A stretch of 64,000 nt of DNA from contig PAQY01000012.1 in NCBI GenBank assembly GCA_002709955.1, forward strand, positions 505,679 through 569,678, given 5' to 3'. How positions within the stretch are numbered: the stretch's first letter is position 1; the number at the start of each line of letters is the position of its first letter. This document shows, one piece after another, positions 1 through 64,000 of the stretch. The position numbers and the translations under genes were made by a program. The stretch is from Rhodospirillaceae bacterium (lineage in GTDB: Bacteria; Pseudomonadota; Alphaproteobacteria; UBA8366; Aestuariispiraceae). Below the pieces are notes generated by a model. The model did not search any database, had not been told where the DNA came from, and worked only from the letters and a program-made list of their open reading frames with translations.

Positions 1-1
1 G

Positions 2-1303
2 ATAGCGATTGGCCTGGAAGAGATCGAGGAACGTGTCGGTGCGGCGCGTTGGGCCAAAATGAAAGAATTGGTCAGTTCATTCGTTGAAAGTGCCATTAAG
101 GCGCATGCCGGACCCAGGGATGTTTTCCTTCGGGTGGAAGACGGCAGCTATGTGATTGTTTTTCAAGGGGTTTCAAACGATTCGGCATTGTTGATCGCCA
201 GCAAAATTGCCATGCAAGTGAACAAAACTCTGTTCGGTCAGGATGGGTTTGAAGGGGCCAGCATTAGAACGGTCGTGTCAGAGGGGGAGAGTTGGAAAAC
301 AAGCGAAACGATGAAGCCAAAGGATATCGCCAACAGATTGGCTGAAAATGCCCATAAGCTTGCCTCTGCGCCACCGCCGGAAGAGGCCCTGAAGAACAAC
401 AACATCACGCAGGCGATCCCCAACCCACCCAATTTAGATGTAAAACCTGATCGCAAGGAGTTGCGTAAGCAATTTGCCTTGGAAATGGCTGAAATTGAAA
501 AGACGCCAAGTTTCCTGGTATTCGTTGCCTTATGGTCCGTTCCGACAGAAACAATTTTGGGCTATAAATGCATTCCAGCCCGCAAAAACCCATATGATGA
601 TGAAATGATGATGGCGTATAACGCCCTGCCATTCGATGCAAAACAACAGGATGTGTTCGACTTCGATATTGAAGCGCTGGAAGACGGCCTGATGCAGTTA
701 AAGAATGTCATGGCGTCGGGTCATCATCGCATCAATGTGGTATTCAATATCAGTTTCGAAACGCTGTCGGCGCGTCACGGGCGTGATGATCTGACCGCGG
801 TCTTGCGGATGGTTCCCCCAGCTTTGCGCCAGCGGATTTATGCCAATCTGTGCGATATTCCGGAAGGAATTCCACCCAGCCGGTTGATGGAACTGTATCA
901 ATATTTGACACCGTTCTTCCGCGATGTTGCGGTCGTAATGCGCCATTCAAAACTGCAGGGCAGCATTAAGAACACGCTTTCAAGATTACATGCCGCAGGG
1001 GTCCGCATGGTTGGGATTGAACTGCCTTCCATACCGACCAATCTGGAAATCGAATGGACGAAATCAACATTGGCGTTGGCCAAACAACTGGGGTTAATCA
1101 CCAAGGTCATCAATGTGACCAGATGGTCGGATGTGCTTGCCTTTGCAGAAGGGGGTGTACAACTGATCAGTGGTCCTGTCCTAGTGACGCCCAGCAGAAA
1201 GCTGTTGCCCCCGAAAAGGCTGACGATTGCAGAGGTCAGAAACAGGGTGAATGAAGACACCAGTATGGATGATATGGCGAGAATCAAATCCAGCGTTGGT
1301 TAA
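2..1303 (+). CDS. Degenerate GGDEF/EAL-like signalling protein, 5' truncated
   Basis: The reading frame is open to the window edge, so the true start lies upstream; the first ATG inside the window is at 59. The segment after it (FLRVEDGSYVIVF) resembles the core strand of a decayed GGDEF domain. The C-terminal 200 residues follow the order of an EAL domain: FNISFETL, then a stretch of conserved helices, then LGLITKVINVTRW and GVQLISGPVL where active enzymes have AEGVE and CDLVQGY. The acidic catalytic residues of the EGVE segment are absent, so if this is an EAL domain it is probably a non-catalytic c-di-GMP binder or a protein-interaction module. The family call is inferred from fold-like similarity only. 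It could also be an unrelated alphaproteobacterial protein. Confidence 0.5.
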   Translation: MAIGLEEIEERVGAARWAKMKELVSSFVESAIKAHAGPRDVFLRVEDGSYVIVFQGVSNDSALLIASKIAMQVNKTLFGQDGFEGASIRTVVSEGESWKTSETMKPKDIANRLAENAHKLASAPPPEEALKNNNITQAIPNPPNLDVKPDRKELRKQFALEMAEIEKTPSFLVFVALWSVPTETILGYKCIPARKNPYDDEMMMAYNALPFDAKQQDVFDFDIEALEDGLMQLKNVMASGHHRINVVFNISFETLSARHGRDDLTAVLRMVPPALRQRIYANLCDIPEGIPPSRLMELYQYLTPFFRDVAVVMRHSKLQGSIKNTLSRLHAAGVRMVGIELPSIPTNLEIEWTKSTLALAKQLGLITKVINVTRWSDVLAFAEGGVQLISGPVLVTPSRKLLPPKRLTIAEVRNRVNEDTSMDDMARIKSSVG

Positions 1304-1433
1304 CGTCCACCCTTTGAAACTTGACTTTCGCGCGGTGTCTTAACGGCTTTGTTGAAAAACAGGCTGTTTACAAGCACCTGTGCCTATGGTGTCCTATGCA
1401 CATAATAATAACTACGGACGAAAGAGCGCCCGA

Positions 1434-2369
1434 ATGCAGCCTTTTGCAATTGCGGGAGTACAAATGCATGTTGGAGCCTATGCTGAAAATGTAACAGCGA
1501 TCCGACAGCGCCTTGATCTGACCGTCGCCCGCTTTCCTTGGGTTCAGATGGTTATGTTTTCTGAACTGGCCCCTTATGGGCCCTTGCCGGAACATGCACA
1601 GACCCTGCCTGGGCCTGCTGAGGAGATTTTCCAGGAAATGGCGCGCGCCCATGGTGTGTGGCTGTTGCCCGGTTCGATTTTTGAGCGGGTTGGCGACAAA
1701 ATCTACAATACAGCGATCGTGATCAATCCAGAGGGGGAGATCGTCGGGCGCTATCGCAAGATGTTTCCTTTCCGCCCGTATGAGGCTGGAATTGAGGCGG
1801 GGACAGAGTTTCTGATCTTCGATGTTCCAGATGTGGGGCGTTTCGGGGTTTCGATCTGTTATGACATCTGGTTCGCGGAAACGACACGCACCCTGACGGC
1901 GCAGGGGGTGGAGGTTCTGTTGCATCCCGTCCTGACCGGAACCATTGATCGCGATGTGGAACTGTCCATCGCCCGCGCGTCGGCGGCCATGTTCCAATGC
2001 TATATATTTGATATCAATGGATTGGGTGCCGGAGGATGTGGACGGTCCTGTGTTGTCGATCCGTCTGGAACGGTGCTGTATCAGGCCGCCGGGCAGGAGG
2101 AGATTATCCCGATTGAAGTCGACCTTACCCTGGTGCGTCGCCAACGGGAAACCGGTCTTAAAGGATTGGGGCAGACGCTGAAAAGCTTCCGCGACCGCAG
2201 CGTCTATTTCTCAATCTATGATCCAACCTATGCGGACACGTCTTATCTTTACAGCCTGGGTCCGCTTGAAATGCCACAGCGGGGCTCCCGGGCGGGTCTG
2301 GATTTAAGGCCAGGAACCCTGGACAGGGGTGCAGCACAGACTTTTGAGGAACCTGCGGGGCCAGGCTGA
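1434..2369 (+). CDS. Carbon-nitrogen hydrolase (nitrilase superfamily amidase)
   Basis: A 311-residue cytosolic enzyme of the nitrilase superfamily, which hydrolyses or forms amides and N-carbamoyl groups through a Glu-Lys-Cys triad. All three residues are visible: Glu44 in FSELAPYG, Lys109 in RYRKMFPF and Cys142 in SICYDIWF. The start is placed at MQPFAIAG because the beta strand that opens the family fold begins there; an upstream in-frame ATG at 1380 would add 18 unlikely residues. The ribosome site is weak. It is the first gene of a four-gene plus-strand cluster with a PLP decarboxylase, an ATP-grasp ligase and an Ntn hydrolase, so it probably acts on an amide of an amine or amino-acid derivative. 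Exact substrate unknown. Confidence 0.9.
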   Translation: MQPFAIAGVQMHVGAYAENVTAIRQRLDLTVARFPWVQMVMFSELAPYGPLPEHAQTLPGPAEEIFQEMARAHGVWLLPGSIFERVGDKIYNTAIVINPEGEIVGRYRKMFPFRPYEAGIEAGTEFLIFDVPDVGRFGVSICYDIWFAETTRTLTAQGVEVLLHPVLTGTIDRDVELSIARASAAMFQCYIFDINGLGAGGCGRSCVVDPSGTVLYQAAGQEEIIPIEVDLTLVRRQRETGLKGLGQTLKSFRDRSVYFSIYDPTYADTSYLYSLGPLEMPQRGSRAGLDLRPGTLDRGAAQTFEEPAGPG

Positions 2370-2545
2370 ATGCGCCTGCACGCCGTCGATACAATAAATG
2401 GAGCAAACCGATCGCAAAACTAACGAGTGAGTCCAAAAAGAATGCCGCCCTTAAAGGCGGAAAACCGGGGGCAAATGAAGGCAAGGCACTAGCGATTCGT
2501 CGCAGCGGGCCAGGTGACCTGACCGCGCATTATTCCGCGTCTCAA

Positions 2546-5254
2546 TTGCGGAATGACAGTTGGAGCAAACTGAAAAATGCAGCGGCGCGCCTGATGGTGG
2601 CTGAACGGCGCGATCCGGACTCCCCCATGCACAGGGTTGTCGAGGAATTGCTGCACAAGCTGGAACCTATTGAAAGTTATTGGGCCTTTCCAGGGCGGGT
2701 CACGTTCGAGCGTCTGCATACAATGTTTGAAGAGCAGGAATTCACGACGCTTGCCCATACAGTTGCCCGAATCACGCGGGCCTTGATGTCCGACAGCTAT
2801 CGCAGCCGACATATCCATGTCATCCCCACAGAAGATGATGAAGACAGTGACGAGCGGTCCGATACCGCCGAAGAACGCGCGCGCAATCGCCCCTATTTCG
2901 AGGTGATGATTGTCGATGACCTGTCACCCCATCAGGAAACCACGCTGAAGCGGTCGCTCAGAGACAAACGCCGGGCGGAGGATTCCTTTGTCTATGAAAG
3001 CGTGGTTGTCGGCAGTTTTGAAGATGCGCTGATTGGTGTGCTGTTCAATTACAACATTCAGGCCGTCGTTGTGCGGTATGGCTTTCCGTATAAATCCCGC
3101 CACGATCTGCCAATGTTGAAACGCTACCTGAACCGATTGGGCGACGAGACGTTCGATGATCTGCCGCCGGAAGAATTTGGCGTCAATCTGGCCTATGCCA
3201 TCGGGAAGCTGCGTCCTGAACTGGATATCTATATGGTCACGGATCAGTCCGTGGAGGATATTGCAGGGCGGGTCTGTGAGAATTGCCGCCGGGTCTTCTA
3301 TAATCAGGAAGACTATATGGAGCTGCATCTGAACATCCTGCGCGGGGTCAACACGCGCTATAAGACGCCGTTCTTTACCGCCCTGAAGGAATATTCCAAG
3401 CAGCCGACCGGTGTGTTTCATGCCATGCCGATCAGCCGTGGGAAATCCATTGCCAAGTCCCATTGGATCAAGGATATGGGCGACTTTTATGGGATGAACA
3501 TCTTCCTGGCGGAAACCTCTGCCACATCGGGTGGATTGGATTCGCTGCTGGATCCCCATGGTCCGATCAAGCATGCGCAGGAATCGGCGGCGCGTGCGTT
3601 TGGCGCACGGCAGACGTTTTTTGCCACCAATGGCACATCGACCTGTAACAAGATTGTGGTTCAGGCGCTGGTGAAGCCGGACGATATCGTTCTGGTGGAT
3701 CGGGATTGTCACAAATCCCACCATTATGGAATGGTGTTGGCAGGCGCACAGGTTGTCTATCTGGACAGCTATCCGCTGAATGAGTTTTCCATGTATGGCG
3801 CGGTACCGCTGCGCGAGATCAAGCATCAGCTACTAACGCTCAAGAAAGCCGGAAAACTGGACCGGGTGAAGATGCTGTTGCTGACCAACTGTACCTTCGA
3901 TGGGCTGGTCTATAACGTTGAACGGGTGATGGAAGAATGTCTGGCGATCAAGCCGGACCTGGTCTTTTTGTGGGACGAGGCGTGGTTTGCCTTTGCCCGT
4001 TTCGGGCCAACCTATCGCCAGCGCACCGCCATGCACAATGCGGCGATGTTGCGGGAACGCTATCAGACCGGCGAATATCGCGAACAATATGAGACCTGGA
4101 AGGCCGCTTTTGATAAGGCTGGGTCAGAGAAGGAGTCGACCTGGCTGGATCAGCGCCTGATGCCTGATCCAGACAAGGTGCGGGTCCGCGTCTATGCCTG
4201 CCAGTCGACCCACAAGACCCTGACCAGTCTGCGTCAGGGTTCGATGATCCATATTCATGATCAGGATTACAAATCCAAGGCGGAGGAATCGTTCCACGAA
4301 GCCTATATGACCCATACATCGACGTCTCCAAATTATCAGATCGTTGCGTCCCTGGATGTGGGGCGACGGCAGGTGGAATTGGAAGGCTTCGAAATGGTGC
4401 AGAAGCAGGTCGAAATGGCCATGGTCCTGCGCGAGAAAATCACGACCCATCCCTTGTTAAGCAAATATTTCCGCATCCTGACAGCCAGCGACATGATTCC
4501 CGCTGAATATCGTGAAAGCGGTATGGAATCCTATTTTCAGGTCGGGCATGGCTGGGCCGATATCTGGGAAGCCTGGGCGAAGGATGAATTCGCCCTGGAT
4601 GCAACGCGGGTTACATTGCTGATCGGCAAAACCGGACTGGATGGCGATACATTCAAGAATAAGGAGTTGATGGATAAATACGGGATTCAGATCAACAAGA
4701 CATCCCGCAATACGGTCTTGTTCATGACCAATATCGGGACCACACGGTCCTCAGTCGCGTATCTGATCGAAGTTCTGGTGAAGATCGCAGCGGAACTGGA
4801 CGAACGGTTGGATGATTCTTCACCGGTCGAACGCGCGCTGCATAATCGCCAGGTAACATCCCTGCTGGAAGAATTGCCACCACAGCCAGATTTCAGCCGC
4901 TTCCATGACTCTTTCCGCGCAAAGAACACCCAAAAGGGGCAGAGCGCGGATACGGCAGAAGGGGATATTCGCACCGCTTACTTCCTGGCCTATGATCAGG
5001 AGAACTGTGAATATCTAAGCCTGGAAGATGGCAGTTTGGATGCAGAAATGGCCAAGGGCCGGGAAATCGTATCATCGACCTTCATCATTCCCTATCCACC
5101 GGGTTTCCCAATTCTGGTGCCAGGGCAGGTCTTAAGTATCGAAATTCTGAAATATATGCGGGCATTGGATGTGAAGGAAATTCACGGCTATCGCCCGGAA
5201 CTGGGACTGCGCGTATTCACAGAAAAGGCGTTAAAAGACGTCGCAAAGAAATGA
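2546..5254 (+). CDS. PLP-dependent Orn/Lys/Arg decarboxylase-like enzyme with N-terminal receiver-like domain
   Basis: A 902-residue fold-type I enzyme of the Orn/Lys/Arg decarboxylase group. Residues 118-240 (FEVMIVDDLS...IYMVTDQ) look like the flavodoxin/receiver-like wing domain of these enzymes. The PLP core follows: TNGTST at 361-366, DCHKSHH at 387-393, the pyridine-binding Asp in WDEAW (D477), and the Schiff-base lysine in STHKTLTS (K557). A C-terminal domain ends near FTEKALKD. Biosynthetic or acid-resistance decarboxylases are usually 700-750 residues, so this one is long. The start is uncertain: the TTG at 2546 has no clear Shine-Dalgarno sequence, the next in-frame ATG is at 2594, and the frame is open without ATG/GTG/TTG back to 2348. 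It is followed after 30 bases by the ATP-grasp gene. Substrate unknown. Confidence 0.85.
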   Translation: MRNDSWSKLKNAAARLMVAERRDPDSPMHRVVEELLHKLEPIESYWAFPGRVTFERLHTMFEEQEFTTLAHTVARITRALMSDSYRSRHIHVIPTEDDEDSDERSDTAEERARNRPYFEVMIVDDLSPHQETTLKRSLRDKRRAEDSFVYESVVVGSFEDALIGVLFNYNIQAVVVRYGFPYKSRHDLPMLKRYLNRLGDETFDDLPPEEFGVNLAYAIGKLRPELDIYMVTDQSVEDIAGRVCENCRRVFYNQEDYMELHLNILRGVNTRYKTPFFTALKEYSKQPTGVFHAMPISRGKSIAKSHWIKDMGDFYGMNIFLAETSATSGGLDSLLDPHGPIKHAQESAARAFGARQTFFATNGTSTCNKIVVQALVKPDDIVLVDRDCHKSHHYGMVLAGAQVVYLDSYPLNEFSMYGAVPLREIKHQLLTLKKAGKLDRVKMLLLTNCTFDGLVYNVERVMEECLAIKPDLVFLWDEAWFAFARFGPTYRQRTAMHNAAMLRERYQTGEYREQYETWKAAFDKAGSEKESTWLDQRLMPDPDKVRVRVYACQSTHKTLTSLRQGSMIHIHDQDYKSKAEESFHEAYMTHTSTSPNYQIVASLDVGRRQVELEGFEMVQKQVEMAMVLREKITTHPLLSKYFRILTASDMIPAEYRESGMESYFQVGHGWADIWEAWAKDEFALDATRVTLLIGKTGLDGDTFKNKELMDKYGIQINKTSRNTVLFMTNIGTTRSSVAYLIEVLVKIAAELDERLDDSSPVERALHNRQVTSLLEELPPQPDFSRFHDSFRAKNTQKGQSADTAEGDIRTAYFLAYDQENCEYLSLEDGSLDAEMAKGREIVSSTFIIPYPPGFPILVPGQVLSIEILKYMRALDVKEIHGYRPELGLRVFTEKALKDVAKK

Positions 5255-5284
5255 ACTGAACAGAGAAAATGGGGGACTATACCT

Positions 5285-7105
5285 ATGGCTAAGAAGGCCA
5301 CTGCAAAGAAGACATCAACAAAAGCCGCTGTCGATGGTGGGGCCCCAGAAGCCCTGACGACAGAGCCTGTGTCGACCACACCGACGCCAAAGGCTGTTGC
5401 TAAAAAGGCAGCAGTCAAGAAAGCGGCCACAAAGAAGGCAGCCACAAAAAAGGCAAATGTGAAGAAGGCGACAACGAAGAAGGCGGCTTCTAAAAAGGTG
5501 ACACCCAATAAAAAGGCATCCGCCAAGAAGTCGTCACCTAAGGAATCCGCACCAAAAGCGACAGCCAAGAAAGCAACAGCCAAGAAAGTTGCGGCAAAAG
5601 CTGAGGTGAAGCGGCCCGTCGCCAAGAAGGCGACCCTGAAGCCGGGAACGAAAAAGCGCGTGCCACGGGAAAAGAAAGTCCTGAAGGGCATGTCGGATAT
5701 TCGGCGGTATTTCCATCGCAATGAAACGCCGATCGTGTTCATCAGTGCGACCAACTTTAACCTGTTGGGCATGGATGAATGGGTTAAGAACTTTAAATAT
5801 ATCAACTATATAGACTGTTATGACGGGCGTCACCCGAACGTATTCGTTCCCAATGAAGCACCCCATGCGGAATTCCAGTCGATTGAGGATATCAACAACT
5901 ATCTGCTGCAGCATAAGGAAGTGCTGGATACCGTCAGCGCCATGGGGAAAAACCCCAAATCGGTATTCCTGATGTTTGACGAGGAAACCGAAAAGCTGGC
6001 GAAAAAGGCCAAAATGGATGTCTGGTTCCCGAAAGCAAAGCTGCGCACCAGGGTTGATAACAAGATCATTACCGTGCGCATCGGCGACAAGGCGGGTGTG
6101 CCATCGGTGCCCAACGTCCTGGCTAAGATTGAAAGCTATGAGCAGTTGCGCGAGGTATCAAAGGGGCTGGGTGAGCATCTGGTGCTGCAGTCAGCCTTTG
6201 GCGATTCTGGACATACAACCTTCTTCATCTCCACCGAAAAGGACTTTAAGAAGCATCAGTCCGAAATCATCGGCCAGGGTGAAATCAAGGTCATGAAACG
6301 CATCAATTGCCGGGGATCGGCGATTGAGGCCTGCACGACCAAGGCTGGCACGATTGTCGGTCCGCTGATGACGGAGCTTGTCGGCTTCCCGGAACTGACC
6401 CCCTATAAAGGCGGTTGGTGCGGCAATGAGATATTCGATGCCAGCTTCACGCCGGAAATCCGCCAGCAGGCCCGGGACTATACCTATAAATTCGGGGAGC
6501 AGCTGCGCAAGGAAGGGTATCGCGGATATTTTGAACTGGATTTCCTGATCGATATGGACAGCGGCTTGATGTATCTGGGGGAATTGAACCCGCGCATTAC
6601 CGGGGCGTCTTCCATGACCAATCACGCCGCCTTTGCCCATGCGGATGCGCCGCTGTTCCTGTTCCATCTGCTGGAATTTTCAGGGGTGCCGTTTGAGCTG
6701 GATGTCGAGGCCCTGAACGACCGTTGGGCTGATCCAGACAATATCGACAGTTGGTCCCAATATGTCATGAAACATACACAGGATTCGGTAGACATCATCA
6801 CCGAAGCCCCCGAAAGTGGCATCTATCGTATGAACCCTGATGGCAGTATCGATTTCAGTCGATTTGACTATCACCGCCGTGCGGTTGCCAGCGAGAATGA
6901 AGCCTTTTTCCTGAGAATTTCCGGGGTCGGAGATTATCGGTATGAAGGGGCCGACCTTGGCATTCTGGTGACCCGCGGTCGTCTAATGACCGATAACTTT
7001 AAGCTGAATAAGCGGGCCAAGAAATGGATCAATGGAATGCGCGGGAAGTTCAAGGGGCGGGGATTACAACCGGCACCGACCGCTGGGGCATACAAGATTC
7101 TGTAA
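5285..7105 (+). CDS. ATP-grasp ligase with histone-H1-like lysine/alanine-rich N-terminal tail
   Basis: A 606-residue protein in two parts. Residues 1-135 are low-complexity KKA/KKAT repeats with 40 lysines, like eukaryotic H1 tails or bacterial HctB/AlgP-type proteins. From MSDIRRYF (136) a globular ATP-grasp enzyme follows: a preATP-grasp domain to about 250, an ATP-binding lid around LVLQSAFGDSGHTTF (299-313), and metal-binding residues in FELDF (E417) and GELNPR (E433, N435, R437). ATP-grasp enzymes activate a carboxylate as an acyl phosphate and join it to an amine or thiol. Homologs tend to be labelled biotin carboxylase, but no biotin-carrier domain is present, so an amino-acid or amine ligase is more likely. 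The start ATG has GGGGGA nine bases upstream. It sits between the decarboxylase and the C45 hydrolase, probably in one operon. Confidence 0.85.
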   Translation: MAKKATAKKTSTKAAVDGGAPEALTTEPVSTTPTPKAVAKKAAVKKAATKKAATKKANVKKATTKKAASKKVTPNKKASAKKSSPKESAPKATAKKATAKKVAAKAEVKRPVAKKATLKPGTKKRVPREKKVLKGMSDIRRYFHRNETPIVFISATNFNLLGMDEWVKNFKYINYIDCYDGRHPNVFVPNEAPHAEFQSIEDINNYLLQHKEVLDTVSAMGKNPKSVFLMFDEETEKLAKKAKMDVWFPKAKLRTRVDNKIITVRIGDKAGVPSVPNVLAKIESYEQLREVSKGLGEHLVLQSAFGDSGHTTFFISTEKDFKKHQSEIIGQGEIKVMKRINCRGSAIEACTTKAGTIVGPLMTELVGFPELTPYKGGWCGNEIFDASFTPEIRQQARDYTYKFGEQLRKEGYRGYFELDFLIDMDSGLMYLGELNPRITGASSMTNHAAFAHADAPLFLFHLLEFSGVPFELDVEALNDRWADPDNIDSWSQYVMKHTQDSVDIITEAPESGIYRMNPDGSIDFSRFDYHRRAVASENEAFFLRISGVGDYRYEGADLGILVTRGRLMTDNFKLNKRAKKWINGMRGKFKGRGLQPAPTAGAYKIL

Positions 7106-7209
7106 TTGGCACAGAAGATACTGCTTTCGGAACCCAGTTTCTGGGCGTGCCGGAACAGGAAGGACCGTATCGGTCCGGTCCCCTGACACAGGGGACGGAC
7201 GGAGAAGAC

Positions 7210-8220
7210 ATGGACCTTTATTTCCAGTCGGTTTCTGAAAAGAAGCCCGGCGATAAGTGGCAGACCCTGTTTGAGAGATACTGGCCGGCCTATCGGGCCT
7301 GGTATCTCTCTGATGGGCTGGAGCAGCGCGCGACCTGGCTGACCTGTAAGGAGGCTTTGGAAGCCCACATGCCCCGTCTGTTGCCGACCTATGACTGCTT
7401 GTGTGATCTGGCCGGTGGGGGCGACTTGGCGGCGCGTTTCCTCAGCCTGTGGCGACCCCCGGCCTATATTTCCGGCTGCAGTCAGATCGTCTGGTTGGGT
7501 GATGGTCCGAAACTGGTGCGGAATTATGATTACAGCCCGGCCCTGATCGATGGCGTTATCATGGAAAGCGCCTGGAATGGCACAAAGGTCATTGCGATGA
7601 CCGATTGCCTGTGGGGCGTGCTGGATGGCGTGAACGAAAAGGGGCTGGCTGTCAGCTTGACCTTCGGCGGCCGCCGCGCCGTGGGGGAGGGGTTTGGGAT
7701 CCCCGTTATCCTGCGCAACATCCTGGAATTCTGTGCGACGGTAGAGGACGCAGCAAAGGTTCTAGCCGAAGTACCGACCCATATGGCCTATAATGTGACG
7801 GCGGTTGATAAATCAGGCCGGTTCACGACCGCCTATCTGGCACCGGGCAGCCGACCCGTGATCAAATCCGTCCCCTATGCGACGAATCACCAGGGGCGTA
7901 TTGAATGGCATGACCATGCCCGCGCGACCGCCACGCTGGAGCGGGAGCAGTTCCTGCGGTTCCGCCTGGAAGATGACAAGGTCACCTTCCCCAAGCTGGT
8001 GGATGCTTTCCGAAAGCCGCCTTTGTATACCAATGCGTATCACAATGGGTTTGGGACAATCTATACCGCGATTTACGACCCGGTGGATGGCAGCGCGACC
8101 TATCTGTTCCCCGATGGGTCCAGCAAGCACCATAGCTTTGGTGACTTCAAGGAAGAAGCCTGGACCATGCCCATCGATGGCAATGGTGCCCCCAAAACCC
8201 GTGGCATGGATCTGATATAG
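7210..8220 (+). CDS. C45-family Ntn hydrolase / acyltransferase (AAT-like)
   Basis: A 336-residue protein resembling the acyl-CoA:6-aminopenicillanate acyltransferase (peptidase C45) family. These are N-terminal-nucleophile enzymes that self-cleave before a cysteine and then hydrolyse or transfer acyl groups on amides. The likely autocatalytic site is Gly89-Cys90 in YISGCSQIV, followed by VRNYDYSP as in the family; LWGVLDGVNEKGLAVSL and the TNHQG segment are further family-like blocks. The start at MDLYFQS is preceded by a good GGAG ribosome site; the frame extends upstream into the ATP-grasp gene without need. It is the last gene of the cluster. Together with the nitrilase-type enzyme it gives two amide-acting hydrolases flanking one ligase. 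Substrate unknown. Confidence 0.85.
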   Translation: MDLYFQSVSEKKPGDKWQTLFERYWPAYRAWYLSDGLEQRATWLTCKEALEAHMPRLLPTYDCLCDLAGGGDLAARFLSLWRPPAYISGCSQIVWLGDGPKLVRNYDYSPALIDGVIMESAWNGTKVIAMTDCLWGVLDGVNEKGLAVSLTFGGRRAVGEGFGIPVILRNILEFCATVEDAAKVLAEVPTHMAYNVTAVDKSGRFTTAYLAPGSRPVIKSVPYATNHQGRIEWHDHARATATLEREQFLRFRLEDDKVTFPKLVDAFRKPPLYTNAYHNGFGTIYTAIYDPVDGSATYLFPDGSSKHHSFGDFKEEAWTMPIDGNGAPKTRGMDLI

Positions 8221-8321
8221 AGGGCGCTGTGATGCAGGGGGTTGCTTTCAGTTTTAACAGATCACATCACGGTCTGTGCGCTGGGGGCGACTGTTGACAA
8301 AGACGTCACCCCGGACTTGCT

Positions 8322-9023
8322 CTAAGACAGTTGCGGCTGGAGCTTTAGAATATCTGCCAGGGTTGCCGTTGTTGGGTCTGGCAGCAGGGCGATCAGGCGG
8401 CGGGCGCGGGCCAGATCTTCTGGTGTATCTACAGCAATAGACATTGCTTCATAATCCAGATCTTCTGGCTGTACGCTGACGATGGAAAAATCATTCGGGT
8501 GTTCGTACGCGTACAGTGTCACATGTTCCCGATAGGCCAGATCAGACGTCGCGGACAGAATGCGGTGCATCGCCGCTTTTGAGATTGCTTCGGCGCTGGC
8601 CCCGATGGGGAAGGAGCGCGGATAGACATTCGTGGCAAGGTCCGCGCCGCTGTCCAGAAATCTTTCTGACACCTGGTCCACGACGGCGGGGTCGGCAAAG
8701 GGGCTGTCACCGCAGATCCTGACGAACCAATCCAGTTTGAATTCGCTACAGGCGTCCGTGCAGCGTTTTGCGACATCCATCGCATCGCCCCGGAAACAGC
8801 CGATGCCTTCTGCCTCTGCAAAGGCCTGTAAGGGATCATCCAGGGCGCGGTCGCTGGTGGCCAGGATCATGTCCGACACATAATGACAGCGGCGCAGGCG
8901 ATCAATGGCCCGGCCCAGCACTGTACGCCCGCCCAGATCCATCAGGCCCTTTCCCGGCAATCGCCTGGAATCGAGCCTTGCCAACAGCACCAGGGCTGCT
9001 GGTCCTCGCGATGTATCGCTCAT
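8322..9023 (-). CDS. Cytidylyltransferase family protein (SpsF/NeuA-like)
   Basis: A 233-residue nucleotidyltransferase with the glycosyltransferase-A-like fold of CMP-sugar synthetases. The nucleotide-binding loop is visible near the N terminus as ARLDSRRLPGKGL, followed by RAIDRLRR and the ICGDSP segment where the family binds metal. SpsF and NeuA relatives activate sugars as CMP derivatives for surface polysaccharide or glycoprotein. The start at MSDTSRG is one base downstream of the epimerase stop and has a GGAAG ribosome site. The longer upstream frame overlaps the epimerase and is not coding. It is the third gene of a minus-strand DegT-epimerase-cytidylyltransferase set; no NeuB-type synthase is nearby, so the activated sugar cannot be named. 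Confidence 0.8.
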   Translation of the reverse strand: MSDTSRGPAALVLLARLDSRRLPGKGLMDLGGRTVLGRAIDRLRRCHYVSDMILATSDRALDDPLQAFAEAEGIGCFRGDAMDVAKRCTDACSEFKLDWFVRICGDSPFADPAVVDQVSERFLDSGADLATNVYPRSFPIGASAEAISKAAMHRILSATSDLAYREHVTLYAYEHPNDFSIVSVQPEDLDYEAMSIAVDTPEDLARARRLIALLPDPTTATLADILKLQPQLS

Positions 9024-9024
9024 C

Positions 9025-10104
9025 TTAATTGGCTTCCACTTGCATTTGCGCGCGGTGCCATTGATCCGCATACCATTCGCAATAGCGTTTGAACCCTTGT
9101 TCCAGTGTCCATTCTGGTTCAAACCCCAGCTTCTCCTGGGCCCGGGCGATGGACAGCGTGCCCCGGATCGGTTTGTCCACGGCGCGCGGGCGATCTTCCA
9201 GGATGGCATTGGGAACAACGGATTTCACCACGGCGGCCAAATCGGCAATCGTGCGGGCATTGCCAAAGGTGATGTTATAGGTTGAGCTATCGTCATGCCC
9301 TTTATGCAGGGCCAATGCGCGAACCATGCCCTGTACCAGATCGTTGATATAGGTGAAGTCCAACCGCCCATCACCGCCGCCTTCCAGCAGCAACGGCTTG
9401 CCGGTCAGGGCGTTTTCAATGAAGACCTGGCTGACACGGCGGGAAATACAGCGTTCCCCATACAGGGCAGAGGGGCGAATAACAGTCGTCCCCAATCCGT
9501 ATTGTGTCCGATAGGTTCGGACCAGCCGTTCCCCCATGAATTTGGCATTAGCATAAATGCCTTCCGGGCGCGGGAAGGTGGTTTCATCCACGCTTGCGCC
9601 TTCAAAATCGCCGTAAACGGTCGAAGACGACATGAACATGACCTGATTGATGTCTTTGACTTTCGGGCGCACCAGTTCCAGGACATTGCGCAGCGTGATC
9701 AGCTGAAGGTCAAAGGCGAGGCCCGGTTCTGCCTTGGCATCCACGGCGCTGGCGATGGCGGCCATATGGACGACCTTGGTGGGCTGGAAGGCTTCAAACA
9801 CGCGGCCCAGATCGGCCAGCAGACGCGCATCGCTGTTCATCAGCATCACGCCATTTTCCCGCAACAGCAGAAAGCGATCCAACAGAAAGTTCTGATAGGC
9901 GGTGCGCTGGACAACATTGCGTCCGGGTTCATAACAATTTTCGATCAGGCTGTTGACCATCAGATTGTCGCATATGCCAACCGTGGCCCCCATGCGGGAA
10001 AGCTCCAGCGCCAGGTTATGGCCAATAAAGCCAGCCCCCCCAACCAGCAAGATGCGCTGGTCTTCCAGATGTGGTCTTAATGTCTCAAAAGGTATCGAAC
10101 TCAT
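9025..10104 (-). CDS. NAD-dependent epimerase/dehydratase (extended SDR)
   Basis: A 359-residue nucleotide-sugar-modifying SDR enzyme. The NAD-binding glycine motif GGAGFIG is at residues 22-28. The catalytic Ser/Thr region is SSSTVYG and the catalytic pair is in YANAK (YxxxK). The C-terminal half (RPSALYGERC, FTYINDLVQGM) is typical of UDP- or GDP-sugar 4-epimerases and 4,6-dehydratases. The start is at MSSIPFE because AGAAGGAGAT lies nine bases upstream; an earlier in-frame ATG at 10194 overlaps the aminotransferase. With the DegT enzyme upstream and the cytidylyltransferase downstream it probably builds an activated amino or deoxy sugar for a surface glycan or for flagellin. Epimerase or dehydratase cannot be decided by eye. 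Confidence 0.88.
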   Translation of the reverse strand: MSSIPFETLRPHLEDQRILLVGGAGFIGHNLALELSRMGATVGICDNLMVNSLIENCYEPGRNVVQRTAYQNFLLDRFLLLRENGVMLMNSDARLLADLGRVFEAFQPTKVVHMAAIASAVDAKAEPGLAFDLQLITLRNVLELVRPKVKDINQVMFMSSSTVYGDFEGASVDETTFPRPEGIYANAKFMGERLVRTYRTQYGLGTTVIRPSALYGERCISRRVSQVFIENALTGKPLLLEGGGDGRLDFTYINDLVQGMVRALALHKGHDDSSTYNITFGNARTIADLAAVVKSVVPNAILEDRPRAVDKPIRGTLSIARAQEKLGFEPEWTLEQGFKRYCEWYADQWHRAQMQVEAN

Positions 10105-10177
10105 TGCGGTATCTCCTTCTGGTGTACCCGCGGGATCAAGATTTCCAACGATGAAGCCAATGCGTTCTGCGCCGGTT

Positions 10178-11329
10178 TCATCGCAACGCCTCACTATACG
10201 CTTCCTGAAAGGCGTTGCCTACTCTCTCTGCATCACCCTTGGTCAGATGCGGCCCGACGGGCAGGGAGATGGTTTGATCCGCCAGCCATTCTGCGACCGG
10301 AAACTGCCCAGCCTTATACCCGTATTTTTGCGAATAATAGGTAAACAAAGGGACCGGACCTGGATAATGAACTGAAGATCCGATTTTTCGCGCATTCAAC
10401 CCGTCAACGACGCGATCCCGGGAAACGGAGCCATCCCGGGGCAGTACCGCATTGATACAATAATGCGATGATGTCGCCTTGCCATGCCGATCGGGGAACA
10501 GCGTCAGGCCATCAATGCGGGATAAAATCGCCCGCAGTGCGGCATCATTGCGGGACCGATCCGCCATGAAGTGATCCAGATGGGCGATTTGCGCCAATCC
10601 TACAGCAGCCTCAACCTCACTCATCCGATAATTCATGCCCAGGATATCAACATCATACAGACCGGGTCGGGTGCGTTCACCCAGGGCGCGGTTATAGCCA
10701 AAGGCACGGCGGCGGCGCAGGTCATGGGCCAGGGCGGGATCATTGGTGGTGACCATGCCGCCTTCGATGGAGGTCATGTGCTTGACCGGATAAAAGGAAA
10801 AGCTGCCCGCCAGGCCCAGTGTCCCCGCCTTCTGGTCGCCCCAGGTGGCGTCCACGGCCAGGGCACAGTCTTCCAGCACAAAGGCACCTTTCGCCTGTGC
10901 CACCGCATGAATGCGATCCATATCACAGGGAAGCCCCAGATAATGGACGGGCATGATCGCCGCAAGGGGGCCGTCCACTGCTTCCAGCGCGGCTGGGTCC
11001 ATATTCCCGGTTGCCGGATCAACATCAATAAAGACTGGCTGCGCCCCGACAAGTTCAACACTGTGGGCGGTTGCCACATGGGTCATGGCCGGCACGGCGA
11101 CACGGTCTCCCGGCCCGATGTTGCGGGTAAACAGCGTCAGGTGCAGACCCGCCGTACAGGATGAAACCGCCACCGCTTCGGCCGCCCCGATCCGCTGTGC
11201 AAAGGCCGCTTCAAAAGCAGGCGTGACGGTGCCATGCACCAGCATCCCGCTTTCAAGAACGCTGCGGACCGCATCAAAGGCGTCTGCGTCCAGTTGCGGT
11301 TTGCCAAATGGGATGGGGGTATCGGACAT
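10178..11329 (-). CDS. DegT/DnrJ/EryC1/StrS sugar aminotransferase
   Basis: A 383-residue PLP enzyme that transfers an amino group from glutamate or glutamine to a keto-sugar nucleotide. The PLP-lysine is K183 in FYPVKHMTSIEGG and the ring-nitrogen Asp is D154 in VLEDCALA; SSCTAGLHL (56-64) binds the phosphate. The C-terminal SSHYCINA and HYPGPVPLF segments are family-typical. Start at MSDTPIP (GGAGAG upstream). It is the first gene of the minus-strand sugar set, with 73 bases to the epimerase. In combination this gives a plausible ketosugar-to-aminosugar route for flagellin or LPS decoration, close to the flagellar locus. The product sugar is unknown. Confidence 0.9.
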   Translation of the reverse strand: MSDTPIPFGKPQLDADAFDAVRSVLESGMLVHGTVTPAFEAAFAQRIGAAEAVAVSSCTAGLHLTLFTRNIGPGDRVAVPAMTHVATAHSVELVGAQPVFIDVDPATGNMDPAALEAVDGPLAAIMPVHYLGLPCDMDRIHAVAQAKGAFVLEDCALAVDATWGDQKAGTLGLAGSFSFYPVKHMTSIEGGMVTTNDPALAHDLRRRRAFGYNRALGERTRPGLYDVDILGMNYRMSEVEAAVGLAQIAHLDHFMADRSRNDAALRAILSRIDGLTLFPDRHGKATSSHYCINAVLPRDGSVSRDRVVDGLNARKIGSSVHYPGPVPLFTYYSQKYGYKAGQFPVAEWLADQTISLPVGPHLTKGDAERVGNAFQEAYSEALR

Positions 11330-11395
11330 GGCGGTTGCTCTCCGGGCCGTGATTGCTTCCAAGTTTGGAAGCAATTTTCACGCCAGATCAAGCCG

Positions 11396-11980
11396 CTATC
11401 GTATTTGGGGAGATTTGATGGGGGTCACTTCATGAAAAAATTCTTCTACGCTGCCTGTCGCTAGGTTCTGGCAGTGAAAGGTATAGCCCCCCTTTGGACG
11501 GGGTGGCGGTGCATTGTCACGCAGTTTCGCCGTGTCTGTCAGCGACTGCATTCCCAGCAACCGAATTTCACCATTCCGGCGAACCGGCAGCAACACCCGC
11601 TCAAATTCCAGATATTCCTTGTTGGAAACGACGACCATTCCCCCAAAAATTACCAGATTTCCGCTGAAAATGGAGTAAAAATAGGGATGAACAAATTCAT
11701 ATAAATGGGGCGGCACGACTTCATCGAGATATCGGCCCGTGTTTTGACGTCCGAACAGAGAATTTACATTCTCTCCAGACACACGGTATTTCAGTCGCCC
11801 GTCAATTTTCTCCAACAGGTAAATGTTTGGCAGCAGATTGGGCACGTCAATGGGATCGAAATCCGGGATATCCAGGCGATCTTCATTGGGTTGTTTTGAG
11901 AGCCAATGCTCTATCAAATCCAAGCTGGTCCTGAAGCGGAAAATACGTTTCGCAAGGGCCAGTGTTGAGGATTCAGGCAT
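11396..11980 (-). CDS. PAS_5-type domain protein
   Basis: A 194-residue soluble protein with the layout of the alphaproteobacterial PAS_5 family: an N-terminal helical lead, then a single PAS-like fold with FDPIDVPNLLPNIYLLEKI, LKYRVSGENVNSLFGR and FERVLLPVRRNG. The family is often stand-alone and has no enzymatic output domain; its role is usually unknown and it may sense a small ligand or partner. ATG 11980 has TTGGAG nine bases upstream. The ribosome site is immediately downstream of a strong hairpin with a T-run (11995-12037), so expression may depend on read-through from the DUF1328 gene. A second PAS_5-like gene lies at 14265-14813. Confidence 0.7.
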   Translation of the reverse strand: MPESSTLALAKRIFRFRTSLDLIEHWLSKQPNEDRLDIPDFDPIDVPNLLPNIYLLEKIDGRLKYRVSGENVNSLFGRQNTGRYLDEVVPPHLYEFVHPYFYSIFSGNLVIFGGMVVVSNKEYLEFERVLLPVRRNGEIRLLGMQSLTDTAKLRDNAPPPRPKGGYTFHCQNLATGSVEEFFHEVTPIKSPQIR

Positions 11981-11994
11981 AAATTATACACTCC

Positions 11995-12037
11995 AAAAAG
12001 CACTCTCGCTCAGGATGCCCCGAATCCTGAGCGAGAG
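11995..12037 (-). terminator. Intrinsic terminator or leader hairpin between DUF1328 and PAS genes
   Basis: Perfect 14-bp arms (12003-12016 and 12024-12037) around a 7-base loop, followed on the minus strand by TGCTTTTT. It lies 49 bases after the DUF1328 stop and only 22 bases before the PAS gene start, so it can end the first transcript or act as an attenuator for the second. Confidence 0.8.
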
Positions 12038-12086
12038 AAACTAAGAATGTTGCACCGCAATTCAACCCCTGCGGTCATGCGGGTGC

Positions 12087-12257
12087 CTACAGCCTGCGAC
12101 CGCGCACGATGTGCATGATCAGGGCTGCGAAAAACAGCACCACAAAGATGAAGAACAGAATTTTAGCAGCACCTGCCGCGACGGCTGCAATGCCACCAAA
12201 GCCAAAGGCTGCGGCGATTAAGGCGATGATAAAGAATACGGCTGCCCAATACAGCAT
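12087..12257 (-). CDS. DUF1328 (YtjA-like) small membrane protein
   Basis: A 56-residue protein that begins [16 protein letters not shown] and contains FGFGGIAA, a second hydrophobic segment ([15 protein letters not shown]) and a basic end (RGRRL). This is the DUF1328/YtjA pattern: two inner-membrane helices joined by a Gly/Ala turn. The function is unknown; relatives are often found with stress-response genes. ATAAGGAGAT sits at a good distance before the ATG. A strong terminator follows. Its neighbours, two small secreted proteins and an ExoD-like protein, fit an envelope-stress group. Confidence 0.85.
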
Positions 12258-12674
12258 AAGCAATCTCCTTATGTTTTAGCGCCAAGCCCGTATGTACAGA
12301 TGAGATGTACAGTTTCTCAGCATGGCCTGGCGCATTTTGAGATCCGCGCTGAACGAATGCAGCAGCGGAAGTTGAAATTCTACATGGATATGGGATTAAT
12401 ATTTGCAATAAAAAACCAGTTTAAACGTATCGTTTTATATAAAATTTTATTGAAATATAGTATTTAACATTATGATTGATATAACGACAATGTGTAAATG
12501 TGGAAAAATTTTGATTTATTGGAAAATTAGGAATTTTATGTTGAACCAAAAATAACAATTACTAAGTGGATTGAGAGCAAGAAATAGCGTCCGCTGTTTA
12601 TACTAACTTAAACAAGAATAACAGTGCAGAGGGGTTACGGACGCACCATCTGCCAGCAAAGAAGGAGTTCTATT
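12258..12674. promoter_or_regulatory. AT-rich divergent intergenic region
   Basis: 417 bases without a gene, between the DUF1328 gene (minus) and the small secreted protein (plus). The middle is strongly AT-rich. A direct repeat TGTACAG occurs twice with a 13-base period (12293-12299, 12306-12312) in the DUF1328 leader. A TATACT at 12599-12604 is a candidate -10 for the plus-strand gene, but no -35 at normal spacing was found. Confidence 0.35.
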
Positions 12675-13001
12675 ATGAATACCATCGTTAAAGCGGCTGC
12701 AATCTCGTTGGCTCTGGGCCTTGTTGCACCACAGGCCATGGCTGCAAGTGACACCGCGAACACGTCCCCGCGCGATGTGTATGAGCAGAAAATGAACACT
12801 GAAATGGAAAATCAGGAAGCCATTTTCTCTGACAAGGAATTGAGCGCAGAAGCCAGCGCAGCCTGGCAGAAGGTGGAAGAAAACTGGAAGGCTTTGGGCG
12901 AAGCTGCCGATGAAAATTGGGAAGACGCCAAAGACACATTTCAGCAAAGCTGGGATGACTTTCAGGCTAAGTGGAATGAAATGACTTCTGATCAGTCCTG
13001 A
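12675..13001 (+). CDS. Small secreted Trp-spaced helical protein, copy 1
   Basis: A 108-residue protein with a signal peptide (cleavage likely after APQAMA). The mature part is predicted helical and acidic, and it carries five tryptophans spaced 7, 11, 11 and 7 residues apart in the C-terminal half (AAWQKVEENW...SWDDFQAKW). Eleven-residue periodicity is typical of amphipathic helices that lie on lipid or coat other polymers. The start follows GAAGGAG by seven bases. The paralog at 13903-14235 has exactly the same spacing. I do not recognise a named family. An envelope role is inferred from the signal peptide and the DUF1328 and ExoD neighbours. A terminator follows. Confidence 0.75.
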   Translation: MNTIVKAAAISLALGLVAPQAMAASDTANTSPRDVYEQKMNTEMENQEAIFSDKELSAEASAAWQKVEENWKALGEAADENWEDAKDTFQQSWDDFQAKWNEMTSDQS

Positions 13002-13042
13002 TAAGGGATTGGTGAGAGTCCTCACATAGTGATCATACAGAT

Positions 13043-13071
13043 GCGCCCCGTCGAAAGGCGGGGCGTATTTT
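13043..13071 (+). terminator. Rho-independent terminator of small secreted protein gene
   Basis: Stem CGCCCCG/CGGGGCG with an eight-base loop, followed by TATTTTGT, 42 bases after the stop codon. Confidence 0.75.
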
Positions 13072-13209
13072 GTATCCTACCATTATCAGACATTTGCGGG
13101 CCTTTGTGACGACGTATTTGCAGATGAAAACAAGGGCTATGAGCATCATGTGTGAGCAGATGCGATCGCATGATGCTGTATGGGCATATCGGGGGACATA
13201 TCGGGACCT

Positions 13210-13803
13210 ATGACAAAACAACCGCATACATTGACCGGCTTGCTGGATGGCATAACAGAGGATGCACCGGAAGATCAGGACTCTTTCTATCTTGGGGCTA
13301 TTCTGGACAGCTTTGGCAGTCGCAGTCATGGGCCCTTGCTGTTCTTTCCCGCATTTCTGGCCACCGCCCCCACTGGTGCTATTCCAGGGATGTCGATTGG
13401 TATGGGTGTCCTGTTGATCATTCTGTCCGTACAAATGATCTTTTCGCCCTCTAAATTATGGATGCCAAAGCGCATCACGCAGATTTCAATTCCCTGTGCC
13501 AGACTGAAAAAGGCGCTGGATATCTCAAGGCCGGCCGCGCGGGTCATTGATCGTTTGTCGATGCCCCGGCTGACCTGGTTGGTCGAGACGCCGTTCAATT
13601 ACGGTGTCGCGGTCCTTTGCTGTGGACTTGCGGTGACGATGATCCCGCTGTCTTTGATACCCTTTGGCAGCACTTTGCCAGGGCTGGCAGTTGCGTGCTT
13701 TGGTCTTTCCCTGGTGACCAGGGATGGCGTCGCGATCCTTTTTGCGACGGTGCTGACCGTTGTAGCAGCGGGGGTTGGATATGAACTGCTGGTCGGGTTC
13801 TAG
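13210..13803 (+). CDS. ExoD-family membrane protein
   Basis: A 197-residue protein resembling Rhizobium ExoD (exopolysaccharide synthesis ExoD family). It has an N-terminal soluble part (LTGLLDGI...GAILDSFGSRSHGPLLFFPAFLA), then hydrophobic helices at MSIGMGVLLIILSVQMIF, GVAVLCCGLAVTMIPLSL and a C-terminal pair ending in VGYELLVGF. In rhizobia ExoD affects exopolysaccharide and alkali tolerance; the biochemical role is unknown. Start at MTKQPHT is preferred; an upstream in-frame ATG at 13180 is possible, and neither has a strong ribosome site. It lies between the two secreted paralogs. Confidence 0.8.
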   Translation: MTKQPHTLTGLLDGITEDAPEDQDSFYLGAILDSFGSRSHGPLLFFPAFLATAPTGAIPGMSIGMGVLLIILSVQMIFSPSKLWMPKRITQISIPCARLKKALDISRPAARVIDRLSMPRLTWLVETPFNYGVAVLCCGLAVTMIPLSLIPFGSTLPGLAVACFGLSLVTRDGVAILFATVLTVVAAGVGYELLVGF

Positions 13804-13902
13804 GGCATTTCAATTTAGCGGTCAGGCCTTGATATTTAACCGTCCCCTATCATGTTCAAAGGCGCGGCGCGTCGCCTCATTTCTTTTAAGGGAGTTTTTA
13901 GC

Positions 13903-14235
13903 ATGAAAGCCTTTTTCGGCATTTTGGCAGTTTCTTTACTATTATGCGGCGGCGCAATTCAGGCTGTGGCTGATGATACGACAAGTCAGAGCGAAGCACC
14001 AACGGGTGCGCGCGAGGACTATGAAGCTCAGATGAAGCAAGAGATTGAAGAACAGGAAGCCAGAAATTCAAACAGACCGTTGACCGAAGATGCGAAAGCA
14101 GCCTGGCAGGGCGTGAAGGACGGCTGGAACGATGTAAAATCAACCACTGATGAAGGCTGGACGGAAGCCAAGTCCAAGCTGGATAACAGTTGGGGTGCCT
14201 TTAAGTCCAAATGGAAAGAAGTTACGTCAGAGTAA
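13903..14235 (+). CDS. Small secreted Trp-spaced helical protein, copy 2
   Basis: A 110-residue paralog of the protein at 12675-13001: a signal peptide (MKAFFGILAVSLLLCGGA...), a short linker, then a charged helix beginning YEAQMKQEIEEQEA. Five tryptophans keep the same 7-11-11-7 spacing (AAWQGVKDGW...SWGAFKSKW) although many residues between them differ. The copy is more basic than copy 1. AAGGGAG upstream sets the start. No known family was recognised. Conserved spacing with divergent sequence points to a structural constraint. Confidence 0.72.
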   Translation: MKAFFGILAVSLLLCGGAIQAVADDTTSQSEAPTGAREDYEAQMKQEIEEQEARNSNRPLTEDAKAAWQGVKDGWNDVKSTTDEGWTEAKSKLDNSWGAFKSKWKEVTSE

Positions 14236-14264
14236 TTTCGGTTCTCCAGGCCATATTCTGATTT

Positions 14265-14813
14265 TCATGGCTCTGAGTGGGTATCACAATAGGTCAGAAA
14301 TGCCTCGGTCATGTCTTCAAAGACTTCTTGGTCACTGTCCAGTTTATTGGGCCGCTGCCAGACTGATACTATTAAATCTTTGGATGATATGGCCTGGGCG
14401 TTTAGACCGAGCGGCAGGATCAGCGTAAAAACAGACCTTCTGTGGCCTTCATAAGACTTGAAATGGGCCAGATGGGCGCTTGGGCTTTGTTTCAGGGCTG
14501 CGCCCATCAACAGATCCAGCACGCCGCGATCATCCGGGTTTAACTGCAAGGGATCTGTGCCCAGGCTGCCTGGAATCAAACGGGGGGCGATAATCTTCAT
14601 CTCCTGACAGATCAGATCATATCGCAAGTCTTCGGCCTGTCCCAGAACCCGTAACAAGCTGACATGCGGCAATAAACGGGGCCCCAGCTGTTCAGCGCGC
14701 AAAGCCCGCCTGGGCTTATCGTTGGGCAACATTTTCCAGTAATCATACAAGGGTGCAGCAGAAGCAAAGAATGTGCCCGGTCGTCCCAATTGCGATGTTT
14801 TTGAATTCGTCAA
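14265..14813 (-). CDS. PAS_5-like domain protein (TTG start)
   Basis: A 182-residue soluble protein similar in plan to the PAS_5 protein at 11396-11980: YDYWKMLP lead, RLLPHVSLLRVLG, LRYDLICQEM and FTLILPLG, which match the family's strand order. The start is TTG with AAGG seven bases upstream in the intergenic region; no ATG suits. Function unknown, possibly ligand-sensing. It ends 29 bases from the small secreted paralog, which is convergent with it. Confidence 0.6.
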   Translation of the reverse strand: MTNSKTSQLGRPGTFFASAAPLYDYWKMLPNDKPRRALRAEQLGPRLLPHVSLLRVLGQAEDLRYDLICQEMKIIAPRLIPGSLGTDPLQLNPDDRGVLDLLMGAALKQSPSAHLAHFKSYEGHRRSVFTLILPLGLNAQAISSKDLIVSVWQRPNKLDSDQEVFEDMTEAFLTYCDTHSEP

Positions 14814-15048
14814 AGTTGTCGCCTTGTAAGGAAGTCATCTTTGGGTTAACCAGAAAGTTGTATTATATTTATTGTCATAAATTTATACAGCTTTTTGTTG
14901 TTTAGCCTCTTGCTTTAGATCGAATTTTAAAATGAATTTAGCTATTTTAATTTATGGTTGTTTTACTGGATCAGTATTCAATTTAATTAGCGATGCGTGC
15001 GGATGCCTTGCAACGGCTGCACAAAGAACGATGTGATTGAAAAAGGGA

Positions 15049-16059
15049 TCAGGCGACTGCAGCCACCGACACGCTGTGTCCGGTTTCTGCTGCTTCCCAG
15101 GCGCAAAGACAGATGTTCATCACCTGGAAGACATCTCTGGCATCTACTATCGGTGGCCGGTCTTCCCGAATGGCGGCGATGAAATCGGGCAACAGGTCAC
15201 CCTTTTCAATACCGGGATAGGGGACATCAAAGGGCTCTTCGTCCTCTGGCTGGTCGCCATGATACAGGCGTGCCGGTCCATTCGCATTTTCAAAACTTAG
15301 CTTGGTGCCATAGACATTCAGCGAATGGAATTTACGGCGTTGTGGCCCGAATGTGGTGGTGGATTTGGCCATCAGGTCGCTGCTGAATCGCATCAGGGTC
15401 GTCATGGTATCGGGATAGGCAAAATCGGTGCCTTTTGTCAGCTTCTTAGCAGCCATGGCGGTGACTTCTGTCACTTCCTCCCCGGCGATCCAGCGCATCA
15501 GGTCTATCAGGTGAATACCCCCGCCATAGGTCACGCAATAAAACGGCATCTTCCCGCGCCAGCCTTCTGTGATCTTCCACAGAATCTGATGCAGGTAATC
15601 CCCTTCCATATAGTGCAGGTCCCCAAAATCGCCGTTCCGGACCATGTCACGTACGGCCTTGAAACGCGGGCTTTGTCGCAGGATCAAGTTCGATGACAGA
15701 TGTTTACCACTGTCCGACCAGGCACGGATGACCTGATCCAATCCTGCCCGGTCCAGGGCAATGGGCTTTTCACAAAAGACATGCTTCCCGGCGCGAAAGG
15801 CAGCGACGGCCTGTTCAACATGGGCATCATCGTAAGAGCATAGGGACACAGCATCGATTGTCGGATCCGCCAGCAAGGTGCTGTAGTCTTTGTGCAAATG
15901 GGGCACGTTCCGCCGGGCGGCGACGGCGGCCATTTTTGCCGGGTCGATATCGCAACAGGCGACAACTTCGACGTCTGGGATTTCTTGATAGCCAACAATG
16001 TGGCGTTCCCCCACGCCAAGTCCGATTACGCCAATGCGAAGGGGCGGGACGTTTGTCAT
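15049..16059 (-). CDS. Gfo/Idh/MocA family oxidoreductase
   Basis: A 336-residue NAD(P)-dependent sugar dehydrogenase or reductase. The Rossmann motif IGVIGLGVGERH is at residues 9-20, the catalytic EKP at 97-99 (FCEKPI), and the conserved GGGIHLIDLMRW helix lies in the C-terminal domain. The gene starts seven bases after flgK in the same direction and appears co-transcribed with the flgI-flgJ-flgN-flgK operon. This is the position where flgL is usually found. Together with the nearby aminotransferase, epimerase and cytidylyltransferase it could modify a nucleotide sugar for flagellin or hook-protein glycosylation. The substrate is not predictable. Confidence 0.88.
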   Translation of the reverse strand: MTNVPPLRIGVIGLGVGERHIVGYQEIPDVEVVACCDIDPAKMAAVAARRNVPHLHKDYSTLLADPTIDAVSLCSYDDAHVEQAVAAFRAGKHVFCEKPIALDRAGLDQVIRAWSDSGKHLSSNLILRQSPRFKAVRDMVRNGDFGDLHYMEGDYLHQILWKITEGWRGKMPFYCVTYGGGIHLIDLMRWIAGEEVTEVTAMAAKKLTKGTDFAYPDTMTTLMRFSSDLMAKSTTTFGPQRRKFHSLNVYGTKLSFENANGPARLYHGDQPEDEEPFDVPYPGIEKGDLLPDFIAAIREDRPPIVDARDVFQVMNICLCAWEAAETGHSVSVAAVA

Positions 16060-16065
16060 GAATTC

Positions 16066-18096
16066 CTATCGCCCTGCCAATTCCAGCGCCTGGAACATCT
16101 GGCTGATCGTATCAATCACCCGCGCGCTGGCAGCATAGGCATTCTGAAGCACGGTCAGCCGCGCCATTTCTTCATCAATGTTCACACCAACCTCGTCGCG
16201 CAGGGCCTGATTCAAACCCGCGCGCAGGCCTTCACTTTCTTGGGCATCCAGTGTTGCGCGTTCAGCCCGCTGCGACAACCCGGTCAGAATACCATTGGTC
16301 AGACCGGTATAGTCAGTATTGGCAATCGTGCTGGCAGATCCGGTGATCGACCGATTGCTGCTGTTTAAGGCTGACAGGATTTCCGTTCGGTTGCCGGTGC
16401 GCAGGGACAGACTGTTATTAGCCAGTCCGGTGGTGAGCGCCAGATTGGTCCGGTCCACATCCATGGGGGTGTTTCCGGCCTCTGCCACAAAGAATGTTGC
16501 ACTTTGTCCCGCCGTTGCCGTACCGCGAATGCTAGCAGATGTCCCGTTCACGGTGAATCCCAGCGCGGTCAGGGGGGTGTTATTCGTATTGGTCAGGGCC
16601 AAAGCGCCGGCTCTGCTGGTGACTTCCAGGACATTTCCATCCCCGATGCGGGCATACATGCCATCCTGGGCGTTGATCGTATCCAGCATGGTCTGCACCG
16701 TATCACCGGCACCGACCGTATAGGTGACGGCCCCGCCCAAGGCCGTGTTGTTGAAGCTGAAGGAATCTCCCACGGCGATCCCGTTAATGCTGCTCATCAC
16801 CGTTCCGGTGGTCAGCGGGACTGTCCCCTGACTGCGCTCTGCTTCATACGCAAAGGCCAGGGTATCATCGGTATCGGCGGCAATCTGTGTTGTCGAAAGA
16901 CCAAATTCCGCAGCGGCGGTTCCCCCAATCGTGAATTCCCCGCCATCGCTTAGGATTTGCAAACGGCCATGGCCATCAACCCGGGCGCGGACTTGATTGA
17001 GTGCGTTGATATTGGCGACCACGGTGTCGATACTGTCGCCCGCATTGACGGCCACGGTCCCTTGCAGGGCACCACCGACCGTGAAGGTTAAGGTATTTCC
17101 AGCCGTAATGGTGCCGCTGCCTGTTAGGTCGGCATTGGCATCGACAAAAGTTGTACCAGAGGTTCGCGCAGTCGAGTTGTCCGCCAGCGAGAAGGCCAGT
17201 TCATCCAACTGATTGCGCAGTTTCTGGATGGTACCGGTTCCCGAATCCTGGCTGGACTGTGCGGTAGAATCCGTGCGGATAAAGTTTGCCAATGCTCCAA
17301 GCTGGCCGTCGGGCAATTTGTCGCTGGTTAACAGATTGGTGCTGTTGGATCCAGAAATGGTCAGGGATCGCGTTGCCTCATCCCAGGTGAAGGTCTCCGG
17401 GCTGGCATCAACCAGGATCAATCCTGATGTTGTGTAGACTGCCATGGAGCCATCATCACGCTCAAATGTCCGCAACTGTGAGATGCTGGACAGCTTGGTA
17501 ATTTGGGCATCGCGCTGATTTTCAAGCGCTGTCGTCGACCGACCGGCAGATTGTTCGACAACGATCTTATTGTTCAACGTATCAATTTCTGTAATGGCGC
17601 TGTTGGCATCATTGACCACTAGGCTGACATCCCGAAGCACCTGATTTTCGATCAAATCCAGGCCGTCGGACAGGCGGGTGATTTCAGACGTAAGATTATT
17701 GGCGGCGATCAGAACATCATTCTCGGCGGCATCGCTCTCTGGCGTGGCTTCCAATGCCTTAAAAGCGGTGCGCAAACGCTCGATGCTGTCGACCAGCGGG
17801 GTCTGACCGTTGATGGTTCCGGTCAATTGTTCCAATTGCTGAAACAGCTTGTCGCGCATTTGATCCGCAGAAGCGACAGTGGTCTGTTGAAACAGATCGC
17901 GCAGCAGGCCGGAATTGGCAGCGCGCGTGATATCACTGACCAGAACGCCGCCGTATTGCAGGTTCTCAAACTTCGTTTCGCGGCGGTTATAGTTTTCATT
18001 ATTCGCGTTTGCGACGTTGTCAGACACAACGCGCGTGGCAGAATTTAGGGCATTCACCGAAGTGATTGCGACGTTAAGGGCGCCAAACAGGGACAT
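16066..18096 (-). CDS. flgK: Flagellar hook-associated protein 1
   Basis: A 676-residue secreted junction protein between hook and filament. The N-terminal helix MSLFGALNVAITSVNALN and the DNVANANNENYNRR block are the FlgK-type rod/hook signature. The long middle is Thr/Gly/Ala-rich surface domain, and the C terminus (LTVLQNAYAASARVIDTISQMFQAL) forms the second half of the D0 coiled coil. Export needs FlgN, encoded just upstream. AGGAAAGG precedes the ATG. It is the last flagellar gene of the flgI operon; a Gfo/Idh gene follows instead of flgL. Confidence 0.95.
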   Translation of the reverse strand: MSLFGALNVAITSVNALNSATRVVSDNVANANNENYNRRETKFENLQYGGVLVSDITRAANSGLLRDLFQQTTVASADQMRDKLFQQLEQLTGTINGQTPLVDSIERLRTAFKALEATPESDAAENDVLIAANNLTSEITRLSDGLDLIENQVLRDVSLVVNDANSAITEIDTLNNKIVVEQSAGRSTTALENQRDAQITKLSSISQLRTFERDDGSMAVYTTSGLILVDASPETFTWDEATRSLTISGSNSTNLLTSDKLPDGQLGALANFIRTDSTAQSSQDSGTGTIQKLRNQLDELAFSLADNSTARTSGTTFVDANADLTGSGTITAGNTLTFTVGGALQGTVAVNAGDSIDTVVANINALNQVRARVDGHGRLQILSDGGEFTIGGTAAAEFGLSTTQIAADTDDTLAFAYEAERSQGTVPLTTGTVMSSINGIAVGDSFSFNNTALGGAVTYTVGAGDTVQTMLDTINAQDGMYARIGDGNVLEVTSRAGALALTNTNNTPLTALGFTVNGTSASIRGTATAGQSATFFVAEAGNTPMDVDRTNLALTTGLANNSLSLRTGNRTEILSALNSSNRSITGSASTIANTDYTGLTNGILTGLSQRAERATLDAQESEGLRAGLNQALRDEVGVNIDEEMARLTVLQNAYAASARVIDTISQMFQALELAGR

Positions 18097-18208
18097 TTTC
18101 TTTGCCTTTCCTGAACGCTGTATCCGTGATCTTGAAGAGGACCGTTTCTACGTCCTGGATATTCGAGCCACGGGGCGTTGTGTATTGATGCGAATATTGT
18201 TTTCGCGG

Positions 18209-18637
18209 TTAAATTTCTCGGTTCATGGCGATTGGGGCCGCAGCGCGTCCGTTGGATATGGCGCCCTGGCGCCCATATCCTGGAATATCGCCAGCGGCCT
18301 GTTTTGCGGCCTCAATGATCCGATTGACGACGTGTTGGCTGGATTTCGTCAGGATTTCCAGCTTCCGGCGATTGACGGTCATCAGGGCTTCAAATTTTTC
18401 CGCCAGGGCTTGTAATTGGCTGCGCAAGTCGTCGCTTAAAGCCGCAGAGAACCCTGGATCTTGCGCGATGGCTTCGACATGATCGGTGTAATGTTTAAAC
18501 AGGGCCTGCTTTTCTTCGACAACCGGGCTTAAATCTTCAGCGCGCGGCGTTTCCAACAGCTTGTTTTCCTTTTCCAGAACAACGACCAGATCTTCCATCA
18601 ATTCGATCAGGTTATGGGCGCGTATGGTTGCGTTCAT
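18209..18637 (-). CDS. flgN: FlgN-like flagellar export chaperone
   Basis: A 142-residue helical protein with heptad-like leucines in MEDLVVVLEKENKLL and a second helix pair (LQALAEKFEALMTVNRRKLEIL), the layout of FlgN family chaperones that hold FlgK and FlgL C termini before export. The sequence is divergent, so the call rests on length, helical pattern and position between rod-binding FlgJ and FlgK. It overlaps the upstream gene by four bases, indicating translational coupling; 112 bases separate it from flgK. Confidence 0.75.
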   Translation of the reverse strand: MNATIRAHNLIELMEDLVVVLEKENKLLETPRAEDLSPVVEEKQALFKHYTDHVEAIAQDPGFSAALSDDLRSQLQALAEKFEALMTVNRRKLEILTKSSQHVVNRIIEAAKQAAGDIPGYGRQGAISNGRAAAPIAMNREI

Positions 18638-18993
18638 TGGGAAATCTCCCCTGTGGTGTTGGTGGCGGTTTTGGATTGGGCCTCCTGGATTTTCAGCATC
18701 TCTTTCGCAACGGTATCGGCGATGCCCAGCGATCCCTGTTGCGCGATAAGTTGGCCGAATTCCTGAACCATCATGGATTGGTAAATGCCTTCGGCATGAC
18801 CGCCGCCAAACATGCTGTCATTCGACACTTCGGCGAACATCGGCTCCAGCATCTGCTGGGCGAAGACGGCTTCAAATTCGATGGCGGATTTCTTGATCGC
18901 GTCGGGCGTGCCGTCCATGGGCATTCTTGGCTTTGCCGCAAATGCCTGATTGCGTGCACTGTCCAGAAGCATTTGGCTGCTGGTATCAATCAT
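18634..18993 (-). CDS. flgJ: Rod-binding protein, FlgJ N-terminal type
   Basis: A 119-residue protein corresponding to the N-terminal rod-capping domain of FlgJ: KKSAIEFEAVFAQQMLEPMF, then GGHAEGIYQSMMVQEFGQLIA. The C-terminal muramidase domain of enteric FlgJ is absent, as is usual in alphaproteobacteria where a separate lytic enzyme is used. It starts inside the flgI stop and overlaps flgN by four bases. It helps assemble the rod in the periplasm. Confidence 0.88.
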   Translation of the reverse strand: MIDTSSQMLLDSARNQAFAAKPRMPMDGTPDAIKKSAIEFEAVFAQQMLEPMFAEVSNDSMFGGGHAEGIYQSMMVQEFGQLIAQQGSLGIADTVAKEMLKIQEAQSKTATNTTGEISQ

Positions 18994-20174
18994 TACATCA
19001 CCTCGATTTCTGCTTGCAGGGCACCGGATGCCTTGATTGCCTGCAGGATTGTGATCATGTCGCGCGGCCCAACCCCCAGGGAGTTCAGGCCATTCACAAC
19101 TTCCTGCAATTCAACTGTTCCAGGGATTAAGCCCAGGCGGCGGTCTTCCTGTTCATCCACCGTGACTTCTGTGCGGGGCACAACTTCGGTCGTGCCAGTA
19201 TTGGAAAAGGGTGTGGGCTGCGACACTTGCGGGGTTTCCGTGATGCGTACCGTCAGATTGCCCTGGGCCACGGCGACCGTGCTGATCCCAACATTTGCGC
19301 CCATCACGATAACGCCAGACTGTTCGTCGATGACCACGCGGGCGATCTGGTCCGGCTCTACGCGTAACTGCTCAATATCGGTCAAAAGCTCAACCAATTC
19401 GCCGTTATAGCTGGGGGGGATGTTCAACTGAACCGTGCTCAGGTCCGTCGCCTTGGCTGTGGGTTCGCCGACAAAGGCATCAATAGCGCGGGCAATGCGG
19501 CGCGCAGTGGTGAAATCGGGATTGCGCAGGTTTAGTTTAACCTGGTTCAACTGGGCCAGTTCAAAGGGAATTTCCCGCTCGATAATGGCACCATTGGAAA
19601 TCCGTCCAGAGGTCGGAACACCTTTTACAACGGTTTCTGCCGCGCCTTGTGCAGAAAAACCACCAACGGCGACTGTTCCTTGAGAGACCGCATAAATCTC
19701 ACCATCAGCGCCCAGCATCGGGGTGACAAGCAAGGTTCCGCCCAACAGGCTGTCTGCATCGCCCATTGACGATACGGTTACGTCAACGCGGGACCCTTGG
19801 CGCGAAAACGGTGGCAAGGTTGCGGTCACCATGACGGCGGCGATATTGTCGGTATCCAGATCAGTGTCACTGGCGTTAACGCCCATGCGCTGCAACATTC
19901 CAACCAGGCTTTCCCGGGTGAAAACCGCACTGTCCAGGCTGTCCCCCGTACCGTTCAGACCAACCACAAGGCCATAGCCGACCAGCATGTTGTCCCGCAC
20001 GCCTTCAATATCGACGATATCCTTAATCCGCGATTGCGCGGCGGCTTCTGCCGGAACCAGGGCCCATCCTAGAATGAGCGCCAGTATCGCCAGGAAAAAG
20101 CGTCCAATTCGGGCCATTGGACGTGTTCTGATGTCGCCATAGCCTGCGGATCGTTTTGTGAAATCTCTGGTCAT
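18993..20174 (-). CDS. flgI: Flagellar P-ring protein
   Basis: A periplasmic ring subunit of about 393 residues. It has a Sec signal (RFFLAILALILGWALVPAEAAA) and the classic FlgI blocks: RIKDIVDIEGVRDNMLVGYGLVVGL, GTGDS, TATLPPFSRQGSR and the C-terminal NGLNSLGVGPRDMI. Starts at 20174 and 20183 are both in frame; neither ribosome site is decisive because the leader is a GAGAG-rich run. A sigma-54-like promoter (20229-20244) precedes it, and fliX is divergent. It heads flgI-flgJ-flgN-flgK. Confidence 0.95.
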   Translation of the reverse strand: MTRDFTKRSAGYGDIRTRPMARIGRFFLAILALILGWALVPAEAAAQSRIKDIVDIEGVRDNMLVGYGLVVGLNGTGDSLDSAVFTRESLVGMLQRMGVNASDTDLDTDNIAAVMVTATLPPFSRQGSRVDVTVSSMGDADSLLGGTLLVTPMLGADGEIYAVSQGTVAVGGFSAQGAAETVVKGVPTSGRISNGAIIEREIPFELAQLNQVKLNLRNPDFTTARRIARAIDAFVGEPTAKATDLSTVQLNIPPSYNGELVELLTDIEQLRVEPDQIARVVIDEQSGVIVMGANVGISTVAVAQGNLTVRITETPQVSQPTPFSNTGTTEVVPRTEVTVDEQEDRRLGLIPGTVELQEVVNGLNSLGVGPRDMITILQAIKASGALQAEIEVM

Positions 20175-20228
20175 GTCTCTCATCTCTCATTTCGGGCTGG
20201 GTAAACACACCCGTCTCACAGAGAGTTA

Positions 20229-20244
20229 TGCGAAACCCGTGCCA
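20229..20244 (-). promoter_or_regulatory. Sigma-54-like promoter of flgI operon
   Basis: The minus strand reads TGGCACG, four bases, then TCGCA, with correct GG-to-GC spacing. The -12 element has one mismatch (TCGC for TTGC). It lies 55 bases before flgI, similar in placement to the two perfect sites before flgF and flgB. Confidence 0.7.
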
Positions 20245-20421
20245 GATTTTGAATTCGGACAAGATGTTGATTTTATTATAATATGTATTTGATTTCAGGA
20301 TTGGTGTCGCGGTTTAGGCAAGACTTGCCGGGTGCCATTGCGCTTGATTCCGGGTGGGAATCGGCGCGCAGTTACAAACACAGGGATTTCCCCTGCGGCG
20401 CAAAATGGATACACTGTAACG

Positions 20422-20886
20422 ATGAAAGTCGACGGACCCGGATCATCAGGAAAGCTAAGTCAGTCCAAGAAAACCGCCAAAACCGGCGGGACGACAGGGG
20501 CAGGCTTCTCCAATGCCCTGCGACAGGCTGATGGTGGGGGCGATGATACGGTCGACAGCACCGGTGGTCTGGCGGGCGGTGCAGGCGTCAGTTCAATTGA
20601 TGCCTTGCTGGCCTTGCAGGGTGTGGACGGCGTTGACGCCACACAACCGGATGCCAAACGACGCAACAAGGCGGCGCTGGATCGGGGCGAAGACCTATTG
20701 GATCAATTGGATGAGATACGGATTGGCCTGTTGTCCGGCGGATTATCGCGACAGCGCCTGGTGCAATTGCAGGCAGCCTTGAGCCAGCGCGCCAGTGGTG
20801 CTTTGGATCCAAAAGTGAAATCACTGGTCGATGATATTGAGCTGCGCGTCGCCGTTGAACTGGCAAAACATGGGCAGGTCGATTGA
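20422..20886 (+). CDS. fliX: Flagellar assembly regulator FliX
   Basis: A 154-residue protein beginning MKVDGPGSSGKL, with the middle IDALLALQGVD and the helical C terminus RRNKAALDRGEDLLDQLDEIRIGLLSG and DDIELRVAVELAK that define alphaproteobacterial FliX. In Caulobacter FliX couples basal-body assembly to the sigma-54 activator FlbD. Divergence from flgI is the same arrangement as there. The ribosome site is weak. No FlbD gene is in the window, but the sigma-54 promoters imply one elsewhere. Confidence 0.92.
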   Translation: MKVDGPGSSGKLSQSKKTAKTGGTTGAGFSNALRQADGGGDDTVDSTGGLAGGAGVSSIDALLALQGVDGVDATQPDAKRRNKAALDRGEDLLDQLDEIRIGLLSGGLSRQRLVQLQAALSQRASGALDPKVKSLVDDIELRVAVELAKHGQVD

Positions 20887-21029
20887 CCTGTTTGCGCGTG
20901 AAAGCGGGTCTTGTGTGCATCTGCGAGATGCGACGAAAAATCTCAAAAGAAATGTGTTGTAATGACCTGCTTTGGGCCATATAAGCCGCCGGTCTTAAAG
21001 TATAGGACGCATTTGACCGGGAGATTGGC

Positions 21030-21500
21030 ATGTCGGGCAGTGAAGCTACGAGCAATACCAGTATAAACCCGAAAGCGACTGTGTCGTCGCCCTTGCTGCC
21101 GCCGGACTATCGGCCCAGTGAGTCTGAAGAGTTCATGAACCCTCTTCAGAAAGAGTATTTCCGCCAGAAGCTGTTGAATTGGCGTGCAGATCTGCTGAGA
21201 GAATCTTCAGAAACGCTTGAAAGCATGCAGTCGGAAAGCTTGGCACAGCCGGACTTGACGGACCGCGCGTCGATGGAAACCGATCGTGCGATTGAACTGC
21301 GCACCCGCGACCGGGAGCGTAAACTGATCGCCAAGATCGATTCGGCGCTGGAGCGAATTGAAGACGATAGCTACGGCTATTGCGAAGAAACCGGTGAGCC
21401 GATTTCGCTGCGCCGGTTAGAGGCCCGACCGATTGCGGTTCTGAGCCTGGAAGCACAGGAACATCACGAACGGATGGAACGGCTGCATCGGGAAGATTAA
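21030..21500 (+). CDS. dksA: RNA polymerase-binding transcription factor DksA
   Basis: A 156-residue RNA polymerase secondary-channel protein. The coiled-coil tip acidic motif DxxDxA is present as D75-L-T-D78-R-A80. The zinc-finger region GYCEETGEPISLRRLEARP keeps only one cysteine (C118); the other ligand positions are T121, S139 and A142, so zinc binding is unlikely, as known for several alphaproteobacterial DksA proteins. The N-terminal 30 residues are an extension. GGGAG precedes the ATG, and a strong terminator follows. It mediates the stringent response with ppGpp. Confidence 0.93.
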   Translation: MSGSEATSNTSINPKATVSSPLLPPDYRPSESEEFMNPLQKEYFRQKLLNWRADLLRESSETLESMQSESLAQPDLTDRASMETDRAIELRTRDRERKLIAKIDSALERIEDDSYGYCEETGEPISLRRLEARPIAVLSLEAQEHHERMERLHRED

Positions 21501-21541
21501 GATCATCGCCCCGATGTCAGCATGACGCCGACAAGAATACC

Positions 21542-21578
21542 AAAGGCCCGCCTGGATATAAATCCGGCGGGCCTTTTT
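21542..21578 (+). terminator. Rho-independent terminator of dksA
   Basis: Stem AAAGGCCCGCC/GGCGGGCCTTT with a 13-base loop, then a T-run, 41 bases after the dksA stop. Confidence 0.9.
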
Positions 21579-21616
21579 CGTTATCAGCCTGTTTTGGATC
21601 AAACCTGTATCAGGGG

Positions 21617-21653
21617 TAAAAATAAGGGGGCCCGACCATGTTGGTCAGGCCCC
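21617..21653 (-). terminator. Rho-independent terminator of flgFGAH operon
   Basis: On the minus strand a GGGGCCTGACC/GGTCGGGCCCC stem is followed by TTATTTTTAC, about 85 bases after the flgH stop. It is convergent with the dksA terminator. Confidence 0.85.
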
Positions 21654-21668
21654 ATTCGGAATCGCCGC

Positions 21669-21690
21669 GAGAGAGAGAGGAGAGAGAGAG
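21669..21690. repeat. GA dinucleotide tract
   Basis: Eleven GA-type dinucleotides with one interruption, between the flgH stop and its terminator. Similar GAGAGA-rich runs occur just before several flagellar start codons. Confidence 0.7.
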
Positions 21691-21736
21691 TACGCGGGCG
21701 AAACCGAAACTGTGGGTCCCAATGCGGAACCGTTAT

Positions 21737-22507
21737 TTAGAAGGGCATGATCACATCCATGATCTGGGTGCCCCAGCGGGGTTGTTGGAAATCGCTGACC
21801 TGGCCGCGCCCGCCATAGGCAAGTCTGGCTTCAGCAATCTTTTCGTAGCTGACCGTGTTGGCGGTCGAAATATCCTGGGGTCGGATGACCCCCGCGATTT
21901 GGAGTTCCCGCAATTCATAGTTCACCCGGGTTTCCTGGCGCCCTTGAATGACCAGATTGCCATTGGGCAGAACCTGGGTCACGACGGCTGCGACGCTGAC
22001 CGAAATGGCTTCCTGTCGATCGATAGCGCCACCGCCTGAATTGTTGGTCTGGCCGTCGAATGCCAACAGGGCTGCAGGATTTACCGCTTCGGGCAGGACG
22101 GAATTCAGGGCATTTTCATATCCCAGCAAGCTGTCGATATCGACATTTTCGGAATTATTCCTGGTCCGGGTTGTCGAATTGTCCAACTGCGCGTTCTCGT
22201 CAATATCGATCACAACGGTAACAATATCGCCAATGTCGGATGCCCGAAGATCCTTAAAGAAGGCCCGACTGCCGGGACGCCATAACGAATTTGGCATGTA
22301 TGACGCCGTTACTGGTTTTGGCATTGGCATCGTCACCTGCTGGTAATTCGGGTCATAGGTTGGGTTCGCCACGGGGTTCATCGCGGGTTCTTGCCCCACG
22401 GCGGCCAGACGTTCCATTGTATTGCAACCGACCAAAAGGGCGCTTGCCAATGTCAGACAGGCTAATGTTCTCAGGCGCGCCTGTGGGCTGCGTGTGGGGT
22501 GGTTCAT
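21737..22507 (-). CDS. flgH: Flagellar L-ring lipoprotein
   Basis: A 256-residue outer-membrane ring lipoprotein. The signal ends in a lipobox (SALLVGCNTM, Cys acylated). Conserved blocks are SLWRPGSRAFFKDLRASDIGDIVTVVIDI, then LPNGNLVIQGRQETRVNYE and IRPQDISTANTVS. Start at MNHPTRS, with GAGGAGAG upstream. It is last in flgF-flgG-flgA-flgH and is followed by a terminator. It forms the bushing around the rod in the outer membrane together with LPS. Confidence 0.95.
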   Translation of the reverse strand: MNHPTRSPQARLRTLACLTLASALLVGCNTMERLAAVGQEPAMNPVANPTYDPNYQQVTMPMPKPVTASYMPNSLWRPGSRAFFKDLRASDIGDIVTVVIDIDENAQLDNSTTRTRNNSENVDIDSLLGYENALNSVLPEAVNPAALLAFDGQTNNSGGGAIDRQEAISVSVAAVVTQVLPNGNLVIQGRQETRVNYELRELQIAGVIRPQDISTANTVSYEKIAEARLAYGGRGQVSDFQQPRWGTQIMDVIMPF

Positions 22508-22558
22508 GATGTCTCTCCTCATCTCAATTGCATTCGGCTCAATTGCGTATTGGGCAGA

Positions 22559-23578
22559 TTATTCCGGGCGCATCGCCAGGGGTTGCTGAATTTGAACTTC
22601 AACGCGCCCGGACCCAATTACCACCGCGTCAATTACCGTGTTGCTTTGTGTGTTCTGCACCCGGATGACATCATCCAGGGCACCATCTTCCATAGCCCGA
22701 CCCTGAACGCTGAGCACCATGCGGTCGGTTTGCAGGCTGACGGTGACAATCCGGCCCTTTTCGACAAGGATCGGGGCCCCGACATCACCAGAACGTATCG
22801 GTTTTCCTGATGTCAGCGACCGTCCAACGGATTGCCCGATCAGCTTGCTTTCATCGACAACCAGGTTGGTTCCAAGACCTTCTTCACGCATGCGCACAAT
22901 GGTCAGGTCGCCCGCTTCGATAATATGGTCCTTGCCCAGGCGGCGCGTTGGAACGGGCAGTTCTACCAATCGGTGAAACCGTCCAGAGATATTCATTTTC
23001 TGCAAGGCGCGGCCTTCTGCCGGGGCCAACAATGTTGCTGTGAAGCGTCCGGAATGGGCGTCATAGTCAAACCGTTCCACCCGCGCCGTGGGCGCGACAG
23101 AGCGTGGCAGATGGATCCGGTAAGGACCGCCATCTTCTTCAACTTCAACCAGATCATCCTCGCCTGTGCGTTTGAAGAAGGAGTCCATCAACAGGCCTTC
23201 GATCTGGCTTGATGTGATCACTGAGCTGGGCCGCGTAACGGTCACTGTTTCCGCGGTGCTTGTCGGGCGCCAGTCAATGCCAAAGGTCTTTGCTGCTTTC
23301 CACAACCATACCGCAGGCAGCACCAGTTCCTGTCCTGGTTCCGGTGCACGGATGACGGTGCGGTCCGCATATTGTCCGGCCGGTTCAAACAAATCCCCGA
23401 CATGGATGAATTCTGCATCCACCTGAACGATTGGATTCAGGACAACGGGAACCTTAATCTCTTCCGACTCTGCTTTCTTTCCGGTTTCCGCCAGGGCCGG
23501 GAAAGTCAGGGCGATCATGAACCCGGCCAGGACCAGGGCGTAAATCACGCTCAGGCAATGGTTTGATAACGGTTTCAT
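22559..23578 (-). CDS. flgA: Flagellar P-ring assembly chaperone FlgA
   Basis: A 339-residue periplasmic protein with a signal peptide (VIYALVLAGFMIALTFPALA). The C-terminal SAF-like half shows LPVPTRRLGKDHIIEAGDLTIV, IGQSVGRSLTSGKPIRSGDV and DDVIRVQNTQSNTVIDAVV, the FlgA consensus. FlgA assists FlgI ring formation. It is longer than enteric FlgA (about 219) because of an N-terminal region typical of alphaproteobacteria. AAGGAGAG fixes the start at MKPLSN; 50 bases separate it from flgG. Confidence 0.93.
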   Translation of the reverse strand: MKPLSNHCLSVIYALVLAGFMIALTFPALAETGKKAESEEIKVPVVLNPIVQVDAEFIHVGDLFEPAGQYADRTVIRAPEPGQELVLPAVWLWKAAKTFGIDWRPTSTAETVTVTRPSSVITSSQIEGLLMDSFFKRTGEDDLVEVEEDGGPYRIHLPRSVAPTARVERFDYDAHSGRFTATLLAPAEGRALQKMNISGRFHRLVELPVPTRRLGKDHIIEAGDLTIVRMREEGLGTNLVVDESKLIGQSVGRSLTSGKPIRSGDVGAPILVEKGRIVTVSLQTDRMVLSVQGRAMEDGALDDVIRVQNTQSNTVIDAVVIGSGRVEVQIQQPLAMRPE

Positions 23579-23628
23579 GATCACTCTCCTTATTGTCATC
23601 GGCGTCAGCGGGTGACTAGGTGTCACTG

Positions 23629-24414
23629 TTAGCGAAGGTTCGTCAGGGTCGACATCATCTGATCAGATGTTTCGATTACCTTGGAATTCATCTCATAGGC
23701 GCGTTGGGCGGTAATCAGATTGGTGATTTCTTCCACAACGTTGACGTTTGATGTTTCCAGGAAGCCCTGTTGGATCGTGCCAAATCCGGCCGTTCCAGGC
23801 GCAGCCACTGTTGCGCCCCCAGATGCCGGTGTTTCCAGAAACAGGTTGTCCCCGATGGCCAGCAGACCAGCGTCATTTGGAAAACGCGCCAGTTCCAATT
23901 GCCCAATGTTTGACGGGGCGGTGACACCATCCAGGGATACCAGAACTTCCCCTGAGGCATTGACCGATATATCCACGGCATTCGGCGGTACGGTCAGTCC
24001 GGGTTGAACGGTAAATCCATCCACAGTCACAACATCGCCGTCGCCATCCAATTGAAAGGACCCGGCGCGGGAATAGGCCGTATCGCCGCTGGGCAGGGTG
24101 ATGCGAAAATACCCTTCGCCATTGATGGCAACGTCCAAGGGGTTTTCTGTCAGCGTCAGGTTGCCCTGTTCGGTGATGCGATAGACGGCAGCGGTTTTGA
24201 CCCCCAGGCCGACCTGAACACCGACTGGCACTGTGGTGCTGGCGTCCGAACTGTCGGACCCGACCCGGCGCAGGTTCTGATACAGAAGATCCTGAAACTC
24301 AGCCCGGCGGCGCTGATAAGACGTTGTGTTCATGTTGGCAATGTTGTGGGAGATAACTTCCACATTCAATTGCTGGGCCAACATGCCTGTCGCGCCAATA
24401 CTAAGTGATCGCAT
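23629..24414 (-). CDS. flgG: Flagellar distal rod protein
   Basis: A 261-residue rod subunit. N-terminal LSIGATGMLAQQLNVEVISHNIANMNTTSYQR and C-terminal FLETSNVNVVEEITNLITAQRAYEMNSKVI are textbook FlgG. Length matches the family (about 260). AAAGGAG precedes the ATG. It lies between flgF and flgA in the sigma-54 operon. Confidence 0.97.
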   Translation of the reverse strand: MRSLSIGATGMLAQQLNVEVISHNIANMNTTSYQRRRAEFQDLLYQNLRRVGSDSSDASTTVPVGVQVGLGVKTAAVYRITEQGNLTLTENPLDVAINGEGYFRITLPSGDTAYSRAGSFQLDGDGDVVTVDGFTVQPGLTVPPNAVDISVNASGEVLVSLDGVTAPSNIGQLELARFPNDAGLLAIGDNLFLETPASGGATVAAPGTAGFGTIQQGFLETSNVNVVEEITNLITAQRAYEMNSKVIETSDQMMSTLTNLR

Positions 24415-24473
24415 CTGTCGTCTCCTTTAAAACCTCAGTCGGATAAAGCTGTCAGCGTTTCGCAACAATGCGA

Positions 24474-25202
24474 TTAGCCTTGCGGCGCACGGCCCAGCTT
24501 ATCGATCATGTCTTTAATTCGGTCGTCTTCGCGTTGGATCAGTTTCGCGACACTTTCATGGGCGCGATTGATATCCATCATGCGTGTCAGTTCCAGAACC
24601 GCCTGAACATTGGATCCTTCGATCATGCCCTGCATCATGCTTGGTTGAGCAACCTGTTGCGGATCCACGTCAGGATCGGCGATGAACAATCCATTGGCGG
24701 CCTTGCGAAGCTTCTGTTCGTCTTCAAAGGTCACGACCTGTAACTTGCCCAAAATTCCTTCGTCATTGGAAATGGTGCCATCGCCTGCAATGCTGATCCG
24801 CCCGCCATCTTCTGGAATATTAATGGGACCCGCCTGGCCTTGTACTGGATAGCCTGTCCCGGTCACCAACTGGCCGTTTGCGTCCAACTGAAAGCGCCCG
24901 TGCCGTGTATAGCGTTCTCCCAGGGGGCTATCGACAACGAAGTATCCCTCATCAGACAGGGCGACATCGAAATCATTTCCGGTCGTGGTCAATGGGCCGC
25001 TAGAAAGGTCTCTGGCCGTGCCGACATCCTCAACAAAAGACAGTTTGTCGTCCTTGGTTGGTTTCGCCAGATATTCCTGGAACATCATCCGTTCCGCCTT
25101 AAAAGCCGGGGTGTTGGCATTGGCGATGTTGTTGGCGACAATGTCCATCGACCGGCGAAGGGCCGCCTGACGCGACATGGCTATATAGCTTGTGTTTTCC
25201 AT
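24474..25202 (-). CDS. flgF: Flagellar proximal rod protein FlgF
   Basis: A 242-residue rod protein. It opens MENTSYIAMSRQAALRRSMDIVANNIANANTPAFKAER and has the FDVALSDEGYFVVDSPLGERYTRHGRF block of FlgF. The start at MENTSYI is set by the family N terminus; the upstream extension to 25247 lacks family similarity. A perfect sigma-54 promoter lies 75 bases upstream. First gene of flgF-flgG-flgA-flgH. Confidence 0.95.
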   Translation of the reverse strand: MENTSYIAMSRQAALRRSMDIVANNIANANTPAFKAERMMFQEYLAKPTKDDKLSFVEDVGTARDLSSGPLTTTGNDFDVALSDEGYFVVDSPLGERYTRHGRFQLDANGQLVTGTGYPVQGQAGPINIPEDGGRISIAGDGTISNDEGILGKLQVVTFEDEQKLRKAANGLFIADPDVDPQQVAQPSMMQGMIEGSNVQAVLELTRMMDINRAHESVAKLIQREDDRIKDMIDKLGRAPQG

Positions 25203-25575
25203 TTCTGGACGCCTCTTTCTCTCATTTGGACGGAAGCTCTCAACCAACCGCCCACTGCTCTCTCTGGACCGGTATCAGCAAGTGGCGTGCCAGTTTTGAT
25301 ATTTTATTGAAAACAATGGGTTATAATGGATATCGGCAAAAGCTGCTGATCCCCATGCGCAAAAATTTGCTGGATAGGGCGGGACATGCGGAACGGTTTG
25401 CCGGATCACTTTGACCCGGTGCTGTATATTTTCCATTGATCTGTGTGGGCGAATAACGGCCTATAAAAAGCAATCCGAAGTTTTTTTGTTTCGGTGACTT
25501 TATGTTAGGGTCCTTGCAGTACTGCATGCACCGTGATGCCGGGTATTGTCCAGGGTCCATAACAGGCGGCAAGAG
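25203..25575. promoter_or_regulatory. Divergent flgF / fliL intergenic region
   Basis: 373 bases with the flgF sigma-54 promoter at 25277-25292. No convincing promoter for fliL was found by eye, and no gene. Confidence 0.5.
25277..25292 (-). promoter_or_regulatory. Sigma-54 promoter of flgF operon
   Basis: The minus strand reads TGGCACG-CCAC-TTGCT, an exact -24/-12 consensus with correct spacing, 75 bases before flgF. Confidence 0.93.
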
Positions 25576-26106
25576 ATGAGCGACGACGACGAAAATGACG
25601 CACCGGTTAAAAAGAAGGTGAGCGGCAAGAAGCTCATTCTATTTGTTGTTCTGCCTATTCTTTTGCTGGGCGGGGCGGCTGGCGCTGTGTTTGCACTGGG
25701 CCTGCTGGACCCCTTGCTGGGCGGGGGAGAACAGCACGCGACAGAGGAGACTGCGACGGAAGATGCCGCCGCAACCGAAGGGGAGGCCGTCATTGATCCC
25801 CCCGGCGTGTTCTATCCGATGGATGAACTAACGGTATCGCTGAGTGGCACGGGGACCCGGAAGAATTTTCTGGTGCTGCAGGTTGAATTAGAGCTTGAGG
25901 CGCAGACCGATGTGGCGCGCGTTGAGCAGATGAAGCCAAAGATCATCAGCGAGTTCAACGCCTTCCTGCGGGAATTACGAACGGAAGAGTTGAACGGCAG
26001 TGCAGGGGCCTATCTGATCCGGGAAGAATTATACAGACGGGTCAGTCAGGTAGTGGCACCGACCCCTGTGAAGGATCTTTTATTGGTGAAAATGCTGGTG
26101 CAATAG
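25576..26106 (+). CDS. fliL: Flagellar basal-body-associated protein FliL
   Basis: A 176-residue inner-membrane protein: a lysine-rich cytoplasmic head, one transmembrane helix (LILFVVLPILLLGGAAGAVFAL), an acidic Ala/Glu/Thr linker, then the periplasmic FliL domain (FYPMDELTVSLSG...FLVLQVELELE...LLLVKMLVQ). FliL forms a ring around stators and supports torque. Start at MSDDDEN. It heads a plus-strand operon with fliM and motor accessory genes. Confidence 0.93.
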   Translation: MSDDDENDAPVKKKVSGKKLILFVVLPILLLGGAAGAVFALGLLDPLLGGGEQHATEETATEDAAATEGEAVIDPPGVFYPMDELTVSLSGTGTRKNFLVLQVELELEAQTDVARVEQMKPKIISEFNAFLRELRTEELNGSAGAYLIREELYRRVSQVVAPTPVKDLLLVKMLVQ

Positions 26107-26214
26107 ACTGGTGCAATAGGCTGGGACTAAAGAGGTTTCTTTGACTTGGCCCCAGAATTGCTTCGCCGTTTCGAAGGACGGATGGTACCGAAACGTAACT
26201 GAGGCACGGGACGT

Positions 26215-27315
26215 ATGGCTGACGATCAAGACGATATGGCCAATGAGTTTGACGCGATGGCGGATGAAGACGTTGGCGGCGGTGATTCCGACGGCGCGGA
26301 CGACCTTGCCGCTGAATGGGCTGCCATGGCTGACAGCGGCGATGCCGCAGCCGGGGGTGCCGCGCGGGTTCTGAACCAGGACGAGATTGACAGCCTGCTT
26401 GGTTTCCAGGAAGGCGGCGACGAAGATTCCAGTAAATCGGGGATCGAGGCCATTATCGATTCCGGCATGGTGTCCTATGAACGCCTGCCGATGCTGGAAA
26501 TCGTCTATGACCGTTTGGTCCGGATGATGTCGACCAGCCTGCGTAACTTTACGTCTGACAACGTAGAAGTCAGCCTGGACAATATCACCTCCATTCGCTT
26601 TGGGGATTACCTGAATTCCATTCCATTGCCCGCCATGCTGACCGTGTTCAAGGCAGAAGAATGGGACAATTATGGCCTGATCACCATCGACAGCTCGCTG
26701 ATTTATTCAATCGTTGATGTGTTGCTGGGCGGTCGCCGGGGAACTGCGGCGATGCGGATTGAAGGGCGACCCTATACCACGATTGAACGCAATCTGGTGG
26801 AGCGCATGATCAATGTGGTCCTGGCGGATCTGTCGGCTGCGTTTGATCCGTTGTCTTCTGTAACGATGCGATTTGATCGCCTGGAAACCAATCCGCGGTT
26901 TGCCACAATCGCGCGACCAGCCAATGCGGCGATCCTGGCGCGGTTGCGTATTGATATGGAAGATCGCGGCGGGCGGCTGGAATTGATGCTGCCCTATGCG
27001 ACACTGGAACCCGTCCGTGAATTGTTGTTGCAGATGTTCATGGGGGAAAAGTTTGGCCGGGATTCGATCTGGGAAAACCACCTGGCGACAGAGCTTTGGT
27101 TCACAGAAGTTCCCATCGAAGCCGTGTTGGATGAAGTCACGATGAGCCTGGGTGAGGTGCTGGACTGGGAAGTCGGCATGTTCCTGCCGTTCCATGCGAC
27201 ACCGGATTCCCCTGTTGAAATTCGATGTGGCAACATGGCGATGTTTACCGGAACGATGGGGCGCAAGGGTGGAAATATCGCCGTGCGCATCGACAAGCGG
27301 GCGAAAGTGGACTAG
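26215..27315 (+). CDS. fliM: Flagellar motor switch protein FliM
   Basis: A 366-residue C-ring subunit. The CheY-P binding/EIDSLL motif (LNQDEIDSLLGF) occurs near residues 53-64, after an unusually long acidic Asp/Ala-rich N-terminal extension. The middle domain (LTVFKAEEWDNYGLITIDSSLIYSIVDVLLGG) and the C-terminal SpoA domain (MSLGEVLDWEVGMFLPF) are canonical. GAGGCACGGGACGT precedes the start. It lies 108 bases after fliL. Confidence 0.97.
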   Translation: MADDQDDMANEFDAMADEDVGGGDSDGADDLAAEWAAMADSGDAAAGGAARVLNQDEIDSLLGFQEGGDEDSSKSGIEAIIDSGMVSYERLPMLEIVYDRLVRMMSTSLRNFTSDNVEVSLDNITSIRFGDYLNSIPLPAMLTVFKAEEWDNYGLITIDSSLIYSIVDVLLGGRRGTAAMRIEGRPYTTIERNLVERMINVVLADLSAAFDPLSSVTMRFDRLETNPRFATIARPANAAILARLRIDMEDRGGRLELMLPYATLEPVRELLLQMFMGEKFGRDSIWENHLATELWFTEVPIEAVLDEVTMSLGEVLDWEVGMFLPFHATPDSPVEIRCGNMAMFTGTMGRKGGNIAVRIDKRAKVD

Positions 27316-27437
27316 CCCCCTTTTTTCAGGCGAATCCTGATATTAGATACCGTGACAACGATAGTACGTTTGGCAAAATTCGTGTATTTTCTGGATATCG
27401 GTTCACATTGTGACGATGAAGGGTAAATGACAGGTCG

Positions 27438-28079
27438 ATGGTCGGGACGATGATCAGCATCGGTTTTGATGTGGCGCTCATGATATGTTTGGGCGTTGCG
27501 ATCTATTATGGGGTCCGCCTGAACCGTCAGATGGCGATTATCCGCTCCGGTCGTGAGGAACTGCAATCCCTTATCACCGAATTCACGCAGGCCACGTCCC
27601 GGGCTGAAAAGGCATTATCCGAATTGAAATCGGATGTTGGGGCGACCCTGAATGACGCCAGGCAGTCGGCGCATAAAGCCGGTGCGCTGTGCGATGATCT
27701 GGAATTCCTGATCAAACGCGGGGAGAAAGTCGCGGATGCCCTGGAAATTGGCGTTCGTGCCAGCCGCCAGGGATCTGCCGATCCTGTATCGACGGAGGGG
27801 CGCGGCGATCTGCGCGCTGCGCCGGATCAGAAGCTTGGTGCAAAGTCTCCGACGCGGGCGGCGGGAGAGTCCAGCTTGAAAGACAGCCTGAAAAAAGGCA
27901 TGTCTCGGGCCATTCGCGGGGCGCATACGGATACGGATCGACCCGATACAGAGGCATCTGGTCGATCCCTGGTCGCCGCGCCGGAAGACCGGGTTGCTGC
28001 TGGCGAAAAGTCTGACAGTAAAAAGGCGCGGGCAAAGTCGAAATCTGAATTGTTAAAAGCATTACAGGATATGCGGTGA
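27438..28079 (+). CDS. DUF6468 flagellar accessory protein
   Basis: A 213-residue protein with one N-terminal transmembrane helix (FDVALMICLGVAIYYGVRL), then a helical region (REELQSLITEFTQATSRAEKALSEL...LNDARQSAHKAGALCDDLEFLIKRGEK), and a basic, disordered C terminus. This matches DUF6468, a family found in alphaproteobacterial flagellar operons between fliM and motE. Function unknown; a motor-associated membrane coiled coil is plausible. The stop is ten bases from the motE start. Confidence 0.75.
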   Translation: MVGTMISIGFDVALMICLGVAIYYGVRLNRQMAIIRSGREELQSLITEFTQATSRAEKALSELKSDVGATLNDARQSAHKAGALCDDLEFLIKRGEKVADALEIGVRASRQGSADPVSTEGRGDLRAAPDQKLGAKSPTRAAGESSLKDSLKKGMSRAIRGAHTDTDRPDTEASGRSLVAAPEDRVAAGEKSDSKKARAKSKSELLKALQDMR

Positions 28080-28089
28080 GGATGTGGCA

Positions 28090-28749
28090 ATGCGGTTAAG
28101 ATTGATCCCTGTGGTCATCGTCTTGGCGGCGCTCGGCCTGTCTTTTCGGGCCGGGTCCATCGTAGATCTTTTGACAGATCAGGAACCTTCCAGAAAGACC
28201 CCGGCGATTGGTGTCGCCATCGCACAGGATGCCAGCGCTGTACCGCCTGTGCCCGGCGACAATGGCAACGAAATGACGCCGCTGGAACTGGATAAAAGCG
28301 ATGTGCCCATCATCGATGGCACGGATGATGGCATGCACCCGACAGAGGCGCGCCTGGCCAACAGTCTGGCACAGCGGCGCATGGAACTGGATACGCGCGA
28401 ACGTGAACTAGAGCAGCGCAGCGCCATGCTGGGTGTGGTAGAGGCCCGTCTGGCAGACACACAAAAGAATCTTGAAGGCATTCGCGACGAAATACAGCAA
28501 CTGGTCGCGAAATATGAAGGTCTGGAAGACGAAGAAAGCGCGCGCCTGCAGCGGATTTATTCCAATATGAAGCCCAAAAATGCGGCAGAAATCTTTGATA
28601 CGATGGAACTGGATACGATCCTGAGCGTCATTCGGGGAATGAATGACAGAAAGCTGGCCCCGATTCTGGAGGCGATGGATCCGAACAAGGCCGTGATTGT
28701 TACCCAGGAAATCAACGCCCGCGAAGAATTGCCGACCTTCAACAACTAA
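28090..28749 (+). CDS. motE: MotE-family motility protein
   Basis: A 219-residue protein with an N-terminal membrane or signal segment, an acidic linker, a coiled coil (MELDTRERELEQRSAMLGVVEARL...IQQLVAKYEGL) and a C-terminal MgtE-N-like module (YSNMKPKNAAEIFDTMELDTILSVIRGMNDRKLAPILEAMDPNKA). In Sinorhizobium MotE is the periplasmic chaperone of the motor protein MotC. Start at MRLRLIP, with GAGG upstream, in preference to the GTG two codons earlier. Its client here may be the large secreted protein encoded further down the operon. Confidence 0.82.
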   Translation: MRLRLIPVVIVLAALGLSFRAGSIVDLLTDQEPSRKTPAIGVAIAQDASAVPPVPGDNGNEMTPLELDKSDVPIIDGTDDGMHPTEARLANSLAQRRMELDTRERELEQRSAMLGVVEARLADTQKNLEGIRDEIQQLVAKYEGLEDEESARLQRIYSNMKPKNAAEIFDTMELDTILSVIRGMNDRKLAPILEAMDPNKAVIVTQEINAREELPTFNN

Positions 28750-28854
28750 ATATTCCGTAAAAGAATCCCTTTTAAGGTGTCGATTTCGGCGGCATTCTGG
28801 TTCGCATTTCCTGCCCCCAAATGGTTTTGCGAATTGATTTGATGGCGCGGTGAT

Positions 28855-29241
28855 ATGGCAGTCCGATTTGATATTAATATCCTTGTTGTGGATGATCGAC
28901 CAACAATGGTTCGAATCCTGTGCCATATGCTGCGGGAACTTCAGTTCACCCATATTGATGACGCCACGGATGGCGGCGATGCGCTGGCGAAATTGGCGCA
29001 TAAAGATTATGGCCTGGTCATATCAGACTGGACCATGAAACCCATGAATGGGCTTGATTTATTGCGGGCAATGCGCGCCGATGAAACGTGGTGCGAAACG
29101 CCTTTCCTAATGATGACCCCGGAGAATAAGACAGAAAACGTCATTGCCGCCAGGCAGGCCGGTGCCAGTGGCTATATTGTAAAACCCTTTAATGCGGCGA
29201 TGCTGAAATCTAAACTGGTGGCGATTTTAGGGGATTTTTGA
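28855..29241 (+). CDS. CheY-like single-domain response regulator
   Basis: A 128-residue receiver domain: acidic pocket D13-D14, phospho-acceptor D58 in VISDWTMKPMNG, T88 in MMTPEN and K110 in YIVKPF, all present. It has no output domain, so it probably acts like CheY on FliM, encoded 1.5 kb upstream. No kinase or other che gene is in the window. It slightly overlaps the following DinB frame only if the longer DinB start is used. Confidence 0.9.
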   Translation: MAVRFDINILVVDDRPTMVRILCHMLRELQFTHIDDATDGGDALAKLAHKDYGLVISDWTMKPMNGLDLLRAMRADETWCETPFLMMTPENKTENVIAARQAGASGYIVKPFNAAMLKSKLVAILGDF

Positions 29242-29255
29242 ATTGGACGGGAACG

Positions 29256-29759
29256 ATGATTGATATCGAATATCTTAAAACCATGGCCCGCTATAATCGT
29301 TGGCAGAACGACAGCCTGTATGGTGCCGCTGACCGATTGGATGATGCGGCGCGGCGTCTGGATCGGGGTGCTTTTTTCGGCTCTATCCATGGCACATTGT
29401 GTCATATTCTGTGGGCCGATCAGATCTGGATGCATCGGTTTTCCGGCTCTCCCAAACCGTCGATGAGCAATGCTGAATCCCATCATATGATTGAAGACTG
29501 GCAGGATTTGAAACAGGCCCGCACAGCCATGGATCAAATGATTCAGGAATGGTCGGATGGTCTGGACCCAGCCTGGTTGGCGGGCGATTTATCCTGGTAT
29601 TCCGGGGCCGTGAAACGGGATATGACAGAATCGAAGGCTTTGCTGGTGACCCATATGTTCAATCATCAGACCCATCACCGGGGCCAGGTTCATGCAATGC
29701 TGACAGCAGCAGGGGCGCGGCCGGATGATACGGACCTGATGCTGATTGGTCAGCGATGA
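29256..29759 (+). CDS. DinB-family metal-binding protein
   Basis: A 167-residue four-helix-bundle protein of the DinB/YfiT superfamily. The metal triad is suggested by SIHGTLCHILWADQIW and THMFNHQTHHRGQ, whose histidines bind a divalent metal in the family. Relatives include damage-inducible proteins and thiol-dependent transferases; the activity here is unknown. ATG 29256 is preceded by GGACGGGA. Its place inside a motor operon is unexpected, and co-transcription may be incidental. Confidence 0.85.
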   Translation: MIDIEYLKTMARYNRWQNDSLYGAADRLDDAARRLDRGAFFGSIHGTLCHILWADQIWMHRFSGSPKPSMSNAESHHMIEDWQDLKQARTAMDQMIQEWSDGLDPAWLAGDLSWYSGAVKRDMTESKALLVTHMFNHQTHHRGQVHAMLTAAGARPDDTDLMLIGQR

Positions 29760-29878
29760 TGATTTCAAGCGCCGCGAAGTTGTAGAGTTAGGGAAACAGT
29801 CCGGCCATTCTGTTATAAATTTTATAGAATTACGGCGATTTCTTGCGATTTATCCTGCGACTCCGGCATATTGGGGGG

Positions 29879-30748
29879 ATGATACAGGACGAAGATCAGT
29901 TGAAGGATGAAACGGATGTCCTCCCGATCCGCAAGGAGACGGGACCCATCCTGTTTTTAAGCCTTTTCCTGATGCTTTTAGCATTCTTTATTTTGCTTAA
30001 TTCTATTTCAACCTTACGGGAAACGAAATCGCGCGATGTCTTGAGTTCCGTTTCTGCAACATTTCAGACCACGATAGACCCGGATCGGTCGGCGGAAATT
30101 CTTGTATCAACCCTGGGCGGGGTGCTGGAACCACAGAAAGTGCTGGATGAGGTTGAACGCCTGTGGTTGTCGGACGTGCCCTTTGTGAAGTTTGAAACGG
30201 TAACCCAGGGCCGCCACATCATGGTTGAACTGCCGATCATTCAGCTGTTTGTCGGCGCACAGCCGGAATTGCGGGGGGATCGCCGGGACCTGTTGACGGC
30301 GACAGCCAATGTCCTGTCGGCGCGGCTGCCTGGTCAGGTCGTGATTATGCAGGCGATCTTGTTCGTAAATGATCTGGCGCAGGTGCCAACGGTGCCGGAC
30401 GCCCCGGCACCCCCTCCTGTTGTTGAGGGGACAGTTGATCTGGCAAATCCAGAAGCGATGATTGCGCCGGTTGATGATGAAAAAGATGGCACAGAGCTGG
30501 CCTTTGATCGCGTTGGCGCACTTGCAAAGGCGCTGGTCGCGGGCGGGGCCCCGCCGGATAACTTTGAAATCGGGATTCGTCCAGGCAATGTATCGCGCAT
30601 TCGGTTCCGCTTTTATATTCGGGATGCGGGGGAGGCGCGTATGACATTCGCACCGGTTCAGGATGAGGCCACTGCCCCCGCGGCCCCCCCAGATCAGCCA
30701 GAAGGCCAGCCAGAAGAACAGCCAGAAGCACAGGCTGGGGGGCTGTAA
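29879..30748 (+). CDS. MotB-like protein lacking the proton-binding Asp and OmpA domain
   Basis: A 289-residue protein with one transmembrane helix (GPILFLSLFLMLLAFFILL) that aligns with the MotB helix, but Ser28 stands where MotB has its essential Asp. The periplasmic part has a short MotB-plug-like region (NSISTLRETKS) followed by a divergent domain; no OmpA peptidoglycan-binding signature was found. The C terminus is Pro/Glu/Gln-rich. It overlaps the next, MotB-like gene by one base. Start at MIQDEDQ; the ribosome site is poor. It may be a non-conducting stator partner. Confidence 0.65.
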   Translation: MIQDEDQLKDETDVLPIRKETGPILFLSLFLMLLAFFILLNSISTLRETKSRDVLSSVSATFQTTIDPDRSAEILVSTLGGVLEPQKVLDEVERLWLSDVPFVKFETVTQGRHIMVELPIIQLFVGAQPELRGDRRDLLTATANVLSARLPGQVVIMQAILFVNDLAQVPTVPDAPAPPPVVEGTVDLANPEAMIAPVDDEKDGTELAFDRVGALAKALVAGGAPPDNFEIGIRPGNVSRIRFRFYIRDAGEARMTFAPVQDEATAPAAPPDQPEGQPEEQPEAQAGGL

Positions 30749-31560
30749 TGAGCAACGAAGTGATGGCACCATCCGCCTTTGCCGACCCGAACCCCGATGA
30801 GCGGTTAGATCGGGAGCCGGAGGTTATGGGGCATATCCATACATCGCTGTTGGAACAGGATGAGCTTCCAGAAGAAGTGATTGAAAAATCGCCTGCCTGG
30901 CTTGTGACCTTCGGGGATGTTACGGCCTTGATGCTGGCGTTTTTTGTTATGCTGTATTCCATGTCGGAATTGCAGTCAGAAAAGTGGGATACCGTCATTT
31001 CCGTGTTGGCGACCCGGGTTGATCCCACAGCCGAAGGCCAGCCGCGTCCGGTCGGGGAACGCACCATCACACGAATTGATCTGGTGTCAGCCTTTCCAAC
31101 CGGTTATTTGCAAAGGATACTTGAAACGAAACTGGCGGAAGACCCGCTGTTAAAGACAATTCGAATGACGGGGTTAGAGGATCAATTGGTGTTGTCACTG
31201 CCGACCGATACATTTTTCACCGGACCTGGCGCGCAGATTGATCCCCAGGCCGCGCCCGCTTTGCGACGGTTGGGGGTGGTTTTCGGTCAGTTCGGTAATC
31301 GCCTGGATATCAAGGGCCATACGGACCCCATCGCACCACCGTCCAATTCGGATTATCCGGACAACTGGTCCCTGTCGCTGGGGCGTGCGCTGGCCGTGGC
31401 CCAGGCCTTGAACAATGCAGGATATCCTGGCGAGTTCACAGTGCTGGGGCTGGCCGATTCCAATTATCGCTATATCGATCAGGATATCCCGGAGCAAGAG
31501 CGCTATGCCTTGGCCCGGCGCGTCGATATCGTCATTGTACCGGAGGCTCGGGGACAGTGA
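30748..31560 (+). CDS. MotB-like protein with OmpA domain
   Basis: A 270-residue protein: SPAWLVTFGDVTALMLAFFVML with the ion-binding Asp57, then a plug-like SMSELQSEKW, and a C-terminal OmpA-like domain (LDIKGHTDPIAPPSN...LSLGRALAVAQAL...YALARRVDIVI). This is the layout of the stator protein MotB, which anchors to peptidoglycan. MotA is not encoded in the window. Translationally linked to its Asp-less paralog upstream and, by a GTGA overlap, to the giant gene downstream. Confidence 0.85.
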   Translation: MSNEVMAPSAFADPNPDERLDREPEVMGHIHTSLLEQDELPEEVIEKSPAWLVTFGDVTALMLAFFVMLYSMSELQSEKWDTVISVLATRVDPTAEGQPRPVGERTITRIDLVSAFPTGYLQRILETKLAEDPLLKTIRMTGLEDQLVLSLPTDTFFTGPGAQIDPQAAPALRRLGVVFGQFGNRLDIKGHTDPIAPPSNSDYPDNWSLSLGRALAVAQALNNAGYPGEFTVLGLADSNYRYIDQDIPEQERYALARRVDIVIVPEARGQ

Positions 31561-34500
31561 GCAGCCCGATCACATGGCGTCTGATGTGCCGCATCCTTGT
31601 TATAGCCCTGGTCCTGACCCTGGGTGGGACGCTTGCGCGCGCCCAGGAAGCCGTCACCGTTCGGGCCTGGCAACATTCGGATTTCGCCCGATTGGTTTTC
31701 GACTGGCCCGCATCCACTGGCTATAGCGCCACTATTGCAGATCAGGTCTTAACGGTTCAGTTTGACCGCGCCTTGCAGGTTGATCTGGCTGTCGTTCGGG
31801 AGCGTCTGGGGGATTATATTGCCCAAGCGAATGGTCCGGGTGTCGCAGGGACAGGCGCAAATGCGGTATCGTTCCAATTAACCAGCCCCATGTCGGTGAC
31901 TGATTTCACCAATGAAAATTCCATCGTGGTGGATCTGCGTCGCAGCGAAACGGCCCCGCAAGCGCAAAACCAGCCCGCACAGCCCACGCAACAACTATCC
32001 ACCGATGCAGCAACACAACCAGTTGCACAGACAGGTCAAGCGGGGGCGACAGACTTGCCCGTGCGCATTGGCGATCATCCGGGCTATACCCGCATTGTGT
32101 TTGATTGGCCGCAATCGGTTCCCTATACGGTCAATCAGAACGGCCGTGCGGTGACTGTTGATTTTGGGCGCGCAGCGACTGTCGATGTTGCAGCCCTGGC
32201 CCAGACCCTGCCGCCGGGAATTCGCGTCGCTTCGGTTCAGCCCAGCGGGCAAGGAACAGCCATCACGCTTGCCGTTCCAGATGGGTCGGAATTGCGCCAT
32301 TTTCCGTTGGACCAAAAGGTTGTTCTGGATGTTCTGGCCTCCGCTGAGGCGCGCAGCCAACCAGCCGCTGCCTTGGAGAACGAACAACCGGCGACGGAGC
32401 AACCGGCAACGGATCAAGCACCCCAGACCGCGCAGCAGGAGCCGCCGGTTCAATCGGTACCCGCCGAAACTGTACCCGCCGAAACTACACCCGCCGAGCC
32501 TGAACCTGTGCGAGAGCCTGTCCCTGCGCCAGAGGCACCGCAGGCTGTTGCATCGGAACCTTCGGCTGCGGAAATGGCGGCAATGCCGACTGTACCAACA
32601 GAACAGGAAGCGGCGACAACGCCCCCCGTAGAAGCGCCATCCGGTCCGCCCCTGTTTAACTTCTCGTTCCAATGGTCCGGTGATGTGGGGGCAGCGGTCT
32701 TTCGTCGGGCGGATAATATCTGGGTGATCTTTGACGCCGCGACCAATCTGGACCTTTCGCCCTTACGGGTGGAAGGTGCGCCGGTGATTGAGCGTATTGA
32801 TCAATTGCCAATCGGCGGCGCGTCGGTTCTGCGCATGCGTGTGCCCGACAACACCGTGAATGCCAGTGCCCGTCGCGAAGGGTTTAACTGGGTCGTCGAA
32901 TTCCGGCGCGCCCCACAACGCCCCCTGGCACAGGTGCCAATATTGGCGGATGTCACGGCGGAAATCGGCCCATTCTTAACTTTTCCGACAGAGACACCGG
33001 GGCGGTCCTTTAATGTTCCAGACCCCGATATGGGGGATGTCATGCGGGTCGCGACATTCCTGGAATCGGGCATCGGGATCGATGGATTGCGCCAGTATCC
33101 GGAATTCGAATTACTGCCCACGGCCCAGGGTGTGGCCCTGATCCGGCTGTCTGATACGGTTCTGTTGGATCGGAACTTTGATGGATTTCAGATCAGCGCC
33201 CCAGATGGCCTGGCGATTTCCGGTGTGTCGCCTGAAGCCCCGGTATCCACCGGTCAGATCTTAAGTGCGCGGCGCCTGTTCGACCTGAATGGATTAATGC
33301 GCGGCCCCCAGCAGGAATTTGAAGACCTTTCCAATGCCCTGTTCCGGTCCATGGCGGAAGTACCGGATGAAAAGCTGGATGCGGCGCGTTTGAATTATGC
33401 GGGGTTCCTGATGGCCCATAATCGGGGGTTTGAAGCTATCGGAGTGTTGCGGGTTGTAGAGGAAAATGACCCCCAGTTGATGAAGCGCCCGGAAAACCTG
33501 GCATTGCAGGGCGCGTCAACGGTCCTGATCGGTCGTCCGCAAGAGGCGAAGACGCTGTTGAATGATCCCCGTCTTGATGGATTTGCAGAAGCCGCCATCT
33601 GGCGCGGTGCGGCCTTGGCGGAAGAGGGGGACTATCTGGCCGCCGCGGAAGCATTTGGTCCGGGCGATAGCTTGTTGAGCCGCTATCCCTATCCCCTGAA
33701 AGCGCATCTTGGCCTGATGCGTATCGATACTGCGTTTGCCAACCGGGACGTTCAGGGGGCAGAAGCCTGGATCAATTCCTTGCAAGGGGACCGTGCGGAA
33801 CTGACGCGCGGGCAACAGGCGGCACTGGATTATCAACGGGCCCGTCTGGCTGTATCGCGCACTGAATTTGATGAGGGCGCGCAGTTATTTGAGGACGTCA
33901 TGGCGTCTGGCGACCGGAAATATTCCTATCGGGCAGAACTTGCATTGATCACACTGGGCCAAAGACAAGGTTTCATGAGCGATACCGAAGCTTTGGAGCG
34001 GATGGAACGTCTGCGCTATGCCTGGCGCGGCGACCGCAGCGAGTTGTATCTGTTAAAGCGGCTTGGGGAATTGTACCTGAAGCAGCCTGACTATTTTAAA
34101 GGGTTAGGGGTTTTCCGCACCGCCGTGAAATACTTCCCCGGGGACCCCGTGGCGGAAGATCTGGCAGGCGAAATGACAGATATATTCCGCAGATTGTACC
34201 TGGATGGAGAGGCTGACAGCCTGCCGCCCCTTAAGGCCCTGGCCCTGTACGACGAATTCATGGAATTGACGCCCTCTGGGGAGGATGGCGACCAGATCAT
34301 CGAGAATATCGCTGACCGGCTGGCTTCTATCGACTTGTTGACTGAATCTGCTGAGCAATTGCGCGAATTGTTGAATAACGAGGATCGATTGCCGCCAGGA
34401 GAGGAACGGGTCCGGTTGAGCAACAAACTGGCCCTGATTTTGTTGATGGACGGTAAACCTGAAGACGCGGAGGAGGCTATCGCTCAGGGGCGTCGGGGTC

Positions 34501-35036
34501 TCACCCTGTTCGAGCTTCGCGATGATCTGGAGGCGGACCGGGACCGTCTGTTGGCCAGGGCCAAGATCCAGCAGGGCGAGTATGACGATGCGATTAAAGA
34601 ACTGGCGGGCGATGTCAGTGTCGAAGCAGATCTGTTGCGTCGTGACCTGTATCGCACAACCACCAACTGGCAGGAATCAGCAAAGGTACTGCAGCGGCTG
34701 GCTGGCAACCCGCCCGCAGACCCGGCAGTCGGGGTAGAGGGGGAGACTGCGCGCTATGTCATCAACTGGGCGGTTGCGCTGTACAAGAACAATGACACGG
34801 ATGGTTTGCGGGATCTGATCGATCTGTGGGCACCCGCTATGGCCAACAGTTCTTTATCCGGTGTGTTTGATTACATGACCAACCAGACCCGTGCTCCAAC
34901 GGGCGGCGATGTGCTGGCGACCGTGGATCAACTGATCGGCGCGGACAGGTTCGATGCCTTTATCCAGGCCTATCGTGATAAGCTGTTCGCACCGCCGCCG
35001 ACCCCGACAGCGGAAGTCACAGCATCTTCATCTTGA
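31557..35036 (+). CDS. Large secreted AMIN-like/TPR protein, flagellar motor operon
   Basis: A 1159-residue protein starting at a GTG that overlaps the previous stop by four bases. A signal peptide (ILVIALVLTLGGTLARA) is followed by three beta-rich AMIN-like repeats (VRAWQHSDFARLVFDWP; RIGDHPGYTRIVFDWP; FQWSGDVGAAVFRRAD) separated by Pro/Gln/Glu/Ala-rich linkers. From about residue 560 the protein is helical and TPR-like (FLMAHNRGFEAIGVLRV, RAELALITLGQRQG, NWAVALYKNND). AMIN modules bind peptidoglycan or envelope partners. The operon position suggests a periplasmic motor scaffold, perhaps doing the work of MotC with MotE as its chaperone. That role is inference. Confidence 0.6.
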   Translation: MSSPITWRLMCRILVIALVLTLGGTLARAQEAVTVRAWQHSDFARLVFDWPASTGYSATIADQVLTVQFDRALQVDLAVVRERLGDYIAQANGPGVAGTGANAVSFQLTSPMSVTDFTNENSIVVDLRRSETAPQAQNQPAQPTQQLSTDAATQPVAQTGQAGATDLPVRIGDHPGYTRIVFDWPQSVPYTVNQNGRAVTVDFGRAATVDVAALAQTLPPGIRVASVQPSGQGTAITLAVPDGSELRHFPLDQKVVLDVLASAEARSQPAAALENEQPATEQPATDQAPQTAQQEPPVQSVPAETVPAETTPAEPEPVREPVPAPEAPQAVASEPSAAEMAAMPTVPTEQEAATTPPVEAPSGPPLFNFSFQWSGDVGAAVFRRADNIWVIFDAATNLDLSPLRVEGAPVIERIDQLPIGGASVLRMRVPDNTVNASARREGFNWVVEFRRAPQRPLAQVPILADVTAEIGPFLTFPTETPGRSFNVPDPDMGDVMRVATFLESGIGIDGLRQYPEFELLPTAQGVALIRLSDTVLLDRNFDGFQISAPDGLAISGVSPEAPVSTGQILSARRLFDLNGLMRGPQQEFEDLSNALFRSMAEVPDEKLDAARLNYAGFLMAHNRGFEAIGVLRVVEENDPQLMKRPENLALQGASTVLIGRPQEAKTLLNDPRLDGFAEAAIWRGAALAEEGDYLAAAEAFGPGDSLLSRYPYPLKAHLGLMRIDTAFANRDVQGAEAWINSLQGDRAELTRGQQAALDYQRARLAVSRTEFDEGAQLFEDVMASGDRKYSYRAELALITLGQRQGFMSDTEALERMERLRYAWRGDRSELYLLKRLGELYLKQPDYFKGLGVFRTAVKYFPGDPVAEDLAGEMTDIFRRLYLDGEADSLPPLKALALYDEFMELTPSGEDGDQIIENIADRLASIDLLTESAEQLRELLNNEDRLPPGEERVRLSNKLALILLMDGKPEDAEEAIAQGRRGLTLFELRDDLEADRDRLLARAKIQQGEYDDAIKELAGDVSVEADLLRRDLYRTTTNWQESAKVLQRLAGNPPADPAVGVEGETARYVINWAVALYKNNDTDGLRDLIDLWAPAMANSSLSGVFDYMTNQTRAPTGGDVLATVDQLIGADRFDAFIQAYRDKLFAPPPTPTAEVTASSS

Positions 35037-35079
35037 ATATATTTATCAGATAGTTATTTGGTGTTCTTTAGGCGGTTGT

Positions 35080-35874
35080 TTAAACCGGATTGAAGCTTTG
35101 CACCAAACTGCCCACGACCAGATACCACCCATCGACCAGCACAAAAAAGATCAGCTTGAAAGGCAATGAGATCATCACCGGGGGCAGCATCATCATCCCC
35201 ATGGACATCAGGATCGACGCGATAACCATGTCGATCACAACGAAGGGGACGAACAGCAGAAAGCCAATTTCGAAGGCCCGCTTCAGTTCTGAAATCATAA
35301 AGGCGGGGATCAGCGCGCGAAGAGGGGTATCGGCCGGGTTTTCAACCGCAGGCATGCCACCGATATCCATGAACAGCATCAGATCCCGGTCCCGAACATG
35401 GCGCAGCATGAAATCGCGGAAGGGCGCAATCGCCAGGTCAAAGGCTTCCTGTTCCGAAATCTGCTCTTCAATCAACGGCTGAATGCCTTCGTTATAGGAC
35501 CGTTCCAGGGTGGGTTGCATGATGAAAAAGGTCAGAAACAGCGCCAGACTGATCAGCACGGCATTGGGGGGCGTTTGTTGCGCGCCAAAGGCTGTGCGCA
35601 ACAAGGAAAACGCGATGATCAATCGGGTGAAGCTGGTGATCATGACCAGCAGGGACGGGGCCAGGGACAGGACCGTCAGCAAGGCAACCAGTTGAACCAG
35701 GCGACCGGTTACCGTGCCCCCTTCGCCGATATCGATATTGATCGACTGTGCCAGACTGGGGCCAGCGGGCAGCAGAAAGGCGGAGCCGACCAAGAGCACC
35801 ACCGCTGTCCCTAGCAGGCCAGTTACGGGGAGAAGGTGTTTCATGAAGGCGGTGAATAGCCGTGTCGGGATCAT
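35080..35874 (-). CDS. fliP: Flagellar export gate protein FliP
   Basis: A 264-residue type III export-gate subunit. A cleaved signal is likely (LLPAGPSLAQS). Core motifs: LAPSLLVMITSFTRLIIAFSLLRTAFG, then NAVLISLALFLTFFIMQP, and ALIPAFMISELKRAFEIGFLLFVPFVVIDMVIAS. The ATG overlaps the fliO stop as ATGA. It ends 44 bases from the convergent AMIN/TPR gene, with no clear terminator between. Confidence 0.97.
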   Translation of the reverse strand: MIPTRLFTAFMKHLLPVTGLLGTAVVLLVGSAFLLPAGPSLAQSINIDIGEGGTVTGRLVQLVALLTVLSLAPSLLVMITSFTRLIIAFSLLRTAFGAQQTPPNAVLISLALFLTFFIMQPTLERSYNEGIQPLIEEQISEQEAFDLAIAPFRDFMLRHVRDRDLMLFMDIGGMPAVENPADTPLRALIPAFMISELKRAFEIGFLLFVPFVVIDMVIASILMSMGMMMLPPVMISLPFKLIFFVLVDGWYLVVGSLVQSFNPV

Positions 35875-36272
35875 TGCGAGGGATTCTCCTGATCCGGGGC
35901 CTTTGTGTCGGTTTTGCGAGCGCTGATGCGGCGCACCACATCGTCAAATCGACGGATGACGCCATTGGGGGCCGGTGTTTCCGTGTTCGCCTCAGCGGGC
36001 GCAGCATCAATCCCGGTTTCAATCGCCAGATCCGATTGCGCGCCTAACAAAAGCAGGTGTTCGACCCCATCACGGCGCACCAGAACCAATCTGCGGCGTG
36101 GATCCAGCGTCAATGAATCGACAATATGCAGGCGTTTTGCGGATCCCGCGCGGGGACGGGCAACCATCATGCCCCCTGGCCCAAACCGTTTCAGCAGGAC
36201 GGCGCACAGCCCAATCAGGCCCAATACAAATATCAGCGCCAGAGCAAATTGCAGATAATCTGCCGGGTGCAT
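35871..36272 (-). CDS. fliO: Flagellar biosynthetic protein FliO
   Basis: A 133-residue protein with one transmembrane helix (FALALIFVLGLIGLCAVLL), the conserved KRLHIVDSLTLDPRRRLVLVRRDGVEHLLLLG region and a charged tail. This pattern and its four-base overlap with fliP identify FliO, a scaffold for FliP ring assembly. ATG 36272 with GGAG seven bases upstream is preferred to the TTG at 36284. Confidence 0.9.
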   Translation of the reverse strand: MHPADYLQFALALIFVLGLIGLCAVLLKRFGPGGMMVARPRAGSAKRLHIVDSLTLDPRRRLVLVRRDGVEHLLLLGAQSDLAIETGIDAAPAEANTETPAPNGVIRRFDDVVRRISARKTDTKAPDQENPSQ

Positions 36273-36391
36273 ACCAGGCTCCAATACCGATAATGGCGCA
36301 ATCAGCGCGTATCGACCCTTTACCGAGTGGGGCGACGCTGACCGGCCCGTTCACAGTCCAATGTCAGGGGGCAGGCGATACCATATCAATG

Positions 36392-36739
36392 CTATGGAAG
36401 CGGCGGCACCGGTGCCGACTGACCATTCAAAGCGTAAACGTAGCGCAGGATTTCCGCCACCGCGATGAAGGCCTCAATGGGAATCTCTTCCCCCACTTCT
36501 GTAGCGGAAAGCAGTTCTACCAGATCGGAATCTGATTGCACTGGAATGCCGGACGCAAGGGCCAGTTCTATAATTCTTTCAGCCAGATAGCCTTGCCCAC
36601 TGGCGCTGACAACAGGGGCTGAATCGACCGTGTTGGGCTTATAGGTCAGGGCGACCGCATTCCTTTTCTGACCCTTCTGGTTTCGGCCATCGACACCATC
36701 CTGGTCAGTCTGGTCCGACGGTATTGAAGATCGCGCCAT
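36392..36739 (-). CDS. FlhB C-terminal-domain paralog without the NPTH site
   Basis: A 115-residue soluble protein matching the C-terminal cytoplasmic domain of FlhB: AVALTYKPNTVDSAPVVSASGQGYLAERIIELA lines up with AVALSYKPESMEAPILVAKGQDLIAQRI of the full FlhB in this window. The autocleavage tetrapeptide NPTH is replaced by GQKR, so it cannot self-cleave. Such stand-alone proteins (FlhX type) can replace or tune the FlhB switch. The start at 36739 has CGGAGC seven bases upstream; an earlier ATG at 36760 lacks a ribosome site. Divergent from flgB. Confidence 0.85.
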   Translation of the reverse strand: MARSSIPSDQTDQDGVDGRNQKGQKRNAVALTYKPNTVDSAPVVSASGQGYLAERIIELALASGIPVQSDSDLVELLSATEVGEEIPIEAFIAVAEILRYVYALNGQSAPVPPLP

Positions 36740-37126
36740 GTTTTTGCTCCGTTCCGACATACGGTATTTAGGCTGAAAACTATATTAATATCAATGGCTT
36801 TTCCCATCTCCTTGATCTTCGGTATTCAGGACATGAAATGTAATTAGATGTTCGGTTAAATATAACTATAAAATTATGTGATTTATTGAAAGCGTTACAT
36901 TGAAAGGAAAATATATTGCTGCTCAGGAAACTTTTATATTTTATTAAACAATGTAAAAGACTACGGTATTATATGATATTATTTAGATGAATAGGGATGC
37001 TGTTCCGAATCGTTTGGTTGAAAGTGAAACTGGCACGCTGTTTGCTTATACCGCTGTATTCAAGGCTGTGTGGTGGAGGAGAGACCCGATCACAGCCGGG
37101 TGAGTGCCAGAGAGAGGAGAGAGTCC
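36740..37126. promoter_or_regulatory. flhB-paralog / flgB divergent intergenic region
   Basis: 387 bases, very AT-rich in the middle, with a perfect sigma-54 promoter at 37031-37046 for flgB and a GA-rich leader. No promoter for the minus-strand gene was recognised and no gene is present. Confidence 0.6.
37031..37046 (+). promoter_or_regulatory. Sigma-54 promoter of flgB operon
   Basis: TGGCACG-CTGT-TTGCT, an exact -24/-12 match, 81 bases before the flgB ATG. Confidence 0.94.
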
Positions 37127-37534
37127 ATGTCTATTGGTGATAGTGCAATTTTCGGCATGATGTCCGACAAAATGTCCTGGTTGAGCCAGCGTCAGCGGGT
37201 GTTGTCCCAGAACATCGCCAATGCGGATACGCCGGATTACAAGGCCCGCGACATTGAGAAGCTGAGTTTCACCGACCAGATGGCCCGGCAGAATATGAAG
37301 GTCAATCTGACGGTCACAAATCCCGAACATGTCAGCCTGCCTGATGCGAATGACAAATTCCAGGAAGGCGCGTCCGGCACGACCTATGAAACATCGATTT
37401 CTGAAAATGGTGTCGTGTTGGAAGAGCAGATGATGAAACTGGGGGCGACCGCCGGTGAATATAACATGGCGACCAACATCTATCGCAAGTACTTGGCGCT
37501 GCATCGCACCGCCCTTGGCCGTGGTCAGGGATGA
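37127..37534 (+). CDS. flgB: Flagellar proximal rod protein FlgB
   Basis: A 135-residue rod subunit: DKMSWLSQRQRVLSQNIANADTPDYKARDIE near the N terminus and NMATNIYRKYLALHRTALGR at the C terminus. The start is set by AGAGAGGAGAGAG seven bases upstream. First gene of flgB-flgC-fliE-fliQ-fliR-flhB-cckA, driven by sigma-54. Confidence 0.96.
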   Translation: MSIGDSAIFGMMSDKMSWLSQRQRVLSQNIANADTPDYKARDIEKLSFTDQMARQNMKVNLTVTNPEHVSLPDANDKFQEGASGTTYETSISENGVVLEEQMMKLGATAGEYNMATNIYRKYLALHRTALGRGQG

Positions 37535-37584
37535 TACAGGTGCGGGTGTAAGAGACGCTGGGTAAGGAAAAAGGGAGTTTGGTT

Positions 37585-37995
37585 ATGGATGATTTTAATG
37601 CATCAATGTTTATCGCGGGATCCGGTATGCGGGCGCAGGGAATGCGCCTGCGGGTGATTTCAGAGAATATCGCAAACGCGGATTCGACCGCTTCAACCCC
37701 AGGGGGCGACCCGTATCGCCGCAAGGTGATCACCTTTAAGAACAAGATGGATGAGGCCCTGGGCGCGGATGTTGTTCAGGTCAAACAGATCGGGGAAGAC
37801 AATTCGGATTTTGATCTGAAATTTGATCCAGCCCATCCTGCGGCAAATGAAGATGGTTATGTGTTGCTGCCCAATGTCAGCACCTTGGTTGAAAGCATGG
37901 ATATGCGGGAAGCGAACCGCAGCTATCAGGCCAATTTGCGTGTTGTTGAAACAGCAAAGGGCATGTTTGCCCAGACTGTCAGTATTCTGCGTTAA
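37585..37995 (+). CDS. flgC: Flagellar proximal rod protein FlgC
   Basis: A 136-residue rod subunit: SMFIAGSGMRAQGMRLRVISENIANADS...GGDPYRRK and the C-terminal DMREANRSYQANLRVVETAKGMFAQTVSIL. Start at ATG 37585 with AAGGGAG upstream. Normal length. Confidence 0.96.
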   Translation: MDDFNASMFIAGSGMRAQGMRLRVISENIANADSTASTPGGDPYRRKVITFKNKMDEALGADVVQVKQIGEDNSDFDLKFDPAHPAANEDGYVLLPNVSTLVESMDMREANRSYQANLRVVETAKGMFAQTVSILR

Positions 37996-38126
37996 GCAAT
38001 TGCTGGATGGTGGTGTCATCTGTGGGGAGGAGAGACCCCGGCCGATGACATGTGGGCATAAGAGTGGGATTGAGGAGAGGGGCGCAATCGGGTTAAGATG
38101 CCCGTGCGCTGTTAAGGAGAGAGACC

Positions 38127-38447
38127 ATGGCCATAGATCCGATGAGTGCCGCTGCGGCCTATCGCGCGAATGCGACGGGTCCGAACATGTTCCATACCGG
38201 CAGCCAGCCCCAGGCCCAGCCTGCGTCCGGGTCCAGCTTTCTGGATATGGTCAAGGGTGTTGCCGAAGATGCGATGCAGTCCAATTACAAGGCGGAAGAA
38301 GTTACCGCCCGCGCCATGGCAGGCCAGGCCAATGTGACGGAAGTCGTGACCGCCCTGGCAGAGGCTGAATCAACCCTGAGCACTGTTGTGACGGTGCGGG
38401 ACCGGGTGATTTCTGCCTATCAGGAAATTTTGCGGATGCCGATCTGA
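38127..38447 (+). CDS. fliE: Flagellar hook-basal body protein FliE
   Basis: A 106-residue adaptor between MS ring and rod: FLDMVKGVAEDAMQSNYKAEEVTARAMAGQANVTEVVTALAEAESTLSTVVTVRDRVISAYQEILRMPI is the FliE consensus. AAGGAGAGAGACC precedes the ATG. Confidence 0.95.
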   Translation: MAIDPMSAAAAYRANATGPNMFHTGSQPQAQPASGSSFLDMVKGVAEDAMQSNYKAEEVTARAMAGQANVTEVVTALAEAESTLSTVVTVRDRVISAYQEILRMPI

Positions 38448-38526
38448 TCATCCTGTACGGGGGCAGAATCGGTTAGATTGCAGGCACCCTGTTTGGTGAC
38501 AGGGTGAATTTTGCGTCAGAGATGCC

Positions 38527-38793
38527 ATGAACGAAGCTCAAGCCCTCGATATTGCGCGGGAGGCGATTTACGCACTCCTTATCGTGTCCAGTCCTTTGAT
38601 GTTGATCGGGTTGGTCGTGGGGCTGGTTATCGCCGTGTTCCAGGCATTGACGCAAATTCAGGAAGTAACGCTGACTTTCGTGCCCAAGATCATCATCATT
38701 TTCCTGGCCATGCTGGTGCTGCTGCCTTTCATGCTGCGCCATCTCCAGGATTTGACGTTGTTTCTGATGGACCGGATCGTCGCGATTGGATGA
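38527..38793 (+). CDS. fliQ: Flagellar export gate protein FliQ
   Basis: An 88-residue protein with two transmembrane helices: AIYALLIVSSPLMLIGLVVGLVIAVFQALTQIQEVTLTFVPKI followed by IIFLAMLVLLPFML. Canonical length and sequence. Encoded 23 bases before fliR. Confidence 0.97.
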   Translation: MNEAQALDIAREAIYALLIVSSPLMLIGLVVGLVIAVFQALTQIQEVTLTFVPKIIIIFLAMLVLLPFMLRHLQDLTLFLMDRIVAIG

Positions 38794-38815
38794 GTCCTGA
38801 CCCTAAGGTCCTGCC

Positions 38816-39577
38816 ATGCTGAAAGCATTGCTGACGGCGGAAGTATTTACCGTCTTTATGGTATTCGCGCGGATCGGCAGCGCGTTTATCACCTTGCCGT
38901 CAATTGGTGAATCTTTCCTGAATCCGCGTGCGCGTTTGACCCTGGCTATTTTGCTGTCCCTGGTGGTCGCGCCAACGGTTGAACCATTGATACCGCCGGT
39001 TCCAGCGCGTCTGTCTGATATGCTGGGGCTGATTTTCATCGAAATTCTGATTGGCATTTTTATCGGGGCCGTGACGCGGGTTCTGTTCATGTCCCTGGCG
39101 ATTGCCGGGGCGATTTACAGTTTTATGAGCGGCCTTGCCAGTGCATTGATTTTCAATCCTTTAGCATCGGATCAGGGGGCGTTGCTGTCGATCTTCCTGT
39201 CCCTGGTTGGCTTGTTGCTGATTTTTGCCACCGATACACATCACCTGTTGATCCGGGCGGTCGTTGAAAGCTATGTCCTGTTTGAACCTGGTGTTTATCC
39301 GATGGTCGGGGATATGGCGGATGTGATGACCCAGACCGTGGCGGATTCCTTTAAGCTGGGTTTCCAACTGGCATCCCCCATCGTGGTCGTCGGGCTGTTG
39401 TTTTATGTGCTGTTGGGTCTGTTGGCACGGCTGATGCCCCAAATGCAGGTATTCTTTATTGCGATGCCGTTACAGATCATGATGGGTCTGTTTCTTTTGA
39501 TGACGACGATGAGTGCGATGATGATATGGTTTATGAAGCAGTTCCATGGGCTGTTGGGGCAGTTTCTGCCATTTTAA
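38816..39577 (+). CDS. fliR: Flagellar export gate protein FliR
   Basis: A 253-residue, multi-spanning export-gate subunit: VFMVFARIGSAFITLPSIGESFLNPRARL, GLIFIEILIGIFIGAVTRVLFMSLAIAGAIYSFMSGLA and the C-terminal VGLLFYVLLGLLARLMPQMQVFFIAMPLQIMMGLFLL. Normal length. Followed by flhB after 17 bases. Confidence 0.96.
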   Translation: MLKALLTAEVFTVFMVFARIGSAFITLPSIGESFLNPRARLTLAILLSLVVAPTVEPLIPPVPARLSDMLGLIFIEILIGIFIGAVTRVLFMSLAIAGAIYSFMSGLASALIFNPLASDQGALLSIFLSLVGLLLIFATDTHHLLIRAVVESYVLFEPGVYPMVGDMADVMTQTVADSFKLGFQLASPIVVVGLLFYVLLGLLARLMPQMQVFFIAMPLQIMMGLFLLMTTMSAMMIWFMKQFHGLLGQFLPF

Positions 39578-39594
39578 CGGGGCTTTAAGGCGCG

Positions 39595-40671
39595 ATGTCG
39601 GAACAATCAGACGACTCCCAAAAAACAGAAGAGCCCACTTCCAAGCGGCTGCGCGATGCGCGCGAAAAGGGCCAGTTGGCCGTCAGCAAAGAGGTAAATA
39701 CCTGGATCCTGTTATTTGGTACCGGCATTATGATTGCGTATGTGTTCCCGTCGCTGATGAATGATTTAACGCGTATTATGATCGCCTTTCTGGAGCGCCC
39801 GGACCAGTTGCTAACGGATTATGGCGGTTTGGGAGAAGTCCTTTCGAAAATGCTGGTAGAAGTGGCGACCCTGTTGATGGTGCCGCTGGGGGTATTTGTT
39901 GTTCTGGCTATAATTTCAGGCGTGGCGCAGACGGGCTTTAACGTCTCTGCAAAGCCGATGGAGCCGGAACTCAGCAAAATTTCACCCTTAAAGGGATTGA
40001 AGCGCCAGTTTTCCAGTAAACAATTGGTCGAATTCGTTAAGGGGTTGGTAAAGATTGGCCTAGTCGGCACGGTGGGCACTATCTTGTTGCTGCCGGAAAT
40101 ATCCAGACTGGACACACTGGCCAGCATGGAAGCCGCCGAACTGTTGTATGAAATTCAAATTCTGATCATTCGTGTCTTTATCGGGATTTTGGCTATTCTG
40201 TTCGTTATCGCGGCACTGGACGTTGTGTTTCAGCAATATCAACACATTAAACAATTGCGCATGACGAAACAGGAAGTGAAGGAAGAATATAAGAACACGG
40301 AAGGGGACCCACAGGTAAAGGGGCGCTTGCGACAAATCCGGATGCAACGATCCAGGGAGCGCATGATGCAGGCTGTACCGACCGCAGATGTAGTCATCAC
40401 CAACCCGACGCATTTTGCTGTGGCGCTGTCCTATAAACCGGAAAGTATGGAAGCACCGATCCTGGTGGCCAAGGGGCAGGATCTGATCGCCCAGCGCATT
40501 CGCAGCATTGCTGAGGAAAATGACATTGCCATTGTGGAAAACCCCCCGCTTGCGCGGGCGCTTCACGCCACGGTGGAGTTGGATCAGGAAGTACCGCCAG
40601 AGCATTTTGAGGCCGTCGCACAGGTCATTTCCTATGTATTCAATTTGAAAGGGCGGAGGATGCCGACATGA
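39595..40671 (+). CDS. flhB: Flagellar export switch protein FlhB
   Basis: A 358-residue protein: TEEPTSKRLRDAREKGQLAVSKEVNT at the N terminus, four transmembrane helices, and a cytoplasmic domain with the autocleavage site N270-P271 in NPTH. It switches export from rod/hook to filament substrates. The stop overlaps the cckA ATG by four bases. A cleavage-deficient paralog of its C-terminal domain lies at 36392-36739. Confidence 0.97.
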   Translation: MSEQSDDSQKTEEPTSKRLRDAREKGQLAVSKEVNTWILLFGTGIMIAYVFPSLMNDLTRIMIAFLERPDQLLTDYGGLGEVLSKMLVEVATLLMVPLGVFVVLAIISGVAQTGFNVSAKPMEPELSKISPLKGLKRQFSSKQLVEFVKGLVKIGLVGTVGTILLLPEISRLDTLASMEAAELLYEIQILIIRVFIGILAILFVIAALDVVFQQYQHIKQLRMTKQEVKEEYKNTEGDPQVKGRLRQIRMQRSRERMMQAVPTADVVITNPTHFAVALSYKPESMEAPILVAKGQDLIAQRIRSIAEENDIAIVENPPLARALHATVELDQEVPPEHFEAVAQVISYVFNLKGRRMPT

Positions 40672-42734
40672 TCCATCGCCTGTGGGGGGCGCTGACTGGT
40701 CGGGCGGAACGGCGTCGAGCGCAGGTGCTTTCCGGGCAGTTGCAGGACATGCAGGAACACGGTGTTGCGATGCTTGCCGCGGTCGGGGCCAGCACGATCA
40801 GCCTGAACCTGACGGGCGATGGCATCGCAACGGTGGCAACTGTCTGTGATCCGTTGAACCTGTTTCAAGGGCATGTTGGACCCGACAGCAGCGTTGATGA
40901 CGTTGCCCGCATATTGGGCGGCACCCGTGATATCAGTGATGCGCTGGATCTGGTTGTCGAAGGCTGTAAATCCGGGTTGTACGCTGCGCAGCCATTGTTG
41001 GAACCGCCCGTGTTTGCCGTTCCTGCAAAAAATGAGCGGGCGGGGGATGCCATTCGCTGGATCAGCATTCGCGGAACGGCCTTGTCCTCTGCTAAAGAAG
41101 CCGGTGATGCACCTGCAGGGGAGGGGGTGCCAGATATTCGGGTCCTGCTGGTCCTAAGCGATGTGACCCAGAACCGGCAGCGCGTTGATGATATGGAACG
41201 CAAATTGGCGTTGATGAACCGGGCGCTGGATCGTGCGCCCTTTGGTCTGACCGTCGTGGATGCAGATGGCTGCATGGATCAGGCGAATTTGGCGTTCCGA
41301 CGGTTGGTCGGGGGTCGTCCTGTTCAGGGGCGGGCCTTTAAGGAGCTGTTTCATCTGGATGATCAGCCGCGATTGTCGGTTCTGCTGGACCAGGTGATGC
41401 AGGGGGCGGGCAGCGACAAACAGACCCCGGACCCCATCGACATGCGCCTGGCGGCCACCCAAGAACGCATTGTGACCCTGTATGCCAATCGCACGGCCCT
41501 GCCGGATCAGGACAGGCCGGGTGTTCTGTTGCATGTCCTGGATTCGACAGAACGGAAAAGGTTGGAAAGCCAATTTGCCCAATCCCAGAAGATGGAAGCT
41601 GTGGGCCAACTGGCTGGTGGCATCGCGCATGATTTTAACAATGTCCTAACCGCCATTATCGGATTTTGTGATCTGCTATTGCATCGCCATCAACCGGGGG
41701 ATCCCTCCTTTGGGGATGTCATGCAAATTCAACAAAACGCCAATCGTGCGGCAGGACTGACCCGCCAATTGCTGGCCTTTTCACGGCAACAGTCTATTCG
41801 TACCCGCGTCGTGGATGTCACGGATATGCTGGCAGAATTGTCCAATCTGTTGCGTCGGCTTCTGGGGGAAACGGTAGAACTGATGATTGTGCATGGGCGC
41901 GACCTGTGGCCCGTCAAAGGCGATCGCGGTCAATTGGAACAGGGCATTATCAATCTGGCCGTTAATGCGCGGGATGCGATGGAGCGGGGCGGACGCTTGA
42001 TCATACAGACGGATAACTTCGCGGCTGATCGTCCCTATCAGATGCGCGATCAGGTCATGCCGCCAGGCGATTATGTGATGATTACGGTGACCGATACGGG
42101 GTCGGGAATGACGCCGGATGTCCTGGGGCGCATTTTTGAGCCATTTTTCACGACGAAAGAGGTCGGGCAGGGAACCGGGTTGGGATTGGCCATGGTCTAT
42201 GGCAGCGTTACCCAGATGGGGGGCTTTATTGTTGCGCATTCTGATGGGGTCGGGAAGGGAACGTCTTTCAGTCTTTATCTGCCCCGCGCAACAGAGCAGG
42301 AGCGCGTCGCCGCAGAAAAAGAAGGCCGCGCGGAAAACCCGGAACTACCGGCCGTGGATGATACGGGCGGGGAGCGGATCTTACTGGTTGAAGATGAGGA
42401 CGCCGTTCGCCTGTTCAGTGCCCGGGCCTTGCGATCAAAAGGCTATGAGGTGATAGAGGCCCGCACTGGCGAGGTCGCCTTGGAGATATTGAAGGAACAA
42501 TCGTTCGACCTGCTGGTGACGGATATGGTAATGCCGAAGGTCGATGGGGCGACCCTTATTCGCGAGGCACGCAAGGACAATCCTGACCTGCCAGTGATCT
42601 GTATGTCGGGCTATACGCGGGAGGCGGTGGCCAATGAGGTGGCGGAACTGCCCAAGGTTCGGTTCCTGTCGAAGCCTTTCTCCTTGAAGCAATTGACGGC
42701 AAGTGTCAGGGCGTCGCTCGAATCGGGCGCATAA
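40668..42734 (+). CDS. cckA: CckA-type hybrid histidine kinase
   Basis: A 688-residue kinase: a PAS-like domain (residues 185-290, RAPFGLTVVDADGCMDQANLAFRRLVG), HisKA with H321 in GGIAHDFNNVLTAI, an ATPase domain (NLAVNARDAM, DTGSGM, FEPFFTTKEVGQGTGLGL) and a C-terminal receiver with D619 in LLVTDMVMPKVDG. This is the CckA layout, which phosphorylates ChpT and CtrA to control the cell cycle and motility. Unlike Caulobacter CckA no transmembrane helix is evident in the first 60 residues. It is translationally coupled to flhB. Confidence 0.88.
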   Translation: MIHRLWGALTGRAERRRAQVLSGQLQDMQEHGVAMLAAVGASTISLNLTGDGIATVATVCDPLNLFQGHVGPDSSVDDVARILGGTRDISDALDLVVEGCKSGLYAAQPLLEPPVFAVPAKNERAGDAIRWISIRGTALSSAKEAGDAPAGEGVPDIRVLLVLSDVTQNRQRVDDMERKLALMNRALDRAPFGLTVVDADGCMDQANLAFRRLVGGRPVQGRAFKELFHLDDQPRLSVLLDQVMQGAGSDKQTPDPIDMRLAATQERIVTLYANRTALPDQDRPGVLLHVLDSTERKRLESQFAQSQKMEAVGQLAGGIAHDFNNVLTAIIGFCDLLLHRHQPGDPSFGDVMQIQQNANRAAGLTRQLLAFSRQQSIRTRVVDVTDMLAELSNLLRRLLGETVELMIVHGRDLWPVKGDRGQLEQGIINLAVNARDAMERGGRLIIQTDNFAADRPYQMRDQVMPPGDYVMITVTDTGSGMTPDVLGRIFEPFFTTKEVGQGTGLGLAMVYGSVTQMGGFIVAHSDGVGKGTSFSLYLPRATEQERVAAEKEGRAENPELPAVDDTGGERILLVEDEDAVRLFSARALRSKGYEVIEARTGEVALEILKEQSFDLLVTDMVMPKVDGATLIREARKDNPDLPVICMSGYTREAVANEVAELPKVRFLSKPFSLKQLTASVRASLESGA

Positions 42735-42797
42735 TTGTCGTAGGCGGAGCCCTTGACTCTGACCCTAGTCGCAAAATGCCCATTCAGAGTCGGCAAA

Positions 42798-42812
42798 GAA
42801 CATCCCATGGAC
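42798..42812 (+). promoter_or_regulatory. Candidate SOS (LexA) box of recA
   Basis: GAAC-N7-GGAC, one mismatch from the alphaproteobacterial LexA box GAAC-N7-GAAC, about 150 bases before recA. A second near-match (GAACAGAACATGTAC) lies nearer the gene. Low confidence. Confidence 0.35.
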
Positions 42813-42964
42813 ACCAAGGCGACAATATTAAGATATTCTCTTTTTCCTGTGAAATCATAGATATAAAATGAGAATAAAAAAAGAACTTGCGTGAAAGAAC
42901 AGAACATGTACGGTATCGCCAGTTGCATGAACAACGTGGCTGTGACAGGAAGGATATCGCAATC

Positions 42965-44065
42965 ATGACACAAGCGGCATTGCGCCTAGTGGGCAAGGAA
43001 GACATGGACAAGCAGAAAGCATTGGAAGCAGCCTTGAGCCAGATTGAGCGTTCCTTCGGGAAAGGCTCTATCATGAAGCTGGGCCAGCAGGACAGTTTGG
43101 ACATCGAAGCGATCTCAACGGGGTCTTTGGGCCTTGATATCGCCCTGGGGATTGGTGGTGTTCCGAAAGGGCGCGTCATTGAAGTCTTCGGGCCTGAAAG
43201 CTCTGGTAAGACCACGCTGGCGCTGCATATCGTGGCAGAGGCGCAAAAGGCGGGGGGCACCTGTTCCTTCATCGATGCGGAACATGCCCTGGATCCGGTT
43301 TATGCCCGCAAGCTGGGTGTGAATGTTGATGAACTGCTGATCTCTCAGCCTGATGCCGGGGAACAGGCGCTGGAAATCGCCGATACGTTGGTGCGATCTG
43401 GTGCTGTGGATGTTCTGGTCGTCGACTCTGTGGCGGCCCTGGTGCCCCGGGCGGAGCTGGAAGGGGAGATGGGCGACAGCCATGTCGGTCTTCAGGCCCG
43501 ATTGATGAGCCAGGCCCTGCGGAAACTGACCGGATCCATCAAGCGGTCCAATTGTCTGGTTATCTTCATCAACCAGATCCGCATGAAAATCGGTGTCATG
43601 TTCGGCAGCCCGGAAACCACGACGGGTGGAAATGCGCTGAAATTCTATGCCTCGGTCCGGTTGGACATTCGTCGCATCGGCCAGATCAAAGACAAGGACA
43701 CTGTGGTTGGCAACCAGACCCGCGTGAAGGTTGTTAAGAACAAGGTTGCCCCGCCTTTCCGCATGGTCGAGTTCGATATCATGTATGGGGAAGGGATTTC
43801 CAAGACCGGTGAATTGATCGATCTGGGCGTGAATGCCGGGATTGTTGAGAAATCTGGTGCCTGGTTCTCCTATGAAGGGACGCGCATTGGTCAGGGTCGT
43901 GAGAATTCCAAGCGGTTCTTGACGGAAAACCCGGATGTCGCCCAGAAAATTGAATCAGCCATTCGATCCAATGCAGGTATCTTGTCATCCACAATGTTGG
44001 ATGGCCCCGATCCGGTTGAGGCGGAAGAGGCGGATTTGTCGCCAGACGACGCACCTGATAGCTGA
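42965..44065 (+). CDS. recA: Recombinase RecA
   Basis: A 366-residue recombinase. The N terminus [40 protein letters not shown] is family-like, with Walker [10 protein letters not shown] at residues 76-84 and the [15 protein letters not shown]-binding-loop region. The acidic C terminus regulates filament assembly. Start at the ATG after AGGAAGGA. It is followed by a terminator that lies inside the convergent ksgA 3' end. Confidence 0.98.
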
Positions 44066-44099
44066 TCCGGCTGTCTGACCTTAGACCATGCTATGCCTG

Positions 44100-44987
44100 T
44101 TATTCCGGCGGTGGGGAGCTTCCTGCCGCCGGTTTCTTTTGGGCCTGAACGGCGCGGGTCAATGCCGTGAATTCCGCGACGCTTAGTTCCTCGGCCCGGC
44201 GTGTCGCGGCTATACCGGCCACCTCCAGCACTGCTTCGGGTTGGGCAACCAGGCTTTTCAGGGACCCCCGCAGCATTTTACGGCGCTGGCCAAAGGCGGC
44301 CTGGGTCACCTGTTCCAGGGCTGCCATGTCACAATCAACAGGCGCGGGCGTTTTGGGGATCAAGGAAACCACGGCAGATGAAACCTTGGGCGGGGGCGTG
44401 AAGGCCTGTGGCGGCAGGGTTAAGGAAATCCGCGTGTCACAACGCCAATTGCACAAGACGGACAAACGCGAATAAGCCTGGTCACCGGGGCGGGCGACAA
44501 TACGCTCTGCCACTTCCTTTTGGAACATCAGCGACAGGCTGGCGATATCCTGTGCCCGGCGCAGCCAACTGATCAACAAAGGCGTCGCGATGTTATAGGG
44601 CAGATTGGCAACGATTTTCAGCGGCCCCGGTCCAAGGGTGGTGTAGTCAATCGCCAGCGCGTCGCCTTCGATAAGGCGCAGGCGCCCTTGGGATGCTTGT
44701 ATCAGAGGGGCAAGCGCCTCAAGGCAGCGGCGATCTTTTTCAATGGCGATAACCGAACTGGCCCCTTCACTGATCAGCGCGCGGGTCAGACCGCCGGGGC
44801 CTGGACCAACCTCAATGACGGTTCCGGTTGATAAATCACCGGCGCTGCGGGCGATTTTACTGGTCAGGTTCAGATCCAGCAGAAAATTCTGTCCAAGCGA
44901 CTTTCGGGCCGCAAGGTCATGCGCCTTAATTACATCCCGAAGGGGCGGCAATGCGGCGATGGCCGTTGAAATTGCGCTGTCGCTCAT
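44100..44987 (-). CDS. rsmA: 16S rRNA (adenine-1518/1519) dimethyltransferase
   Basis: A 295-residue SAM-dependent enzyme (KsgA): [17 protein letters not shown] motif [18 protein letters not shown], and the catalytic [11 protein letters not shown]. The C-terminal domain ends in a Pro/Ala tail ([12 protein letters not shown]) whose coding bases overlap the recA terminator. Starts inside pdxA (four-base overlap); last gene of lptF-lptG-lptD-surA-pdxA-ksgA. Confidence 0.97.
44105..44140 (+). terminator. recA terminator embedded in ksgA 3' coding end
   Basis: CCGGCGG (44105-44111) pairs with CCGCCGG (44126-44132), followed by TTTCTTTT. It begins 39 bases after the recA stop and overlaps the last codons of ksgA. 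Confidence 0.75.
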
Positions 44988-46009
44988 GATTTGGCACGGG
45001 CCATTGTTGCCGCCAGGCGCAGGGCGCTGATCAGACTGTCCGGTTGCGCGGACCCGGTCCCTGCAATATTAAAGGCAGTGCCATGATCCGGCGATGTCCG
45101 GATAAAGGGCAGCCCCAGCGTGACATTCACACCGCCATGGAAATCCAGTGTTTTGACGGGGATAAGCGCCTGATCATGATACATGCACAGGGCCGAATCA
45201 TAGGTGGCGCGGGCTTGCGCATGGAACATCGTATCGGCGGGCAGGGGACCCAGGATCGTCAAGCCTGCGGCCCGCAACTGGTCCAGGGCGGGGGCCAGGA
45301 TGGTTTGCTCTTCCTCTCCCAAAGCACCGCCTTCACCGGCATGGGGATTCAGGCCCGCAACAGCAATGCGCGGGGCCGTGATCCCGAAATAGCGTTTCAG
45401 GTCCGTATTCAGGATTTGGGCGGTTTCAACAATCAAGTCGCTGGTTAATGTGGAAATGGCATCGCGCAGGCTGGTATGGACTGTAACAGGAACTACCCGC
45501 AGGCCGCCTTCTGCCAGCATCATGCCCCCGGCCAGCATCATCACCGTGCGCGGCACGCCCGCCAGATCTGCCAGATATTCCGTGTGACCCGGATGGCGAA
45601 AGCCGCCCGCATATAATGCCGCCTTGTGGATCGGATTGGTGACCATGGCGCAAACCGCGCGGGCTTTGCATAAGGTAACGGCGCGATCAATGGAGGCCAG
45701 GACGGCATTGGTATTTGCCGGGTCCGGCTGTCCAGGGGCGACCGGCACCGGAAGGGACTGCCTAAGAACCGGGATCGCGTCAGCAAAGACAGCGTTTGCT
45801 TCCTCCGGGCTTGAAATCTCAACGATCGGGGTCCCACCGCCCAATGCGTCATCCAGCGCCCGCAGGCGTTCAGGATCATCAATAAGCAGAAAGGGGGGGA
45901 TATCATCCCCATTGCGGCGCAGCCAGGCGGCGCGGGCAATTTCCCCGCCTATTCCAGCAGGCTCCCCCATGGTCAGGGCAATGGGGGCTAAGGCTGGCGC
46001 GCTGGTCAT
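44984..46009 (-). CDS. pdxA: 4-hydroxythreonine-4-phosphate dehydrogenase
   Basis: A 341-residue NAD-dependent enzyme of pyridoxal phosphate synthesis. It opens with [12 protein letters not shown] and has [40 protein letters not shown] and [38 protein letters not shown]. Overlaps by four bases at both ends with surA and ksgA, so the operon is tightly coupled. Confidence 0.97.
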
Positions 46010-47328
46010 AAGCGAATGTCGATGAAAGCCTCGCGCCGCAAGTCCCGCAACTTTCTGCGCACCAGAAGCTCAACACGCTCATTGGTCAAACGCGCATTCA
46101 ATTGTTCGCGGCTGGGCAGTGTCAATCCGGCGTCCTGGCGATCACAAATGGTGATCATCACGACAGCGCTGCCCATATCAATCGGGTCTGTTGTCTGTCC
46201 CGGTTGCAGCCCGTCTATGGCTGTTTGCGTTGCTGCGGGCAGTTCGGAAACGGCGATGTCTTCTGCAGCCGCGACGCTGGTGCCGGGGCGTCCCTGACCA
46301 AAGGCCTTCAGGGCGTCACAACTGGCAATGGAGGATTTGGCTTGGCTAAGCGACGCGATGGCTTCTGATTTGGCGGCTGATCCGCTGTCCTGGGGGATAC
46401 GCTGGATCAATTGAAACAGGTCAACCTTGGCCTGACCAGGGTCGCGTCCAATGGTTTGGGTGTCGGTGACATACAGCAGGTAAAACCCTGTAATACTGCG
46501 GATTGGGGCGGAAACCATGCCTGGAGATAGAGATTGTAAGGCCGAGTCCAACTCGTCTGGTAACTGGCCCGGCGCAATCCAACCCAGATCCCCCCCCGCG
46601 CTGGCCGTGCCGCTTTGCGAAAAGCTGCGCGCCAGAGAGGAAAAATCCGCCCCATCGCGAATTTGATTCAAAAGGCGCTCTGCATTGCTGCGGATTTCAT
46701 TGGCTTCATCGGGGTTGTCGATGCCCAGGAAGATTTCATACACCCGTTTTTGGGGTTGATCGGCAACTTCGGTCAGGCGCGCCAATTCCGCATCAATTTC
46801 ATCTTCACCGACATCCACCTGACGCATCAGCCGACGCCCGACATATTTGGCCCAGGCAATTTGGGAATTGTATTGGTTTCTAAGGGTCTGGATATCAATT
46901 CCCCGGCTGGCCAACAGGCCGGCCAGTTGATTGGCGTTCATGTTATTGCGTTGGGCCAGATTGCCAATTTCGTTTTCTATTTCCTGGTCGGTGGCGGTGA
47001 CGCTGTTGGCGGTCGCCTCCTGCAATTGCAGTCGCTCATCAATCAGGCTGCGCAGAACCTGTGGCATCAGGCGTTGACGGGTTTGTGCATCCAGGTTCAG
47101 GTTGGAAGACAGTGCTGCCAGGCGCAGACGTTGCTCCAGATCCAACACAGAGATGATGTCGTCGTTCACGACGGCTGCAATGCGCATCAGGTTGTTTTGC
47201 GCCTGTTGTGCCTGAACGGACGGAACAGTGACTGCAACTGCGATCAGCAAGGCAGTGCCCACCAGCGCCTTGCTAACGCCGCGCCAAATCCGTCTTGGGG
47301 TATCCACAATCATGGGGCAATCAGGCAT
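46006..47328 (-). CDS. surA: Periplasmic chaperone SurA (peptidyl-prolyl isomerase)
   Basis: A 440-residue secreted protein: a signal peptide (LVGTALLIAVAVTVPSVQA), an N-terminal chaperone domain (MRIAAVVNDDIISVLDLEQRLRLA), a parvulin domain (YEIFLGIDNP...FSSLARSFSQSGTASAGGDLGWIAPGQLPDEL...GFYLLYVTD) and a C-terminal part. It folds outer-membrane barrels such as LptD, encoded just upstream with a one-base TAATG overlap. Confidence 0.95.
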   Translation of the reverse strand: MPDCPMIVDTPRRIWRGVSKALVGTALLIAVAVTVPSVQAQQAQNNLMRIAAVVNDDIISVLDLEQRLRLAALSSNLNLDAQTRQRLMPQVLRSLIDERLQLQEATANSVTATDQEIENEIGNLAQRNNMNANQLAGLLASRGIDIQTLRNQYNSQIAWAKYVGRRLMRQVDVGEDEIDAELARLTEVADQPQKRVYEIFLGIDNPDEANEIRSNAERLLNQIRDGADFSSLARSFSQSGTASAGGDLGWIAPGQLPDELDSALQSLSPGMVSAPIRSITGFYLLYVTDTQTIGRDPGQAKVDLFQLIQRIPQDSGSAAKSEAIASLSQAKSSIASCDALKAFGQGRPGTSVAAAEDIAVSELPAATQTAIDGLQPGQTTDPIDMGSAVVMITICDRQDAGLTLPSREQLNARLTNERVELLVRRKLRDLRREAFIDIRL

Positions 47329-49550
47329 TAAAAGGAAACCTCTCCCAACGTCTTATAGGTCAGTGTGAAGATGAAGGCATCTTCCTGTTCTATATCGACG
47401 CTGTTGATATAGCTGCGCAGGTATCTGCCCAGGAAAATAAAGCATTCGTCTTCATATTTCAGACTGGCCGTGTGGCTCAACGAGCCGCCGCCATCCCTCA
47501 GATCCTGAAGTGTTCCAACTTCTGTGGTCCAGTTATCGGTCAACTGTGTGCTGACGTTAAGATACAATTCTTCAATCGAAGACGCATCCGGGCTCAAGCT
47601 GTCTCGTATATAGGTATAGTTGGATGAAAAGCGAAGGCCATTTCCGCCGGCTGAAAAACCAAGCTCGTTTCGGTTGGCCTTGAATTCATTCGCGGCATAG
47701 TTAAAGCGATAGAACAGCGAGAAATAATCATTTGGCGTGATTTCCAACCGCCCAACCCAGTCGGACCGTTCCTCCTCCAGGCGCGCATCGGTGGCAAGGT
47801 CCTGATCTCTGCGGAAACGATAGCTTTGACCCAGGAACAGGGACAGACGCCCACCATCATCCTGGAAATGCGACAGGTTGATCCCGGCCACAGCCTTTTG
47901 TCCGGTTTCCACGCGGTCCAGTCCCGGGGTTCGGTCAGCGGAGAAAACATTGATGTCGTCAGTTTCAAAGACCGTGCTGTCACTGTTTGGAATGTTTTCG
48001 GGATTGCCACCATTTGGGGCGGCATACAGGGCCACCATTGGTTCGATCACCTGGCGTCCCCCTACGGAATAGCGGGCCATGGGATAGCGCGATTCCAATC
48101 CTACCCTGGGAATGATCCGCCCGGTCAAACCATCGTCAACACTGCGCCCGGCTGAATCAAAGCGGCTGTCCTGATCGACATTATACAGATCCCCGCGCAG
48201 ACTGCCGGATGCTGTTGTGACCAAGCCCCAATCGGCGATAAATTCGCGTTCATATCCTGCATTCACTGAAAAACGCTGACTATCGGCATCATCCCCATCG
48301 GACAGACCGCGCGCATTGGCATCCAGCGTCCAGCGACCACCATATTTCCCGGCTTCTCCGACACCATTGTAATCCAGCAATGGCAGAATGATGGGGGTAT
48401 CGGATCGCTGTCCAAGGCGCAGGTCCTGAAAGGAATAGGCACGTGCCGCCATGTAATTGCGTCCACGGAATCCTTCAGCATATACCGTCGATGTCATGGA
48501 ATTGCCGGGGTCTTCCCAGAAATTGAACTTTCTGAGATAGGTCTGGTCCGTCGATCGATTGATGTCCCAACCGGCGCGATAGGTCTCACTGAGGTTAAAT
48601 TCGCCATCGGTGAAGATATGTCCGCGAAAGACATCGTCTTCCTTGCGCACAAAGGTCGGGCTGCCGATGTTCTGATCGGCGTAGGTGAAGCTGCCGGAGA
48701 GATTAATTCTACCCGTGTCAAAGGCTTGGCGAAATTCGCCCCCCATTAATGCCTTTTGCTTTTCTGTCAGAATGGGATCCAAGGTGACATCGACATCCGG
48801 CCCAAGATTCCAGAAATACGGTGTTCTGAGGAAGATACCCGTATTTGTCTTTGTCCCAAAGGAGGGCGTCAGAAAGCCGCTTTCGCGCTTAACGGTTGGA
48901 TCGGGATGGGTCATATAGGGCGTGTAGAGAACCGGAATCCCGAACATTTCCAGCGATGCGTCGTAATAGTCGATGGATTTATCATTCTTGTCGTGGATGA
49001 CACGATCTGCCTTGATCTGCCATAGGGGGGCCTTGCTGGGATCATCCTTACAAACCTTACAGGGCGAATAGACACCCCGCGCCATTTCCATTGTCGCGCC
49101 GTCGGTTCGCCGCCCGCCGGCCGCTGCAATGCGCGCATTTCCCATCAGCAGGATACGAAGGTTTTCAATTGTGCCATTCAACAGGTCTTCTGAAAGCTCA
49201 ACATAATCCGCGAATATAACCTGTCCGTCTGGTTCCAGGATATTCACATTGCCAGACGCCGTTACGGTCTTGGCATTCTGATTATAGCTCAACGTATCTG
49301 CCAACAGAACCCGGTCGCCCTGTGCGATTTCAACACTGCCCCGCGCGACGACGACGCCCAGTTGCTGGTCTTGTGTAACTTCATCGGCCTTCAACAGGAT
49401 CGGCAGACCATCCTGGTTGATGGTTTCAGCCGTGTTCGGGGCTATTTGCTGTGACTGGGACAGGGCTGGGCCCGCAGATAGGCCAAACCCACCCACAGAC
49501 AGACAGGTCAGCAGCGCAAGTCGACGGGTAAATGACATAGGGTTCGCCAT
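47328..49550 (-). CDS. lptD: LPS-assembly outer-membrane protein LptD
   Basis: A 740-residue protein: signal peptide, an OstA/LptA-like N-terminal beta-jellyroll (ADEVTQDQQLGVVVARGSVEIAQGDRVLLADTLSYNQNAKTVTASG), then a large beta barrel of the LptD family. It receives LPS at the outer membrane. The start at MANPMSF overlaps the lptG stop by one base; the longer upstream frame is antisense to lptG. A few Cys residues (SPCKVCKDD) may form disulfides. Confidence 0.95.
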   Translation of the reverse strand: MANPMSFTRRLALLTCLSVGGFGLSAGPALSQSQQIAPNTAETINQDGLPILLKADEVTQDQQLGVVVARGSVEIAQGDRVLLADTLSYNQNAKTVTASGNVNILEPDGQVIFADYVELSEDLLNGTIENLRILLMGNARIAAAGGRRTDGATMEMARGVYSPCKVCKDDPSKAPLWQIKADRVIHDKNDKSIDYYDASLEMFGIPVLYTPYMTHPDPTVKRESGFLTPSFGTKTNTGIFLRTPYFWNLGPDVDVTLDPILTEKQKALMGGEFRQAFDTGRINLSGSFTYADQNIGSPTFVRKEDDVFRGHIFTDGEFNLSETYRAGWDINRSTDQTYLRKFNFWEDPGNSMTSTVYAEGFRGRNYMAARAYSFQDLRLGQRSDTPIILPLLDYNGVGEAGKYGGRWTLDANARGLSDGDDADSQRFSVNAGYEREFIADWGLVTTASGSLRGDLYNVDQDSRFDSAGRSVDDGLTGRIIPRVGLESRYPMARYSVGGRQVIEPMVALYAAPNGGNPENIPNSDSTVFETDDINVFSADRTPGLDRVETGQKAVAGINLSHFQDDGGRLSLFLGQSYRFRRDQDLATDARLEEERSDWVGRLEITPNDYFSLFYRFNYAANEFKANRNELGFSAGGNGLRFSSNYTYIRDSLSPDASSIEELYLNVSTQLTDNWTTEVGTLQDLRDGGGSLSHTASLKYEDECFIFLGRYLRSYINSVDIEQEDAFIFTLTYKTLGEVSF

Positions 49551-50650
49551 CACCCGTCCTCCAGATGCAACAAGGCCGTAATGCCCAACATCATGGCAAC
49601 ACCGGCGGGCATCCATGCCGCCAGGGCGGCGGGGATGCTGGCGGACATGCCCAATGCATGGACGATATTGGTAAAGAAATACAACAGGAACCCACTGATC
49701 ACGCCCCCTATGATCATCATGCCCGTAGAACTGCGCCGGGACACCCGAATGGAAAAGATCGCGGCAATCAGAACCATGGCACACAGCAATACCGGCATGG
49801 AAAGCAGACTGTTCAGATACAGCCTGTGTGCATTCGCATTAAACCCTGCCTGTTCCATCGAAGAGATGAATTTAGGCAATTCCCAAAAAGATAAAGTATC
49901 TGCCGAGGCAAAGCTGTCCTGTATTCCCTCAATCGTTAATTCGGTTGCCAGACGATACACATCGACATAGCGGGTAACTTCATCCGGGGCAGAAATATAA
50001 GCGTCATACAATTCCCAATATCCCGCACGTAATGTTGCCTTGGCCGCGTCAATCCTGCCAACAAATCGGTCTTCGCCTTCCAATTGGAAGACGACAACGT
50101 CCAGCAACTGGGCTTCATCGCCGCTGCCCCTGACGGAATTTGCGTGGATCACAGCATGGGCATCCTCTTTGCCCTGGCGCAGCCATACGCCGGTCGATCC
50201 CATCGCGAATTCCGTTTGGCTCTTGCCCAGATATTTGCTTTCCATGTTTTCGTAATGCGACCGCATCGCCGCAGCAAAAGGATTGAACGTGGTGATCAAC
50301 AGGACACCGACCAGAAAGGTCAGGATCATGGGCGTCATAAGGAATTGCCAGGCGGACACGCCAGCGGCGCGCGAAATCACCAATTCATTGGCTTTCGCCA
50401 TGCGCCAGAACGCCATCATGCCCCCCAGCAGCACCGCGAATGGCAGCATTTCCTGCACCAGATTGGGTAATTTAAGCAGCGACATTTGAATGATAATGTC
50501 GATTGTCACTTCCTTCTGACCGGATGCGCGGCGCAGCAATTCGACAATGTCGAACATGGCTGCGATGGCGATCAGGGAAATGAAAACACAGATCATCCAG
50601 AACATGAACTGGCGACCCATATAAAAGGCGAGTGTTTTGGATATCCGCAT
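49550..50650 (-). CDS. lptG: LPS export permease LptG
   Basis: A 366-residue, six-helix permease. The first cytoplasmic/TM block (LAFYMGRQFMFWMICVFISLIAIAAMFDIVELLRR), ANELVISRAAGVSAW coupling helix, periplasmic beta-jellyroll, and the C-terminal VSRRSSTGMMIIGGVISGFLLYFFTNIVHALG identify LptG. With LptF and LptB it extracts LPS from the inner membrane. Encoded 15 bases after lptF. Confidence 0.96.
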   Translation of the reverse strand: MRISKTLAFYMGRQFMFWMICVFISLIAIAAMFDIVELLRRASGQKEVTIDIIIQMSLLKLPNLVQEMLPFAVLLGGMMAFWRMAKANELVISRAAGVSAWQFLMTPMILTFLVGVLLITTFNPFAAAMRSHYENMESKYLGKSQTEFAMGSTGVWLRQGKEDAHAVIHANSVRGSGDEAQLLDVVVFQLEGEDRFVGRIDAAKATLRAGYWELYDAYISAPDEVTRYVDVYRLATELTIEGIQDSFASADTLSFWELPKFISSMEQAGFNANAHRLYLNSLLSMPVLLCAMVLIAAIFSIRVSRRSSTGMMIIGGVISGFLLYFFTNIVHALGMSASIPAALAAWMPAGVAMMLGITALLHLEDG

Positions 50651-50665
50651 CGTTGCGCCCTGACC

Positions 50666-51775
50666 CTAATTCGCCACTGTCGTGGGGACCACACGCTTAT
50701 GGCGGGTCGGACGGAAGATGAAATACAAGCCCACAAGGGAGGGGATCACAGAGTTCAGATAGATCAAAGGAATCAAGCGATTGTCCGAGCCGGAGGCCGA
50801 AACCAGGCTCATATGACCAATCAGAAGCGCCATCATCGCGCCAATCGCGCTGACTAGTGCCGAAAAATTCCCCCGCCTGGAATAGCCACCGCGCAGGATA
50901 AACGCCAATGCAGCGATGGAATAGGCGATAGGCAGCAGTGCCGTGGCTATTCGGCTGTGTCCTTCTGCGATCAGCTTGCTGTAGTAATACATGTCATTTG
51001 AGTTATCCGGATCCGGCGACAGCAATTCCGGAAGAAAGCGTTCTTCAGGCTGCGCCCAGACCGCGCTGGCAGCGGAGGCGGGGACGCCGATATCAATCAT
51101 TGTCCGGTCAAATTCGACCAGATGCATTTTACCGTCCTGGAAGGTCTGGCGGCTGCCATTGACGACCAGAATGCGCGGGCCATCATTGGTTTCAACGACT
51201 GCGCCCCGTTCGGCCATGATCGTATAGGGTGCTTCGGGGTCTTCCCGATTGTCGTATAGCAGGCCGAACAGCTCGGACCCTTCGCGTTCTTTTACGAAAA
51301 TGGTGATCGCCTTGCCAACTGTTGTAAACTGCCCTTCACGCAACAGGGCCGCCCCCCATTGGGATCGGTTCTTGTCGACATAAAACCGCATTTCCATGGC
51401 AGACATCGGCATCAGATACAGGGTCATGCCCAGACAGACTATGCTGGCCGCGGAGGCGATGGCCAATCCGGGCATGGCAAGCGAGGATGAACTCATCCCA
51501 GCCGATCGCATCACAATCAACTCGCTGTCACTAATCATCCGGTTATAGGTGAAAAGCATTGCGCCAAACAGGGCAATCGGCATCACCAGCGCCACGAAAC
51601 GGGGGATCATCAAAGAAGCCATATAGGCGAATTCCGGCAGCGGCAGACCGCGATTTACAATCAGGTCGACCAGACGCACGGATTGCACCAACATCACCGC
51701 CACGCACAAAACAACGGTCGCGAACACTGTCACACTGACCAATTGGCGCATTATATAGCGGTTAATTTGTTTCAT
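50666..51775 (-). CDS. lptF: LPS export permease LptF
   Basis: A 369-residue partner of LptG: MKQINRYIMRQLVSVTVFATVVLCVAVMLVQSVRLVDLIVNRG at the N terminus, SDSELIVMRSAGMSS coupling helix, and YSRRGNFSALVSAIGAMMALLIGHM near the C terminus. First gene of the minus-strand operon; divergent from pepA. Confidence 0.95.
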   Translation of the reverse strand: MKQINRYIMRQLVSVTVFATVVLCVAVMLVQSVRLVDLIVNRGLPLPEFAYMASLMIPRFVALVMPIALFGAMLFTYNRMISDSELIVMRSAGMSSSSLAMPGLAIASAASIVCLGMTLYLMPMSAMEMRFYVDKNRSQWGAALLREGQFTTVGKAITIFVKEREGSELFGLLYDNREDPEAPYTIMAERGAVVETNDGPRILVVNGSRQTFQDGKMHLVEFDRTMIDIGVPASAASAVWAQPEERFLPELLSPDPDNSNDMYYYSKLIAEGHSRIATALLPIAYSIAALAFILRGGYSRRGNFSALVSAIGAMMALLIGHMSLVSASGSDNRLIPLIYLNSVIPSLVGLYFIFRPTRHKRVVPTTVAN

Positions 51776-52093
51776 CGTTACCAGATATAGCGTTATATGG
51801 ATCGCTTGAGTCTCAGATGTAATAAATATCAGAAACCAATTGATTCTGCACGATTTTTCTTGCTGTTAAGTCTTAAAAATACTTGGCGATACTTAACATT
51901 CCAGGTCTTTCGCCCGCTTTTCCGTATCTGGAAAGACTTTAACAGCCTTCTTTTCCCGATTGGTGACGATCTTGTCAAGGTCCGGGGGACAGGTCGGTCT
52001 TTTCGTCACGGGCAGTGTATCTTATGGTAACACGAATGACGCATGTCAAACTTGGTCCAGGCCCTGTTTTCAAACGCAAAAGGATTGCCCTTC
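51776..52093. promoter_or_regulatory. lptF / pepA divergent intergenic region
   Basis: 318 bases without a gene. A perfect inverted repeat TGTTAAGT (51864-51871) / ACTTAACA (51891-51898) with 19 bases between could be a dyad operator for one or both operons. No promoter boxes were assigned. Confidence 0.45.
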
Positions 52094-53572
52094 ATGAAGA
52101 TTAGTTTTTCTGAGAAAATGGATATGCCAAAGGCAGGCATGTTGGCTGTTGGTATTGAAGAAGGTGGGCATCTTCCGCCTGCTGCACGGTCCGTGGACGA
52201 GGCTGCGGGGGGCGCAATTTCCCGCGCCCTGTCTGGCAATCGGTTCAATGGGAAAAAGGGGGAGTCCCTGACCCTGGTCGCGCCGTCTGGTGTTGAGGTC
52301 AGCCGTATTGTTCTGTTCGGTGTCGGTAAGGAACTGGCAGAGGCTGATTGGTTGAAATTGGGCGGCTCTCTTGTCAAAGCGGCCAATGGGGCAGGTGATG
52401 CGGAAATCCATGTCCTTGTGGATTGTGGCGCGGAAGATTTGGTCGCGGCCGCCACCAATGTTGCCGAGGGGGCAAGGCTGGGCGCGTATCGCTTTGATAA
52501 GTATTTCACCAAAAAGAAGGCGGAAGAGAAACCCAGCGTCAAATCCATGTCCATCCATGGAACCGGGGCGACTGCGGCGCGCAAGGCGTTTAAGCTGCGT
52601 GATGCGGTTGTGGATGGGGTTTACCTGACCCGAGATGTGGTCACCGAACCGCCAAATATTCTGTACCCGGAAACCCTTGCTGCCCGCTGTAAGGAATTGG
52701 AAGAATTGGGCGTTAAGGTTGAAATCCTGAATGAAAAGAAAATGGCGAAGTTGGGCATGGGCGCGCTGTTGGGCGTTGGTCAGGGCTCCATTCGTGAAAG
52801 CTTTCTGGTCACCATGCGTTGGGATGGCGGGCCTAAGAACAAGGCACCAGTCGCCTTTGTTGGCAAGGGCGTGACCTTTGATACCGGTGGTATCTCCTTG
52901 AAGCCCGGTCCCGGTATGGAAGAAATGAAATGGGATATGGGCGGCTCCGGCACGGTTCTGGGCCTGATGAAGGCGCTGGCCGGGCGCAAGGCAAAGGTCA
53001 ATGCTGTTGGCGTCGTCGGCTTGGTGGAGAATATGCCAGACGGCAATGCCCAACGACCCGGAGATGTGGTGACCTCTATGTCCGGTCAGACCATCGAAAT
53101 TCATAATACGGATGCTGAGGGCCGATTGGTTCTGGCTGATGCGCTGTGGTACACCCAGCAACAGTTTAAGCCTCAGGCGATGATCGATCTGGCAACCCTG
53201 ACAGGGGCAATCATTATCGCCTTGGGGAATGAGAATGCCGGGTTGTTCAGCAATGATGATACCTTGTCGGCACAACTGACGGCGGCAGGCCTTGCAACGG
53301 GCGAACCGGTCTGGCGCCTGCCGCTGGGGGATGCTTATGACAAGCTGTTGACGTCCGATTGTGCGGATATGAAGAATATCGGTGGACGGGGGGCAGGTTC
53401 CATCACGGCGGCGCAATTCCTGCAGCGTTTTGTGAAGGATACCGCCTGGGCGCATTTGGACATTGCGGGTATGGCCTGGACGTCAAAGGACTCCGCCATC
53501 GTCCCCAAAGGGGCGACGGGCTATGGGGTGCGCCTGTTGGATCGGTTCGTCACGGATGTGTATGAAAGCTGA
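52094..53572 (+). CDS. pepA: Leucyl aminopeptidase PepA
   Basis: A 492-residue two-metal M17 aminopeptidase. The N-terminal domain begins MKISFSEKMD; the catalytic core has GKGVTFDTGGISLKPG and the zinc-binding NTDAEGRL (N338, D340, E342, R344), followed by MIDLATLTGA and the GRGAGSITAAQFLQ substrate loop. Start at ATG 52094 (AAAAGGA upstream) rather than 52043, since family proteins begin there. PepA also acts as a DNA-binding protein (CarP) in enterobacteria. Next gene is holC. Confidence 0.95.
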   Translation: MKISFSEKMDMPKAGMLAVGIEEGGHLPPAARSVDEAAGGAISRALSGNRFNGKKGESLTLVAPSGVEVSRIVLFGVGKELAEADWLKLGGSLVKAANGAGDAEIHVLVDCGAEDLVAAATNVAEGARLGAYRFDKYFTKKKAEEKPSVKSMSIHGTGATAARKAFKLRDAVVDGVYLTRDVVTEPPNILYPETLAARCKELEELGVKVEILNEKKMAKLGMGALLGVGQGSIRESFLVTMRWDGGPKNKAPVAFVGKGVTFDTGGISLKPGPGMEEMKWDMGGSGTVLGLMKALAGRKAKVNAVGVVGLVENMPDGNAQRPGDVVTSMSGQTIEIHNTDAEGRLVLADALWYTQQQFKPQAMIDLATLTGAIIIALGNENAGLFSNDDTLSAQLTAAGLATGEPVWRLPLGDAYDKLLTSDCADMKNIGGRGAGSITAAQFLQRFVKDTAWAHLDIAGMAWTSKDSAIVPKGATGYGVRLLDRFVTDVYES

Positions 53573-53583
53573 CGGGTAATTCC

Positions 53584-54054
53584 ATGACGGAAATCCGCTT
53601 CTACCATTTGCAGCGCACCAAACTGGCAGCCGCTTTGCCAAAGATGCTGGAAATGTGCCTGTCGCGAAAATGGCGGGCTGTGGTGCTGGCGGAACAATCC
53701 GATCAGGTGATCGCACTCAGCGAGGCCTTATGGACCTATGACCCCGCCAGTTTTCTGCCTCATGGGGAGGCCAGGGACGGTCATGCTGCCCAGCAACCGA
53801 TCTGGCTGACCCAGGAGGACGAGAACCCGAATGATGCGACGGTCCTGTTTTTAACGCATGGGGCTAAATCTGACACAATCGGGCGTTATGATCTGGTGTG
53901 TCGCCTGTTTGACGGGGCCGATGACGAGGCCGTGGCAACCGCGCGTGTTTGTTGGAAACAGGAAGAATCAGACGGGCATCATCTGACCTATTGGCAACAA
54001 ACGGATCGTGGTTGGGAGAAGAAGGCAGAACGGGGTGCGGCGGAAACCGGTTGA
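53584..54054 (+). CDS. holC: DNA polymerase III chi subunit
   Basis: A 156-residue protein: MTEIRFYHLQRTKLAAALPKMLEMCLSRKWRAVV and the helix ALSEALWTYDPASFLPHGEA match the chi family. Chi links the clamp loader to SSB. It follows pepA by 11 bases, a widespread arrangement. Confidence 0.93.
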   Translation: MTEIRFYHLQRTKLAAALPKMLEMCLSRKWRAVVLAEQSDQVIALSEALWTYDPASFLPHGEARDGHAAQQPIWLTQEDENPNDATVLFLTHGAKSDTIGRYDLVCRLFDGADDEAVATARVCWKQEESDGHHLTYWQQTDRGWEKKAERGAAETG

Positions 54055-54188
54055 TCATAAGTTTGAAAGGCTTATGTTCTGCTGTGAACCGGGATGGTGC
54101 GTAAGACCACGATTTCGGTCCCAAAATACGACGAATACGTGACGACGATAACCGATCGAGACACATTAACGAAGGATACGAGGACGCT

Positions 54189-54785
54189 ATGGCTATTGAA
54201 TTGCCCGCTCTTCCTTATGCGCAAGACGCTTTGGAACCCCACATTTCTGCAAACACACTCAGCTTTCACCATGGTAAGCACCACAATGCCTATGTGACCA
54301 AGTGCAACGAGCTGACCGCCGGCACGGATCTGGCCGATGCGTCGGTCACTGAAATCACCATGGCGGCCCATAAGAAGGGCGATCAGGGTCTGTTCAATCA
54401 GGCGGCCCAGGTTTGGAACCACACCTTCTATTGGAATTCCATGAGCCCCAATGGCGGCGGCAAGCCGACCGGCGCGATTGCTGACAAGATCAACGAAGAT
54501 TTCGGGTCTTATGAAGAATTCGCAACCCAGTTCAAAAATGCTGGGGCGACTCAGTTCGGCTCTGGCTGGGCCTGGCTGGTGCTGGATGGCGGCAAGCTGA
54601 AGGTTGAAAAGACCCCGAATGCTGGCACCCCGCTGGTCGATGGCAAAACCCCGATCCTGACCATGGATGTCTGGGAACATGCCTATTACCTGGATTTCCA
54701 GAACCGTCGCCCGGACTATATGGGTGCCTTCCTGGAACACCTGGTAAACTGGGACTTCGCCAACACCAATCTGGCGGCTGCGTAA
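54189..54785 (+). CDS. sodB: Superoxide dismutase (Fe-type)
   Basis: A 198-residue homodimeric enzyme. Metal ligands lie in SFHHGKHHNAY, VWNHTFYW and DVWEHAYYLDF. AAQVWNH (glutamine before the second His) and the N-terminal LPALPYAQDAL favour the iron form. AAGGATACGAGGACG precedes the ATG. A terminator follows at 54813-54846. Confidence 0.96.
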   Translation: MAIELPALPYAQDALEPHISANTLSFHHGKHHNAYVTKCNELTAGTDLADASVTEITMAAHKKGDQGLFNQAAQVWNHTFYWNSMSPNGGGKPTGAIADKINEDFGSYEEFATQFKNAGATQFGSGWAWLVLDGGKLKVEKTPNAGTPLVDGKTPILTMDVWEHAYYLDFQNRRPDYMGAFLEHLVNWDFANTNLAAA

Positions 54786-54812
54786 GTCTTAGACCAAATT
54801 GAAGATTGCAAG

Positions 54813-54846
54813 CGGCGCTGCCTGGAAACGGGTGGCGCCGTTTTCT
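54813..54846 (+). terminator. Rho-independent terminator of sodB
   Basis: A 10-bp stem CGGCGCTGCC/GGTGGCGCCG (two G-T pairs) with an 8-base loop, then TTTTCTGTT. It ends two bases before the convergent parE stop. Confidence 0.8.
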
Positions 54847-54847
54847 G

Positions 54848-55153
54848 TTACAGGTCCTGAAACAACTCAGGTAAATCACGGGCACCATGCAGAATTCGAA
54901 TGATTAGGGGGGGCTTTCTGTCAGGCGTATATACAGCGATATATGGATAGCGTGGGACTGGTAAAAACCGTATCGGCGGGGTCGCGATATGGGGTTTTTC
55001 TGGTCCAATTTCTGGGTGATCACCAATCGTTTGCGCCAGCGTGTCCAATGCAAACAAGAAGCCGCGCGCTGCCATAGGGTTATCGCTGGAAATCCATTCG
55101 ACGATTTCCAGGACATCGCGCTCAGCTGCTGGAGAAAAAACGGCGCTGCTCAC
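54848..55153 (-). CDS. parE: RelE/ParE-family toxin
   Basis: A 101-residue basic RelE/ParE-fold toxin: FSPAAERDVLEIVEWIS, AARGFLFALDTLAQTIGDHPEIG, and the C-terminal PRYPYIAVYTPDRKPPLIIRILHGARD typical of ParE. It starts at a GTG overlapping the antitoxin stop by one base (TAGTG). ParE toxins poison gyrase. Target inferred from family only. Confidence 0.88.
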   Translation of the reverse strand: MSSAVFSPAAERDVLEIVEWISSDNPMAARGFLFALDTLAQTIGDHPEIGPEKPHIATPPIRFLPVPRYPYIAVYTPDRKPPLIIRILHGARDLPELFQDL

Positions 55154-55401
55154 TATTGCTTAGCATCGATCAGGGCATTAGCACGCGCCAGAATGTCATT
55201 GATCGCCCGCACTCCCTGTTCATTTGTTTCATGCAAGCTGACCGCAATCATTTTGTCAAAGGCCTGTTTTCGTTGTTCTTGCGCCTTCAAAAGCCGAAGG
55301 GCGGACCGCACCACTTCACTGACATTGTTGTAGTCCCCTCCTTCAACGCACGCGCGCGTAAAGGCTTCCAGTTCAGGGGTAAGATGTACATTGGTTGCCA
55401 T
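55153..55401 (-). CDS. parD: ParD-type antitoxin
   Basis: An 82-residue protein with a ribbon-helix-helix start (MATNVHLTPELEAFTRACVEGGDYNNVSEVVRSALRLLKAQE) and a helical C terminus that would wrap the toxin. GAGG precedes the ATG; the longer frame reaching 55812 overlaps gatB and is not coding. It probably represses its own promoter at the TCAAAGTTTGA palindrome 15 bases upstream. Confidence 0.88.
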   Translation of the reverse strand: MATNVHLTPELEAFTRACVEGGDYNNVSEVVRSALRLLKAQEQRKQAFDKMIAVSLHETNEQGVRAINDILARANALIDAKQ

Positions 55402-55415
55402 CGAAACCTCATATG

Positions 55416-55426
55416 TCAAAGTTTGA
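55416..55426 (-). promoter_or_regulatory. Candidate ParD operator
   Basis: TCAAAGTTTGA palindrome in an AT-rich leader, with TTATAT as a possible -10 element nearby. Confidence 0.5.
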
Positions 55427-55579
55427 TATAATTTGATCTGATGAAGTGATTTTTGCAAGCATATAGGATCCAAGGGGTCTCTTAGATATAATGCAGGATT
55501 GGTGTGCGCCTCTTGCCCTTCCCTGCGCTGCCCGCTATCTGTGTTGCTCTCTTTCAGAGCCGCATAAAAGGGCAGACTT

Positions 55580-57037
55580 ATGAGCAATTTGGTACAGGGC
55601 AAGACGGGCGATTGGGAAGTGGTGATCGGGATTGAGATCCACGCCCAGGTGACGACACAGGCGAAGCTGTTTTCAGGCGCGCCGACCACGTTTGGGGCAG
55701 AGGCCAATTCCCAGGTATCCCTGGTGGATGCCGCCATGCCCGGCATGCTGCCTGTGATCAATGCAGAGGCCGTGCGCCAGGCTGTACGCACCGGATTGGC
55801 CCTGAATTCCAAGATTAATCGCCATTCCGTCTTTGCGCGGAAGAATTACTTCTATCCCGATCTGCCCCAGGGCTATCAGATCAGCCAATACGAACAGCCG
55901 ATAGTCGGCGAGGGCGAGATCGAGATCGATCTGGAAGACGGCACAACCCGCGCAATTGGCGTGGAGCGTCTGCATCTGGAACAGGATGCGGGGAAATCGA
56001 TCCATGATCAGGTGCCGGAAAAAAGCCTGATCGATCTGAACCGCGCGGGCGTCGCCCTGATGGAAATCGTCTCCAAACCGGATATCCGGTCAGGGGATGA
56101 GGCATCGGCCTATGTCGGCAAGGTACGCTCCATCCTGCGCTACATTGGCTCCTGTGACGGCAATATGCAGGAAGGCTCCATGCGGGCCGATATCAACATT
56201 TCCGTGCGCAAGCCGGGCGATGACCTGGGCACCCGTGCAGAGGTCAAGAATGTGAACTCCCTGCGCTTTATTCGCCAGGCGGTGGAAGTGGAAGTAAAGC
56301 GCCAGATCCGCCTAATCGAAGGCGGCGGCACGGTGGTGCAGGAAACCCGCCTGTTCGACCCCAATAAGGGGGAAACACGGTCCATGCGGACCAAGGAAGA
56401 TGCCCACGATTATCGCTATTTCCCGGACCCTGATCTGTTACCCGTCGTTTTTGGGGAAGACTTTGTTGCCGAGTGCCAGGCGACCCTGCCAGAACTGCCA
56501 GACGTCAAGAAGCGCCGCTTTGTCGAAGAACTGGGCTTAAGCCCCTATGATGCGGGCGTGCTGTCGGCGGAACGGGAAATGGCAGAGTATTTTGAAGCAG
56601 CGTCTCAGGCCTGTGGCGATGCGAAACTGGCGTCGAACTGGGTGACCGTCGAACTGTTCGGTCGCCTGAACAAGGCAGGCCTTGGCATTTCAGACAGCAA
56701 GGTTTCTGCGCAGGCCTTGGGTGGCCTGCTGACGCTGATCAAGGACGGCTCCATTTCCGGTAAGATCGCCAAGGATGTTTTCGATGAAATGTTCGAAACC
56801 GGCGGCGATGCGGCGGAAATCGTTGAGTCCAAGGGCCTGAAACAAATCTCGGATACCGGTGCGTTGGAGGCGATCATCGACACGCTGATCGCAGAAAACC
56901 CCAGCCAGGTCGAAGGCTATCGCGGCGGGAATGTGAAACTGATCGGCTGGTTTGTCGGCCAGGTCATGAAACAGACCCAGGGCCAGGCCAATCCCGGCAT
57001 GGTAAACCAGTTGCTGAAAGCCAAGCTGGATAACTGA
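55580..57037 (+). CDS. gatB: Aspartyl/glutamyl-tRNA amidotransferase subunit B
   Basis: A 485-residue subunit: [77 protein letters not shown], and [13 protein letters not shown]. It activates misacylated Glu-tRNA(Gln) with ATP for amidation. gatA and gatC are not adjacent in the window. It is followed by a repeat-rich intergenic region rather than a normal terminator. Confidence 0.97.
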
Positions 57038-57047
57038 CATCTAACAG

Positions 57048-57083
57048 GCCGCCCTGGACCCCGGATCAGGGTCCGGGGTGACG
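57048..57083 (+). repeat. REP-like repeat R1, copy a
   Basis: 36 bases identical to 57250-57285. It contains an ACCCCGGA/TCCGGGGT stem with a six-base loop, and sits ten bases after the gatB stop. Confidence 0.9.
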
Positions 57084-57127
57084 TTCCTGAATTCTGAATA
57101 AGTTGGAAACGCAGAGGGCGCTAAAAC

Positions 57128-57174
57128 AGCACCACTCCCTCAGCGTCCTCCGCGCCTTCTCCGCGCCCTTTGCG
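57128..57174 (+). repeat. REP-like repeat R2, copy a
   Basis: 47 bases, matching 57443-57489 with two mismatches; CGCG-rich with repeated CTCCGCGCC units. Confidence 0.85.
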
Positions 57175-57202
57175 GTTAATCTTCAAAAAAGGACACCTCG
57201 TC

Positions 57203-57222
57203 ATACCCGCGACAGCGGGTAT
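57203..57222. repeat. Palindromic repeat R3
   Basis: ATACCCGC-GACA-GCGGGTAT, a perfect 8-bp stem with a four-base loop; the pattern of a common alphaproteobacterial intergenic palindrome. Confidence 0.7.
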
Positions 57223-57249
57223 CCAGGGCCAGACGCACATATTGAGCCT

Positions 57250-57285
57250 GCCGCCCTGGACCCCGGATCAGGGTCCGGGGTGACG
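57250..57285 (+). repeat. REP-like repeat R1, copy b
   Basis: Exact 36-base copy of 57048-57083, same orientation. Confidence 0.9.
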
Positions 57286-57302
57286 AAGTAGTAGACAAGA
57301 GC

Positions 57303-57409
57303 ATCCTCACCCTGAGGAGCGCAGCGTCTCGAAGGGTGATCTTTCGGCAAGCACCCCACTTCCAGCCCCGTCCTTCGAGACGGCGCTGCCGCGCCTCCTC
57401 AGGATGAGA
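57303..57409. repeat. Inverted repeat pair R4
   Basis: The element at 57303-57339 (CCTGAGGAGCGCAGCGTCTC core) recurs inverted and imperfect at 57371-57409, so the region could fold into a long hairpin. Confidence 0.75.
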
Positions 57410-57442
57410 ATGATACCGATGGTGAGAAGTGGAAGGTCATAA

Positions 57443-57489
57443 AGCACCACTCCCTCCGCGTCCTTCGCGCCTTCTCCGCGCCCTTTGCG
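57443..57489 (+). repeat. REP-like repeat R2, copy b
   Basis: Second copy of the 47-base element at 57128-57174, two mismatches; ends 15 bases before the dppF stop. Confidence 0.85.
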
Positions 57490-57504
57490 TTTAGACTTTT
57501 CCAA

Positions 57505-58515
57505 TCACGCCCGGGGGGACGATACCACCTCGTTACGGCCTTCTTCGACGGCGTGGCAGGCAACGGTGACGGGGTCCCGTGTCAGCGTTTTTGGGGCCTC
57601 CCGCTTGCAGCGTTCATTGGCCAGGGGGCAGCGCGGATGGAAAGTACAGCCTGATGGTGGATTCAGAGGCGACGGGATTTCCCCGGTCAGTTTGATCCGC
57701 TGACGGGTTCGGCGTGGATCCGCCATCGGCGTTGCAGACAGCAGGGCGCGGGTATAGGGGTGCTGAGGATTGGCAAATGCCTCTTTGCTGGGACCGAATT
57801 CGACCGGATGGCCCAGATACATCACCATCACGTCATCTGCGACATGCTTCACGACAGACAGATCGTGGGAGATGAAGAGATAGGCCAGTTGGAATTCTTC
57901 CTGCAAGTCATTCAACAGGTTCAAGACCTGGGCCTGGATGGAGACATCCAGGGCCGATACAGGCTCGTCCAGCACCACGATCTTCGGATTCAGCATCAGG
58001 GCGCGTGCAATCGCGATCCGCTGGCGCTGACCGCCGGAAAACATATGGGGGTATCGGTCATAATGTTCCGACCGCAGGCCAACCCGCTGCATCATGGAGC
58101 GCCCGGCTTCCTCCCGCTCTTTCGCAGACAGGGTGGGGCGGTTGATCTTCAGCGGTTCTTCCAGCATGGCCCCGACGCGCTGGCGTGGATTTAAGGAACC
58201 ATAGGGATCCTGGAAGACCATCTGAACGGTTTGGCGCAGTTGGCGCGCCACATTGCGGCTTTTCTTGCCATGGACGGCATCCAGGCCATCGATCTCTAAC
58301 GTGCCGGATGTCGGGGGCTCCATCATCGTCACCAGACGGGCCATGGTGGATTTCCCGCAGCCGGACTCACCAACAACTGCCAATGTCTTGCCCGGATACA
58401 GGTCAAAACTGGCCCCGGCCAGGGCGCGCAGGGGCGTTGGCTTGGTAAAAGCGCCGCCGCCGACATCATAATGGCGGTGCAGGTCGCGTGCTTGCAGAAC
58501 AGGGGGTGTGCTCAT
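57505..58515 (-). CDS. dppF: Dipeptide/oligopeptide ABC transporter ATP-binding protein (DppF type)
   Basis: A 336-residue ATPase: Walker A GESGCGKST, signature FSGGQRQRIA, Walker B IVVLDEP and the C-terminal oligopeptide-type extension with cysteines (SGCTFHPRCPLANERC). Start at MSTPPVL, overlapping the dppD stop (TGATG). The longer upstream frame overlaps dppD. Last gene of the transporter operon. Confidence 0.93.
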   Translation of the reverse strand: MSTPPVLQARDLHRHYDVGGGAFTKPTPLRALAGASFDLYPGKTLAVVGESGCGKSTMARLVTMMEPPTSGTLEIDGLDAVHGKKSRNVARQLRQTVQMVFQDPYGSLNPRQRVGAMLEEPLKINRPTLSAKEREEAGRSMMQRVGLRSEHYDRYPHMFSGGQRQRIAIARALMLNPKIVVLDEPVSALDVSIQAQVLNLLNDLQEEFQLAYLFISHDLSVVKHVADDVMVMYLGHPVEFGPSKEAFANPQHPYTRALLSATPMADPRRTRQRIKLTGEIPSPLNPPSGCTFHPRCPLANERCKREAPKTLTRDPVTVACHAVEEGRNEVVSSPRA

Positions 58516-59513
58516 CAGGAAACCCCCTCCTTCTGGCGCAGGCCCATCGGGTCCGTGGGATGGCCCTGGGCATTCAAGGGCGTATGGCATCGAACCCCAT
58601 TCTGGATGCCAGGGGGCGTATGCCGACAGGCCTGTATCGCATATTGGCAGCGGGGATTGAACAGGCACCCATCCGGGCGATCCAACTGGCCGGGCACAAC
58701 ACCGGGGATGGAGGGGAGATGCTGGGTCGTTGCGCGCTCTGGCAGGGCCGCCAGCAGGGCCTGGGTATAGGGATGTTTGGGCGTATCAAACAGGTCGATG
58801 ACATTGCGTGATTCCACCTGTTGTCCGGCATATTGGACGATGACGCGCTGGGCGACTTCGGCGACCACGCCCATGTCATGGGTGATCAACACCAGCGCCA
58901 TGCCCGTATCCTGCTGCAGTGATGCCAGTAGTTCCAGAATTTGCGCCTGGATCGTGACGTCCAGGGCTGTGGTCGGCTCATCTGCGATCAACAGGCGGGG
59001 GTTGCAGGCAATCATCATTGCGATCATCACCCGCTGACTCATGCCACCGGAAAGCTGGTGCGGGAAGGCCCGCAATCGCGATTCTGGGGAGGGGATACCG
59101 ACCAGGGACATCAGTTCTACTGCGCGTTTATCCCGCTCCTGCCGGGTCAGGGACAGGTGGCGCTTCATGATCTCGTTGATCTGGAAACCAACGGTGAAAC
59201 AGGGGTTCAGGCTGGTCATTGGTTCCTGAAAGATCATCGCCATGTCTTTCCCGGCGATCCGGCGGCGCTGATCCTGTGGCATCTCTGTCAGTTCTTTGCC
59301 ATCCAGCGCCATCCGGTCGGCGGTGACCTTCGCGGTCCAGGGCAACAGGCCCATCAGCGCCAGCATGGAAACGGATTTACCCGACCCGGATTCCCCAACG
59401 ATGGCGACCAGTTCCCCGGCATCAACGGACAGATCGATATTGTCCACGGCGCGGAAAGGACCATGCGCAGTGGAGAATTCGACGGTGAGGTTTTTGATTT
59501 CCAACAGGGCCAT
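58515..59513 (-). CDS. dppD: Dipeptide/oligopeptide ABC transporter ATP-binding protein (DppD type)
   Basis: A 332-residue ATPase: Walker A GESGSGKS, signature LSGGMSQRV, Walker [13 protein letters not shown] and a cysteine-containing C-terminal peptide-type domain ([14 protein letters not shown]). Start at MALLEIKN; it begins five bases after dppC. Powers import with dppF. Confidence 0.93.
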
Positions 59514-59518
59514 GGCGT

Positions 59519-60418
59519 TCAGGACCGTTTCATCTTGGGGTCCAGGGCATCGCGCAACCCATCGCCCATCAGATTTATCGCCAGAACGGTGATCAGGATG
59601 GCCAGACCGGGAAAGGTCACCATCCACCAGGCGCTGGTGATGAATTCGCGTGCCTCTGCCAGCATGGTGCCCCATTCCGGGGTCGGGGGCTGTGCACCCA
59701 TGCCCAGGAAACCAAGAGCCGCCGCATCCAGGATCGCCGTGGAAAAACTGAGCGTCGATTGCACGATCAGCGGGGACATGCAATTGGGCAGGATCGTGAT
59801 CGCCATCAGTCGAAACCGTCCAGCCCCGGCGATGCGGCTGGCCATGACATAGTCGCGCTTTGCCTCTGAAATCACCTGTGCCCGGCTCAATCGGACGAAA
59901 TGGGGCGTGTAGGTGACGGCAATGGCGATCATGGCGTTTTCCAGGCCCGGCCCCAGAATCGCAACCAGCACCAAAGCCATCAGCAAGCTTGGAACCGACA
60001 GAATGACATCCATCACCCGCATGACTGCTGTTTCGTAAAACCCCCGGAAATATCCGGCTGTGACTCCTAACAATATGCCGAAAGTCAGGGACAGAAAGAT
60101 AACGATACAGCCGACCAGCAGTGAATAGCGCGATCCGTGAATCAGGCGCGACAGGATATCACGTCCAACCGCATCGGTTCCCAGCAGGAATTGCATGCTG
60201 CCACCGTCCTGCCAGGCTGGTGGTTTACGCAGAAAATCGGTGTTGGTTTCAATCGGGCTATGCGGCGCAATGACGGGGGCGAGAATTGCGACCAGGATGA
60301 TGAAGATCATGAACACCATGCCCGCGACGGCCTCCCGGCTTTCCGAGAAGTAGTGCCAGAATTCGTCAAAGGCACGACGGGTGGCGCTGGCGCTGGCGAC
60401 GTCTGTAGTGGTGCTCAT
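59519..60418 (-). CDS. dppC: Dipeptide/oligopeptide ABC transporter permease (DppC type)
   Basis: A 299-residue permease with an N-terminal cytoplasmic segment, an OppC-type extension (VIAPHSPIETNTDFLRKPP), the conserved LLGTDAVGRDILSRLIHGSRYSL and the EAA loop DYVMASRIAGAGRFRLMAITILPN. Two bases separate it from dppB. Pairs with dppB as the membrane channel. Confidence 0.92.
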   Translation of the reverse strand: MSTTTDVASASATRRAFDEFWHYFSESREAVAGMVFMIFIILVAILAPVIAPHSPIETNTDFLRKPPAWQDGGSMQFLLGTDAVGRDILSRLIHGSRYSLLVGCIVIFLSLTFGILLGVTAGYFRGFYETAVMRVMDVILSVPSLLMALVLVAILGPGLENAMIAIAVTYTPHFVRLSRAQVISEAKRDYVMASRIAGAGRFRLMAITILPNCMSPLIVQSTLSFSTAILDAAALGFLGMGAQPPTPEWGTMLAEAREFITSAWWMVTFPGLAILITVLAINLMGDGLRDALDPKMKRS

Positions 60419-60420
60419 CT

Positions 60421-61434
60421 TTAGCCCCTTGTCTGGCGGATGCGGGGATTGATCAGCCCATACAGCAGATCAACCGTAAGATTAACAAGGATCACAATGC
60501 TGGAAATCAGGATCAGTCCGCCCTGCACGACCTGATAGTCGCGGCGGAAGATGGAATCGACCATCCACTTGCCGATGCCTGGCCAGGCAAAGATTGTTTC
60601 CGTCAGGATTGCCCCGGCCAGCAGCACGCCGATTTGCAGGCCGATAACAGTAATGACCGTAATCAATGCGTTCCGGAAGGCATGCAGGCCGATGATGCGA
60701 AACGTGCTTAACCCCTTCGCGCGGGCTGTGCGCACATAATCTTCGCTCAAAACCTCCAACATGGCAGACCGGGTCTGGCGGGCAATGACGGCCATCGGGA
60801 TGGTGCCCAAGGTAATGGCAGGCAGGATCAAGTGGCTGACGGCGGAGGCAAATGCCCCCTTTTGTCCGGACATCAGCGCATCGATGGTCATGAAACCGGT
60901 ATGGATATCAAAATAATATAACAGCGAGATACGACCGGATACCGGGGTCCAGCCCAGAATGCTGGAAAACAGAATGATCAGCAGTAGGCCCAGCCAGAAT
61001 ACCGGCATGGAATAGCCCGTCAGCGATATCCCCATCAATGTGTGGTCAAACCACGATCCCCGCTTGACCGCTGCGACAATGCCTGCGGGCAATCCGACGA
61101 GAACGGCCAGAAACATCGCAGACAGGGACAGTTCCAAAGTGGCGGGGAACCGTGCCAGAAACTCATCAATGACGGGGTGCTTCGTGACAAAGGACTGTCC
61201 GAAATCGCCCGTTAAAATGTTAAGCAGGAAATCCTTGTATTGAATATAGAAAGGGCGGTCGAAGCCGAACTGGGTCGCCAGTTCCTCATACCGCTCTGGC
61301 GTTACGCCGCGTTCTCCCGCCATCAGCATGATGGGGTCGCCCGGCAGAACCCGAATGAAGGCAAAGGCGATCAAACTGATCCCCAGAAATGTCGGAATCG
61401 TCGTCGCTAGTTTATTCAGAAAATACTGAAACAT
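60421..61434 (-). CDS. dppB: Dipeptide/oligopeptide ABC transporter permease (DppB type)
   Basis: A 337-residue permease: FLNKLATTIPTFLGISLIAFAFIRVLPGDPI at the N terminus and DYVRTARAKGLSTFRIIGLHAFRNALITVITVIG (EAA loop). It follows dppA after a 100-base gap that contains a hairpin. Confidence 0.93.
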   Translation of the reverse strand: MFQYFLNKLATTIPTFLGISLIAFAFIRVLPGDPIMLMAGERGVTPERYEELATQFGFDRPFYIQYKDFLLNILTGDFGQSFVTKHPVIDEFLARFPATLELSLSAMFLAVLVGLPAGIVAAVKRGSWFDHTLMGISLTGYSMPVFWLGLLLIILFSSILGWTPVSGRISLLYYFDIHTGFMTIDALMSGQKGAFASAVSHLILPAITLGTIPMAVIARQTRSAMLEVLSEDYVRTARAKGLSTFRIIGLHAFRNALITVITVIGLQIGVLLAGAILTETIFAWPGIGKWMVDSIFRRDYQVVQGGLILISSIVILVNLTVDLLYGLINPRIRQTRG

Positions 61435-61480
61435 AAGGGGATTGTCCTATCCGACGGCGCACAGCGTCGCCTTGGTCGGG

Positions 61481-61516
61481 GCGACCGGCTCAACCCATTT
61501 GGGCTGAACCGGTCGC
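61481..61516 (-). terminator. Intercistronic hairpin between dppA and dppB
   Basis: Long imperfect inverted repeat GCGACCGGCTCAACCCA/TGGGCTGAACCGGTCGC without a T-run; likely a 3' stabiliser or attenuator that keeps dppA mRNA high. Confidence 0.65.
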
Positions 61517-61534
61517 CTGAACCCGGGCTAACCC

Positions 61535-63127
61535 TTACTCTTCGATATCAACACCATAGAAGATGTGACCGCCGAAGGGATCAATCTTGAAGTCTTTGAC
61601 TTCCTTACGGATCGGCTTGAACACGACGGAATGGGCGATGGTGGCCCAAGGTGCCTGTTCTTTGAAGACGATCTGCGCTTGCTCATACAATTTGGTCCGT
61701 TCGGCAGGGTCGGATACGACCTTTGCTTTCTGGATCAGGTCTTCGAACGGCTGATGGCACCATTGTGCGCGGTTGGACCCGCCCACGGCATCACAGCCCA
61801 ACAGCACGGCCAGGAAGTTATCCGGATCGCCATTATCCCCGGTCCAGCCCAACAGGATGGCGCCCTTGCGGTCCAGTTCTTTGGACCGTTTCAGATATTC
61901 GCCCCATTCGAAGGAGACGATTTCAACCTCGACCCCGATTTTCGCCATATCCGCCTGCATCAGTTCGGCCATGCGACGGGCATTGGGGTTGTAAGGACGT
62001 TGAACGGGCATTGCCCAGATTTCCATTTTCAAATCCGTAACGCCTGCATCTGCCAGCATTTTCTTGGCAGCTTCCGGATCGTAGGGATCGTCAACGGTGG
62101 CTTCGTTATAAGACCAGATGGTCGGTGGGATCGGGTTTTTGGCGATCTTACCGGCACCCTGGAAAACGGCATCGATGATGGCCTGCTTGTCGATGGCCAT
62201 ATTCAGGGCCTTGCGGACTTCAGCCTTATCAAAGGGGGCGATCTGGGTGTTATAGGCCAGATAGCCGACATTCAGGCCTTCCTGTTCCATCACGACCAGA
62301 TCCGAATTGCCCTTCATCGATTCGATGTCAGCAGGGTTCGGATAGGGCATGACATGGCATTCGCCAGCCTTCAGTTTTTCATAACGAACCGACGCATCGG
62401 GCGTGATTGCGAAAACCAGATCGTCGATCTTGGCCTTCCCAGCCCAATAGTCAGGATGCGCCTTAAAGCGGATCACAGCGTCCTTTTGATAGGCGACCAG
62501 TTGGAAAGGTCCGGTGCCAACTGGGGCCTGATCCACCATATCGGGCGTCCCGGCTTTCAGCATCTGATCAGCATATTCCGCTGACATGATGGACGCAAAA
62601 TCCATCGCCAGATTGGCAATCATTGGCGCTTCTGGGCGGTTCAGCATGAATTTCACGGTATAGTCATCCACCGCAACGATGTCTTTCAACAGGTCGGGCA
62701 TGGACATGCCGTTGAAATATTCATACGTGCCGCCGGAAATCATGTGATACGGGTTTTCTTTATCCAGCTGACGCTTGAAGGAGAAAACCACGTCTTCGGC
62801 GTTAAAGTCGCGCGTCGGGGTGAAATTTTCCGTGGTTTGGAACTTCACGCCTTTCCGCAGGTTGAATGTATATTCCAGCCCATCATCGGAAACCGACCAG
62901 CTTTCAGCCAGGCCGGGAGCAATTTTGGTCGTGCCCCGTTCAAATTCCACCAGTTTGTTAAAGACCTGACGCGAGGATGCGTCAAAGGTGGTGCCAGCGG
63001 TAAAGAGGGAAGGGTTGAACCCTTCAGGGCTGCCTTCTGAACAGAAGACGAGTGTCTTGGCTTGAGCCGCTTGCGCGCCAAGAACCAAGGTCAGGCCAGT
63101 TACGGCCGCGAGTAGCATTTTCCGCAC
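61535..63127 (-). CDS. dppA: Dipeptide/oligopeptide-binding periplasmic protein (DppA type)
   Basis: A 530-residue SBP_bac_5 protein. A signal peptide (MLLAAVTGLTLVLGAQAAQA) is followed by TLVFCSEGSPEGFNPSLF and APGLAESWSVSDDGLEYTFNLRKGVKF, diagnostic of the family. GTG 63127 has GGGAG eight bases upstream and reads GTG-CGG-AAA-ATG. First gene of the transporter operon. The ligand may be a dipeptide; heme, nickel or other ligands are alternatives. Confidence 0.93.
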   Translation of the reverse strand: MRKMLLAAVTGLTLVLGAQAAQAKTLVFCSEGSPEGFNPSLFTAGTTFDASSRQVFNKLVEFERGTTKIAPGLAESWSVSDDGLEYTFNLRKGVKFQTTENFTPTRDFNAEDVVFSFKRQLDKENPYHMISGGTYEYFNGMSMPDLLKDIVAVDDYTVKFMLNRPEAPMIANLAMDFASIMSAEYADQMLKAGTPDMVDQAPVGTGPFQLVAYQKDAVIRFKAHPDYWAGKAKIDDLVFAITPDASVRYEKLKAGECHVMPYPNPADIESMKGNSDLVVMEQEGLNVGYLAYNTQIAPFDKAEVRKALNMAIDKQAIIDAVFQGAGKIAKNPIPPTIWSYNEATVDDPYDPEAAKKMLADAGVTDLKMEIWAMPVQRPYNPNARRMAELMQADMAKIGVEVEIVSFEWGEYLKRSKELDRKGAILLGWTGDNGDPDNFLAVLLGCDAVGGSNRAQWCHQPFEDLIQKAKVVSDPAERTKLYEQAQIVFKEQAPWATIAHSVVFKPIRKEVKDFKIDPFGGHIFYGVDIEE

Positions 63128-63531
63128 TTTTGAGACTCCCTGTCTTACGTCCGACACTGTCACCCCCGTGCCGGATGTGCTGTAGAGGTTTATCAACCGC
63201 AGTTTTATTTGGGTGTATTCGGGTTCTGGACCCTATTTAACCGCTAAATTGATGGTTAAAGACATCATGAGCATGAACCCCTGTCAAACCGGAAGTGATG
63301 CAACATAGTTTGGTCCTATTGGCGCGAATCGGCTTTTTGAGCGCTGGAAATCAAGGATGTCGCCAGTCTTGGTGACGTGTCTGATGGGGCCAATTGCAGA
63401 TTGCCTTGTTTCTGAACGATTGGGCCGCTTCGGAAATGGCGGAAACAAAGCGGAAATCTGCGAAGCGTTGCAATTCGCCTAACTGGCATGCACCATCCTG
63501 TCTAAATGGATGAACTGAGGGAGGCGTGGCC
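63128..63531. promoter_or_regulatory. dppA / FAH-family divergent intergenic region
   Basis: 404 bases without a gene. An inverted repeat TTTAACC (63236-63242) / GGTTAAA (63254-63260) lies on the dppA side and could be an operator. Nothing else was identified. Confidence 0.4.
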
Positions 63532-64000
63532 ATGAAACTGGTTCGCTATGGACAAAAGGGTTCGGAAAAGCCAGGTCTGCTGGATGCCGATGGGAATTTG
63601 CGTGATCTGTCCCATGAATTTTCGGATTTCGGTGCGGACTCAATGACGGCGCAGGCGCTTCAGGCGATCAAGGATTTAGATATCAAGGACCTGCCGGTTG
63701 TCGATGGAAAGCCCCGCCTGGGCGTGCCGCTGACCGGGATTGGTAAGCTGGTCTGCATCGGTTTGAACTATTCCGATCATGCCAAGGAATTGGGGGCGGA
63801 TATACCATCGGAACCGGTTGTCTTTATGAAGGCGACCAGTTCCCTGACCGGGCCTTTTGATGACATTCGGCTGCCGCGAGACTCAACGCGAACCGACTGG
63901 GAAGTGGAATTGGCCATCGTGATCGGCGATGCCGCCAGCTATGTATCCGAAGAAGACGCCATAAACCACGTCGCAGGGTTCTCCACCTTTATCGACCTGT
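63532..64000 (+). CDS. Fumarylacetoacetate hydrolase family protein, 3' truncated
   Basis: The first 156 residues of an FAH-family enzyme. MKLVRYGQKGSEKPGLLDADGNLRDLS is the usual N-terminal domain, and CIGLNYSDHAKELGADIP with EPVVFMKATSSLTGPFDDI opens the catalytic domain; DWEVELAIVIG holds the metal ligands. Members cleave or decarboxylate acylpyruvates and similar diketo acids. The window ends inside it. GAGGGAGG precedes the ATG. Confidence 0.9.
   Translation, partial: MKLVRYGQKGSEKPGLLDADGNLRDLSHEFSDFGADSMTAQALQAIKDLDIKDLPVVDGKPRLGVPLTGIGKLVCIGLNYSDHAKELGADIPSEPVVFMKATSSLTGPFDDIRLPRDSTRTDWEVELAIVIGDAASYVSEEDAINHVAGFSTFIDL

What the first reader, a model, noticed from the sequence alone, without database searches (positions are those of the whole stretch)
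1434..8220. Four-gene amine/amide enzyme cluster of unknown product
Seen: nitrilase-type amidase (E44/K109/C142), PLP decarboxylase (K557), ATP-grasp ligase (E433/N435/R437) and an AAT-like Ntn hydrolase (G89-C90), all plus strand with short gaps. Known: these families decarboxylate amino acids, ligate carboxylates to amines, and hydrolyse or transfer acyl groups on amides. Inference: together they could make, trim and recycle an amide of a diamine or amino acid. I know no named pathway with this set.
Basis: partly seen in the sequence, partly recalled or inferred. Interest (0 to 1): 0.85.

Follow-up and report, generated by a model that had tools for sequence, protein, structure and literature searches.

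The report
Widespread unnamed glutamate/GABA amide operon
Four neighbouring genes, kept together in many marine and soil bacteria, look like an undescribed pathway that turns an acidic amino acid (probably glutamate) into GABA and makes and breaks an amide with it; the exact product is still unknown.

Summary
The set is no accident. 72 of the 80 loci kept from a GTDB scan carry all four genes. In 22 genomes selected only for the ATP-grasp gene, the decarboxylase lies beside it in 20, the C45 hydrolase in 20, the nitrilase-type amidase in 14. Several gene orders occur. My searches of an open-licence library found no description.

My reading shifts from 'diamine' to 'acidic amino acid'. A TAXI-TRAP importer stands upstream in 31 of 80 loci; 30 of its binding proteins keep the glutamate contacts of VcGluP in all or nearly all cases. 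A GabT at least 50% identical to a tested one is near in 16 of 80. Of eight lone decarboxylase relatives read, six adjoin an aspartate-alanine antiporter. Three plasmid loci have amidase, ligase and hydrolase inside an arginine-to-GABA set, without the decarboxylase. I propose Glu to GABA, then a GABA amide made by the ligase and cleaved by the hydrolase(s). Shown: genes, clustering, contexts. Inferred: substrates, direction. The partner is unknown; the window has no such neighbours.

The parts
1434..2369 (+). NIT: nitrilase-superfamily amidase (Glu44-Lys109-Cys142), substrate unknown
   Evidence: PF00795 1.2e-32; residues; below the cut-offs of all nine NCBIfam models it matched
2546..5254 (+). 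DEC: PLP decarboxylase of the Orn/Lys/Arg family, clade with PDB 9n0n/9n0o; true start unclear, perhaps upstream of the listed TTG
   Evidence: PF01276 1.6e-75; full-length PDB relative 871 bits; K557; frame open upstream
5285..7105 (+). GRASP: ATP-grasp protein named 'biotin carboxylase' (PRK06524) but with Ala where a biotin-carboxylase catalytic Glu stands; read here as a carboxylate-amine ligase
   Evidence: NF005096 766 bits; alignment to pyruvate carboxylase; AlphaFold2 model and PDB matches
5285..5650 (+). Lys/Ala-rich N-terminal tail of GRASP; longest in this genus, shorter in some relatives and absent in others
   Evidence: ORF list; translations of relatives
7210..8220 (+). AAT: C45 Ntn hydrolase, nucleophile Cys90 after Gly89; the ORF is open from 7024, but relatives align from about 7210
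   Evidence: NF040521 173 bits; alignment A3; AlphaFold2 model 93.9 pLDDT, best PDB match isopenicillin-N acyltransferase 2x1c

Best explanation
A metabolic module for an acidic amino acid, most likely L-glutamate. DEC removes the alpha-carboxylate to give an omega-amino acid (GABA; beta-alanine if the substrate is aspartate). GRASP spends ATP to join that carboxylate to an unknown amine or amino acid. AAT, after cutting itself at Gly89/Cys90, hydrolyses that amide with Cys90; NIT is an accessory amidase on the same or a related amide. Released GABA goes to GabT and a semialdehyde dehydrogenase. Shown by computation: the genes, motifs, conserved clustering and neighbours. Inferred: every substrate, the order of steps and the direction.
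For: Co-occurrence in several gene orders. TAXI-TRAP permease upstream on the same strand in 31 of 80 loci; in 30 of its binding proteins the VcGluP glutamate contacts are kept: S75, Q93, H123, E125 in 30 of 30, Y45 in 29 with one gap (PMC11574862, passages). Class III transaminase in 23 of 80 loci; in 16 it is at least 50% identical to the L121 GabT, and the three of these tested pass TIGR00700. Cupriavidus block followed by a DctA/GltP-type symporter and a GltI-like binding protein, both below their cut-offs. Of eight lone DEC relatives read, six adjoin an AspT-family antiporter. Three plasmid loci have NIT, GRASP and AAT inside an Arg-to-GABA set without DEC. DEC has invariant R298 and R734, and K300 (R in one), at places where Rv2531c has R, W and A. 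GRASP has Ala where biotin carboxylases have a catalytic Glu.
Against: 29 of 66 loci with at least 4 kb upstream show no TAXI, class III transaminase of this cluster or PuuR-like gene, among them the two nearest relatives of the window; the window has none nearby. The characterised relatives of DEC named act on lysine, arginine or ornithine. A PuuR-like regulator (20 of 80; the one tested is below its cut-off) and the arginine set hint at basic substrates. 12 of 28 transaminases in the cluster are under 50% identical to GabT and untested. GRASP model confidence is modest (74.8). One GRASP relative (G379) stands alone.
Confidence: 0.45

Rival explanations
1. Gamma-glutamyl route: GRASP first joins the gamma-carboxylate of glutamate to a carrier amine, DEC then decarboxylates the gamma-glutamyl amide to a GABA amide, and AAT or NIT releases GABA. 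This is the order used on a carrier protein in butirosin biosynthesis (recalled).
For: Same glutamate and GABA neighbours; explains why ligase and decarboxylase travel together in nearly all genomes.
Against: Lone DEC relatives beside AspT suggest that a free acidic amino acid is enough. Three loci have GRASP and AAT without DEC but with an Arg-to-GABA set, where GABA would be the ligase substrate.
Confidence: 0.25
2. Polyamine-type route: DEC makes a diamine from ornithine, arginine or 2,4-diaminobutyrate, GRASP acylates it, AAT and NIT trim the amide.
Against: No amine oxidase was recognised by eye among neighbours recurring in five or more loci (small ORFs not called). The transporters tested are of glutamate, aspartate or dicarboxylate type. 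Ectoine breakdown also ends in aspartate (recalled).
Confidence: 0.15
3. Beta-alanine version: DEC is an aspartate 1-decarboxylase and the module builds and recycles beta-alanyl amides.
For: AspT neighbours of lone DECs; ectoine operon context, whose end product is aspartate (end product recalled).
Against: TAXI proteins keep glutamate contacts; the transaminase model passed is for 4-aminobutyrate.
Confidence: 0.12
4. The four genes are unrelated neighbours held together by chance or shared ancestry only.
For: Most of the 80 loci with organism names are Rhodobacterales or other Alphaproteobacteria and not independent.
Against: Different orders and strands outside the class with the set kept.
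Confidence: 0.02

Closest known systems
Drosophila Black-Ebony-Tan cycle (recalled)
   Same: Acidic amino acid decarboxylase, ATP-using amide former and a hydrolase of the C45/isopenicillin-N acyltransferase family; makes and undoes a beta-alanyl amide.
   Different: Ebony is an NRPS-like enzyme and Black another PLP family; extra nitrilase-type amidase here; substrates here unproven.
GADL1 + carnosine synthase CARNS1 (PMC7367687, passages)
   Same: Decarboxylase plus ATP-grasp ligase; CARNS1 joins beta-alanine or GABA to histidine.
   Different: GRASP was not compared with CARNS1; no bacterial carnosine is claimed.
Butirosin BtrJ-BtrK-BtrG (recalled)
   Same: ATP-grasp handling of glutamate, then PLP decarboxylation to a GABA unit, then removal of the protecting group.
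   Different: Carrier-protein bound; no carrier protein was recognised among recurring neighbours (ORFs under 70 codons not called), though an acyl carrier gene lies about 6 kb from the block in Shinella.
Rv2531c, PDB 9n0n/9n0o
   Same: Full-length relative of DEC (871 bits).
   Different: Activity not clarified (PMC12910592, passages); alignment shows K300 to A, R721 to I and R734 to W.
Putrescine utilisation (Puu) pathway (recalled)
   Same: ATP-dependent amide formation and later amide hydrolysis on the way to GABA; a PuuR-like regulator is near in 20 of 80 loci.
   Different: Puu uses a glutamine-synthetase-type ligase and oxidases that I did not recognise near the block.

Membership tests
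Nitrilase superfamily | Glu-Lys-Cys triad in a CN_hydrolase domain | tested here: met
   PF00795 1.2e-32; E44, K109, C142
N-carbamoylputrescine amidase (TIGR03381) | score over the equivalog cut-off 410.25 | tested here: not met
   71 bits
Orn/Lys/Arg decarboxylase family (OKR_DC) | major domain and PLP lysine in an STHK motif | tested here: met
   PF01276 254.9 bits; STHK557
Known Lys/Arg/Orn decarboxylases | score over an NCBIfam cut-off for one of them | tested here: not met
   best 212.5 against 968
Known Lys/Arg/Orn decarboxylases | HTPGHGGG-type stretch before the PLP domain (its importance recalled) | tested here: not met
   aligned residues are HAMPISRG against HTPGHGGG of arginine decarboxylase 6q6i; R298 in 73 of 73 cluster sequences
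Biotin carboxylase | Glu after E-x-N-x-R in the VEH motif (role recalled from E. coli AccC) | tested here: not met
   E433-L-N-P-R-I-T-G-A against E-V-N-P-R-I-Q-V-E of pyruvate carboxylase
Biotin carboxylase | a biotin carrier partner | not tested
   no search was made for one
ATP-grasp fold | overall fold | tested here: met
   VIA Z 17.2, rmsd 7.0, 371 aligned with 7ybu; L-amino-acid ligase 3vot E 5.5e-12, rank 35
ATP-grasp carboxylate-amine ligase | ADP-forming ligation of a carboxylate to an amine | not testable with these tools
   no assay; no catalytic reading beyond E433/N435/R437
C45 Ntn hydrolase (isopenicillin-N acyltransferase type) | family model and internal Cys nucleophile | tested here: met
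   NF040521 173.3 bits, cut-off 85; C90 invariant in 38 sequences; 2x1c E 2.7e-13
C45 Ntn hydrolase (isopenicillin-N acyltransferase type) | autoproteolysis before Cys | not testable with these tools
   needs protein
Black-Ebony-Tan cycle | NRPS-like amide former (Ebony) | tested here: not met
   the ligase is ATP-grasp; likeness of logic only

The most novel reading that the evidence does not exclude
A widespread, undescribed proteobacterial pathway in which a clade of the Orn/Lys/Arg decarboxylase family has switched to glutamate, and GABA is then carried as an ATP-made amide that a C45 hydrolase opens again: a bacterial counterpart of the carnosine/Black-Ebony-Tan logic, found in marine Roseobacter-group bacteria and on plasmids of rhizobia, in two read cases near nitrogen-fixation genes.
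Probability: 0.3. Interest if true: 0.8.

Novelty: new variant of a known kind. Interest (0 to 1): 0.6.

Why it matters
Public annotation calls it a biotin carboxylase and the decarboxylase an ornithine decarboxylase, a beta-eliminating lyase relative or an aminotransferase, labels that the motifs do not support well. If the glutamate reading holds, a decarboxylase family known for basic amino acids has an acidic branch, a new route joins glutamate uptake to GABA in Roseobacter-group bacteria, and some rhizobia carry it on plasmids, where GABA metabolism in nodules is already discussed (recalled). The substrate question is directly testable with purified enzymes.

Tried and rejected
Biotin carboxylase function for GRASP: disfavoured, because the residue matching the catalytic Glu is Ala; a carrier partner was not looked for. 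N-carbamoylputrescine amidase for NIT: far below its cut-off. Search of the AAT sequence against PDB sequences: one weak match only, taken as chance. Contexts of distant lone C45 relatives on one Sinorhizobium and one Sulfitobacter plasmid gave no metabolic hint. The lone GRASP of G379 (L068) has no neighbours that I could interpret. Whether rsp_3804-3802, said to follow the glutamate TAXI genes of Cereibacter sphaeroides (PMC12632250, passages), are this block was not checked; in one Aliiroseovarius plasmid the TAXI genes stand near gabT without the block. The active-site paper search gave no usable list of substrate contacts. PuuR-like genes lie within 1.5 kb of a class III transaminase of the cluster in only 6 of 18 loci, so I do not claim one regulon. 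My first count of GabT (23 of 80) covered a wider class III cluster; rechecked, 16 of 80 loci have one at least 50% identical to the tested L121 GabT. Of 38 plasmid records with a DEC match I read ten, and of 32 with a GRASP match nine; the rest were not looked at. Mirror-tree distances correlate (r 0.75 to 0.91, 31 loci that I picked), but shared species ancestry alone could give that. Paper searches were made; the library holds open-licence papers only.

Full report
Observation. Four plus-strand ORFs lie at 1434-8220. Pfam and NCBIfam place them as a CN_hydrolase, an Orn/Lys/Arg-family PLP decarboxylase, an ATP-grasp protein (NF005096, 'biotin carboxylase') and a C45 Ntn hydrolase. I call them NIT, DEC, GRASP and AAT. 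The window lies in a 4.2-Mb genome; among the 80 named GTDB loci kept, the closest are an Alphaproteobacteria MAG and Marivibrio halodurans (order Rhodospirillales).

Is the cluster real? 72 of 80 hold all four genes; 8 lack NIT, and in 7 of these the contig begins within about 210 bases of the DEC match. The order NIT-DEC-GRASP-AAT holds in 70 of 80. Most of these 80 are Rhodobacterales or other Alphaproteobacteria and not independent. I therefore also took genomes drawn without regard to neighbours and kept those with a strong GRASP match (E at most 1e-60): 10 of 385 in the class, 11 of 398 in the phylum and 6 of 244 in one further order, 22 distinct genomes, the window's own included. DEC is adjacent in 20, AAT in 20 and NIT in 14. 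Misses: G379 (GRASP alone, 46% identical), G238 (a GRASP remnant with AAT), G330 (contig ends at GRASP, so no AAT), G106 and G236 (contigs end inside DEC, so no NIT), and four loci without NIT (L196, L197, L202, L203). Other arrangements: NIT-GRASP-AAT-DEC in three genomes outside the class (L191, L192, L194), AAT and NIT divergent from DEC and GRASP in L195, AAT divergent from them in L202, and two rearranged loci among the 80 (L077, L138). DEC-GRASP-AAT is therefore the core and NIT a frequent fourth member.

What surrounds it. In the 80 loci, clustering of genes that I called by codon usage gave a TAXI-TRAP fused permease upstream in 31, its binding protein in 30, a class III transaminase in 23, a PuuR-like regulator in 20 and a universal stress protein in 17. 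In 16 of 80 loci the transaminase is at least 50% identical to the GabT of L121; 12 of the 28 cluster members are less alike and were not tested. Three of the closer ones (L121, L083, L138) pass TIGR00700. Of 66 loci with at least 4 kb upstream, 37 have a TAXI, clustered transaminase or PuuR-like gene and 29 have none. One binding protein matches 8s4j, which is VcGluP, at 404 bits. Across 30 of them the VcGluP glutamate contacts reported in PMC11574862 (passages) are kept: S75, Q93, H123, E125 in 30 of 30, Y45 in 29 with one gap, Y200 in 26; M201 is Thr in 28, as the paper gives for T. thermophilus GluBP. PMC12632250 (passages) reports that a TAXI transporter of Cereibacter sphaeroides is needed for sodium-dependent growth on L-glutamate. 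In Cupriavidus the block is followed by a DctA/GltP-type symporter and a GltI-like binding protein, both below their models' cut-offs. In Roseobacter ponti it lies among gabT, a glutamate-synthase-family gene and a peptide ABC transporter. In three rhizobial plasmids DEC-GRASP-C45 precede an ABC transporter and an amidase (L163, L164, and L165 by my own gene calls); nifH-nifN lie next upstream in L163, and in L170, where insertion sequences follow a broken C45 gene, nifA and electron-transfer flavoprotein genes lie downstream.

Two comparisons bear most on substrate. First, DEC relatives without GRASP beside them: I read eight loci. An AspT-family antiporter is adjacent in six (L031, L160, L161, L173, L174, L175) and not in L172 and L179. 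One of the three AspT proteins that I tested passes the AspT cut-off; two match below it; the other three loci are annotated aspT. An antiporter of acidic amino acids beside a decarboxylase is the usual layout of exchange with the decarboxylation product (general knowledge). Second, loci with NIT, GRASP and AAT but no DEC beside them: three plasmids (Shinella, one filed as Roseateles, Sinorhizobium RAC02) with the same gene order, so perhaps one event, hold alanine racemase, D-amino acid dehydrogenase, 5-guanidino-2-oxopentanoate decarboxylase (737 bits, cut-off 500, tested in Shinella), aldehyde dehydrogenase and agmatinase (RAC02 from my own gene calls). By family this set leads from arginine to GABA. 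GABA is thus a shared point at which the remaining three enzymes could act. The plasmid filed as Roseateles also has a DEC elsewhere.

Enzymes. DEC's nearest PDB relative is 9n0n/9n0o, full length, 871 bits, Rv2531c by PMC12910592 (passages), whose activity that review calls unclarified. Where arginine decarboxylase 6q6i reads HTPGHGGG, DEC reads HAMPISRG; R298, K300, R721 and R734 are invariant in 73 cluster sequences. In three AspT-type and three rhizobial or Cupriavidus sequences R298 and R734 are kept in all six, K300 is R in one and R721 is P in one. Extra conserved basic residues fit an acidic side chain, but without a ligand structure this is a hint only. GRASP aligns with the ATP-binding part of pyruvate carboxylase, but the residue matching its catalytic Glu is Ala441; its model (pLDDT 74.8) matches biotin carboxylases best and an L-amino-acid ligase at rank 35. 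AAT's model (93.9) is closest to isopenicillin-N acyltransferase; one related plasmid protein is annotated 'carcinine hydrolase/isopenicillin-N N-acyltransferase family'.

Mechanism. I propose: glutamate enters; DEC gives GABA; GRASP makes an amide of GABA with an unknown partner; AAT, helped by NIT, opens it; GabT and a semialdehyde dehydrogenase consume GABA. The main rival swaps the first two steps, gamma-glutamylation before decarboxylation. Aspartate and beta-alanine are a close variant. I put 0.7 on an acidic or gamma-glutamyl substrate for DEC, 0.8 on GRASP being an amide-forming ligase and 0.45 on the whole scheme. The recount of GabT from 23 to 16 of 80 did not change these odds, which rest mainly on the glutamate importer, AspT and the arginine-to-GABA loci.

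Limits. The window's own neighbourhood and its two nearest relatives give no glutamate or GABA gene. Plasmid gene names are public annotations. Gene calls in unannotated loci are mine, and several neighbours were named by eye. Absence from print rests on searches of an open-licence library, seen as listings. GADL1/CARNS1 was read in passages (PMC7367687); Black-Ebony-Tan, butirosin and Puu comparisons are recalled.

Noticed in passing
window 2348-2546; L025 and L026 equivalents: The decarboxylase frame is open for 66 codons upstream of the listed TTG without ATG, GTG or TTG; the same holds for 52 codons in L025, while L026 has one TTG there and the more distant L027 an ATG start. A ten-codon ATG ORF in another frame overlaps this stretch in window, L025 and L026. 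Rare start, frameshift or loss of the N-terminus are all possible.
   Followed up: partly
window 5285-5650; L121 2424-3830: The ligase carries a long Lys/Ala-rich histone-H1-like tail in this genus, and several neighbouring GabT proteins in Roseobacter-group loci begin with similar lysine-rich tails.
   Followed up: no
window 12624-14235: Two short proteins that look alike by eye (125 and 127 aa) flank an unidentified 207-aa ORF; none of the three has an NCBIfam match at 1e-5.
   Followed up: partly
window 8322-11374, minus strand: Cytidylyltransferase, NAD-dependent epimerase and DegT aminotransferase genes in a row, a sugar-nucleotide cluster running towards the four-gene block.
   Followed up: no
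L077 13359-14423: A second, divergent C45 hydrolase gene lies between AAT and a displaced NIT gene on the opposite strand.
   Followed up: no
L196, L197, L203: Distant DEC-GRASP-AAT loci without NIT share a TPR-like protein upstream; L197 and L203 also share a further membrane-protein gene (in L197 a weak urea-transporter match) and an uncharacterised gene after AAT.
   Followed up: no
L170, L171: On two rhizobial plasmids the module is fragmentary: split decarboxylase and broken C45 gene beside insertion sequences in L170, only pieces of the ligase in L171.
   Followed up: partly
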